Origin: a bacterium
GTDB lineage: Bacteria; SZUA-79; Acidulodesulfobacterales; Acidulodesulfobacteraceae
DNA: 33,227 bases
NCBI GenBank assembly: GCA_021806885.1
Contig: JAKAPT010000012.1
Span: 1 to 33,227, forward strand
Reading direction: 5' to 3'
Shown: one piece after another, positions 1-33,227 of the stretch
How positions within the stretch are numbered: the first letter of the stretch is position 1
How the letters are laid out: every line of letters starts with the position of its first letter
The notes under the pieces: model-generated
What the model saw: the letters and a program-made list of their open reading frames with translations, nothing else
What the model was told of the DNA's origin: nothing
Database searches by the model: none
Program-made: the position numbers and the translations under genes

Positions 1-30
1 AGAATTTTTAAGCCTGTAAATGCTTGCCAT
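1..30 (-). CDS. Tyrosine integrase, 5' end only (runs off window)
   Basis: Only the first ten codons are inside the window: an ATG at 30-28 reading MASIYRLKNS toward the left edge. I recognise it because it matches the start of the integrase at 32130 (MASVYKIKGS) at both DNA and protein level. Both genes also follow a tRNA gene with a similar leader of comparable length. Short starts of this kind are typical of phage and island tyrosine recombinases. Function (site-specific integration at the tRNA-fMet 3' end) is inferred from position and from the paralogue; the catalytic domain is outside the window, so it is unknown whether this copy is intact. Confidence 0.7.
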   Translation of the reverse strand, partial: MASIYRLKNS

Positions 31-167
31 TACTGTATTACCCCGTTTTGAAAAGTATAGTAATAGTATAGTAAAACAATGTCATTTCTATACATATTTA
101 TACATTTTTTTGCATACTTACGTCAAGAGGAAAATCCGAGGAAAGGCTTATTTATTGCGGTTTTAAT
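31..167 (-). promoter_or_regulatory. Integrase leader / element end next to tRNA-fMet
   Basis: AT-rich spacer between the tRNA-fMet 3' end and the partial integrase. The 46 bases next to the tRNA (122-167, minus strand) align without gaps, 36 of 46 identical, with the 46 bases after tRNA-Val(GAC) at 31991-32036. Both copies contain TAAAACCGCA and end in TCCTCTTGAC. The conserved TTGAC is a plausible -35 element, with TATAAA about 18 bases further on as -10. The remainder holds ACTATAC-type short repeats. No other gene is seen here. Confidence 0.6.
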
Positions 168-244
<77 letters not shown>

Positions 245-255
245 ATAATTTAATT

Positions 256-284
256 ATTATAATAAATTGCCGGCGGAAAAACAA
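256..284 (-). promoter_or_regulatory. Promoter of tRNA-fMet
   Basis: On the minus strand a TTGTTT (284-279) is followed after 17 bases by TATAAT (261-256), about 12 bases before the first tRNA base. Spacing and the perfect -10 fit a housekeeping sigma-70-type promoter. It lies between the manC stop and the tRNA. Confidence 0.6.
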
Positions 285-316
285 GGCAAATCTTTGACGG
301 ACCGCCGAACTGCCTG

Positions 317-1723
317 TTAAATCCTTTTATAATCGTCCTCAATCCTTAAAATATCGTCCTCCTTGAGATATTTTCCTACCTGCGCTTCAATCAAAACCAG
401 GGGTATCCCGCCGGGATTTTCAAGGCGGTGAGCGGACCCTATCGGAATGTAGGTGGATTCGTTTGCCTTAAGGAGCATCCTTGAGCCGTCTATGGTTACA
501 AGGGCGGTCCCGCTTGTAACTACCCAGTGTTCGGACCTGTGAAAGTGCTTTTGCAGGGAGAGCCTCGCGCCGGATTTTACGACTATTTTTTTTATCTTGT
601 AAAGGTCGGATTCAAGTAAAACAGTGTATAAGCCCCACGGCCTGTGAACCGTAAGGTGATACGACTGAAGGTCGGAATTTTTATTCTTTAATTCCTCGAC
701 AATCTTTTTTACTCCCTGGGAAGACCCCTTTTTAGCTATTAAGAGCGCGTCGGCGGTATCTATGACTATAAGATCGGTTATATCGATTGTGGCTATCATC
801 CTGCCGCTACCCATAATGAGGTTATTCCTTGAATTTATATTGATACTCCCTTCGGAAGAAGCGTTATTATTTTCGTCCTTTGGAAACTCATTGTAAATAG
901 CGTCAAAGCTGCCCAGATCCGACCATCCTATATCTGCGGGAATTACCTTTACCATGGGAGTTTTTTCGAGTAGGCCGAAATCGATGGATATTTCCTCGAT
1001 TTTAATCATGTCCTCTTCCCGTACCCTCACCATAAAATCATCCTTTTTCGCGTTTTCATAGGCTTTTCCGGAAGTCGAATAAATTGACGGGTTATATTTT
1101 TTAAGCTGCCCTAGCAACTTCTCGGGCCTGAAAACAAACATGCCGCTGTTCCATAAAAACTTACCGGACTTAATATAATCCATAGCCGTTTCCGGGTCGG
1201 GCTTCTCTTTGAAGGAAAGAACGTTAAAGGCCTCCGGCGTACCTGAAAAGGCTGTTTGAGGATTTTTCGCGTCAGCTTCTATATAACCAAAACCCGTTTC
1301 GGGATAAGACGGTCTTATGCCGAACATGACGATAAAGCCTTCTTCTGCAGCTTTTTCCGCGGCCTTTAACGATATTTTGTAATTTTCGGAATTTTTTATA
1401 AGCTGATCCGACGGCGTTACAAAAAACATTCCTTTGCCATCGAAGCATGAAATGGCGATAGCGGCCGCGGTGTTCCTGGGAAGAGGCTCAAGAATAAACC
1501 TGAAATTCTTAACGCCGATCTCTTCGAGCTGGTCGAGGGCGATAAAATACTGGTCCTTGCTCGTGACTATCAGGAAGTCGTCGCATAAGCCCCTGTTACG
1601 CAAAACGGTCAGTTGAAAGAGGGACATGCCGTCAACCATTTTATAAAACTGCTTGGGGTAATATGTCCTTGAAATTGGCCATAGCCTTGTTCCGCTTCCG
1701 CCACATAAAATGACGTTAGTCAT
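317..1723 (-). CDS. manC: Mannose-1-phosphate guanylyltransferase / mannose-6-phosphate isomerase
   Basis: The 468-aa bifunctional type II enzyme makes GDP-mannose for surface polysaccharides; family members convert fructose-6-P to mannose-6-P and mannose-1-P to GDP-mannose. The N-terminus carries the nucleotidyltransferase signature GGSGTRLWPISR...PKQF (residues 8-26), then a PSDQ motif, FGYIEA, an EKP motif and GWSDLGS. The last ~115 residues form the cupin isomerase domain with QKHFHRSEHW and IPIGSAHRLENP. Length fits the ManC/AlgA family. The ATG start lies 6 bp after the ugd stop, so the two are one operon with ugd first. Together they supply GDP-mannose and UDP-glucuronate, which suggests an acidic exopolysaccharide or capsule, although no glycosyltransferases are in view. 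Confidence 0.93.
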   Translation of the reverse strand: MTNVILCGGSGTRLWPISRTYYPKQFYKMVDGMSLFQLTVLRNRGLCDDFLIVTSKDQYFIALDQLEEIGVKNFRFILEPLPRNTAAAIAISCFDGKGMFFVTPSDQLIKNSENYKISLKAAEKAAEEGFIVMFGIRPSYPETGFGYIEADAKNPQTAFSGTPEAFNVLSFKEKPDPETAMDYIKSGKFLWNSGMFVFRPEKLLGQLKKYNPSIYSTSGKAYENAKKDDFMVRVREEDMIKIEEISIDFGLLEKTPMVKVIPADIGWSDLGSFDAIYNEFPKDENNNASSEGSININSRNNLIMGSGRMIATIDITDLIVIDTADALLIAKKGSSQGVKKIVEELKNKNSDLQSYHLTVHRPWGLYTVLLESDLYKIKKIVVKSGARLSLQKHFHRSEHWVVTSGTALVTIDGSRMLLKANESTYIPIGSAHRLENPGGIPLVLIEAQVGKYLKEDDILRIEDDYKRI

Positions 1724-1729
1724 TTGGAT

Positions 1730-3034
1730 TTACCTTCCTATTGAAAAATAATGAAACCCCATTTCCTTCATTTTTTTTGGAATATATATATTTCTTCCGT
1801 CAAATATCGACTTATCGCTGAGGGAATTTTTCATTTTATCAAAATCCGGCGTCCTGAAATCGTTCCATTCCGTCGCGATGACAAGGGCATCGGCGCCTTT
1901 CAGCGCGTCGTACATATCCTTCGCGTACTCTATCCGGGGAAAGACCTTTTTTGTGTTTTTCATGGCAGCGGGGTCGTAAGCCCTTATTTTAGCCCCGTAA
2001 GAAAGAAGCTTGGAGATGATTACAAGGGATGGCGCCTCCCTTATGTCGTCCGTCTTTGGCTTAAAAGACAGCCCCCAGACGGCAAAAGTTTTGTTCTTGA
2101 TATTAGATTTAAAATGCTTCAGGATAAAGCTTAAAAGCACCTCTTTCTGGGAGGAGTTAACCTCGTCCGCGGCCTTAAGAAGCTTAAAATCGTACCCCTT
2201 GCCTTTTGCCGTCTTGTAAAGGGCCTTTACGTCTTTCGGAAAACAGCTCCCGCCGTAACCTATTCCGGGGAACAGGAATGATTTTCCAATCCTTTTGTCG
2301 GAACCTATGCCTATCCTTATATTGTCGACATTGGCGCCGGTAAGGGAACAGAGGTTCGCGAGCTCGTTCATGAACGTAATCCTCACGGCAAGCATCGAAT
2401 TGGCCGCGTACTTGGAGAGTTCGGAAGAGTTTGTGTCCATAAAATATATAGGGGCTCCGGTTCTAACAAAGGGTTCGTAAATCCCATCCATGACCTCTTT
2501 CGCTTTCAGATGGGTCCCTTTTTTGTTTATCCCTATGATTATCCTGTCCGGACGCTGGAAGTCTTCTATGGCTGTTCCTTCTTTTAGAAATTCCGGGTTG
2601 GAAACGACATCGAAATCGTGAGATTTCTTTCCTATTATATTCTCCACCTGAATACATGTGCCGACGGGAACCGTGCTTTTAACCACAACGACTTTATAAC
2701 GGTCGATAGAGGAAGCGATTTTATTCGCGACTTCAAAAATATTGGACAAATCGGCCTCCCCGTCATCCATGGGCGGAGTTCCGACGGCTATAAAAACCAC
2801 ATCTGTTTTTTTAACCGCTGAACTCAGGCCGGAGGTAAAGAAAAGTCTCCCGTTTTTAACGTTTTTATCTACTATTTCTTCGAGTCCCGGCTCATAAATG
2901 GGAATTTCTCCCTTATTGAGCATTTTAATCTTATTCTCGTCGTTGTCGACGCAATAAACGGTATTGCCTGAATCTGCGAGGCAAACCCCCGTCACAAGGC
3001 CGACATAACCGGTTCCGATTACGGAAATGTTCAT
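1730..3034 (-). CDS. ugd: UDP-glucose 6-dehydrogenase
   Basis: The 434-aa NAD-dependent enzyme oxidises UDP-glucose to UDP-glucuronate in two steps. It starts with a Rossmann motif GTGYVGLVTG (residues 7-16). The family's catalytic residues are visible: Lys208 and Asn212 in ELSKYAAN, Cys264 in GYGGSCFPKD, and Asp268. FLKEGTAIEDF and the C-terminal GLSFKPKTDDIREAPS are also typical. The ATG is preceded by AAGGGTGA. It is the first gene of the ugd-manC pair and is divergent from the peroxiredoxin gene. This is a clear family member with nothing unusual. Confidence 0.95.
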   Translation of the reverse strand: MNISVIGTGYVGLVTGVCLADSGNTVYCVDNDENKIKMLNKGEIPIYEPGLEEIVDKNVKNGRLFFTSGLSSAVKKTDVVFIAVGTPPMDDGEADLSNIFEVANKIASSIDRYKVVVVKSTVPVGTCIQVENIIGKKSHDFDVVSNPEFLKEGTAIEDFQRPDRIIIGINKKGTHLKAKEVMDGIYEPFVRTGAPIYFMDTNSSELSKYAANSMLAVRITFMNELANLCSLTGANVDNIRIGIGSDKRIGKSFLFPGIGYGGSCFPKDVKALYKTAKGKGYDFKLLKAADEVNSSQKEVLLSFILKHFKSNIKNKTFAVWGLSFKPKTDDIREAPSLVIISKLLSYGAKIRAYDPAAMKNTKKVFPRIEYAKDMYDALKGADALVIATEWNDFRTPDFDKMKNSLSDKSIFDGRNIYIPKKMKEMGFHYFSIGR

Positions 3035-3141
3035 TTTTCACCCTTGAAAAACTTCAATAAATAAAATTTAGTGGTAAAATTATTGTAAAATCTATTATAT
3101 ATCAACAGCCCCTTAAAATTCAAAAATTCTTAAAATTAACC

Positions 3142-3170
3142 TTGACACAAAAAATAAAGTAATATATATT
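3142..3170 (+). promoter_or_regulatory. Promoter of the peroxiredoxin gene
   Basis: TTGACA (3142-3147), 17 bases, then TATATT (3165-3170). This is a strong sigma-70-type match in the 177-bp region divergent to ugd. The expected transcription start falls inside the palindrome listed separately at 3180-3194. Confidence 0.65.
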
Positions 3171-3179
3171 ATATAGTAA

Positions 3180-3194
3180 TAATTATCATAATTA
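3180..3194 (+). promoter_or_regulatory. 7-1-7 palindrome, candidate PerR/Fur-family operator
   Basis: TAATTATCATAATTA is a perfect inverted repeat of two 7-base arms around one base. Fur, PerR and Zur boxes share this 7-1-7 architecture (PerR consensus TTATAATNATTATAA). It lies just after the -10 of the peroxiredoxin promoter, where a repressor would block initiation. The assignment to PerR is inference; the regulator gene is not in the window. Confidence 0.5.
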
Positions 3195-3223
3195 CAAAAC
3201 AAATAAACTTAATGGAGGGTTTT

Positions 3224-3847
3224 ATGTGTGAAGAATGGGAAGAAATTGAAATGGCGGAAATCGGCAAACCCGTCCCGTCCTTTGGAGAAATGAATACTTT
3301 TGAGCCCAAAACCGGCGGCTTCGGAAAATTTAGCCTTGAGCAGGCAAAGGAAGCAGGGGTATGGACTGTCCTTGTATTTTATCCGGCCGACTACACCTTC
3401 GTTTGTCCCACCGAATTAAGCGATTACGGCGATAAAGAGGCTCACCTTGAAAAAATAGGGGCAAGGGTTGTTTCGGTAAGCACGGATACCCATTTTGTCC
3501 ATATGGCCTGGCACAGGGACGAAAAGATGCTTGAAAACGTGAAATTTACCATGGCATCCGACGCGACGGGCAGGGTTTCGAGGATTTTTGGGGTTTACGA
3601 CGAAGACAGCGGGCTCGCGCTGAGGGGAACTTTTATTATTAATCCGGCTGGTATCCTGGTCGCTTCTGAGGTTAATTTCTATAATGTCGGAAGAAACGCG
3701 GATGAACTGGTTAGAAAGGTCGAGGCAAACATCCATGTAACGCTGAATCCGGAAGAGGTATGCCCAGCGAAATGGCATAAAGGGGAAAAGACGCTTAAAC
3801 CGGGACCCTCGGTCGTGGGTAAGGTTTATGAGGCCCTTAAAAAGTAA
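3224..3847 (+). CDS. ahpC: 2-Cys peroxiredoxin (AhpC/Prx1 type)
   Basis: The 207-aa thiol peroxidase reduces H2O2 and organic hydroperoxides. The peroxidatic Cys61 lies in ADYTFVCPTEL and the resolving Cys180 in EEVCPAKW, the typical 2-Cys arrangement. I start it at the ATG at 3224 because GGAGGG (3214-3219) is ideally placed for it. An in-frame ATG at 3212 would overlap that ribosome site and has none of its own. The N-terminus (MCEEWEEIEM) is slightly longer and more acidic than usual. It is monocistronic: a strong hairpin follows, and purC converges on it. A candidate PerR/Fur-type operator overlaps its promoter, consistent with peroxide control. Confidence 0.93.
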   Translation: MCEEWEEIEMAEIGKPVPSFGEMNTFEPKTGGFGKFSLEQAKEAGVWTVLVFYPADYTFVCPTELSDYGDKEAHLEKIGARVVSVSTDTHFVHMAWHRDEKMLENVKFTMASDATGRVSRIFGVYDEDSGLALRGTFIINPAGILVASEVNFYNVGRNADELVRKVEANIHVTLNPEEVCPAKWHKGEKTLKPGPSVVGKVYEALKK

Positions 3848-3896
3848 TTGTGAATTACTCTCCATTAAAAAGGGGTGCGTTCCCGGCGATATGGTC

Positions 3897-3934
3897 ATAA
3901 AATAGGGGCGGAATAAATTGCGCCCCTATTTTTA
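3897..3934. terminator. Bidirectional terminator between ahpC and purC
   Basis: A perfect 10-bp stem (3901-3910 with 3921-3930, AATAGGGGCG) around a 10-base loop is flanked by A-runs and T-runs, so it can terminate both converging genes. Confidence 0.85.
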
Positions 3935-3945
3935 CTTTATCTTGC

Positions 3946-4680
3946 TTACTGTTTTATTTTAGAGGTTATGTCGTAAACCCTTTTATAGGCCTCTTCGACG
4001 CCGCCAAGATCCCTTCTGAACCTGTCCTTGTCAACCTTTTCAAGCGTAACCTTGTCCCAGAGCCTCATAGTGTCGGGCGTAATCTCATCCGCCAAAACGA
4101 CGTCCCCTTTAAGAAGTCCAAACTCAAGTTTATAATCTACAAGGATAAGGCCGTTGCCGTCAAAAAAATCCTTAAGGACATCGTTTACCTTAAGGGCAAT
4201 TTGTTTCGCCTTTTCCACGTCGGCCGGGTTTCCGAGGTCAAACGCCCCTATGTAGGTTTCATTTATCATCGGGTCTCCAAGCTCGTCGCTTTTAAAATAT
4301 ATCTCGACAACCGGCGATAGAAGTTTAATCCCTTCTTCAACGTCCATTTTTTTTGCAAGGCTTCCCGCCGCGACGTTTCTGACAACAAGCTCTACGGGAA
4401 GCATCTTCAGGCGGTAAACGAGCATTTCCTTTCCCGAAAGTTTTTCGATAAAATGACTTTCGATGCCCTTTTCCTTTAAAAGCGTGAAAATAGAGGAAGA
4501 TATGGAATTGTTATACTCCCCTTTGCGGAGGATGGTCCCTTTCTTTTTCCCGTTATATGCCGTCGCGTCGTCCTTAAAATATGCTATTATCCTTTCGTCG
4601 TCTCCGGGAATGGAATAGAGGATTTTTGCTTTACCCTCGTAGATCTTCTTAAGCCCTTTCTCGTCGGAAGTGCTCCTCAT
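3946..4680 (-). CDS. purC: Phosphoribosylaminoimidazole-succinocarboxamide synthase
   Basis: The 244-aa SAICAR synthetase catalyses the ATP-dependent joining of CAIR and aspartate in purine synthesis. KKIYEGKAKILY near residue 11, the FKDDATAYNG motif, VELVVRNVAAGS and the late LVDYKLEFG and DEITPDTMRLWD motifs are family signatures, and length is normal. The ATG is preceded by AGGGGG. It stands alone, convergent with ahpC and divergent from the tonB-like gene, without other pur genes nearby. purU at 26399 is the only other formyl or purine-linked gene in the window. Confidence 0.96.
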   Translation of the reverse strand: MRSTSDEKGLKKIYEGKAKILYSIPGDDERIIAYFKDDATAYNGKKKGTILRKGEYNNSISSSIFTLLKEKGIESHFIEKLSGKEMLVYRLKMLPVELVVRNVAAGSLAKKMDVEEGIKLLSPVVEIYFKSDELGDPMINETYIGAFDLGNPADVEKAKQIALKVNDVLKDFFDGNGLILVDYKLEFGLLKGDVVLADEITPDTMRLWDKVTLEKVDKDRFRRDLGGVEEAYKRVYDITSKIKQ

Positions 4681-4796
4681 ATTTACCCCCTTTTCTTAAT
4701 TAACCTGGCAAACATTTTATTCTAAAAACAATTTTAAATCAATAAAAATAATGTTAAAATGTACGGGTTAGAGGCAATATAATTTAAATTTTCACA

Positions 4797-5636
4797 ATGA
4801 AAAATAACAGGATATTAGTATACGCCTTAATAATTTCTTTCGTCGTCCACTCAGCCCTTATCTTTCTTTTGTTTCATCCGGAAAAACGGGAAAAGAAGGC
4901 CAGAAAATATACGAGGCCTATCCTGGTAGAGCCTTATCAATTTATGAAAAACCTGGAAAAGTTTAAGGCTCCCAGGCCAAAATACGCCAGTATAGTGCCT
5001 CATTCTGCGAAAAGGAATACAAGACTTAACGCCCCTCCATCGTACAGGTCTGCTTCCGCTTCGAGTTTTACGCCTCCAGCGCCATTTAAAAGAACACACG
5101 CCTTCAGGAATAATAATATTGTTAACTCATTCAACTATAAAAGGGTGATGTCAAATTCACACGTCTTTTCAACAACGACCAGGAGCGTTCAAAAACCTAC
5201 CCCCAGGCTGAGCAATATTTTCCCCATGGGCGGCGCATTTTTAAATTCCGCTCCAAATCCAGGTACGGGCGGCATAAAAAATCCCTCCGAAGGGATAAAA
5301 ACGGCCACCGTGAACCTCAATACCACTACTATTAAATACGCCTCTTATCTTTTGCACGTAAAAAACAAAATAGAAAATGTCTGGGAATACCCCACCTCAG
5401 CCAGAAAAAGAGGCCTTTCCGGAATCCTTGTAATAGAATTCACTATAAATCAGGACGGCTCAATTTACAGGGTATCCGTTTTAAAGTCTTCGGGGCATAA
5501 GGTTTTAGACAAGGCCGCGGTCCAGGCTATATATGACGGCTCCAGATACAATCCTTTTCCGGATTACTGGACAATAAAAAGGTTAAATATTATAGGGACT
5601 TTTATTTACAGGCTTTATAACTTTTATGTTTACTGA
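4797..5636 (+). CDS. TonB-like energy transducer
   Basis: The 279-aa protein has a TonB layout. It has a short cytoplasmic start, one membrane helix at residues ~7-26, a basic Pro-rich periplasmic linker (to ~175), and a C-terminal TonB domain (~180-270). That domain contains VWEYPTSARKRGLSGILVIEF and the late VLKSSGHKVLDKAA-type segment. TonB couples the proton gradient, with ExbB and ExbD, to outer-membrane receptors; neither partner nor a receptor is in view. An extended -10-like TGTTAAAAT lies at 4752-4760. The ribosome site is weak. It converges on the SPOR gene with only 4 bp between stops. TolA or another TonB paralogue is possible. Confidence 0.8.
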   Translation: MKNNRILVYALIISFVVHSALIFLLFHPEKREKKARKYTRPILVEPYQFMKNLEKFKAPRPKYASIVPHSAKRNTRLNAPPSYRSASASSFTPPAPFKRTHAFRNNNIVNSFNYKRVMSNSHVFSTTTRSVQKPTPRLSNIFPMGGAFLNSAPNPGTGGIKNPSEGIKTATVNLNTTTIKYASYLLHVKNKIENVWEYPTSARKRGLSGILVIEFTINQDGSIYRVSVLKSSGHKVLDKAAVQAIYDGSRYNPFPDYWTIKRLNIIGTFIYRLYNFYVY

Positions 5637-5640
5637 GGAT

Positions 5641-6144
5641 TTACTGAATTCTCATGACGTAGGGCTTAACATTAAATTTTTTTGCCAATATCCCCTTAAT
5701 GGATTTTAAACCCTTAGTTGAGGAAAACTTTCCCACCCTGACTAATTGATAGGTTTTATAGGGAACTATATACGCAATAAAACCCATGGAATCAATCTCG
5801 CCGGCAATTTTTTTAGCTTTAGAATAAGAGGAAAATGCGGCAACCTGTATAGTATAAAATGTTTTTGCCGGGGTAGAAGAAGTTTTTGACCTGGCAATAG
5901 CGGGGGCGTGTTTTTTTGCTAGCTTGTTTATTGCCGGGGTAGAGGCTATGGGCGGGGCGGAAGGAGCGTTCCCAGTATTAATACTGCTTGTTAGAGCGCT
6001 TTCCTGTTTTAACGAAGATTCGCTGATAACGCCTTCCCGGGATTTCAGGGGCGAAAGCCTCCTTCCGGTATAAACGCCGGCAGCAAACACTATTATAAGG
6101 ATAACCAGGTATATTAAAAAAGAAATGGGTTTTCTGTTTTTCAA
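5641..6144 (-). CDS. SPOR-domain membrane protein
   Basis: The 167-aa protein has a membrane helix at residues ~9-26, a Ser/Ala/Pro/Lys-rich linker, and a C-terminal SPOR domain (~96-167, starting FYTIQVAAFSS). SPOR domains bind denuded septal peptidoglycan, so a role in division or septal wall is likely. The start is TTG at 6144, directly touching the TGA stop of the upstream 61-aa gene (TGATTG), which implies translational coupling. There is no in-frame ATG alternative. It converges with the TonB-like gene. Confidence 0.8.
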   Translation of the reverse strand: MKNRKPISFLIYLVILIIVFAAGVYTGRRLSPLKSREGVISESSLKQESALTSSINTGNAPSAPPIASTPAINKLAKKHAPAIARSKTSSTPAKTFYTIQVAAFSSYSKAKKIAGEIDSMGFIAYIVPYKTYQLVRVGKFSSTKGLKSIKGILAKKFNVKPYVMRIQ

Positions 6145-6330
6145 TCAATGTATCCCATTGTTTTTATTATAAGTGATTAAAGATATTAATTCATCTAAGC
6201 TTGAAATTGCAAGGGTTACGTCTCTGGCAAAATCCGGGCAGTTAAATATCTCCACCGGGGAGAAACTGTATTTCTTGTTGCACAACGCCCTCCAGGCGCA
6301 TACCGAACATAAAATTATATTTTCTTCCAT
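6145..6330 (-). CDS. Small Cys-rich protein coupled to the SPOR gene
   Basis: The 61-aa protein of unknown function has four cysteines in its first half, in the order CSVC-x6-C...NCPDF, which could bind a metal. The second half is a hydrophobic-acidic helix. The ATG start has a purine-rich AAGAGA upstream. Its stop codon abuts the TTG start of the SPOR gene, so both are made from one message. It is divergent from RNase G/E. I do not recognise the family. The coding call rests on the tight coupling and the regular cysteine pattern. Confidence 0.6.
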   Translation of the reverse strand: MEENIILCSVCAWRALCNKKYSFSPVEIFNCPDFARDVTLAISSLDELISLITYNKNNGIH

Positions 6331-6502
6331 GATCTCTTTAACCCCATCACATATATTTGCCGATAAGGATATTATATCATACCGGCGTGGCTTTTAATAT
6401 TATCTGTGCAAAGAAAAAATAACTTAAATTGTTTTTTTATGAAACACTGTATGCTAAAATATATACGTTATCATAACTAATACTTAAAGACAAGGAGTCT
6501 TA

Positions 6503-8053
6503 TTGGCAAACGAACTCATAATCAGCAAGGACGAATACGAAACAAGAATTGCCCTTCTCGAAAACAACAGGCTTGAGGAATTCTATACAGAAAGGAAATC
6601 CGAGGTTCCCAAGCATGGAAGCATATACAAGGGAAAGGTGATGCAGGTTCTCCCGGGAATCCAGGCGTCGTTCATAGACATAGGATGGGAAAAGTCCGCT
6701 TTCCTCTATGCGGGTGATTTTTACGAAATAAACGGGGAAAGCTATGATTTCTCCGATGGGGAAGGAGAAGAAGGACCGAGGGAGGAAAACCACAATGTCG
6801 CGGGGGAAGCCCTTTTGGTTGAAAAAGGGGGCAGGAAGAAAAAAAAGCGCCGTGGAGGTTTGCAGGATATATCCAGGCTTCTGAAAAAGGGACAAGAAAT
6901 ACTGGTGCAGATAGAAAAGGTGCCCGTAAAAACAAAAGGCGCCCGGGTTACAAGCCACATTTCGCTGCCGGGCAGGTTCCTGGTTTACACCCCAACCTCG
7001 CGCTCTATCGGAATTTCAAGGAAGATAAGAAGCGATGAAGAGAAAAAAAGACTTAAAAGAGCTGTCGTAAAATACGGGGGCAAAAATTCCGGTTTTATAA
7101 TAAGAACGGCGGCGGAAGGCGCCTCCGAAATGGATATAGAACGGGACATAATTTTTTTAACAAACCTGTGGAACAATATATATAAGAGCCAGCTAAACGC
7201 TAAGGCGCCGAGGCTTATATTCCAGGATATAAGCCTGTCCCAGCGTGTCTTGAGAGACCTCCTCAACGAAAACATCGATAAAATATATATCGATGACAGG
7301 GAAGAATTCGAAATGATAAATGAATTTCTCTCAATTCAGTCCCCGGAATACCGTCAAAGGCTGGAATTATACGAAGGAGACTCTCCCGTCTTCGAAAACT
7401 TCGGGGTTGAAAAAGAAATATTCAAATCGCTTAACAAGAAGGTATGGCTTAAATCCGGCGGATATATCGTAATAGACCACACGGAGGCCCTGACCGCGGT
7501 AGATGTCAACACTGGAAAATTCGTGGGGAAGAAAAACCTTGAGGACACCGTTCTAAAAACCAATCTTGAAGCGGCTAAAGAGATAGCTCATCAGTTAAAA
7601 CTCAGGAATATCGGCGGAATCATAGTAATAGATTTTATCGACATGATTAAAGAAATAAACAAGGAAAAGGTTTTTAAGGGGCTTGAAACAGCTCTCAAAA
7701 GCGACAGGGTAAAAACCACCATTAATAAGATTACAGAGCTTGGCCTCGTGGAAATGACACGTAAACGCACGGGAAACAGCCTGTCGGCAACCTTCCTTGA
7801 CCAGTGCCCCATGTGCGAGGGACTTGGAATGATAAAGTCCGCCAGGACTATATGTTTCGAAATTTACAGAAGGGTCCTCGCTTATTCCAGGAATAGCAAG
7901 GCAAAAAAAATTACGCTTAAGGTTCACCCGACGATAATGAATAAACTTTACGAGGAAGAAGACGAGATAAGAGTCCTTGAAAAAAAGATAAACAAGAAAC
8001 TGTCAATTAAAATGCAGGACAGCTTTTATCCCGAATATTTTGAAATTTCTTAA
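6503..8053 (+). CDS. rng: Ribonuclease G/E family endoribonuclease
   Basis: The 516-aa RNase processes rRNA ends and decays mRNA. An S1 domain begins at ~residue 36 (GSIYKGKVMQVLPGIQ) and is interrupted by an acidic then strongly basic insert at ~75-120 (KKKKRR). The DNase I-like catalytic part has the metal-binding Asp334 (AVDVNTG) and Asp377 (VIDFIDM). The Zn-link Cys435 and Cys438 (CPMC) hold the dimer. Length fits RNase G rather than the long E form. The start is TTG, supported by AAGGAG five bases upstream; no ATG fits the N-terminus. An extended -10-like TGCTAAAAT lies at 6452-6460. Its stop overlaps the stop of the convergent ftsB-like gene. Confidence 0.93.
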   Translation: MANELIISKDEYETRIALLENNRLEEFYTERKSEVPKHGSIYKGKVMQVLPGIQASFIDIGWEKSAFLYAGDFYEINGESYDFSDGEGEEGPREENHNVAGEALLVEKGGRKKKKRRGGLQDISRLLKKGQEILVQIEKVPVKTKGARVTSHISLPGRFLVYTPTSRSIGISRKIRSDEEKKRLKRAVVKYGGKNSGFIIRTAAEGASEMDIERDIIFLTNLWNNIYKSQLNAKAPRLIFQDISLSQRVLRDLLNENIDKIYIDDREEFEMINEFLSIQSPEYRQRLELYEGDSPVFENFGVEKEIFKSLNKKVWLKSGGYIVIDHTEALTAVDVNTGKFVGKKNLEDTVLKTNLEAAKEIAHQLKLRNIGGIIVIDFIDMIKEINKEKVFKGLETALKSDRVKTTINKITELGLVEMTRKRTGNSLSATFLDQCPMCEGLGMIKSARTICFEIYRRVLAYSRNSKAKKITLKVHPTIMNKLYEEEDEIRVLEKKINKKLSIKMQDSFYPEYFEIS

Positions 8054-8406
8054 TTGCTTTTTCCTGCGTTTCCGGAGGTTTTTTTAGGGATAAATTTAAA
8101 GACGAGCTCCCCTTTTTTTACCATGTTAAGTTTTTCCCTGGCAAGGCTCGATATATACTGTTTGTTGTTCTTAAGCTCCTTTATTTCCATTTCTATTTTT
8201 TTGTTTTTCTGCTTCACCGCCGTAATTTCTTCTTTAATCCCCTGCTCCCTGGATTTAAGCTCGTAAACGTTTATCACCCCCCAGACGCTGAAAACAAAAA
8301 AGAAGAATATAACCGCTACAAGGACAAAACCCTTACTCAAGGTCTTGTTAAGGATTCTCGAAAAAAGAAATGACGGATTAAGATTTCTTTCCTTTTTTAA
8401 TTTCAT
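8050..8406 (-). CDS. FtsB/DivIC-like septum formation protein
   Basis: The 118-aa bitopic protein has a basic cytoplasmic N-terminus, one membrane helix (~30-50), then a Lys/Glu-rich coiled coil (~52-95) ending in AREKLNMVKKGELVFKF, which is the FtsB/DivIC signature. Such proteins link FtsQ and FtsL in the division complex. The start ATG lies inside the 3' end of the ThiC-family gene (29-bp overlap), so it is the last gene of that transcription unit. It converges with rng, and their stop codons share complementary bases. Confidence 0.8.
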   Translation of the reverse strand: MKLKKERNLNPSFLFSRILNKTLSKGFVLVAVIFFFFVFSVWGVINVYELKSREQGIKEEITAVKQKNKKIEMEIKELKNNKQYISSLAREKLNMVKKGELVFKFIPKKTSGNAGKSN

Positions 8407-9676
8407 CCCTGAAATACTTCCTCACTCTTAAAGGGGCGCAAAAATCGCCGCACATGCTGCATCCGGCGATATCACCCTTGTTTTTTAATTTAAATAACGA
8501 CTCAGAATATCCAGGGTCTATCGAATATTTAAACTGGGCCTGCCAGTCTATGTCCCTTCTTGCCTTAGATATATTTAAATCGTCGCCAGTTCTCTTAAGC
8601 TTTATCATGTCCCCTATATGAGCGGCTATTTTCGCAGCCTTAACGCCCGCGGCCACATCGTCTTCGGAGGGAAGCCCAAGATGCTCCGACGGGGTGACGT
8701 AACACAGGAAATCCGCCCCGAACGAAGAGGAAAGTGCTCCTCCTATCGCCGAAGAAATATGATCGTAGCCTGCGGCTACGTCGGTAACGAGCGGCCCTAA
8801 CACATAAAACGGGGCTTCACCGGACATCCTTTTTTGAACTTTAACGTTTGCCTCAATCTCGTCTATCGGTATATGCCCAGGCCCTTCGACTATGGTTTGA
8901 ACGCCGTAATCCCTCGCGATATCGCAGAGCTCGCAGTTGATTATAAGTTCCTGCATATACGCCCTGTCAAACGAATCCGCCGTAGCGCCGGCCCTTAGCC
9001 CGTTCCCGAGGCTTAAAACCGTGTCGTATTTTTTTAGTATCTTTATTACCTCGTCAAATCTTTCATACAGCGGGTTTTCCTTCTTGTTTTCTATCATCCA
9101 TGCTATCATGTACGCCCCGCCTTTGGAAACAAGGCCCGCATACCTGTAGGATTGCTTCCTTAACCTTTCCAATGACATTAAATTGAGACCAGAATGTATC
9201 GCCATAAAGGATATGCCGTCCCTGCATTGTTTTTCTATAACCTCGAAGACAAGATCTTCGGGCATCTTAACGGGGTCTTTATATTTGTCTATGGCCTCCC
9301 TGAAAGCCTGGTATAATGGAACGGTTCCCACCGGAAGGCTCGTAACGGAAAGCACGTCCCTTCTTATCCGGTCTAAATCGCCGCCCACGCTTAACTCCAT
9401 AAGCGTATCTGCCCCGCCTTTTTCCGCGATTTCCGCTTTAGAGAGCTCTTCTTTTAAATCAACGTGATTTGTGGATGTGCCTATGCTCGCGTTAATCTTT
9501 GTGGTAAGCCCGAGACCGATTCCAACATGTTTATCCCCGGCCTTATTGTGAAGTATGACCGCCTTGCCGTCTTTAATATTCCCCGAAAGGGTTTCCCTTG
9601 ATATATTTTCCCTCTTTAAAACGTATTCCATACCCGCCGTGAAGATGCCTTCGGCCGCGCTTTCTTTTTCAGTCAT
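8378..9676 (-). CDS. thiC/bzaF: ThiC-family radical SAM enzyme: BzaF (5-hydroxybenzimidazole synthase) or ThiC
   Basis: The 432-aa enzyme is the short, anaerobe-type form of the ThiC family. These enzymes rearrange aminoimidazole ribotide, either to HMP-P (ThiC) or to 5-hydroxybenzimidazole for the B12 lower ligand (BzaF). Visible motifs are PVGTVPLYQA (116-124), EGPGH (264-268), GPLVTDVAAGYDH and the C-terminal FeS motif CSMCGDFC with Cys406, 409 and 413. Some positions differ from what I recall of typical ThiC: IHSGLN at 160-165, SKGG at 184-187, and LSLGNGLRAG at 221-230 where GDGLRPG is usual. It is 36 bp after cbiA in a run holding cobS and cobU, and no TPP riboswitch is seen upstream. 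Context therefore favours BzaF; sequence alone does not decide. Confidence 0.85.
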   Translation of the reverse strand: MTEKESAAEGIFTAGMEYVLKRENISRETLSGNIKDGKAVILHNKAGDKHVGIGLGLTTKINASIGTSTNHVDLKEELSKAEIAEKGGADTLMELSVGGDLDRIRRDVLSVTSLPVGTVPLYQAFREAIDKYKDPVKMPEDLVFEVIEKQCRDGISFMAIHSGLNLMSLERLRKQSYRYAGLVSKGGAYMIAWMIENKKENPLYERFDEVIKILKKYDTVLSLGNGLRAGATADSFDRAYMQELIINCELCDIARDYGVQTIVEGPGHIPIDEIEANVKVQKRMSGEAPFYVLGPLVTDVAAGYDHISSAIGGALSSSFGADFLCYVTPSEHLGLPSEDDVAAGVKAAKIAAHIGDMIKLKRTGDDLNISKARRDIDWQAQFKYSIDPGYSESLFKLKNKGDIAGCSMCGDFCAPLRVRKYFRDEIKKGKKS

Positions 9677-9712
9677 CGAATAAACACCCCATTATTGTTT
9701 TGTTTCCATTGT

Positions 9713-11107
9713 TTATAAATTTCTTGCGCTTCTTACGATATTTTCAGCCACCTGTTTGTTGGAAAAAAAAGAAAGGTGGACATAGCTTCCTACGGCATTG
9801 AGGCTCGTATACCCCCCGGGCAAAAAAACCCCGGGAGCGGCAGGATTCTCATATTTGAAGGCCCTTTTCGCATTGATTGATTTTCCATTTTCTATAATCC
9901 TGGAATAGTGGAATTCATGCCCGTTCGCGCAGGTCCCCGGCTCGCCTAAAAACGTCCTTGCCGTCATTTTTACCCTTCTGTATCCCAGGGTAAGCCGCGC
10001 GTCGTCCATAGCGGCGGTAAAAGGGAAAACACCCGTAAAATCATATGCCTTGCCTCCGCTAACAAGCCTTTTACACAAGTACATAAGCCCGCCGCATTCG
10101 GCGTATATTATACCATTGTTTTTGAAAAATTTATAAACCTCGTCCCTCATTTTCTCGTTTTTAGAGAGCCCGTCCGCGTAAACTTCAGGATATCCGCCTC
10201 CAAAATATATCCCTTTTATCCCTTCAGGCAGGCGGGAGCCTGATAACGGACTGAAGAAGACAATTTCCGCGCCGGAATTCTTCAGGGCATCAAGATTAAA
10301 ATTGTAATAAAAAAAGAATGCCCTGTCATATGCTACCGCGATTTTAATCTTTTTTAATATTTTCGGCTTACGCGCTTTTTCATTTTTTTCCCCGGAGGCA
10401 ATCTTATTAAATTCTATGGATTCTTTTTCTAACCTTTTTATCATCATGTCCAAGTTAACATTTTTAAATACCGCCTTCATTATATTACCGGTTATATTCT
10501 CAAATTCATTATCCCTTCTCAACGGGTCGGGAGTCATAAGGCCCAGGTGCCTTTCCTTTATCGAAAAGATATTATCGTCTTTACCGATGTAACCAAAAAC
10601 ATCGACGCCCCTAATATTGTTTTTAATCTCGCCCGATATAATGTCATAGTGCCTCTGAGAAGATATATTGTTAAGGATGACCCCGCACACGTTCATGCTG
10701 CCGCGGTAATTTTTAATCCCATAAATCAACGATGCCATTGTCGAGGATATCCTCCTCGAATCCATTACGAGGACGACGGGGAGTGCAAATTTCCTGGCGA
10801 TATAATAGGAATCCCCGTCGTAAAGCCCCATTGCCCCCTCTACTATGAAGGCAGTCTTATTATTCCTTTTATTTGTATCCGGCCCAAACATCCATTTTTT
10901 CAAGGACCTTCCTGGCATCAAAAAAGAATCGAGGTTTTTAACGCGCGCGTTTAAGGCCTTAGAAAGTATGAATGGGTCTATAAAATCCGGACCTGTTTTG
11001 TAAATGTTAAGGTTGTAGCCAAGTTGTTTTAGTTTCTTTGAGAACGCAAGCGCGACAGTTGATTTGCCGGATGAAGACCTGTCTGACGAGAATAAAACGG
11101 AAAGCAT
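9713..11107 (-). CDS. cbiA: Cobyrinate a,c-diamide synthase
   Basis: The 464-aa enzyme amidates the a and c side chains of cobyrinic acid using ATP and glutamine. It has an N-terminal P-loop region SSDRSSSGKST (7-17), then KTGPDFIDP. A C-terminal glutamine amidotransferase domain has the nucleophile Cys338 in YAECGGLMYL after GGGYPEVYA. I start at the ATG at 11107, which gives the family's usual N-terminus. A longer frame to 11161 would overlap the end of cobS. No clear ribosome site precedes 11107, so expression may depend on cobS translation ending 19 bp upstream. It is part of the cobS-cbiA-thiC/bzaF run. Confidence 0.92.
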   Translation of the reverse strand: MLSVLFSSDRSSSGKSTVALAFSKKLKQLGYNLNIYKTGPDFIDPFILSKALNARVKNLDSFLMPGRSLKKWMFGPDTNKRNNKTAFIVEGAMGLYDGDSYYIARKFALPVVLVMDSRRISSTMASLIYGIKNYRGSMNVCGVILNNISSQRHYDIISGEIKNNIRGVDVFGYIGKDDNIFSIKERHLGLMTPDPLRRDNEFENITGNIMKAVFKNVNLDMMIKRLEKESIEFNKIASGEKNEKARKPKILKKIKIAVAYDRAFFFYYNFNLDALKNSGAEIVFFSPLSGSRLPEGIKGIYFGGGYPEVYADGLSKNEKMRDEVYKFFKNNGIIYAECGGLMYLCKRLVSGGKAYDFTGVFPFTAAMDDARLTLGYRRVKMTARTFLGEPGTCANGHEFHYSRIIENGKSINAKRAFKYENPAAPGVFLPGGYTSLNAVGSYVHLSFFSNKQVAENIVRSARNL

Positions 11108-11126
11108 AATACTAATGGTATTAAAA

Positions 11127-11915
11127 TTAGGCAATAATTTTATAAAACCCGACCAGGGCAATCATATAAACGACCTCGGAGGTTTTAACGCCGAAGCCGA
11201 GCATGTCCCCGTTTACTCCTCCAAATCTTTTGGAAAAATAAAGCCCAAGAAAAATTATAAAAAAAATTGAAATTAATAATGAAAAAAACCCCGCGAAACC
11301 CAACAAGAGAAATATAATTACTCCGGCAAGGATGGAAGCAACAATAAATGATAATAGGTCTGTCCCCTCGGTAAAAACCGTCCCGATACCCCTGAAATCC
11401 TCCGGCGTATTAAGAAAATAAGAAAGGACCACGACGGAATAACGCCCTGCTACCGGAAACGAAAGCAGAGAAAAGCACGCAAACTTTAGGCCGCCCCCGC
11501 TTAAAATAACCCAGATAATAAGTATATAAAAAAGTATGGCCGCAACCCCGGCAAAGCCCGTATATGTATCCTTAATCGCCGCATGGAAGCGCTTCCGCTC
11601 ACCTGTCTTAAGATAAGCTAAAAACCCGTCCGCCGTGTCGGAAAGGCCGTCGAAATGAAGCCCTCCTGTAACGATAAAAAGGGAGGCAATCGACAGCATA
11701 ACGCTTGCCGGAACCGGAAGAAATCTTGAGAATATGAAAAAAACCCCGGCAAGAACGACCCCTACAAATAACCCGGCAAGAGGAAAAAATTTGATGGATT
11801 TCTGAAGGGATTCTACAAACGCGCTTTTTCCCTGAAACTGTTTTTGATTTTTTTTAAATCTAAAAACGGTAAGGAACCGAACACTGTTCAATATATCCTT
11901 TAGAACCGAAAACAT
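11127..11915 (-). CDS. cobS: Adenosylcobinamide-GDP ribazoletransferase (cobalamin synthase)
   Basis: The 262-aa multi-spanning membrane protein joins adenosylcobinamide-GDP with alpha-ribazole in the last steps of B12 synthesis. The metal-binding signature LHFDGLSDTADGFLA and the later GVNGDMLGFGVKTSE motif are clear, between several hydrophobic helices. The ATG is preceded by AAGGA. It follows the Ehr small-subunit gene by 51 bp, and its partner cobU lies on the far side of the six Ehr genes. Confidence 0.93.
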   Translation of the reverse strand: MFSVLKDILNSVRFLTVFRFKKNQKQFQGKSAFVESLQKSIKFFPLAGLFVGVVLAGVFFIFSRFLPVPASVMLSIASLFIVTGGLHFDGLSDTADGFLAYLKTGERKRFHAAIKDTYTGFAGVAAILFYILIIWVILSGGGLKFACFSLLSFPVAGRYSVVVLSYFLNTPEDFRGIGTVFTEGTDLLSFIVASILAGVIIFLLLGFAGFFSLLISIFFIIFLGLYFSKRFGGVNGDMLGFGVKTSEVVYMIALVGFYKIIA

Positions 11916-11966
11916 TTCCTTGTCCTCAAATATTCGACCTGATAAAATCTCCGGTTAAGCAAAAGC

Positions 11967-12491
11967 TTATAGCTTTTTCGTGAGCTCGAGCAAAGAATGA
12001 ATGATTGCCCCGGGCTCGGGCGGACATCCTTTTATATGCATCGCGACGGGAAGCCATTTGCCCGCGGGACCCATTATTGAATAGGATTCCCCGAAATATG
12101 GGTTTTCCCCCTGGCAATCCCCGGCGGTTATCACAAGCTTTGGATCCGGCATGCTGTTATAAACGTTCCATACGGGATTAAACATATTCCTCGTCATGCA
12201 GCCCGTAATTAACAAAATATCCGCGTGCCTGGGCGAGGCGACAAACTTTATCCCGAACCTTTCAATGTCATAATAGGGACTGGCAAGAAGGGACAGCTCA
12301 TTTTCGCACGCGTTGCAGGAGCCGGAGTCGACAAGCCTCACAAAAAGGCTTCTTCCGAAGATTTTATCAACGGTTTTTTTCAATTCCCCGCCTTTAATCC
12401 TGATGTCGAAGGCGCCCTCATCCTTGCCGAATTTTTCGGCCGGTTCGGTCTTTATTTCAATAATATTTTTCTTCGTAAAAGGAATCTTCAT
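11967..12491 (-). CDS. NuoB/HyfI-like FeS small subunit of an Ehr-like complex
   Basis: The 174-aa small subunit corresponds to NuoB of complex I and HyfI/HycG of group 4 hydrogenases. It carries one [4Fe-4S] cluster; its four ligands are in place as Cys59 and Cys62 (SGSCNACE), Cys126 (AGDCQGENP) and Cys156 (KGCPPEP). The CxxC spacing is hydrogenase-like rather than the tandem CC of complex I. It is the last of six same-strand subunit genes and starts 3 bp after the large subunit stop. It should sit in the cytoplasmic arm at the membrane interface. Confidence 0.87.
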   Translation of the reverse strand: MKIPFTKKNIIEIKTEPAEKFGKDEGAFDIRIKGGELKKTVDKIFGRSLFVRLVDSGSCNACENELSLLASPYYDIERFGIKFVASPRHADILLITGCMTRNMFNPVWNVYNSMPDPKLVITAGDCQGENPYFGESYSIMGPAGKWLPVAMHIKGCPPEPGAIIHSLLELTKKL

Positions 12492-12494
12492 GTT

Positions 12495-14033
12495 TTACAG
12501 GTCGTTCCCCGCGTAAGAAAGGTTCATGCTTTTATTGACAAGGGGAAAATCGGCTATGATACCCCCCAGTATGCCGTATTGTATGGAGGGCCAGTTCCTG
12601 AAAGAAGGGTCGATATATTTAAGCCTTTCTATGTTTCCGTCCTCCCCTGTTTTAATATAGAAAAAGGCGTTTCCCCTCGGCGTTTCCGTATTTCCGATGG
12701 CCCATCCGGAAGAAACCGGGACTCCTTCCGCGCAATCTTTGGGAATTAAATCCTCGCCGGATTCCGGGAGCCAGGCGAGAAGGTTTTGAATTATGTTTAT
12801 CGATTCAAATGCCTCCATTATTCTTATCCTTGTTCTTGCCAGTATGTCCCCCTCCTCAAATGTTTTTTGGGAAACCTGCACGGTTTCACCGTAGAGCAAA
12901 TAAGGCATTTCTATTCTTGAATCCCTCCTGAGTCCTGACGCTCTCGCGCAGATTCCGCACAACGAAAGCTCCTCCGCGGTTTTTTTATTTATTTTACCGG
13001 CAAGTTCGATCCTGTCAGTTACCGAAGGAGAATTAAGTATATACCACTCGGCCTTTTTTAGTTTTTCACCCGCGCTCTTTAAGACGCCCCTTATCGCGCC
13101 GGTCTTATTAATATCAATATCTGAAGCGGAAGCGACTCCCCCTAATTGCAGGGCGTCAAACATGTACCTGTGGGAAGCGACAAATTTATTAAGCCTTAAA
13201 ATGTCCTCCTCCAGAACGAACATTGCCTGGGCTTTTGGAGTGTACCCCATGTCCATGAATATATAACCTATATCCCTGACATGGTTCCATAACCTTTCGA
13301 TCTCGGCCAGAATGACCCTTATGAACTTTGCCCTTATTGGAATTTCTATACCGAGAATTTTCTCCGACGCCTCCAGATAGGCAAGGGAAATTCCTGCGCT
13401 GTTATCGCCGGAAATCCTGGAAACGATCTTAAGGGCCTCGCTGACGGTTTTACCCTCGCAGAGCTTTTCGATGCCCCTGTGTTTCCAAAAATGCCGGATC
13501 TCGAGTTGCAGGACGGGTTCCCCCCTCATGGAAAACCTGAAGTGCCCCGGCTCGATTATGCCCGCGTGAACCGGGCCCACGGGTATCTCGAAAACACCGT
13601 TGCCGTGCGCCTTTTTGTAGGGATATTCACCGTATTTTTTAAATTCCGGTATTGTTTTATCCCAGTCTTTTTTAAGGGGATGGACCGTGCCGTCCCAGTT
13701 TTCCGGAAAAAGCATGAGAGGTTTTAAATCGGGATGATTAAGGGGGAAAAGCCCGAACATGTCCATTATTTCCCTTTCATATATTTTAGCGGCGGGCATT
13801 ATGCCTGAAATCGAAGGAAAATCAATCGAAGCTAAAATTGAAAGGGCCTTTACGGTTGAAGAATTTTTTTCCGGACCAAAAAAATATTTTATTTCGAATG
13901 ATCCGTCCCCGTTATCAATGGCAAAAATTCCAAGAAGATAAACCCCCTCATGCTTTACTCCGGCCACCGTCTCCAGAAGGTTTTCCCTGCCAATGGGTTC
14001 ACCTTGAAAATCAACAGAATTACTTGCGGTCAT
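12495..14033 (-). CDS. NuoCD/HycE-like large subunit lacking Ni-Fe cysteines (Ehr type)
   Basis: The 512-aa protein fuses an N-terminal NuoC-like domain (~1-130, with YEREIMDMFGL) to a NuoD/hydrogenase-large domain (~145-512, starting VGPVHAGIIEPGHFRF). In true [NiFe] hydrogenases, CxxC occurs after RGIEKL...ALxLVER and again near the C-terminus as DPCxxC. Here these read SRISGDNSAG (205-214) and DPSFRNWP (475-482): all four Ni ligands are gone. A stray CGIC (359-362) sits where relatives have a GVTGP-like segment before AR-SG. This matches the published Ehr (energy-converting hydrogenase-related) class, whose reaction is unknown. Its start overlaps the next upstream gene by ATGA. Confidence 0.88.
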   Translation of the reverse strand: MTASNSVDFQGEPIGRENLLETVAGVKHEGVYLLGIFAIDNGDGSFEIKYFFGPEKNSSTVKALSILASIDFPSISGIMPAAKIYEREIMDMFGLFPLNHPDLKPLMLFPENWDGTVHPLKKDWDKTIPEFKKYGEYPYKKAHGNGVFEIPVGPVHAGIIEPGHFRFSMRGEPVLQLEIRHFWKHRGIEKLCEGKTVSEALKIVSRISGDNSAGISLAYLEASEKILGIEIPIRAKFIRVILAEIERLWNHVRDIGYIFMDMGYTPKAQAMFVLEEDILRLNKFVASHRYMFDALQLGGVASASDIDINKTGAIRGVLKSAGEKLKKAEWYILNSPSVTDRIELAGKINKKTAEELSLCGICARASGLRRDSRIEMPYLLYGETVQVSQKTFEEGDILARTRIRIMEAFESINIIQNLLAWLPESGEDLIPKDCAEGVPVSSGWAIGNTETPRGNAFFYIKTGEDGNIERLKYIDPSFRNWPSIQYGILGGIIADFPLVNKSMNLSYAGNDL

Positions 14034-15484
14034 GCAATACCTCCCCCAAGTTCGGCGACTGCCGATTTGATTAAAACCAGGAGCGGGTTTGGAATGTAAA
14101 ACAATAGCGCAACCGATACCAGGATAAGGGCCGCGGGAATATAAATGAGAAAGGGGTGAAGGGAAGACTCCATCGCGTGTTTTTTTTCATCCTGGGCATT
14201 TCCATACATGGAAAGAATTTTAGATAAAAGTCCCGCGAAAACTAAAACGAGAAAAAATAAAACCACGAAGGCAAAAACAGGATTGAAACTAAAAAGGCCT
14301 ATCATTATAAATAGCTCGCTTAAAAACATGGAAAACGGCGGGGTTCCCGTAATTCCTATGGTGCCGAGAAGAAGCATGAATGCCGTGACAGGCATTATCC
14401 CCGACAAATTTTTCAATTTTTTTATTTTTCTTTCATGCGTGACGGCAAGGACGTTCCCCGAGGACAGGAATATGGCGCCCTTGTTAAGCGCGTGAAACAA
14501 TATCTGCAAAATACTGCCCAGGACGGCCACCCCTCCGGTTCCAAAACCAAGCGTTATAAGCCCCATGTTTTCCATCGACGAATAAGCGAAAAGCCTTTTG
14601 TAATCCTTCTGGGAAAAAATGGAAACCGCCGAGACAACAATGGTCAGAAACCCGAACCCTATAAAAAAATACCTCGCGTAAGAAATGCCTGACGATACCG
14701 CTATCTGGTAGAAACGTAGAATTCCAAGAAGGGCCGTATTCAATAAAACCCCCGAAAGAAGCGCGCTGATAGGGCTTGGGGCCTGAGAATGCGCGTCAGG
14801 AAGCCAGTTGTGCATCGGGGCAAGCCCGACCTTGGTTCCAAATCCCGTAAGGGCAAGAATAAAGGAAAGGAGGACAAAATTCCTGTCCAGGCTTCCGCCT
14901 ATTTTAACTATTTCAAGGAAAGAAAGCGCCTTTATGCTCTGCCCGTATGCGGAAGACGTTGTAAAATAAAGTATTACAATGGCAAAAAGGCCCAGCGCGA
15001 TTCCGACGCTGCACATCATAACATATTTCCATGTCGCCTCATATGCCTCTTTCGTCCTGTTGAAAGAAACTAAAAGGGCCGTCGCAAGAGTCGTGCCTTC
15101 GATTCCGATCCAGAATATCCCCAGGTTATTGGCCAGGATTGAGACCATCATGCTCAGGACAAAAAGGTTTTTCCAGAAGTAATAGAACTTGAACTTCCTT
15201 TTCGACAACCCGTGCTTAATCTCTGTTCTTATGTATCCAAAGGAATAAAACGCGATGAAAAGCTCAAGCAGGGAAACAGTGAATAAGATAACAGCGTTAA
15301 GATGGTCAAGAAAAAAATATCCTCCAAGGAATATTTTGTCCGATTTCAACCCCATAACGCTCTGGATGACCGCTATAAAGACGAAGATTGAGGCGGCAAG
15401 CTGCACGTATGACATGTAAACCACGTCGGTTACGAGGGAAATCAACAGGCTTAAAGCCGGAACCGCGAGTACAAGCTCTATCAT
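14030..15484 (-). CDS. HyfF/NuoN-like antiporter-type membrane subunit
   Basis: The 484-aa hydrophobic protein has about 13-14 helices and the Mrp-antiporter/complex I proton-translocation fold: GIEGTTLATALLVSFNRTKEA, then TKVGLAPMHNWLPDAHSQAPSP and FAYSSMENMGLITLG. The lysine and histidine within TKVGLAPMHNW are the usual channel residues. It overlaps both neighbours by 4 bp (ATGA), so the complex is translationally coupled. It is one of two antiporter-like subunits of the Ehr-like complex. Confidence 0.88.
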   Translation of the reverse strand: MIELVLAVPALSLLISLVTDVVYMSYVQLAASIFVFIAVIQSVMGLKSDKIFLGGYFFLDHLNAVILFTVSLLELFIAFYSFGYIRTEIKHGLSKRKFKFYYFWKNLFVLSMMVSILANNLGIFWIGIEGTTLATALLVSFNRTKEAYEATWKYVMMCSVGIALGLFAIVILYFTTSSAYGQSIKALSFLEIVKIGGSLDRNFVLLSFILALTGFGTKVGLAPMHNWLPDAHSQAPSPISALLSGVLLNTALLGILRFYQIAVSSGISYARYFFIGFGFLTIVVSAVSIFSQKDYKRLFAYSSMENMGLITLGFGTGGVAVLGSILQILFHALNKGAIFLSSGNVLAVTHERKIKKLKNLSGIMPVTAFMLLLGTIGITGTPPFSMFLSELFIMIGLFSFNPVFAFVVLFFLVLVFAGLLSKILSMYGNAQDEKKHAMESSLHPFLIYIPAALILVSVALLFYIPNPLLVLIKSAVAELGGGIA

Positions 15485-16107
15485 GACCGGAGACCCGTTT
15501 TTAATGAACTTTTTTTAATATGTATAATAATAAGAGAAAGTATAAGTACCGCCGCCAGGAGATCGAACAAAACCCCGAACTCGACGAGTAGAGGCATCCC
15601 ATGGGTAAAACTGTTTCCAGCCAAAAAAATCGCGTTATCTATCGTAAGAAAACCTATTATCTGGGAAAACAAGGTCTTCCTGGTTATCATGAGCATAGCC
15701 CCTATTAAAAAAGTCGCGAGCGAGATAGTAAAAATCAAAGAACCGAATGTAACCGTTGTTTTAATTACCCTTTCCGCTATTATATTTGAAAGAAGGGTCA
15801 ATGACCCCGCGAACAACACGGATTCGGGAATTCCGAGCGCGAGGTCTATTTCCCTTTTTATTTCAACCCTTTTCAGGGTATTGAAGAGAAAATACGGTAT
15901 TATTACTACTTTAAATAAGATGATAAAAAGAAAAGAAAGATAAAGGGCGCTCGTGTTGGAATAAAGCGCGACCATGAGGGTATATAAAGCAAGCATAAGG
16001 GACTGGAATGAATATAGTTTTATTCCGAATTTTATAAAAGGCGAGCCCGCGTTAAGAACCGCTGATATAAGAATTAGCACCGAAAATAATTCTGCCAGTC
16101 TAACCAT
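15481..16107 (-). CDS. HyfE/NuoK-like membrane subunit
   Basis: The 208-aa protein is almost entirely hydrophobic, with about six helices. Its position between the NuoH-like and HyfF-like genes, its length (HyfE is about 216 aa), and the IDNAIFLAG segment near residue 155 identify it as HyfE-like, containing a NuoK-type part. Its TGA overlaps the ATG of the next gene, and it starts 1 bp after the NuoH-like stop. Motif support is weaker than for its neighbours; operon position carries the call. Confidence 0.8.
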   Translation of the reverse strand: MVRLAELFSVLILISAVLNAGSPFIKFGIKLYSFQSLMLALYTLMVALYSNTSALYLSFLFIILFKVVIIPYFLFNTLKRVEIKREIDLALGIPESVLFAGSLTLLSNIIAERVIKTTVTFGSLIFTISLATFLIGAMLMITRKTLFSQIIGFLTIDNAIFLAGNSFTHGMPLLVEFGVLFDLLAAVLILSLIIIHIKKSSLKTGLRS

Positions 16108-16108
16108 T

Positions 16109-17065
16109 TTATACTCCCCTTATAGATAATATCATCGCGATTAAAGAGATAATAAACGCTATGGAAAGAAGGTTCGGAGCCCTGAAAAGCCTCATTTTAG
16201 GGTTTAGCGATTCCACTATGGAAATCATAAAGCAAAACATTGCCATCTTAAAAATATAAAGCCCCAGGGCAAGCGGGATATCAATTGGGGTATAAGCTAT
16301 GTAGGGGAATATTATAAGGGACATAAGCGTTAAGAAAATTGAAAGCTTAATATACGACGAATATTCGAAAATGCCCAGATATTTGCCGCTGGCTTCCAGG
16401 ATAATGGCTTCGTGAATCATGGTAAGCTCCAGATGCGTTTCGGGATTATCTATGGGAATCCTGGCATTTTCCGATAACCCGAGTATAAACAGCGAAATCA
16501 GGAGAATAAAAGGAATGGCGATTGAAAAATGACCGCCTAAAGCGTTTTTCTGTATGAAATCGAATATTGAAACAAGCATTCCTTTTCTCGAGTAAATCGC
16601 AAGGGTTATAAATATAAAAATCAGGGATGGCTCCGACAGCATAGTGAAAAACCATTCCCTTTCCCCTCCAAGTCCGCCGAAGGGACTCCCCTGGTCAAGA
16701 GAATAAAGGGTCAGGAAAAACACCCCCGCTCCAAGGGTATATACGATGACAATAATATCCGAAAGCCGGGAAAACAAAGAGTAAATATAAAAGGCGGGCA
16801 TCATCCCCAGTACTATAAGATAGACGGAAAGAATGATGTAGGGAGAGATTATGGAAATATAACTTGCCTCATCCGACAGCACGACCCCTTTTCTCAATAA
16901 TTTCCCGAAATTAAAGTAAAACTGGAACATATTTATTCCTTTTTGCCCGCGGAAATTCTGCTTTAATTTATGGATCAACCCGGCAAAAAAAGGGGCAAGG
17001 GCAATGATTATGATAAATTGCAAAATCCCTAACAGTAATTTCTCGTAATTTAAGGAGATGTCCAT
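16109..17065 (-). CDS. HyfC/NuoH-like membrane anchor subunit
   Basis: The 318-aa protein has about eight helices. It carries the diagnostic HyfC/HycD stretch around ARIPIDNPETHLELTMIHEA, plus DQGSPFGGLGGEREWF. This subunit links the cytoplasmic arm to the ion-pumping arm. I start at ATG 17065, 8 bp after the stop of the antiporter gene upstream. The longer open frame begins with TTG at 17107 inside that gene and has no ribosome site. It belongs to the six-gene Ehr-like operon. Confidence 0.88.
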   Translation of the reverse strand: MDISLNYEKLLLGILQFIIIIALAPFFAGLIHKLKQNFRGQKGINMFQFYFNFGKLLRKGVVLSDEASYISIISPYIILSVYLIVLGMMPAFYIYSLFSRLSDIIVIVYTLGAGVFFLTLYSLDQGSPFGGLGGEREWFFTMLSEPSLIFIFITLAIYSRKGMLVSIFDFIQKNALGGHFSIAIPFILLISLFILGLSENARIPIDNPETHLELTMIHEAIILEASGKYLGIFEYSSYIKLSIFLTLMSLIIFPYIAYTPIDIPLALGLYIFKMAMFCFMISIVESLNPKMRLFRAPNLLSIAFIISLIAMILSIRGV

Positions 17066-17073
17066 GTTAAATT

Positions 17074-18999
17074 TTATTTTACTAAGAAAAGATATATTAT
17101 AAAACAAAGCACCAGTGCCAGAAATATAAACAAAAGGGATAAATTCATGCTGCCCGTCTCAAAAATGGAATCCGCATAGCCGGATATTTTAACAATAATC
17201 CTTTTTATAGGATCATAAATCCTTTTTTCAAGGATATCCCCTATCTCTTCAGAATAAAACGTATCCTTTCTAAAATATTTTTTAACCTCCGAATCAAATT
17301 TTATTTCCGATGCCCTGGAATAAAACGTCGAAAAAACTTTCATTATACCGTAAGAAAACCCGCTTCCGGAAAACTGCGCGGCCCTGTTTTCTTCCTCAAT
17401 ACCGCAGCCCCATGTTTTATATCTTCTTAGTGAATTATTGGAAAAAATTTTTATTAAAATTGCTCCGATAAAAAGAAGCCCGAGGATGCCGGAAATAAGC
17501 AAAAGAGGATAATACGAGGAATACGAGAAATTCCTGAACGTCTGGACCGCCAAAAAATGACCCGAATTGGAAAGCGCCCCTTTAGTCCCTGAAAGATAAA
17601 GAGATACGCCGTTAAGGAAAGAAATAAGGGGGTACGGATAAACGCCGATGGCGACGCAGAGGAAAACGGGCATAAAAATCGAAATATTTTCTATTATCCC
17701 GGTTTTGCCTGCGTTCCTGGCCTTTTCGCTTCTATGTTTTCCGAGAAAGGTTATCCCGTAAAGCTTCGCGAAGGCGGCCCCCGCTATTGCTCCCGTAAGT
17801 GACAGCAGGGCTATCGAAATTATTGAAAAATATATTATATAAAGATTGGAGGTCTGCGTTGCCCCGACCAGCGAGACATAAAGATACCATTCTCCAAGAA
17901 ATCCGTTTAAAGGCGGAATAGCAGAGATGGACATTACCGCTATCAAAAAAAGGACCGAGAAAAATCCCATTCTTTTTGCAAGACCCCCAAGCTCTTCCAT
18001 ATTTCTCGAGCGGACATTTTTAACCAGTACCCCGGAACCCATGAACAGCGAGCTTTTACTAAGCGAATGGTTTAAAATATGGAGGAGGGCCGCCATGAAG
18101 GCAAGAGAGCCGATTATAGCGTGAGAGGTGGAGTAGGCCCAGAAGGAAAGCCCTATCCCCATGTATATTATCCCGATATTTTCGATAGTGGAAAAAGCGA
18201 GCATTCTTTTTATATCGGTTTGTACCAGCGCGTTCATTATTCCAAAAAAAGCGCTCAGGGCGCCAAAGACCAGGAGTATTATTCCGAGAAAGGGATAGAT
18301 TTTTAACCCGAATACGAATAAAACCCTTATCACCCCGTAAACCGCTACGTTTACCATGGCGGCGGACATGATAGCCGATATATTCGACGGGGTCGCGGGA
18401 TGGGCATGGGGCAACCAGACGTGGAATGGAAAAAGCCCCGCTTTAACGGAAAATCCGGTTATCATGAGGCCGAGTATCAATATTCCCGCGATATTCTTAT
18501 AACCGCCGAAGGAAAGGGAGGAAGATTTCAAATAAAGGAGCACGAATCCCGCGGTTATAAAAACTGTCCCTATGTGGGTCATTATAAAATACAGAAGGCC
18601 CGCCTTTTTAGATTCCGGCTTTCCTTCCGAAATAACCAGGAAAAAGGAGCTTAAAGACATGAGCTCCCAGAATATAAGAAAGGTTATTATATCGTTGCTT
18701 AAAACGACAAAAATCATCGAAAGTATAAAGGCGGGGGTTAACAAAAAAATATGGGGCTTTTCCCTGTATTCCTTCCCGTAAGTTATTGAAAAAACCGACA
18801 CAAAGAAGGAGATAAGAGATATTATAATTATAAAAAAAACGGATAACTTATCTATTTTAAAGGTAAGCGGAAAAGGAAATGTATAAAAATAAAATTCCTT
18901 AAGGGGAAATAAAAAAGGGAAAAACAGAAAAAATAAACCGGCCCCTATGGATATGTAAATACCTGTATATCGTATAAAATCCCTGGTACCAGAACCCAT
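17074..18999 (-). CDS. HyfB/NuoL-like antiporter-type membrane subunit
   Basis: The 641-aa protein has about 15 helices with VKAGLFPFHVWLPHAHPATPS and FSTIENIGIIYMG. A long C-terminal tail contains TWGCG and a soluble stretch before the last helix, as in HyfB. I choose the ATG at 18999 because GGGGAGG sits three bases upstream; the TTG at 19017 would place that site inside the gene. It is the first Ehr gene, with its own candidate promoter at 19026-19054, after cobU on the same strand. Confidence 0.9.
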   Translation of the reverse strand: MGSGTRDFIRYTGIYISIGAGLFFLFFPFLFPLKEFYFYTFPFPLTFKIDKLSVFFIIIISLISFFVSVFSITYGKEYREKPHIFLLTPAFILSMIFVVLSNDIITFLIFWELMSLSSFFLVISEGKPESKKAGLLYFIMTHIGTVFITAGFVLLYLKSSSLSFGGYKNIAGILILGLMITGFSVKAGLFPFHVWLPHAHPATPSNISAIMSAAMVNVAVYGVIRVLFVFGLKIYPFLGIILLVFGALSAFFGIMNALVQTDIKRMLAFSTIENIGIIYMGIGLSFWAYSTSHAIIGSLAFMAALLHILNHSLSKSSLFMGSGVLVKNVRSRNMEELGGLAKRMGFFSVLFLIAVMSISAIPPLNGFLGEWYLYVSLVGATQTSNLYIIYFSIISIALLSLTGAIAGAAFAKLYGITFLGKHRSEKARNAGKTGIIENISIFMPVFLCVAIGVYPYPLISFLNGVSLYLSGTKGALSNSGHFLAVQTFRNFSYSSYYPLLLISGILGLLFIGAILIKIFSNNSLRRYKTWGCGIEEENRAAQFSGSGFSYGIMKVFSTFYSRASEIKFDSEVKKYFRKDTFYSEEIGDILEKRIYDPIKRIIVKISGYADSIFETGSMNLSLLFIFLALVLCFIIYLFLVK

Positions 19000-19025
19000 A
19001 ACCCTCCCCGAAATCAAATTATATA

Positions 19026-19054
19026 ATTTTATTGTTTTCGGGAATGTTTTGCAA
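19026..19054 (-). promoter_or_regulatory. Candidate promoter of the Ehr-like operon
   Basis: On the minus strand TTGCAA (19054-19049), 17 bases, TAAAAT (19031-19026), about 30 bp before the hyfB-like start and after the cobU stop. It would let the six Ehr genes be expressed independently of cobU. Prediction from spacing and consensus only. Confidence 0.45.
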
Positions 19055-19072
19055 TATTTTTTTATTGCCGGC

Positions 19073-19612
19073 TTATTTTAAGGCAATACCTTTTCCTGCC
19101 ACGACAAGGAAAGATTTATCGCATATCCCGGAAATTCCCTGTTCCAAAACGCCGTTTAGTTCGATAAACCCGCGAAGGTAAGGATCTACGGGCACCGGAA
19201 AAAGGCCCAGGGAGTCCGAAACAGCTATAACGGATAATTCAATTTCTTTAATTGTATTTATTAAAGCCGAAATTTTTTTTTCGGCGGTTTCAAATTCATC
19301 ACTACTGCCGAAAACTGAGGAAAGCCACATCGTGAGCGAATCTATGAGGATAATGGTTACCCCCGGATATAAACCTTTGGAAACAAGCTTTATCTCCTCG
19401 TTTAAATCCTCAAAATTTTCATGGACTTTGAACAAGGGGGACCTTTTTTCCTTATGCCTCTTTATTTTTAGAACCATCTCGTTATCAAGGCGCAAGTCCC
19501 TCGCGGTAGCAAAAAAATGAAGGGAGCATCCTTCGGAATAAAGGCCAAGCGCCGCTTCTTCCGCGAAAGCCGATTTGCCCGATGAAATTCCCCCTGTAAT
19601 AAACATCTTCAT
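19073..19612 (-). CDS. cobU: Adenosylcobinamide kinase / adenosylcobinamide-phosphate guanylyltransferase
   Basis: The 179-aa bifunctional enzyme phosphorylates adenosylcobinamide and transfers GMP to it, giving the substrate of CobS. The N-terminal P-loop ITGGISSGKS (5-14), IDSLTMWLSS in the middle and the late VPVDPYLRGFIELNGVLEQGISG match CobU. The family's typical NEVG triad region is altered to VSDSLGLFPVP. The ATG has AGGA upstream. It is separated from cobS by the whole Ehr cluster, which is unusual because the two enzymes act in sequence. Confidence 0.88.
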   Translation of the reverse strand: MKMFITGGISSGKSAFAEEAALGLYSEGCSLHFFATARDLRLDNEMVLKIKRHKEKRSPLFKVHENFEDLNEEIKLVSKGLYPGVTIILIDSLTMWLSSVFGSSDEFETAEKKISALINTIKEIELSVIAVSDSLGLFPVPVDPYLRGFIELNGVLEQGISGICDKSFLVVAGKGIALK

Positions 19613-19958
19613 GGTTCTTTCCTAACAATATATCATATAAGGAAATTTTTTGGGTTATAATAATTCTTAACGCGAGCCCCGACTTATTTCCAGCCCCCCT
19701 GTTCTTTTTTAGAATTTCGAGGATTTTTTCTTCGTCTGAAATATTTGCGGGAATAAATCCCGCGTCCTTCGCGCCGAGGATTGTGAGCAAAGATGGCAGC
19801 GACCCCGAAAAGCACGGAGGCAAGAAGCCATTTAAACATCTCTTCGGGGGGATTGGGAAGGCAAATCGATTCCTAAGCGGGAGGAATATATCCCCCCGTA
19901 TATTTCGACGAAATTCCGGGGGCGGACACTCGAAGCCATTATTTTAACTCAGTTCCGC
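19613..19958. other. Unassigned spacer between cobU and pilY1
   Basis: These 346 bases hold no gene I can name. On the minus strand one frame, open from about 19930 down past cobU's start, gives a protein-like stretch in the cobU-proximal half (GAKDAGFIPANISDEEKIL, ~19717-19773) but no good start. Two short ATG frames (MASSVRP... ending near 19831, and a 51-aa frame at 19839-19684 starting MFKWLLASVLFGVAAIF) overlap it and are Arg-rich. A G/C-rich hairpin at ~19878-19898 (CGGGAGGA / TCCcCCCG) could form after the pilY1 stop. A decayed gene, a structured leader, or chance are all possible. Confidence 0.3.
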
Positions 19959-22900
19959 TCACTGCCCGACGAAAGGATATTGAAACCAGGAGGTCGGAAT
20001 AAACATGGAACCGCTCTGGATCTGGGGCGAATAAACGGTATTTTCCGACGTCGAAACCAGCAGGTGTCCGTTGGCGACGACCAGGGGGGAGGGAACCCCC
20101 ACGTTCTGGTACTCAATATATTGAGCGGCTGTCGAAGTAGCTTTATTGGCCGTGGTCGAAGTCAAAATAGACCCGTTTATTATCGTTCCCCCGCCGTTCA
20201 AATAATTGAGGGCGTATATCCTTACCGTCCCGGTCCCGCAATTGTCCGACGAGCTCGACGGAGTGAAGGTATCGAAATATACTATTCCGTCATATACCAC
20301 CGGCGTCCCGGTTACTTTTTCACCCGGATGAAGCGTTATATACCATCCCTGGGTCGAAATGGAATTAATAGAATATGAAGAACCCGAGGATGTCGTTTCG
20401 CTTGTTCCAGTGACATTCGTAAGATTGGATTCATTATAAGGCGCCTGCTTCGGACATGTTCCAACTTCCGGGGTGCCGGTTGGCACGGCTTCCACTCCCA
20501 CAAACTCGTTGTAGGCCGTCGTCCCGCCGGTGGTCTTGTGTTCCACCGAAGACTGCATGTTGTTGATATCACCGGTTCCAAAATATGCCCACAGATTGCC
20601 CGCGGGGTCGTAAGCGAGGGCCGGAGGAAAAAATATTTTTAAGGGGTTGGACGGATAAGACGGCGATACGTCCGTAACAAAAAGCCTGCAGCCCGTCCAG
20701 TTCGACGAGCCGTTTCTCGCGTAAGGAGGCGTTCCATTGGGAATGTTAAACGACCACACCTGGCCTCCAAGGTCTCCCACGTAAAAGGCCTCGAGTTCTC
20801 CAAAAGACAGGAATGAAGCAACCTCGGAGGGTATGGAATACATCATGTTGGAGTCGTTGGAACTGTTAAACTCCCACAAAACCTGGTCATCGGTATAGGT
20901 TGAGCCTTTTTTTACGGGATTGGGTTCCACATAAAGGGCGTAAACGGCGTTTCCCAGGGAATTATTAGCCGAATACCCTCCTCCCTCCACGGCGATATAG
21001 GTCGAAACGTATTCCGGTGGAGTAACCGGGGATGCCGGGTCGGGATTGTTCGAACATATCCCGGCGTTGTTATTATTGGAACTGTACGGGTTTGGAAGAC
21101 ACACGAAGCTTATGAACGGCTCAGACCAGGTGTTTCCCATCCCCGGATCGTTTATCGTCCAGAGCGGGGCGGGATAAGTAGAACCGGCATTCGCGGGATT
21201 CGTCAAATCCAGCGAATAATAATAATTTCCGCCGTCCCTTTCGCCCCCCACTAATACCGTATGCCAGCTGTTTTGCGGCGTAGAGTTCGAAACGGGATAG
21301 ACGGAGCTCTCAAGCGTGTTGACCGTTCCATTAAATATGTCATTAAAAAACACGTCGCTTATGTAAGGGGTTGAATCCACGAACTCGAAATAGCTGTAAT
21401 AACTCTGGAAATTGGTAGCCGAAGGCATAAGGCTCAATTCGTACCAGCATGTTATCTTCGGCAGGGTAAAGCTTGTATTCGAAGGGCACTGCTCCGTCTG
21501 AGTGAAAAAATTGGAAGGGATATAGCCGAAAATCTCTCCACCCGTCCCGTTGCCGTAAGAATTAGTAGAATTGTCCCATGTTCCCGCGTCGAAGCCGTGC
21601 ACCATGCCGTCGTTTGCCCCGCCTACAAGGATCTGCTGCCGATGGGCCATGTTTGGCGTTGTTTCGGTTTTAAAAGTCTGGTACGACGTCGAGGAATATG
21701 GATAACTTGGAGGGCCGATAAGAACCGGACTGGAATTATAAATTGCTCCAAGCTTCCAGTTATCGATAGAACCGGCCGGATTAAGTATAAAATTTAATAT
21801 ATCAGCTGCACAACCTGCCTCGGATGCTGAACCGGGGCATACCGAGGAATAATTAGACGAAGTAAGGCCAAGCATGGATTCGACAACGGGGTCGGACGAC
21901 TGGGAAGAAACCGGGTTCAAAAGGACCGTCTGATTTGCTCCTGAAGAAGCGTCTAAGTAAGAGGTAATTACATACCTTGAGGACGGAGATTCGTTCTGCA
22001 GTTCCCCGCCTGCCCCGTTTCCGCTGTCCCAGTAAGAATCTCCGGTGTTCACCTGACCAAGGGCATTGACGGCCACCCCCTGGGGGCCGGTAAGCTGTCC
22101 GCTGGAATCGAGTTTGAAAAGGAATATATTTCCCTCCCCCCATAGGGGCTGGTTCAGCGCCTTAAAATCCGAATAATACACGTTTGAATTGCTGCCCTGG
22201 TACTCATGCACCACAGGGGCAGTATATGAACCTGAATAAATTATCGACTGGATAATAACTCCCAGGTCGTCCGCTACGGCCGTGGGTGTAGTGGCTGGAA
22301 AATAATCGCTTGTGCCCCCGGCGACGGCCATTGCCTTTAAGACCTTGGCAGCCTGCGGATTTAAGGAAGGGTCTACGCCGGCGCCCATTCCTATTACATA
22401 TGTTTCTATACCCTGTTTCTTTAATTGTTTTATCTCGTTTATGGTGCCGCTCAGGGCAGCGTCGTTAGTGCCCGCAAGGGAGCCGTCCGCGTTGAACGTT
22501 GCCCATACGCCGTAGCCCGTTGCCGAGGCGCTCCCTATGGGAGGCCAGTTAAGCCCGCTTTGGTCAAACGTCGGAAGGCCGTCGGTTATAAGTATCACGT
22601 ATTTTTTTGGCGCGCACTGGGACGAGGGAAGCGGGGGATATCCGCCGGCGCCGGTGAGGTAAGACAGGGCCGACGAAAGCGTGCCCGCGATCGGGGCGTT
22701 GACTGCGTCGGCTTTTATTTCAGTAGTCTCCCCGTTATTTGTCTCAGGGGCCAGCGCGGTTGAAAAATAACCCTGCTGGGTAGAAGAAGAAGACTCTATG
22801 GGAATAATCAAATTTCCATTGTCGGTTACATTGTTATAATACCCGAACCCTCTTTCGGAATACCAGACCTGGGGGGAGTAAGGCACATACCCAGCGTTCG

Positions 22901-23738
22901 TCGGGGACGTCGCAAAACCCCCCGTTCCGTCCGTTCCCCTGTAATACGTTTCCAGTATATTCCCGTAGTTATAATCCGAAAGGGAATAATTCGGCGGAAA
23001 TGGGGACGGCGGGTTCGGCCCGTCGTAGGTAACGAAATTATCGGGCAGACCCCCCGCGTAAAGCACGTCGTTTATGGACGGCTCGTCGCTCGTGTCCTGT
23101 ATGTAAAGGTATTCGTCTTTAACTGCCTGGGAGCCATAAAGGTTTTTTATGTCGCTGCACGAACCAGAGCTTTTTTCATAGCACGGGTTTGCGACTGCCT
23201 GAAGCCCGGATGGGGCGCCGGAGGAGTTTCCAAACAAGAACCCCCCGTTCCCGCTCATGTAATAAACCCATGTGGTATACTCTGCGGGAGGATCGCTTAT
23301 CCCAAAATCCATCAAACCGAACTGGGCGTACCCCTGCCATTTATTATATGACTGCATGATCGCCTCTTTGGCGACGTTTAAGCGGCTCGCGGAGTTATCG
23401 ACGTACTCGGTTCTCCACCTCGGCCCGATCTTCGAGGTGTATGGGGCGCTCCCGCTCGTCTGGCCGGTAACCGGAGCCGTAAAACCAGATGGAACAGTAT
23501 AATAAACGGGGCTTGAAGAAGACTGGTCGCTTGAAATTATGCCTGAACCGGTCATAATGGCCCCCGATAAGTTTCCGTCCATCGACTGGGAATTATCGAG
23601 AATGATGAGGACCTGGGGGGTAGTGTACTGGAAGTTTTGGCCCGCGTAGGAAGTCCCCTTCGTATTGCCTGAAAAATAAACCCCGGTAAAAAACATGATA
23701 AAAATGGCAATTTTAAGCAAATATCCTGTCTTTTTCAT
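19959..23738 (-). CDS. pilY1: PilY1-like type IV pilus tip adhesin
   Basis: The 1259-aa secreted protein has a signal peptide (~1-32). A von Willebrand A domain follows, with the MIDAS motif D48-x-S50-x-S52 in LIILDNSQSM and a later ILITDGLPTFDQSG. The C-terminal half (~700-1259) is a PilY1 beta-propeller, with ILVGGANDGMVHGFDAGTW and GYIPSNFF. PilY1 sits at the pilus tip, promotes adhesion and pilus extension, and can sense surfaces. The low-complexity Ser/Tyr/Gly/Pro-rich middle fits an exported protein. It ends the pilV-pilW-pilX-pilY1 operon, 18 bp after pilX. I do not see a clear EF-hand-type calcium loop. Confidence 0.88.
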   Translation of the reverse strand: MKKTGYLLKIAIFIMFFTGVYFSGNTKGTSYAGQNFQYTTPQVLIILDNSQSMDGNLSGAIMTGSGIISSDQSSSSPVYYTVPSGFTAPVTGQTSGSAPYTSKIGPRWRTEYVDNSASRLNVAKEAIMQSYNKWQGYAQFGLMDFGISDPPAEYTTWVYYMSGNGGFLFGNSSGAPSGLQAVANPCYEKSSGSCSDIKNLYGSQAVKDEYLYIQDTSDEPSINDVLYAGGLPDNFVTYDGPNPPSPFPPNYSLSDYNYGNILETYYRGTDGTGGFATSPTNAGYVPYSPQVWYSERGFGYYNNVTDNGNLIIPIESSSSTQQGYFSTALAPETNNGETTEIKADAVNAPIAGTLSSALSYLTGAGGYPPLPSSQCAPKKYVILITDGLPTFDQSGLNWPPIGSASATGYGVWATFNADGSLAGTNDAALSGTINEIKQLKKQGIETYVIGMGAGVDPSLNPQAAKVLKAMAVAGGTSDYFPATTPTAVADDLGVIIQSIIYSGSYTAPVVHEYQGSNSNVYYSDFKALNQPLWGEGNIFLFKLDSSGQLTGPQGVAVNALGQVNTGDSYWDSGNGAGGELQNESPSSRYVITSYLDASSGANQTVLLNPVSSQSSDPVVESMLGLTSSNYSSVCPGSASEAGCAADILNFILNPAGSIDNWKLGAIYNSSPVLIGPPSYPYSSTSYQTFKTETTPNMAHRQQILVGGANDGMVHGFDAGTWDNSTNSYGNGTGGEIFGYIPSNFFTQTEQCPSNTSFTLPKITCWYELSLMPSATNFQSYYSYFEFVDSTPYISDVFFNDIFNGTVNTLESSVYPVSNSTPQNSWHTVLVGGERDGGNYYYSLDLTNPANAGSTYPAPLWTINDPGMGNTWSEPFISFVCLPNPYSSNNNNAGICSNNPDPASPVTPPEYVSTYIAVEGGGYSANNSLGNAVYALYVEPNPVKKGSTYTDDQVLWEFNSSNDSNMMYSIPSEVASFLSFGELEAFYVGDLGGQVWSFNIPNGTPPYARNGSSNWTGCRLFVTDVSPSYPSNPLKIFFPPALAYDPAGNLWAYFGTGDINNMQSSVEHKTTGGTTAYNEFVGVEAVPTGTPEVGTCPKQAPYNESNLTNVTGTSETTSSGSSYSINSISTQGWYITLHPGEKVTGTPVVYDGIVYFDTFTPSSSSDNCGTGTVRIYALNYLNGGGTIINGSILTSTTANKATSTAAQYIEYQNVGVPSPLVVANGHLLVSTSENTVYSPQIQSGSMFIPTSWFQYPFVGQ

Positions 23739-23756
23739 AATTGCTTGCCTCGTTTA

Positions 23757-24329
23757 TTACTGTGTGTTATACCCTATCTGTACCGGTCCGTAATCGAACG
23801 TCATACCGACCGTAACCGGTTTGGTATAAATGTTTCTTTGGGCTATAGTATACATTGTACCATTATAAAAGTGAAATTGAATGCCGTAACCGGGGGCGCT
23901 TCCGTAAACGCCTGTATATTCGTATCCTGCCCTGCCCTGAAAATTCAGGCCCGAGGACATATCCTCGAGGCTGACGGAAGACATCGGGACAAAGGATGAA
24001 GAAGACTGGACGGAACAAATGCCGAGGATATTGCAATAAGAATAATAATAAGTGCTTGGCACGGGCGCGCCGGACGAGCTCGAAAATACGGTTGTCTCAA
24101 GCTGATAAATGATAACGTTCATGGACGAATCCGCCGTGGTCAGATTATATTGCACGTTCATGTTGCTCCCCGCGTTTAGGACATCGTTCTCGGTCGTTGA
24201 AATCGCTACCACGGCAAGAAGGCTCAATATCAGGGTGATTAAAAGCACGGTGACCAGCGCCACCCCTTTATTGCCGCCCTTAGCAGGCGCTAATCCGGTT
24301 TTATTTTTTTGTTTATCGGCGAGTATCAT
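23757..24329 (-). CDS. pilX: PilX-like minor pilin
   Basis: The 190-aa protein has a PilX N-terminal domain: a basic leader, then KGVALVTVLLITLILSLLAVVAIS as the membrane helix and ENDVLNAGSNMNVQYNLTTADSS. The usual Glu5 after the prepilin cleavage point is absent (VALVT), a feature also known from tip-located GspK-like pseudopilins. Its ATG overlaps the pilW stop (ATGA). It is probably part of the minor pilin complex that primes the pilus and displays PilY1. Confidence 0.78.
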   Translation of the reverse strand: MILADKQKNKTGLAPAKGGNKGVALVTVLLITLILSLLAVVAISTTENDVLNAGSNMNVQYNLTTADSSMNVIIYQLETTVFSSSSGAPVPSTYYYSYCNILGICSVQSSSSFVPMSSVSLEDMSSGLNFQGRAGYEYTGVYGSAPGYGIQFHFYNGTMYTIAQRNIYTKPVTVGMTFDYGPVQIGYNTQ

Positions 24330-25321
24330 TTTCCGTAATATATATTTTTTGAAAAAATAACGGAATTAAGCGTCTTTATAATATTATATCCTCGCGAGTT
24401 ATACCCCGAAGGGTTATATGTGGGCGAATTAACGCTATAATTTGGGGAAGGGGATATTTCGGCCTTCGATTCCCCCGATATCGAAAGCGTATATTCGTAC
24501 GCCTGGTTGTAATTATTTAAAAGGGTTCCCGGGGTCACGGAGAAATTCGTTACGTTATCTTCTAACGGAACGGTGGTGCCGGCCTCGCAGACGGGTTGGG
24601 TGCCGGCTAAAACCGGCGGGTTAACCGAACACATGTAAAGAGTGCCGGGCTGGTCGAATGGAGAATTAAAATTATACGCGGTATTCGACCAGTAAAATAA
24701 TATCTGAACCATTATAGAAACATATCCCCACGAAAAATCCTGCGGCGGGACGGGGTTTCCCTGGCAGTCCGCGCCGGGATTAAGCTGAACTTTCATCTGT
24801 GCGGGAGGGTAAGTCTGGGTTATGCACCTTACCGCCGGCACGGGATAAGGCGCCCCGTTTTTATCAAGCGGACCAATGATATTCAGGAACTGGCCCTGAT
24901 AAAATTTACTGATGTCGCAGGTTGGCGCGAGAGAATAATTCGCGCTTCCCTGCCCGTTAATCGGGGTCATCGTGCAGAGGTTTGGGGTCGATCCAAGGGG
25001 CTGGTCATACGAAGTAAGAAGCTCGTAAGGAAGGCCGGCCGACTGAGAATTGATTTCAACGGGCTGTATCGCGCCGCTGGAAATAAATAGCCCGGCGCCG
25101 TAATCGAATCCCGCCATCCTGAGAGAATAGCTTACGGTATTAAAAGTGTCATTCAGCTGCTGGGTTTCGGAAGAAATTGCCCTCTGCGCCCTGAAAACAC
25201 CGGATTGGCTTAGAAGTATAAACGTTCCCGCGGCCAAAACCAGGAGGGAAATTACAATGGAAATCAAAAGTTCTACCAATGTAACGCCGTTTTTATCCAG
25301 CAAATTTTTAATGGGTTTCAT
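24326..25321 (-). CDS. pilW: PilW-like minor pilin
   Basis: The 331-aa prepilin has a class III leader and cleavage context KNG-VTLVELLISIVISLLV with Glu5 present, followed by the PilW-type RAQRAISSETQQLNDTF and SYSLRMAGFDYG. The large C-terminal region is beta-rich with several Cys (for example NLCTMTP, APTCD, CMCSV-type positions). It overlaps pilV and pilX by 4 bp each, so the three are coupled. Confidence 0.82.
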   Translation of the reverse strand: MKPIKNLLDKNGVTLVELLISIVISLLVLAAGTFILLSQSGVFRAQRAISSETQQLNDTFNTVSYSLRMAGFDYGAGLFISSGAIQPVEINSQSAGLPYELLTSYDQPLGSTPNLCTMTPINGQGSANYSLAPTCDISKFYQGQFLNIIGPLDKNGAPYPVPAVRCITQTYPPAQMKVQLNPGADCQGNPVPPQDFSWGYVSIMVQILFYWSNTAYNFNSPFDQPGTLYMCSVNPPVLAGTQPVCEAGTTVPLEDNVTNFSVTPGTLLNNYNQAYEYTLSISGESKAEISPSPNYSVNSPTYNPSGYNSRGYNIIKTLNSVIFSKNIYYGK

Positions 25322-25839
25322 GATACCACCTCGTTAAAAACAATCTGGTGTATTCCTTCATTATTCCATGAAATGGCCGTCGTGATATTTATCAGGGTGC
25401 TGCTCAAAGAATTCTGCGAAAGGGACACCGATACCGCAAAAGGCTGCGTGAGCCCGGTTACGGGTTGAGCGGAACCGTTTACAAGAGTAATGCAGGCCGG
25501 GCCGTTCCAATTTGAGCCCGCAATAATAGGGTCTCCATTTGTAGTCGATGAAATATTGTAGCTGTAATTGTACGTATTAGGCCAGATTGGCAGGGGCCAC
25601 TTGCTTATACTCGTTAAATAAGACTGTATTCCCGAGGCGCCGAGGCAATCGAACTGGCTCGTCTGCAGTTGGGAGATTTGAGTCGCCTGGTTAATATGCT
25701 GGGCATCTCCATTGTTCTGTATAATGGACATGGACAGGCCCATTATGCCGAAAAAAAACACGGTCAAAATCACCATCGCGATTATAACTTCGATTAACGT
25801 CGCTCCATTCTCGTTATCCCGGGTTCCTTTCCTTTTCAT
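25318..25839 (-). CDS. pilV: PilV-like minor pilin
   Basis: The 173-aa prepilin has a short charged leader ending NENG, then ATLIEVIIAMVILTVFFFGI with Glu5, followed by the PilV-like NQATQISQLQTSQFDCLG. It is the first gene of the pilus tip operon. FimU/FimT and PilE are not next to it in this window. The ATG lacks an obvious ribosome site; a candidate promoter lies about 45 bp upstream of it. Confidence 0.8.
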   Translation of the reverse strand: MKRKGTRDNENGATLIEVIIAMVILTVFFFGIMGLSMSIIQNNGDAQHINQATQISQLQTSQFDCLGASGIQSYLTSISKWPLPIWPNTYNYSYNISSTTNGDPIIAGSNWNGPACITLVNGSAQPVTGLTQPFAVSVSLSQNSLSSTLINITTAISWNNEGIHQIVFNEVVS

Positions 25840-25884
25840 CTGGCGGTAAAAATCATTTAATTTATTATTTTATAACACTATTTA

Positions 25885-25913
25885 ATTTTAACATTTTCAT
25901 TAGTATTAAACAA
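25885..25913 (-). promoter_or_regulatory. Candidate promoter of pilVWX-pilY1
   Basis: TTGTTT (25913-25908), 17 bases, TAAAAT (25890-25885) on the minus strand, preceded by TG as an extended -10. It lies in the 95-bp gap before pilV. No sigma-54 site is visible here. Confidence 0.45.
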
Positions 25914-25934
25914 TCGATAGAACCATGTAAAAAG

Positions 25935-26222
25935 TTAAGTGTTTTCGAGGGTCTTTTTCATTTCTTCAAATTGTTCCTTCGATATTTCCCCTTTCGCGTA
26001 CCTGGACTTCAGTATATCGAGATATTCTTCATCATCGCCGCGGCCGCGGTAAAAAACCCTCTTCCCGCCTTTCCTTCCCCCTAATAGCCATTTCAGGAAA
26101 ATGATAAAATAAATTAAAACGACAAAGGGGATAAGCATCATAAATACGAAAAATATAATCCCCATAATTCCAAGCCCCAGACCCATAAACGGCCATGGGC
26201 CGCCGTATCCGTAACCCCACAT
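25935..26222 (-). CDS. Small membrane protein with SHOCT domain
   Basis: The 95-aa protein has a Gly/Trp/Tyr-rich start, one long hydrophobic segment (~12-48), a basic linker, and a C-terminal SHOCT motif (YLDILKSRYAKGEISKEQFEEMKKTL, ~68-93). SHOCT is a short oligomerisation helix pair common at the ends of small membrane proteins. AGGAGGAG lies upstream of the ATG. It stands alone, divergent from purU; cellular role unknown. Confidence 0.75.
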   Translation of the reverse strand: MWGYGYGGPWPFMGLGLGIMGIIFFVFMMLIPFVVLIYFIIFLKWLLGGRKGGKRVFYRGRGDDEEYLDILKSRYAKGEISKEQFEEMKKTLENT

Positions 26223-26398
26223 TATTCCTCTCCTCCTTAAACTATTTCCAAACCCGATACAATAATTTAAAACCCTAACGCGTAGTTTGGCCTTAATGTA
26301 ATTATACTACTTATTTCAAAAGTTTTTATTCCGTTAAAGCCCTTTTATTACTCTTTTGGCCTTTACAAATCCGTTCGATTTATATTATATTATGCCTT

Positions 26399-27295
26399 AT
26401 GTACGATAAAAATAACCTTGCAAGGCTAATAATTTCCTGCCCCGATAAAAAAGGTATAGTCGCCGCCGTTTCCGGCCTTCTGTATAAAAACAACGCCAAT
26501 ATAACCGAATCCGCCCAGCATTCCACCCCTGGGGAAAAGCCCCAATTTTTCATGCGGATAGTCTTTGAGATTCAGGGCCTCATGGATGAAAAAAAAGGGA
26601 TAAGGATAAAACTCGAAAAAGACTTAAAGAAATTATCGAAAGACATAAATATGTCTTACGGCGTCAGCTACCTGCGTAAATTAAAGAGGATGGCGATACT
26701 CGTCTCAAGGATGGATCACTGCCTTAACGAGCTTTTATGGCTCTGGAAATCGGGGGACATCGAGGTTGAGATCCCTTTAATTTGCTCCAACCACGAGGAT
26801 TTAAAAGAGCTGGCCGAATTTTACAAAATCCCGTATTTTTATATTCCGGTTAAGGATGGGCCATTAAATGCGGGAGAAGGTCTTAAGCGGCATGAACGAA
26901 AACTTTTATCCCTTCTCGAAAAGGAGAATATAGACTTTATAACTCTAGCCCGTTACATGAGAATATTATCCCCCGGTTTTTTAAAATCGTTTAACAAAAA
27001 AATAATAAACATCCACCACTCGTTCCTTCCTTCCTTTCCCGGCGCCAAACCCTATGAAAAGGCATATGAAAAAGGAGTAAAAATAATCGGGGCAACGGCC
27101 CATTTCGTAAACGATGAGCTGGACGCGGGGCCGATAATAGAACAGGATATAATAAGAATCGACCATGACGACGACATAGATGAAATGAAAAGGAAGGGAA
27201 AAATAATAGAAAAAAACGTCCTTTCGAGGGCGGTAAAATGGTTCAGCGAGGACAGGATTATAGAAAAAGGCAACAGGACTATAGTATTTACGTAA
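26399..27295 (+). CDS. purU: Formyltetrahydrofolate deformylase
   Basis: The 298-aa enzyme hydrolyses 10-formyl-THF to THF and formate. An N-terminal ACT domain (~5-85, with CPDKKGIVAAVSGLLY) is joined to a formyltransferase-like domain (~97-298) carrying ILVSRMDHCLNELLW, LARYMRILSP, IINIHHSFLPSFPGAKPY and the catalytic AHFVNDELDAGPII. There is no ribosome site, and a TTTACA-17-TTATAT promoter ends about 10 bp before the ATG, so the transcript may be nearly leaderless. It may balance one-carbon pools or supply formate. It converges with the diguanylate cyclase. Confidence 0.92.
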   Translation: MYDKNNLARLIISCPDKKGIVAAVSGLLYKNNANITESAQHSTPGEKPQFFMRIVFEIQGLMDEKKGIRIKLEKDLKKLSKDINMSYGVSYLRKLKRMAILVSRMDHCLNELLWLWKSGDIEVEIPLICSNHEDLKELAEFYKIPYFYIPVKDGPLNAGEGLKRHERKLLSLLEKENIDFITLARYMRILSPGFLKSFNKKIINIHHSFLPSFPGAKPYEKAYEKGVKIIGATAHFVNDELDAGPIIEQDIIRIDHDDDIDEMKRKGKIIEKNVLSRAVKWFSEDRIIEKGNRTIVFT

Positions 27296-27346
27296 CTTCC
27301 CTATAACAGGGCGTCCCGGTATTCTCTTTTTTCTCTCTGGAAGTCC

Positions 27347-28345
27347 TCATATATAAATCTCAATCCTGTTCTTCCCGTTTTTCTTTGCCGCGTACATTGC
27401 CTGGTCCGCACGGTAGGTTATGGTTTGAGGTGTGTCGCCGGTTTTATACGTGGTTACCCCAAGGCTTATCGTTATTTTTTCTCCGATGGTAAAATCATGC
27501 CCCTCGGTTACTTTTCTCAACCTTTCCGCAAGCTCTAAAGCTTTTTGAGTATTCCCCTCCGGAATAATTATAATGAATTCCTCTCCTCCATATCTCGCGA
27601 AGAAGTCCTGAGCCCTGAGATTAGCCTCGATTACCCGGCTTATTTCCATAAGAATTGTATCCCCCGCCTGGTGCCCGTAGGTATCGTTAAAATACTTGAA
27701 ATCGTCTATATCGAAAAGGATGAGGGAAAAATCGGTTTGCGCGGATAAGGCTTTATTTATCATCGCGCTTAGCCGGAAATCGGAAGCCCTTCTGTTGTAA
27801 GCCCCCGTAAGGCTGTCTTTTTGAGATAAAAGCGCCATCTCATCCTTTTCCTTGATTATTTCCGACTCTCTCTTTACCTTATCTGTGATGTCCATAAATA
27901 TCCCGAGTCCAGCCCATTCGTTATTGTAAAATATCGTGTTGGTGGTCATTTTGACCCAGGAAAGGCTCCCGTCCTTCTTTCTGAAACGGTGCATCATGCT
28001 AGACTGGAAGATTTCCCCTCTCCCTCTTCTCTGGATTTGTTCCCCCAGCAATTTCAGGGTGTCTTTATCGGCATCGATAAAATCTAAAGGGCCCATTTTA
28101 ACGGCTTCCTCCATTGTATAGCCCGTGAAGGAGGCGGTGTAAGGGTTCGCGTACAGGATGCTTTTATCGTTATAAATGACGATGATGGCGGGGGAATTAT
28201 CTATAATGGCTTTGAGTATTTCGTTTTCTTTTTCAATCGCGTCCTTGAGTTTAGCCAGTTCGGTCGCGTCGGGTGAAACCTCAAGGCCGTTATCCATGTC
28301 CTTTTCTGCCGCTGGATACCGCATAGCGAGTTTTTCCTGTAACAT
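27347..28345 (-). CDS. PAS-GGDEF diguanylate cyclase
   Basis: The 332-aa protein has a short N-terminal helix, a PAS/PAC sensor (~45-160, with AIIVIYNDKSILYANP and the SLSWVKMTT segment) and a C-terminal GGDEF domain (~175-332). The active site reads GGEEF (253-257), a functional variant. An inhibitory I-site R244-A-Q-D247 lies exactly five residues upstream, so product inhibition by c-di-GMP is expected. It lacks membrane helices, so it is cytoplasmic and probably binds a small ligand or cofactor. No ribosome site precedes ATG 28345; an ATG seven codons later has AGGA nine bases upstream and may be used. c-di-GMP could control the nearby pilus and polysaccharide genes, but this is inference. 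Confidence 0.9.
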   Translation of the reverse strand: MLQEKLAMRYPAAEKDMDNGLEVSPDATELAKLKDAIEKENEILKAIIDNSPAIIVIYNDKSILYANPYTASFTGYTMEEAVKMGPLDFIDADKDTLKLLGEQIQRRGRGEIFQSSMMHRFRKKDGSLSWVKMTTNTIFYNNEWAGLGIFMDITDKVKRESEIIKEKDEMALLSQKDSLTGAYNRRASDFRLSAMINKALSAQTDFSLILFDIDDFKYFNDTYGHQAGDTILMEISRVIEANLRAQDFFARYGGEEFIIIIPEGNTQKALELAERLRKVTEGHDFTIGEKITISLGVTTYKTGDTPQTITYRADQAMYAAKKNGKNRIEIYI

Positions 28346-28555
28346 TAGAAATAAAATTAGCTGAAGGTACGTAAACGAAAGATCTATCCTGCCGTTTAAT
28401 TATAAATTATATACCTTGTTCAAATTACCTTGCAAGATGATTTTTTAAAGAACGTTAATAACGAAGAAACGGGCTCGAAAGGAAAGTGGCGACCGAAATA
28501 TGCCTATCCCTGTCGCCAAGGCAGGAAATTGAAACCAGCAAACCCTGATAAATAC

Positions 28556-28631
28556 TGGTAGGCGCGGAGGGAATTGAACCCCCGGCTTCCACCGTGTGAA
28601 GGTGGCACTCTAACCGCTGAGTTACGCGCCC
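28556..28631 (-). tRNA. tRNA-Val (anticodon CAC)
   Basis: The 76-nt cloverleaf has anticodon CAC in the loop TTCACAC closed by CCACC/GGTGG, a T-arm with GGTTCAA, a 7-bp acceptor stem with a terminal G-U pair, and encoded CCA at 28556-28558. No integrase-like leader follows it, unlike the other two tRNAs here. Confidence 0.96.
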
Positions 28632-28654
28632 ATAAAGGGATAATACAAAAAGTG

Positions 28655-28688
28655 AAAAGGTGTCAGAATTTAAACTCTGACACCTTTT
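28655..28688 (-). terminator. Rho-independent terminator after the sulfur operon
   Basis: A perfect 13-bp stem (28655-28667 with 28676-28688, AAAAGGTGTCAGA) with an 8-base loop lies 20 bp past the DUF1641 stop and is followed on the minus strand by a T-rich tract. The A-run on the other arm would allow partial bidirectional action. Confidence 0.85.
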
Positions 28689-28707
28689 CTTCTTTTCCTT
28701 GATAAAT

Positions 28708-29565
28708 TTACTCCATTTTACCGAACTCGGAGCTTATAAACACGTCCTGGGATTTTCTCTTAAGGTTCTTGGTCAGGTTCTTCGCCAGAATCATCATGAA
28801 CTTAAGACCCGCCATAACCTCCTTGTCCTTGGCCAGGGAAAGCAGGGAAAGAATCCCGCCTTTATGGTATTTTTCATCCTCCGCCTCTTTCAGGGTATCA
28901 TGGCTTGATTCATCCATAACATTTATCAGCTCTTTAATATTTACCTGGGTAAGAAGCGCTTCTACCAGTTCCATGCCCGTTCCAACCGCCCTGTCTATAA
29001 GCCCGTCGGTAAACATTCTTCTTGCCGAAGCAACGCCGTTCGCAAACTCGGTCAGGTCGTTTAATGTTCCGCTGTTGATAAAAGCTTCACCGGTATCAAG
29101 AAGCGGTTTAACGTTGTATTGGAGAAGTAGTTCTGTCAGGTCCGCAAGCCTTTCGACGGTTCCCGCAAGGCGCTCGACCATCGTGTCGGTCATTCCCCTG
29201 CTGAATCCGGCGACAAAATCACCGGTGTCTTTAAGCGCCTGAAGCGTGCCTGACCTTTCAAGCTCGTCAATTTTTTCAATGCTGCCTTTAAGTCCTAAAG
29301 CCCTGTCGCCAGCCGCTTTCACCATTGAAAGCTGGTCGTGGCCGGAAAAACTATCCATGATGGACAGGCCTGTCATGACATTGTCGGCGACCCTTTCCGT
29401 CATCGAATCGGTTCCGCCATTTTTTAACGCCTGGACCATCGCCGTAACCTCGTCAAGCGTATCAAGCCTGCCGATAATATTAAGCAGGTGGTCCAAGGTC
29501 TGCGGCTTTTCCGAAATCTTTTGAAGCAGGGCAGCGGCAACGTCTATTTTCTCATTTTCAGCCAT
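28708..29565 (-). CDS. DUF1641-family protein
   Basis: The 285-aa, all-helical, soluble protein has repeated segments such as RLADLTELLLQYNVKPLLDTGE and FANGVASARRMF. It matches the DUF1641 family in character and context. DUF1641 genes often follow SQR-like flavoproteins in sulfur oxidisers, but the molecular role is unknown; a scaffold or membrane-tethering partner of SQR is plausible. It is the last of four genes in the sulfur operon, about 50 bp after sqr, and ends at a strong terminator. Confidence 0.72.
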   Translation of the reverse strand: MAENEKIDVAAALLQKISEKPQTLDHLLNIIGRLDTLDEVTAMVQALKNGGTDSMTERVADNVMTGLSIMDSFSGHDQLSMVKAAGDRALGLKGSIEKIDELERSGTLQALKDTGDFVAGFSRGMTDTMVERLAGTVERLADLTELLLQYNVKPLLDTGEAFINSGTLNDLTEFANGVASARRMFTDGLIDRAVGTGMELVEALLTQVNIKELINVMDESSHDTLKEAEDEKYHKGGILSLLSLAKDKEVMAGLKFMMILAKNLTKNLKRKSQDVFISSEFGKME

Positions 29566-29615
29566 ATTTGCCTCCTCATAACGAATTAAAATTTTAGATT
29601 ATTAATTGCCCTTAA

Positions 29616-30755
29616 TTAAAGAATACCCTTCGGTGTCAGCCAGTAAACCTTGTTATATGTCAATTTAAACCAGTGAATAAGCGCCGACGGCGTAACAGGG
29701 CTTGGCGGCGTCGTATAATTAAACATAATATAGGTAGCCGAAGACATACCGGTCTCGATGAAGCAGAAGACCTTTCCGTCATACCTGAACGGAGTAAGCC
29801 CTTCGCGCAATTCCGAGCAGATGTTTTCAACTATGATGTCGGATTCGAAATGGGCGGTTGAACCGGCCTTGCTGATAGGAAGGTTGGTCGTGTCTCCGAC
29901 GACGTAAACGTTATTGGAACCCTCCATCTTCAATGTAAATTTGTCCGTAGGAACAAACCCGTTCTGCCCGAGGCCGGAATCCTCGATAACTTGGGCGCCT
30001 TTATGCGGAGGAATCGTAATGAGGATGTCGTAATTAAGGGTTGAGCCTTCGAGGCTCGTGACGGTCTTTTTATTTACGTCTACCTCTTTCATGTTGAAAA
30101 GGGTCTCGGATTTAATGCCGTGTTTCGGAAAGGTTTTAGCCGCGAAGTGAGCGACCGGCTCAAGCCCGTGAAGCCTTCCGATAGGATAGGTATAGGTATA
30201 TTCGACCTTGTCCCTGACGCCCCTCTGTCTGAACCAGTCGTCAAGCATATAGGAGACCTCTAATGGAGCGACCGGGCACTTATGGGGCATGCCGATTGTA
30301 AGGACAATTTTTCCTCCTTTAAAGTTCATAAGCTCATGACGGAGCTTAAGGCACGCGTCATACTCATAAAACCAGTGTCCGCCTTCCTTAAGGCCCTTTA
30401 TCATTTCAGGGGCGGGACGGCATCCGGTGGCAAGCACGACGATATCATATTTTAATACCGCGCCGTTCTTTAGGTGAACTTCGTTTTTATCCTTGTCGAT
30501 CTTAACCGCGGGATGAAGATGAAGCTCCACCATCGGATCGAGAAGGTCTCTTTCATTCCTTACAAGTTCTTCATGCTGTTTTAATCCAAAAAGGACATAC
30601 AACAGACCGGGCTGGTAAAGGTGCTCTGGCTTATCGGAAACCACGTCGATGACAAGCTCGCCCTTTTTAAGTTCTTGCCTCATCTTTTTGGCGAGCAAAT
30701 TAGCGATAATTGTTCCTCCTACTCCGCCGCCGACTACAACGACTCTTTTTGACAT
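29616..30755 (-). CDS. sqr: Sulfide:quinone oxidoreductase (SQR)
   Basis: The 379-aa FAD enzyme of the membrane surface oxidises sulfide and passes electrons to quinone. It has an N-terminal dinucleotide motif VVGGGVGGT (7-15), VLATGCRP with Cys112, KCPVAPLEVSYML with Cys160, a second FAD motif NNVYVVGDTTNLP (281-293) and Cys331 in VFCFIETG. The three-cysteine pattern matches SQRs, where two form the trisulfide bridge. I start at ATG 30755, since GGAGGT is six bases upstream; the TTG at 30767 would overlap that site. It lies after dsrE and tusA, which should carry the sulfane sulfur produced. A related flavoprotein of the SQR/FCC family is the alternative. Confidence 0.88.
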   Translation of the reverse strand: MSKRVVVVGGGVGGTIIANLLAKKMRQELKKGELVIDVVSDKPEHLYQPGLLYVLFGLKQHEELVRNERDLLDPMVELHLHPAVKIDKDKNEVHLKNGAVLKYDIVVLATGCRPAPEMIKGLKEGGHWFYEYDACLKLRHELMNFKGGKIVLTIGMPHKCPVAPLEVSYMLDDWFRQRGVRDKVEYTYTYPIGRLHGLEPVAHFAAKTFPKHGIKSETLFNMKEVDVNKKTVTSLEGSTLNYDILITIPPHKGAQVIEDSGLGQNGFVPTDKFTLKMEGSNNVYVVGDTTNLPISKAGSTAHFESDIIVENICSELREGLTPFRYDGKVFCFIETGMSSATYIMFNYTTPPSPVTPSALIHWFKLTYNKVYWLTPKGIL

Positions 30756-30839
30756 AACAACCTCCAATGTTAAGTTAAAGTTAGGTTAAGATGATTTATA
30801 AATTCTATCCAAATTAACGGCGCTGACGAAATCTCTTTC

Positions 30840-31094
30840 TTACATGTCCTTTACTTTTTTGGAAAAAATTCTCCAGTAGCCCTGCTCCTCTATTACGCCC
30901 ATGAACTCCTGGTGAACCTTCGCGAGCCATTCAGGGACATCCTTCGCGCTGCCGGCGTCCCCGGAAATCAGTTCTACGATAGAACCGACGGGCTGCTGTC
31001 TCATCTCTTTAATAAGTTCCATTAACGGACCGGGGCAGTATGTTCCCCTTGCGTCCACTGTAACGGTTGGTTTAACGTCTTTTAAATCCGCCAT
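30840..31094 (-). CDS. tusA: TusA-like sulfurtransferase
   Basis: The 84-aa protein has the TusA signature DARGTYCPGPLMEL with the persulfide-carrying Cys20 in CPxP. TusA relays sulfane sulfur between proteins; in sulfur oxidisers it works with DsrE-type carriers. Its place between dsrE and sqr suggests it takes or delivers sulfur from sulfide oxidation. The C-terminal half is longer than the E. coli core but normal for this group. Confidence 0.88.
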   Translation of the reverse strand: MADLKDVKPTVTVDARGTYCPGPLMELIKEMRQQPVGSIVELISGDAGSAKDVPEWLAKVHQEFMGVIEEQGYWRIFSKKVKDM

Positions 31095-31134
31095 TTCTAC
31101 AAACCTCCTGGTTATATTTATTTTTTGTTTTCCA

Positions 31135-31533
31135 TCAGAATGTTATTGTTTCCGCCCCTTCCATAATACCAAGAAATGCCGCAAGCCCGAGATGGTCGTC
31201 AACGATGTCGAGAAGGTCTTCTTTTTTTATTCCAAGAATATCCATGACCATGGAACAAACGTATATTTTCAGTCCTCCAAGCATCTTGGCTTGGTCGAAC
31301 AGGTCGTAGAACATTGTTGCTTTTTTTTCTTTAATTGTTTGATACATTTTTCCGCCGGTAAAATTCTTTTTTGCGACGGTTTCCTTAAGGTAATTATAAA
31401 CTGCGTTCATGGTAACAAATATCGACACGTCCACGCCTGAAACGGCCGCGACCGATGCTATCATGGAGGCAACGTGAGATTTTTCGTATTCTTCGGACGC
31501 GATTATAATTGCCAGTTTTTGATTTTGAGACAT
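31135..31533 (-). CDS. DsrE-family sulfur carrier protein
   Basis: The 132-aa protein has a DsrE/DsrF-like fold (KLAIIIASEEYEKSHVASMIASVAA at the start). Its single cysteine, Cys93 in YVCSMVMDILGI, lies at the conserved position of DsrE2/DsrE3-like carriers. It is the first gene of dsrE-tusA-sqr-DUF1641, with GGAG upstream of the ATG. A sigma-54-type promoter lies about 137 bp upstream. The subgroup cannot be fixed without a tree. Confidence 0.85.
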   Translation of the reverse strand: MSQNQKLAIIIASEEYEKSHVASMIASVAAVSGVDVSIFVTMNAVYNYLKETVAKKNFTGGKMYQTIKEKKATMFYDLFDQAKMLGGLKIYVCSMVMDILGIKKEDLLDIVDDHLGLAAFLGIMEGAETITF

Positions 31534-31669
31534 AAATTTTCTCCTTTAGTTTTTATATTTTTTAATTTATTGATTTACCCCAAATTTATATATTTTACAA
31601 TATTTCGGGAGAAAAATAAATCTTTTTTAAACGCGTTAAATGAACTTTAATCACATTTATAAAGATTAA

Positions 31670-31685
31670 TGCAAAATGCGTGCCA
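31670..31685 (-). promoter_or_regulatory. Sigma-54 (RpoN) promoter of the sulfur operon
   Basis: On the minus strand TGGCACG-CATT-TTGCA matches the consensus TGGCACG-N4-TTGCW at every defined position, with GG and GC exactly ten bases apart. It points at dsrE, giving a leader of about 125 nt. No other match to this consensus was noticed in the window's intergenic regions. Confidence 0.72.
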
Positions 31686-31794
31686 AATTAAATTATGGCC
31701 TCATTAAATATCTCTTAAAGCTTTATAAAGCCTCCGTTTTTATAATTAGAGCCGATTATGCTACGCTATATTTCATTGATTTGATTTTATTAAA

Positions 31795-31870
31795 TGTCAT
31801 TTTGACAGGATTTTATGACAAATAAGCTTCGTTGTGTCATTTTGTCATAAAATTATTGCGACTATTGACA
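31795..31870. promoter_or_regulatory. Cluster of TGTCA/TGACA half-sites (candidate enhancer)
   Basis: Six TGTCA half-sites occur in 76 bp: 31795 (+), 31803 (-), 31816 (-), 31835 (+), 31843 (+) and 31866 (-). They form a perfect palindrome TGTCATTTTGACA (31795-31807). Its near-copy TGTCATTTTGTCA lies exactly 40 bp on (31835-31847). A 13-bp inverted repeat pairs 31810-31822 with 31841-31853. They lie ~110-185 bp upstream of the -24 element, the normal distance for a sigma-54 activator. The last half-site is also the -35 of tRNA-Val. Confidence 0.5.
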
Positions 31871-31893
31871 AATCAAGATGAGAGTTATAATAT
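31865..31893 (+). promoter_or_regulatory. Promoter of tRNA-Val(GAC)
   Basis: TTGACA (31865-31870) and, 17 bases on, TAATAT (31888-31893), about 21 bp before the tRNA. TATAAT at 31886-31891 with a 15-base spacer is an alternative -10. Confidence 0.55.
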
Positions 31894-31914
31894 ACTCGAA
31901 CATTCCATTCTTTT

Positions 31915-31990
<76 letters not shown>

Positions 31991-32129
31991 GATAAAACCG
32001 CAGTAAATAAGCCATTCTAAGCAATATCCTCTTGACATCGTTTTACATTGTTTAGTAAAACTTGCTATAGTTTTACATATTTTTTGCTATATATTTGCTA
32101 TAGTAAAATTTTAACGGAGGACTAACAAA
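31991..32129 (+). promoter_or_regulatory. Integrase leader with phased repeats
   Basis: The first 46 bases (to 32036) match the leader beside tRNA-fMet (36/46, no gaps). Then comes an inverted repeat GTTTTAC (32040-32046) / GTAAAAC (32055-32061). Three direct copies of TTGCTATA follow at 32062, 32084 and 32095, spaced 22 and 11 bases, that is, on one face of the helix. GGAGG precedes the integrase ATG. They may be arm-type or control sites of the integrase. Confidence 0.5.
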
Positions 32130-32735
32130 ATGGCAAGCGTTTACAAGATTAAAGGTTCTGATAATTGGTATTATTTAATTAGTTAAATGGACGGCATTAT
32201 CAAGGTTCGACTAAAACCAAAGACAAAAAGTCTGCCCAGCTTATAGCAGAATCTATCCAAACGGATATCGCGCGCGAAAAACATGACTTGCCTTCTCTTT
32301 TACCTATTGCACCGGAGCCAGACAAACTATTCCGGGACGTTTGGACGGAATATTACAATAGTTTACAAAATACCTATAATGCTATAAAAGTAAAGAATTA
32401 TATCTATACAAAGCATTTATCGCCTTATTTTGACAAATTAACTATAGCAAAAATTGCTATAGTAGATCTTAAAAATTATCAACGTTTACGCCGCCTTGAG
32501 ATTTTAAATATGCCTAAAAATCGCAATAAAAGAGAATCCGAAATATCTTTTGCTTTTTTAAATAAAGAAATATTGATATTACATAACTTTTTTAATTTTT
32601 GTATAGAAAAAGGCTATATCGATAAAAACCCTGCCTCCGGTATTAAGAAACTCAACGAGCTTTCCCGCATTAAAACTTTATCGGACGAAGATATCTTGAA
32701 ATTAATTAACGGATCTTCTAATAAACTAAGTACCC
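32130..32735 (+). pseudogene. Broken tyrosine integrase
   Basis: The ATG at 32130 reads MASVYKIKGSDNWYYLIS and stops at 32186. The natural continuation (NGRHYQGSTKTKDKKSAQLIAES...) is in the +2 frame, so a one-base loss or equivalent near 32175-32186 breaks the gene. The shifted frame runs through a SAM-like core-binding domain (DLKNYQRLRR..., FFNFCIEKGYIDKNPASG) to RIKTLSDEDILKLI. It leaves homology at about 32711-32735, where antisense HigB-like sequence begins. The whole catalytic domain (R-H-R-Y) is missing. It is a relative of the integrase at position 30. A 9-3-9 palindrome of TTGCTATAG lies inside it at 32442-32462. Confidence 0.82.
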
Positions 32736-32835
32736 AGACAATCTTTTGCGTAACCTTGCCGTCCAAAGAATCTAAAAAATCTTTTATCGGACATTTTCCT
32801 TCAGGTGTTTTATAAAAAATTACCGTTCTGAACAT
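32711..32835 (-). pseudogene. Truncated HigB/Gp49-like toxin gene
   Basis: About 41 codons of a RelE-superfamily HigB (Gp49/DUF891-type) toxin: MFRTVIFYKTPEGKCPIKDFLDSL...KIVWVLSLLED. After LLED the frame runs into the integrase sequence in antisense, so the toxin's C-terminal half and the usual downstream antitoxin gene are gone. The ATG has no ribosome site, but a TTGACA-17-TAACAT promoter lies just upstream, so the transcript would be nearly leaderless. Such a fragment should be inactive. Confidence 0.72.
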
Positions 32836-32869
32836 ATAATATGTTAACCTATATGTTTACTTTTGTCAA
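32831..32869 (-). promoter_or_regulatory. Promoter and palindromic operator of the toxin remnant
   Basis: TTGACA (32869-32864), 17 bases, TAACAT (32846-32841). A perfect palindrome AACATATAATATGTT (32831-32845) overlaps both the -10 and the start codon, and a further ATATGTT half lies at about 32851. This layout is usual for autoregulated toxin-antitoxin operons. Confidence 0.5.
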
Positions 32870-32948
32870 GATTTATTACCTTATATTTTCCCCATACTTC
32901 GTCAACCGCTTTCTTAAGAATATTCCATATAAAATTATTTTCCGCCAT
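32844..32948 (-). CDS. Small ORF (34 aa), unknown
   Basis: MAENNFIWNILKKAVDEVW... is an amphipathic, Lys-rich 34-aa peptide. Its ATG has AAGGAG four bases upstream and overlaps the 3' end of the preceding small gene, suggesting coupling. The toxin promoter lies inside it, and its stop coincides with that promoter's -10. It could be a real micropeptide or the remnant of a longer gene. I do not recognise it. Confidence 0.35.
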   Translation of the reverse strand: MAENNFIWNILKKAVDEVWGKYKVINLDKSKHIG

Positions 32949-33090
32949 TCTTCTCCTTCTCATACTCCCTTATAATCTTTAACGCCCTTTCGTATTCTTC
33001 TCTTTTTAAATCTTCGGGGCCTTCCTTGCCGAACGCCTTTTCTATTTCTTTTTTTAAAAAATTAAAGGTGTCGGAATTATTTATTCTCAT
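32935..33090 (-). CDS. Small charged helical protein, unknown
   Basis: The 51-aa frame begins MRINNSDTFNFLKKEIEKAF and ends in a Glu/Lys-rich helix. A TTG at 33138 would lengthen it to 67 aa, but that passes through a strong hairpin, so I prefer the ATG at 33090, although its GGGAG is only one base away. It precedes the 34-aa ORF and the toxin remnant on the same strand, so all three may come from one accessory element. No family is recognised. Confidence 0.4.
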   Translation of the reverse strand: MRINNSDTFNFLKKEIEKAFGKEGPEDLKREEYERALKIIREYEKEKNGGK

Positions 33091-33126
33091 ACTCCCGACT
33101 GCGTTTGACGCGGCCGGGAGTTTTTG
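33091..33126 (+). terminator. Rho-independent terminator
   Basis: ACTCCCGACTGCG pairs with CGCGGCCGGGAGT over 13 positions with one mismatch and one G-T pair, loop TTTGA, then TTTTTG. It would stop plus-strand transcripts coming from the broken integrase side. The rest of the right edge (33127-33227) shows no gene I can support. Confidence 0.65.
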
Positions 33127-33227
33127 TTTAACAGGCAATAAAAGCGGAAAGAGAAATGCGGAAGCAGTCGGTTAAACAAATAGGCAAATTAAAAGTTATC
33201 GGCATCGCAGGATAAAAATATACGGTA

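Follow-up and report, generated by a model that had tools for sequence, protein, structure and literature searches.

Probable attL sides of two related tRNA-targeting integrative elements at the edges of a contig from Candidatus Acidulodesulfobacterales

Evolution of integrases is described in the Islander paper as involving frequent target switching (PMC4383910), and the change of target by tyrosine integrases has been called poorly understood (PMC8371274). Close relatives among the suicidal integrases of pT26-2 type in Thermococcales target 14 tRNA genes, with the att site placed inside int and with switching that reportedly never crosses between tRNAs that have a long variable arm and those that lack one (PMC8371274). 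Tycheposons of Prochlorococcus and Methylophilaceae, cargo transposons of 4–200 kb, are described at 7 tRNA genes (PMC10872708). For intS of the KplE1 prophage, located at argW of E. coli, the int promoter overlaps the attL adjoining the tRNA gene, arm-type sites are present and IHF is involved (PMC2951348). Target switching and the use of many tRNA genes are already known (PMC4383910, PMC8371274), and the locus considered here is an unusually rich case. Here, we propose that each edge of the window is the attL side of an integrative element, that both elements belong to a single tRNA-targeting family, and that the attP of this family combines a fixed frame with an exchangeable address at a spacing set by the anticodon loop; the probability of this reading is estimated at about 0.88.

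The window, i.e., the whole stretch of 33,227 nucleotides that was analysed, is the entire contig G000:C14 of a genome of 1.38 Mb (82 contigs, 99.6% complete), and consequently the integrase on its left edge is truncated at codon 10 by the contig end (positions 1–30, minus strand, MASIYRLKNS). It is preceded by a leader at 31–167 (minus strand), which represents the P′ arm of attL of the fMet island and comprises a putative recombination block, AAAACCGCAATAAATAAGCC, at 145–164 with its CCGCA anchor 52 nt from the anticodon loop, a putative int promoter at 97–126 (TTGACG, 18 nt, TATAAA) and arm-type direct repeats TTTTACTATAC / ATTACTATAC at 55–76, all on the minus strand. Next to it lies tRNA-fMet(CAU) (168–244, minus strand, ARAGORN), whose 3′ half, from 168 to about 214, serves as att core. 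The segment between the island edges (317–31533) belongs to neither island and holds unremarkable core genes, among them those for complex I and RNase G as well as thiC and purC. On the right, tRNA-Val(GAC) (31915–31990, plus strand) is followed by the attL leader of the second island (31991–32130, plus strand), with the block at 31994–32013, the −35 element TTGACA at 32032–32037 and arm-like repeats TTGCTATA at 32062–32104, and then by an integrase gene starting with MASVYKIKGS at 32131 (plus strand). Both tRNAs, both start codons and the first residues are as given in the original prediction, and so is its central alignment: the 46 nt following both CCA ends match without gaps at 36 of 46 positions, including TAAAACCGCA and TCCTCTTGAC. 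Chance similarity of the two leaders was rejected, given P of about 1e-12 and a next best match elsewhere in the window of 29/46.

The proposal that these leaders mark two island edges held for the left side. An integrase frame anticipated beyond the contig end exists in the near-identical relatives L063 and L064, which share 97.6% identity over the 167 nt and encode complete integrases of about 370 aa. The direct repeat of the tRNA 3′ end was found on contig C72, where the far-end motif is followed by 47 nt of tRNA-fMet and then by host DNA, and where the TTACTATAC arm repeats are the same as those of the left leader. The right side is a remnant only. The start of its integrase is real, but the gene (32131–32742, plus strand) is a pseudogene that comprises N-terminal and core-binding domains, is frameshifted near 32183 and lacks the catalytic domain, similarity stopping near 32742, upstream of that domain; its nearest full-length relatives are the fMet-type integrases of L063/L064 (58%). 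The 3′ half of tRNA-Val(GAC), sought as a second copy across the assembly, occurs once, within the tRNA gene, so that the right island is a remnant or has its end unassembled. Neither an island end nor a gene was recognised in the stretch 3′ of the broken integrase (32743–33227); the rest of this island is unassembled or lost. The far-end motif is likewise absent from the whole window, therefore neither island ends inside it. In relatives, elements of 15.9 and 4.2 kb do have attR at tRNA-Val(GAC), the same tRNA species.

The suggestion that the 46-base leader should be sought beside other tRNAs proved productive. A leader model based on sequence only and covering both block and promoter, by which the leader loci were chosen, gave 303 matches in all 30 genomes of the family (own and 29 others), from 3 to 26 per genome, and among 31 genomes outside the family its best match (E 0.01) was at chance level. 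In the source genome five tRNA genes carry the leader, namely fMet, Val-GAC, Pro-CGG, Val-UAC and Gly-CCC, the last three each accompanied by an integrase of the same kind. By eye, decayed-looking leaders are seen at its Arg CCT, Phe, His, Asp and Arg TCT tRNAs, and a short leader match in contig C20 near tRNA-Cys was dismissed as not being a leader. An integrase search of named genomes returned 74 loci, 69 of high identity and 5 distant; the 69 come nearly all from acid-mine-type MAGs, including Ca. Acididesulfobacter diazotrophicus. As judged from these searches, the family of integrative elements appears to be special to Ca. Acidulodesulfobacterales. Assembly artefact was rejected as a source of the pattern, since genomes of few contigs (G001 and G003) carry the leader and G003 displays complete elements.

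Intact tRNAs bearing the leader belong to at least 21 species (23 labels, three being fMet variants): Ala CGC and GGC; Arg ACG, CCT and TCT; Asp; fMet; a second CAT tRNA; Gln CTG; Gly CCC; His; Lys CTT and TTT; Phe; Pro CGG, GGG and TGG; Thr CGT; and Val CAC, GAC and TAC. Two Leu species bear a shortened variant of the leader, and L246 has a His-clade-like leader at Val-GAC. The idea of a single integrase subfamily that retains its leader from one tRNA 3′ end to another therefore extends far beyond the two cases in the window: at least 39 changes of target label are needed in a carefully built integrase tree (67 sequences), with 20 as the possible minimum and 50 for shuffled labels. Since close integrase pairs have a common target, a target is apparently retained for some time along a lineage before it is switched. 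Even a single supported integrase clade includes His, Gln, Lys and Leu targets.

Complete elements give the anatomy of the family. They range from 1.4 to 16 kb and are bordered on each side by an exact copy of the tRNA 3′ half; an intact tRNA at one end and a tRNA 3′ fragment at the other are found for about 20 elements in relatives and for the fMet and Val-UAC islands of the source genome, the latter spanning from C53 to C15. The attL/attR repeats extend as far as CCA from a starting point either at the anticodon loop or at the 5′ side of its stem. Identity blocks begin at the anticodon loop or just 5′ of it, the copied core usually extending 3–8 nt 5′ of the loop, and the entire loop falls within the repeat in 42 of 52 cases, most exceptions being split or damaged cores. 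About 10 nt before the core the far end carries the conserved motif AATAAWATYAATAAGTTATAA, which fits the IHF consensus WATCAANNNNTTR perfectly in 11 of 51 cases against 0.7 expected in shuffles, a consensus match in AT-rich DNA; three genes of the HU/IHF family are present in the source genome. Between the two arms of one element 6.8 8-mers are shared, as against 1.33 when arms are paired across elements (0 of 5000 permutations), the repeated words being ACAAAAACGGATACAGG, TTTAGGC or TTACTATAC-like. Since the far-end arm repeats match the int-proximal ones of the same element, int and both ends travel together, and since DNA past the last attR is devoid of the leader, the latter belongs to the element. 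Tandem arrays also occur. A search for empty sites with the flank of a Pro-TGG element found in relatives a locus holding different insertions and no clean empty site, and the flank on C72, used as a query without core, gave distant flank matches only.

Some tRNA 3′ halves, often att cores, carry within the T-loop a hairpin-like insert of 20–45 nt (GACGAAGTCCAGCAT... or TACGGTTTAAAACTTCCC...) that splits them, as at L102, L116/L157, L132, L134, L149 and L084. Tandem repeats beginning in the tRNA T-loop were also noticed at L288:210–427 (tRNA-Tyr, C37), L302:108–320 (tRNA-Gln TTG, C52), L298 (tRNA-Asn, C11) and on the minus strand of L302 (tRNA-Ser TGA), with a period of 91–92 nt as measured at Tyr and Gln. 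Their unit consists of the last 17–18 nt of the tRNA, downstream flank and a common GATCACGACCG-AGGGAGTC piece, the Ser insert being different, and some contigs terminate in such repeats. They are reminiscent of the tyrT repeats of E. coli.

Each intact element encodes what is, by predicted structure, a lambda-Int-like tyrosine integrase with arm-binding N-domain, core-binding and catalytic domains. The catalytic domain PF00589 with the R...HxxR...H...Y signature is present in the integrases of C53 and C38, the N-domain is predicted as a three-stranded sheet with a helix, and the best PDB match of the predicted fold is full-length lambda integrase 1z1b (E 1e-11, 18–19% identity), in a model of moderate quality (pTM 0.50, the C-terminal part poorly predicted). 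This N-domain fold and the arm repeats on both sides of the core correspond to the heterobivalent lambda type, binding being a prediction. Membership among temperate phages was not borne out, with one IMG/VR match at 25% and phage records at no more than 30% identity. An HTH_17 protein positioned like an excisionase in 9 of 22 elements is a putative excisionase, and a further protein similar to tyrosine recombinases (family F2, with PF12835 or weak PF00589; for instance, L027:1203–2171, plus strand) is found in 7 of 22. Other cargo includes RepB-type primase or DUF3987 and Toprim proteins; relaxase-like and TrbL/VirB6 proteins accompany the Phe-tRNA group (L169/L172/L182), and these protein families are absent from the other complete elements. 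Some cargo resembles, by eye, DNA methyltransferases and nucleotidyltransferase/HEPN pairs.

The position of the block relative to the tRNA is informative with respect to its function. Of 95 non-Gln leaders, 92 have the CCGCA anchor at an offset of 7 nt from CCA, and of 14 Gln leaders 12 have it at 8 nt and none at 7 (Fisher 4e-15 versus non-Gln, related sequences being counted as independent); the 3′ half of tRNA-Gln is 1 nt shorter. The Gln label accounts for four changes on the tree, and the extra base varies between these cases. In the His clade a GG anchor is located 22 nt past CCA for His and 12 for Leu, whose 3′ half (55–56 nt) is 10–11 nt longer than that of His, so that the totals counted from the loop are 67 for His and 67 and 68 for Leu. 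For most tRNAs the block is spaced by 52 nt from the anticodon loop, with the offset corrected by +1 for Gln and about −10 for Leu. Because these offsets compensate the length of the 3′ half, the block is set by distance from the anticodon loop rather than from CCA, and such loop-measured spacing speaks for recombination rather than tRNA processing as its function. It is hard to reconcile with the view that the leader is a part of tRNA genes in this order, such as a 3′ processing signal or terminator, with integrases merely nearby. This view accounts for the 78 of 100 fetched leaders adjoining an intact tRNA within a few nt of its CCA end, but the other 22 adjoin a mere 3′ half, terminal attR copies are free of the leader, orthologous-looking Val-GAC genes in relatives lack it, and only 5 of the 35 tRNA genes of the source genome possess it intact. 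Being already contradicted by distribution and spacing, the tRNA-intrinsic explanation was rejected as extremely improbable.

Somewhat more credit, at a level that still makes it quite improbable, is given to the leader being no more than the promoter and 5′ region of int, retained through common descent. Of 97 leaders, 83 have TTGAC at a fixed position, followed after 16–18 nt by a −10-like box, and by these marks it is likely the −35 box of the int promoter. What such descent would leave unexplained is the behaviour of leaders lacking the gene. Presence of the leader at tRNAs without integrases had been named as an observation unfavourable to the prediction, and 38 of 89 testable leaders indeed have no integrase within 900 nt; they nevertheless keep the block equally well (17.1/18) with a weaker promoter (p 3e-6), and five of them belong to two-ended elements, so the idea is refined rather than refuted. 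The block and the promoter accordingly have separate functions, and the spacing was fitted to tRNA length at several independent Gln acquisitions, which also speaks against this view. Two-ended elements without full-length integrase (L105, L116, L141, L149 and L161; 1.4–6.5 kb) are candidates for mobilisation in trans. What had been regarded as the element's own leader is thus element-borne, as proposed, but composite, consisting of an att site and the int promoter.

The reading of the window edges as attL sides of one element family brings these data together. By sequence, one side of the attP frame consists of an IHF-like motif with arm repeats, and the other of the block, the int promoter, a further set of arm repeats and int itself. 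Between the two sides lies the address, a tRNA 3′ half reaching from the anticodon stem to CCA; this address has changed many times along the integrase tree at a constant block–loop distance whatever the tRNA. Strand exchange would take place in the 7-nt anticodon loop, as placed by the repeat boundaries, and integration would rebuild the tRNA, leaving the displaced 3′ half at the far end. IHF may bind the far-end motif and integrase the arm-type repeats, the constant block–loop distance may reflect intasome geometry, and after a target switch small insertions or deletions would restore the spacing.

How address swaps happen is a matter of inference. Within the preferred reading, two-step switching, in which off-target integration by mismatched exchange in the anticodon loop is followed by repair or selection installing the new core, is given slightly less than even chances. 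It agrees with the crossover suggested for the short loop and with the locus L080:499–3987 / L165, where, after a tRNA-Ala element, a tRNA-Lys 3′ half bears a leader of its own, a possible trace of a target switch or an array; yet the copied core usually includes 3–8 nt 5′ of the loop, which simple loop exchange would not carry. The broader proposition that elements re-address across tRNA classes by a recombinase-linked mechanism with a loop-measured address, and that integrase-less elements with the same frame are mobilised in trans by resident integrases, is doubtful and put forward tentatively. A shade less probable still is a scheme without switching by the recombinase, in which islands already resident with different tRNA cores swap these cores, or modules of int plus leader, through homologous recombination. 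Numerous copies per genome, tandem arrays and the conserved leader offer homology for such exchange, but matched arm repeats speak for joint movement of int and both ends, although core-only exchange or gene conversion stays compatible with them.

The value of the family for understanding target change lies in the fact that one narrow subfamily offers about 39 such changes, spread across at least 21 tRNA genes, together with the corresponding arms, cores and integrases; it is therefore testable what co-varies with the target, what stays fixed and how the spacing is corrected. The leader alone can also serve to map islands in uncultured acid-mine bacteria. With the anticodon-centred (site A) class of tRNA islands (Islander; Williams 2002) the elements share an apparently rebuilt target, a 3′ fragment at the far end, a crossover region that here would lie at the anticodon loop, and frequent switching; what differs is one narrow subfamily in one order using at least 21 tRNA species with constant two-sided att frames and length-corrected spacing. 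Lambda integrase is the best full-length fold match, at 18–19% identity only, and its attP likewise has arm sites and an IHF site, comparable to the IHF-like one here. To our knowledge, lambda attB is not a tRNA gene. KplE1 intS, likened by att layout and not by integrase sequence, resembles the family in the overlap of the int promoter with attL beside the tRNA, in its arm-type sites and in the involvement of IHF, which here would act at the IHF-like motif, but it belongs to a prophage with a single tRNA target. Tycheposons, compared by published description only, also combine a tyrosine recombinase, tRNA borders and cargo, and differ as cargo transposons of 4–200 kb. Unlike the pT26-2-type integrases, int lies here outside the core, and the mixture of His, Gln, Lys and Leu targets in one supported clade, i.e., a switch between short- and long-armed tRNAs, departs from the restriction described for the archaeal integrases.

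Follow-up and report, generated by a model that had tools for sequence, protein, structure and literature searches.

The dsrE-tusA-sqr-DUF1641 operon of this member of the Acidulodesulfobacteraceae is almost certainly preceded by a sigma-54 promoter equipped with activator sites, as predicted from the DNA, and the best overall explanation, which is considered probable, is that this promoter is controlled by a two-component system encoded on another contig (C33). In the proposed model, sulfide would give rise to sulfane sulfur (persulfide or polysulfide), to be sensed by the PAS domain of the C33 histidine kinase, which would phosphorylate the adjacent response regulator. The phosphorylated regulator would then bind paired TGNCA-N3-TGNCA palindromes and activate the sigma-54 promoter of the operon. 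The system would amount to the sulfur-responsive activator FisR split in two, with the sensor domain on the kinase and the ATPase/DNA-binding core on the response regulator. The window, that is, the whole stretch of 33,227 nucleotides that was analysed, corresponds to contig C14 in a draft genome of 1.38 Mb (G000), and its relevant features are the following:

28654-28689, - strand: strong bidirectional intrinsic terminator, past the operon end
28708-29565, - strand: DUF1641-like gene (P0004), last gene of the operon, sub-threshold match
29616-30767, - strand: SQR-like flavoprotein, closest to the NCBIfam model for type III SQR, scoring under its cut-off
30840-31094, - strand: tusA
31135-31533, - strand: dsrE-like gene, first gene of the operon
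31686-31670, - strand: sigma-54 -24/-12 promoter, TTGGCACG-CATT-TTGCA, predicted transcript start near 31659
31795-31807: putative promoter-proximal activator site, TGTCA-TTT-TGACA (TGTCATTTTGACA), from scans and a shuffle test
31816-31820: isolated TGACA half-site between both dsrE sites, role uncertain
31835-31847: putative promoter-distal activator site, TGTCA-TTT-TGTCA (TGTCATTTTGTCA, 12/13)
31865-31893, + strand: sigma-70 promoter of tRNA-Val, TTGACA-17-TAATAT, whose -35 box (31865-31870) holds the sixth half-site
31915-31990, + strand: divergent tRNA-Val (GAC)

The gene order announced for the operon in a preliminary description of this DNA was recovered, but the DUF1641 label is only sub-threshold, P0004 scoring 15.6 bits against the Pfam model, for which the cut-off is 21 bits. 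Metatranscriptomes of Ca. Acidulodesulfobacterales have been reported to contain sqr and sirA-like genes among the prominent transcripts (PMC6776010). The operon end and tRNA-Val (CAC) are adjoined by a gene for a PAS-GGDEF protein (27347-28345), and directly behind tRNA-Val (GAC) lies a phage-type integrase remnant (32130-32815; weak Phage_int_SAM_3 match, early stop), probably representing a decayed island insertion.

The full promoter match, TTGGCACGCATTTTGCA, conforms to YTGGCACGN4TTGCW, with the -24 GG at 31684-31683 and the -12 GC at 31672-31671, so that the exact RpoN consensus described earlier stands. It points at dsrE, whose ATG (31533) lies about 140 bp downstream, and is the single occurrence of TGGCACGN4TTGCW with zero mismatches in the window. 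Upstream of it, the expected six half-sites were counted (TGTCA at 31795, 31835 and 31843; TGACA at 31803, 31816 and 31866), at 111-186 bp from the -24 GG where about 110-185 bp had been given, and four of them compose two 13-bp sites, the perfect one and the 12/13 copy beginning exactly 40 bp apart as originally claimed. In the 382 bp separating dsrE from the tRNA gene, neither the two TGNCA-N3-TGNCA sites nor the -24/-12 element appeared in any of 5,000 dinucleotide shuffles (0/5,000 for each), and the six TGWCA half-sites compare with a shuffle mean of 0.36; neither the paired sites nor the promoter element are due to chance. Two details of the first account need adjustment. The motif TGTCA-N3-TGACA is one valid form, but relatives show the real element to be TGNCA-N3-TGNCA, and the alleged overlap of the cluster with the tRNA-Val promoter is confined to the half-site at 31866-31870, which is probably not an activator site because it lies inside the -35 TTGACA itself. 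The genome also holds the machinery that had been suggested as a check: the rpoN DNA-binding domain was recovered as two pieces, each at a contig end (C40 and C55), and six sigma-54 activators (enhancer-binding proteins, EBPs) are encoded.

Conservation upstream of orthologous operons, another proposed check, was assessed in 30 genomes of the family, acid-mine metagenome-assembled genomes that probably belong to Ca. Acidulodesulfobacterales, judging by sample names of acid-mine type and gene content; the relatives that carry a name are unclassified metagenome-assembled genomes. DsrE orthologues were found in 22 of them, G000 included, the upstream region could be read in 22/22, and both the site pair and the -24/-12 element are kept in 21, the exception being G002. 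The two sites are mostly 19-23 bp apart among relatives and 40 bp apart in G000, and in the 21 genomes the -24/-12 element lies downstream of the sites, 86-193 bp from their starts. These elements stay with dsrE in several relatives whose upstream neighbour differs from the tRNA. In G006 they precede a partial second dsrE copy (L248) and not the full-length one (L065); motif loss in G006 and G015 was considered and rejected, the pair and the sigma-54 element being present at L248 in the former and farther upstream (L062) in the latter. The sites of G027 and G019 were accepted with 7/8 positions matched in each site, and G019 may lack independence as a case, since the dsrE contigs of the two genomes are nearly identical. 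Over the 420 bp compared, their upstream regions (G019:C227 and G027:C48) show no difference, though the genomes are assigned to separate genera. G019 also carries another, distinct dsrE (C36), and a contaminating contig is possible.

The strict motif ATGMCA-N3-TGKCAT was found at 21 places in the 30 genomes versus 4 for the control, and 12 of the 21 are dsrE promoters. Others lie in front of a SatP-type gene in G022, of the gene for a secreted protein of the C21 type in G011 and, in G021, of that for a membrane protein weakly matching AmiS/UreI. The relaxed TGNCA-N3-TGNCA showed no excess over its reversed control in the whole genomes of relatives. In G000 it occurs at 14 places versus 3 for the reversed control, and the scan for pairs near other -24/-12 sites, also envisaged at the outset, did reveal them. 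Two exact sites with a rightly oriented element are present at four promoters (dsrE, degP, SatP and that on C21), and a fifth, on C28, has two imperfect sites, which leaves four such promoters besides dsrE:

C35:13529-13671: degP/htrA, sigma-54 element and two TTGTCAAAATGACAA sites
C73:5538-5669: SatP-type acetate transporter gene, paired sites and sigma-54 element (also in G022, C10)
C21:977-1140: secreted protein (YELGMHCVGFDMSYCCVIPPYNSIQAQ), paired sites and sigma-54 element (also in G011, C80)
C28:1470-1629: 95-residue protein, imperfect sites, degP-like in their half-sites, and TGGCATATTTATTGCT

Unpaired matches to the relaxed motif (C4, C10, C25, C26, C31 and C80) have no sigma-54 element nearby, and those inspected sit in or at coding sequence. 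The SatP-type gene is an apparent member of the dsrE regulon. A Pfam match was sought for the conserved C21-type protein and none was obtained; the C28 protein likewise had no significant one.

The candidate activator encoded on C33 has an NtrC-type two-component layout, with a histidine kinase of 379 aa (PAS-HisKA-HATPase) and an adjacent REC-AAA+-HTH regulator. The kinase appears to be soluble, with no membrane segment detected (maximum 19-residue hydropathy 1.26), and the pair is unlinked to the operon, lying beside rho. The kinase is present in 27 of the 30 family genomes, and the cysteines of its PAS domain (C56-X10-C67-X6-C74) are invariant in 26 relatives. Among the dsrE-bearing genomes, G002 alone is devoid of C33, and its dsrE alone is without both elements; as this profile reflects one loss event in one genome, whose assembly is 95% complete, the co-loss is only suggestive of a link between C33 and the dsrE promoter. 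The AAA+/HTH core of the regulator groups with that of FisR in the tree (100/99), and the two remain sisters (100/97) when AtoC, ZraR, NtrC and AioR-like proteins are added. Their last helices are also comparable, FisR having SERTLYRRL where a C33 relative has SERNLYRKL. Other candidates were discarded, namely the PspF-like EBP of C70, which among the matches listed is found only in G000 and G016, and that of C17, which is not in G004 and would not serve as a universal activator. An acs gene following the C33 regulator was rejected as the sign of an acetate sensor, this arrangement being found in this genome alone. At the C33 loci of several relatives (L214, L195, L217 and L251), the gene after the regulator resembles a membrane receptor.

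A tblastn search with the C33 PAS domain matched an EBP of Cupriavidus metallidurans that is predicted to be FisR because of its gene neighbourhood: it is transcribed divergently from genes resembling those for persulfide dioxygenase and SQR, and a TauE-like gene lies behind it. Its cysteines are at exactly 53, 64 and 71, in CYRVSHGYDVPCDQAGEHC, where the C33 kinase has CYRVSHLRDEPCDPLLESC, the motif shared by both being CYRVSH....PCD.....C (C-X10-C-X6-C); we take C71 to be the third cysteine of FisR. The gap between fisR and the persulfide dioxygenase gene (pdo) of this bacterium contains TGCCA-ACT-TGGCA and further TGGCA copies (shuffle P 0.009), and that between fisR and tauE contains TGCCA-TCA-TGGCA (shuffle P 0.004), from which TGCCA-N3-TGGCA is inferred to be the predicted recognition site of FisR. 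Sulfane sulfur has been reported to link C53 and C64 of FisR in a tetrasulfide (PMC8614764). The C33 system and the Cupriavidus FisR have in common a cysteine PAS domain, a related AAA+/HTH core, a sigma-54 promoter, an SQR gene among the likely targets and TGNCA-N3-TGNCA sites, which for FisR lie beside its own genes. They differ in that FisR carries sensor and core on one polypeptide, whereas the C33 regulator has a receiver domain and the PAS is on the kinase; in that fisR adjoins pdo/sqr, while the C33 genes are unlinked; and in that the dsrE-tusA-sqr operon has no persulfide dioxygenase. The C33 system would therefore be FisR-like in its working, but with its sensor and activator on separate proteins it does not count as FisR. 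Rhodobacter xanthinilyticus pEJ01 (L301, 4185-7435) encodes a C-X10-C-X6-C PAS kinase whose neighbours are a sigma-54 regulator and a molybdopterin oxidoreductase, and is apparently another two-component user of this domain. In Pseudoalteromonas plasmid records (L300 and L302), FisR-like PAS activators are divergent from cytochrome bd oxidase genes, with TGNCA-like repeats of other spacing between them; the repeats at these fisR loci (GACATTTTTGTCA and TGTCATAAGTGGCA) are similar but were not counted as support.

Other known regulators of sulfur oxidation show more limited resemblance. TspS/TspR and TcsS/TcsR of Acidithiobacillus (targets sox and tetH; PMC6335251, PMC12194929) also belong to an acidophile, combine a kinase with a sigma-54 regulator and act from a palindromic upstream site on a sulfur-oxidation target. 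However, TspS has an extracellular sCache_3_2 sensor, with thiosulfate as proposed signal, while the PAS kinase of C33 has no hydrophobic segment, and the reported site is TGTCCCAAATGGGACA, the system lying beside its target (sox) whereas C33 adjoins rho. NreBC of Bacillus licheniformis resembles the C33 system in having a PAS histidine kinase in control of sqr-pdo, but sigma-54 has no part in its description, its PAS falls in a clade apart and the reported signal is sulfide (PMC9918477).

The promoter of degP (TTGGCATAATAATTGCT) bears on the identity of the activator. Its tandem sites, 39 bp apart, follow a sister motif, TTGTCA-N3-TGACAA, and the pair is found in G000 and 7 of the 9 relatives examined, which points to degP as a putative sigma-54-controlled periplasmic protease. 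C33 was rejected as its regulator because in G002, where C33 kinase and regulator are absent, degP still has its site pair and sigma-54 element. For the same reason a second sigma-54 activator probably exists, and degP is probably served by the EBP of C20 (NtrC-like), C55 (NtrX-like) or C3. One of these three might also act at dsrE, in response to an envelope or general stress signal. They are present in all genomes surveyed, and in G000 the dsrE sites share with degP the TGTCAAAATGACA core and the spacing. With their 40-bp spacing and mixed TGACA/TGTCA half-sites, these dsrE sites are less typical than those of relatives (ATGMCA, 19-23 bp); their half-sites partly look degP-type, and such an intermediate character makes cross-talk between both activators possible in this genome, which is the main weakness of the C33 assignment. 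Across the family, however, the half-sites differ, being ATGACA or ATGCCA in 47 of 80 cases at dsrE and TTGTCA in 30 of 32 at degP. In addition, G002 lost the dsrE sites along with C33 and retained those of degP, and none of the C20, C55 and C3 cores groups with FisR in the tree, so that an EBP other than C33 appears unlikely at dsrE. Far more improbable still is that an unrelated repressor or activator working with sigma-70 uses the TGNCA palindromes as operators and that the -24/-12 match is incidental. Palindromes by themselves do not reveal a protein family, but in 21 of the 22 genomes, and at several unrelated genes besides, the paired sites accompany a -24/-12 element at a distance of about 86-193 bp and with a single orientation, and a search for a sigma-70-like site upstream of dsrE on the - strand found none.

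The C33 regulator is accordingly regarded as the likely activator at dsrE, and the question moves to what its kinase perceives. Cysteine-bearing PAS domains may serve other signals, and the C33 PAS could sense oxygen, redox state, a metal or a heme ligand, with sulfide oxidation as one output. This is conceivable, if doubtful, given that genes with no obvious tie to sulfur, for a SatP-type transporter and a secreted protein, appear to belong to the regulon. Moreover, the FisR of A. baumannii responds to sulfide without these cysteines (PMC7315123), which means that they are no universal criterion. Against such signals, the PAS motif is nearly identical in its letters to that of FisR, and the SQR operon is the best-conserved target. 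Sulfane sulfur is therefore somewhat favoured as the signal of the C33 kinase. The dedicated sulfide or sulfur sensor foreseen in the preliminary description is thus supported by the FisR-type cysteine PAS, the FisR-related core and the co-loss in G002, the genome encoding a kinase and sigma-54 regulator of this kind whose action at dsrE would follow by inference. The more complete picture, in which a sulfane-sulfur-sensing C33 system governs sulfide oxidation and a small dispersed regulon (SatP-type transporter, secreted protein) throughout this family of uncultured acidophiles, beside a sister-motif sigma-54 activator for degP, is given only slightly more credence than doubt.

As it stands, the finding supplies a candidate regulator, a candidate site (TGNCA-N3-TGNCA) and a candidate signal for sulfide oxidation in uncultured acid-mine bacteria. 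It also predicts a DNA motif for FisR itself, and suggests that a persulfide-sensing domain may have been exchanged between the kinase of a two-component system and an activator made of one protein.
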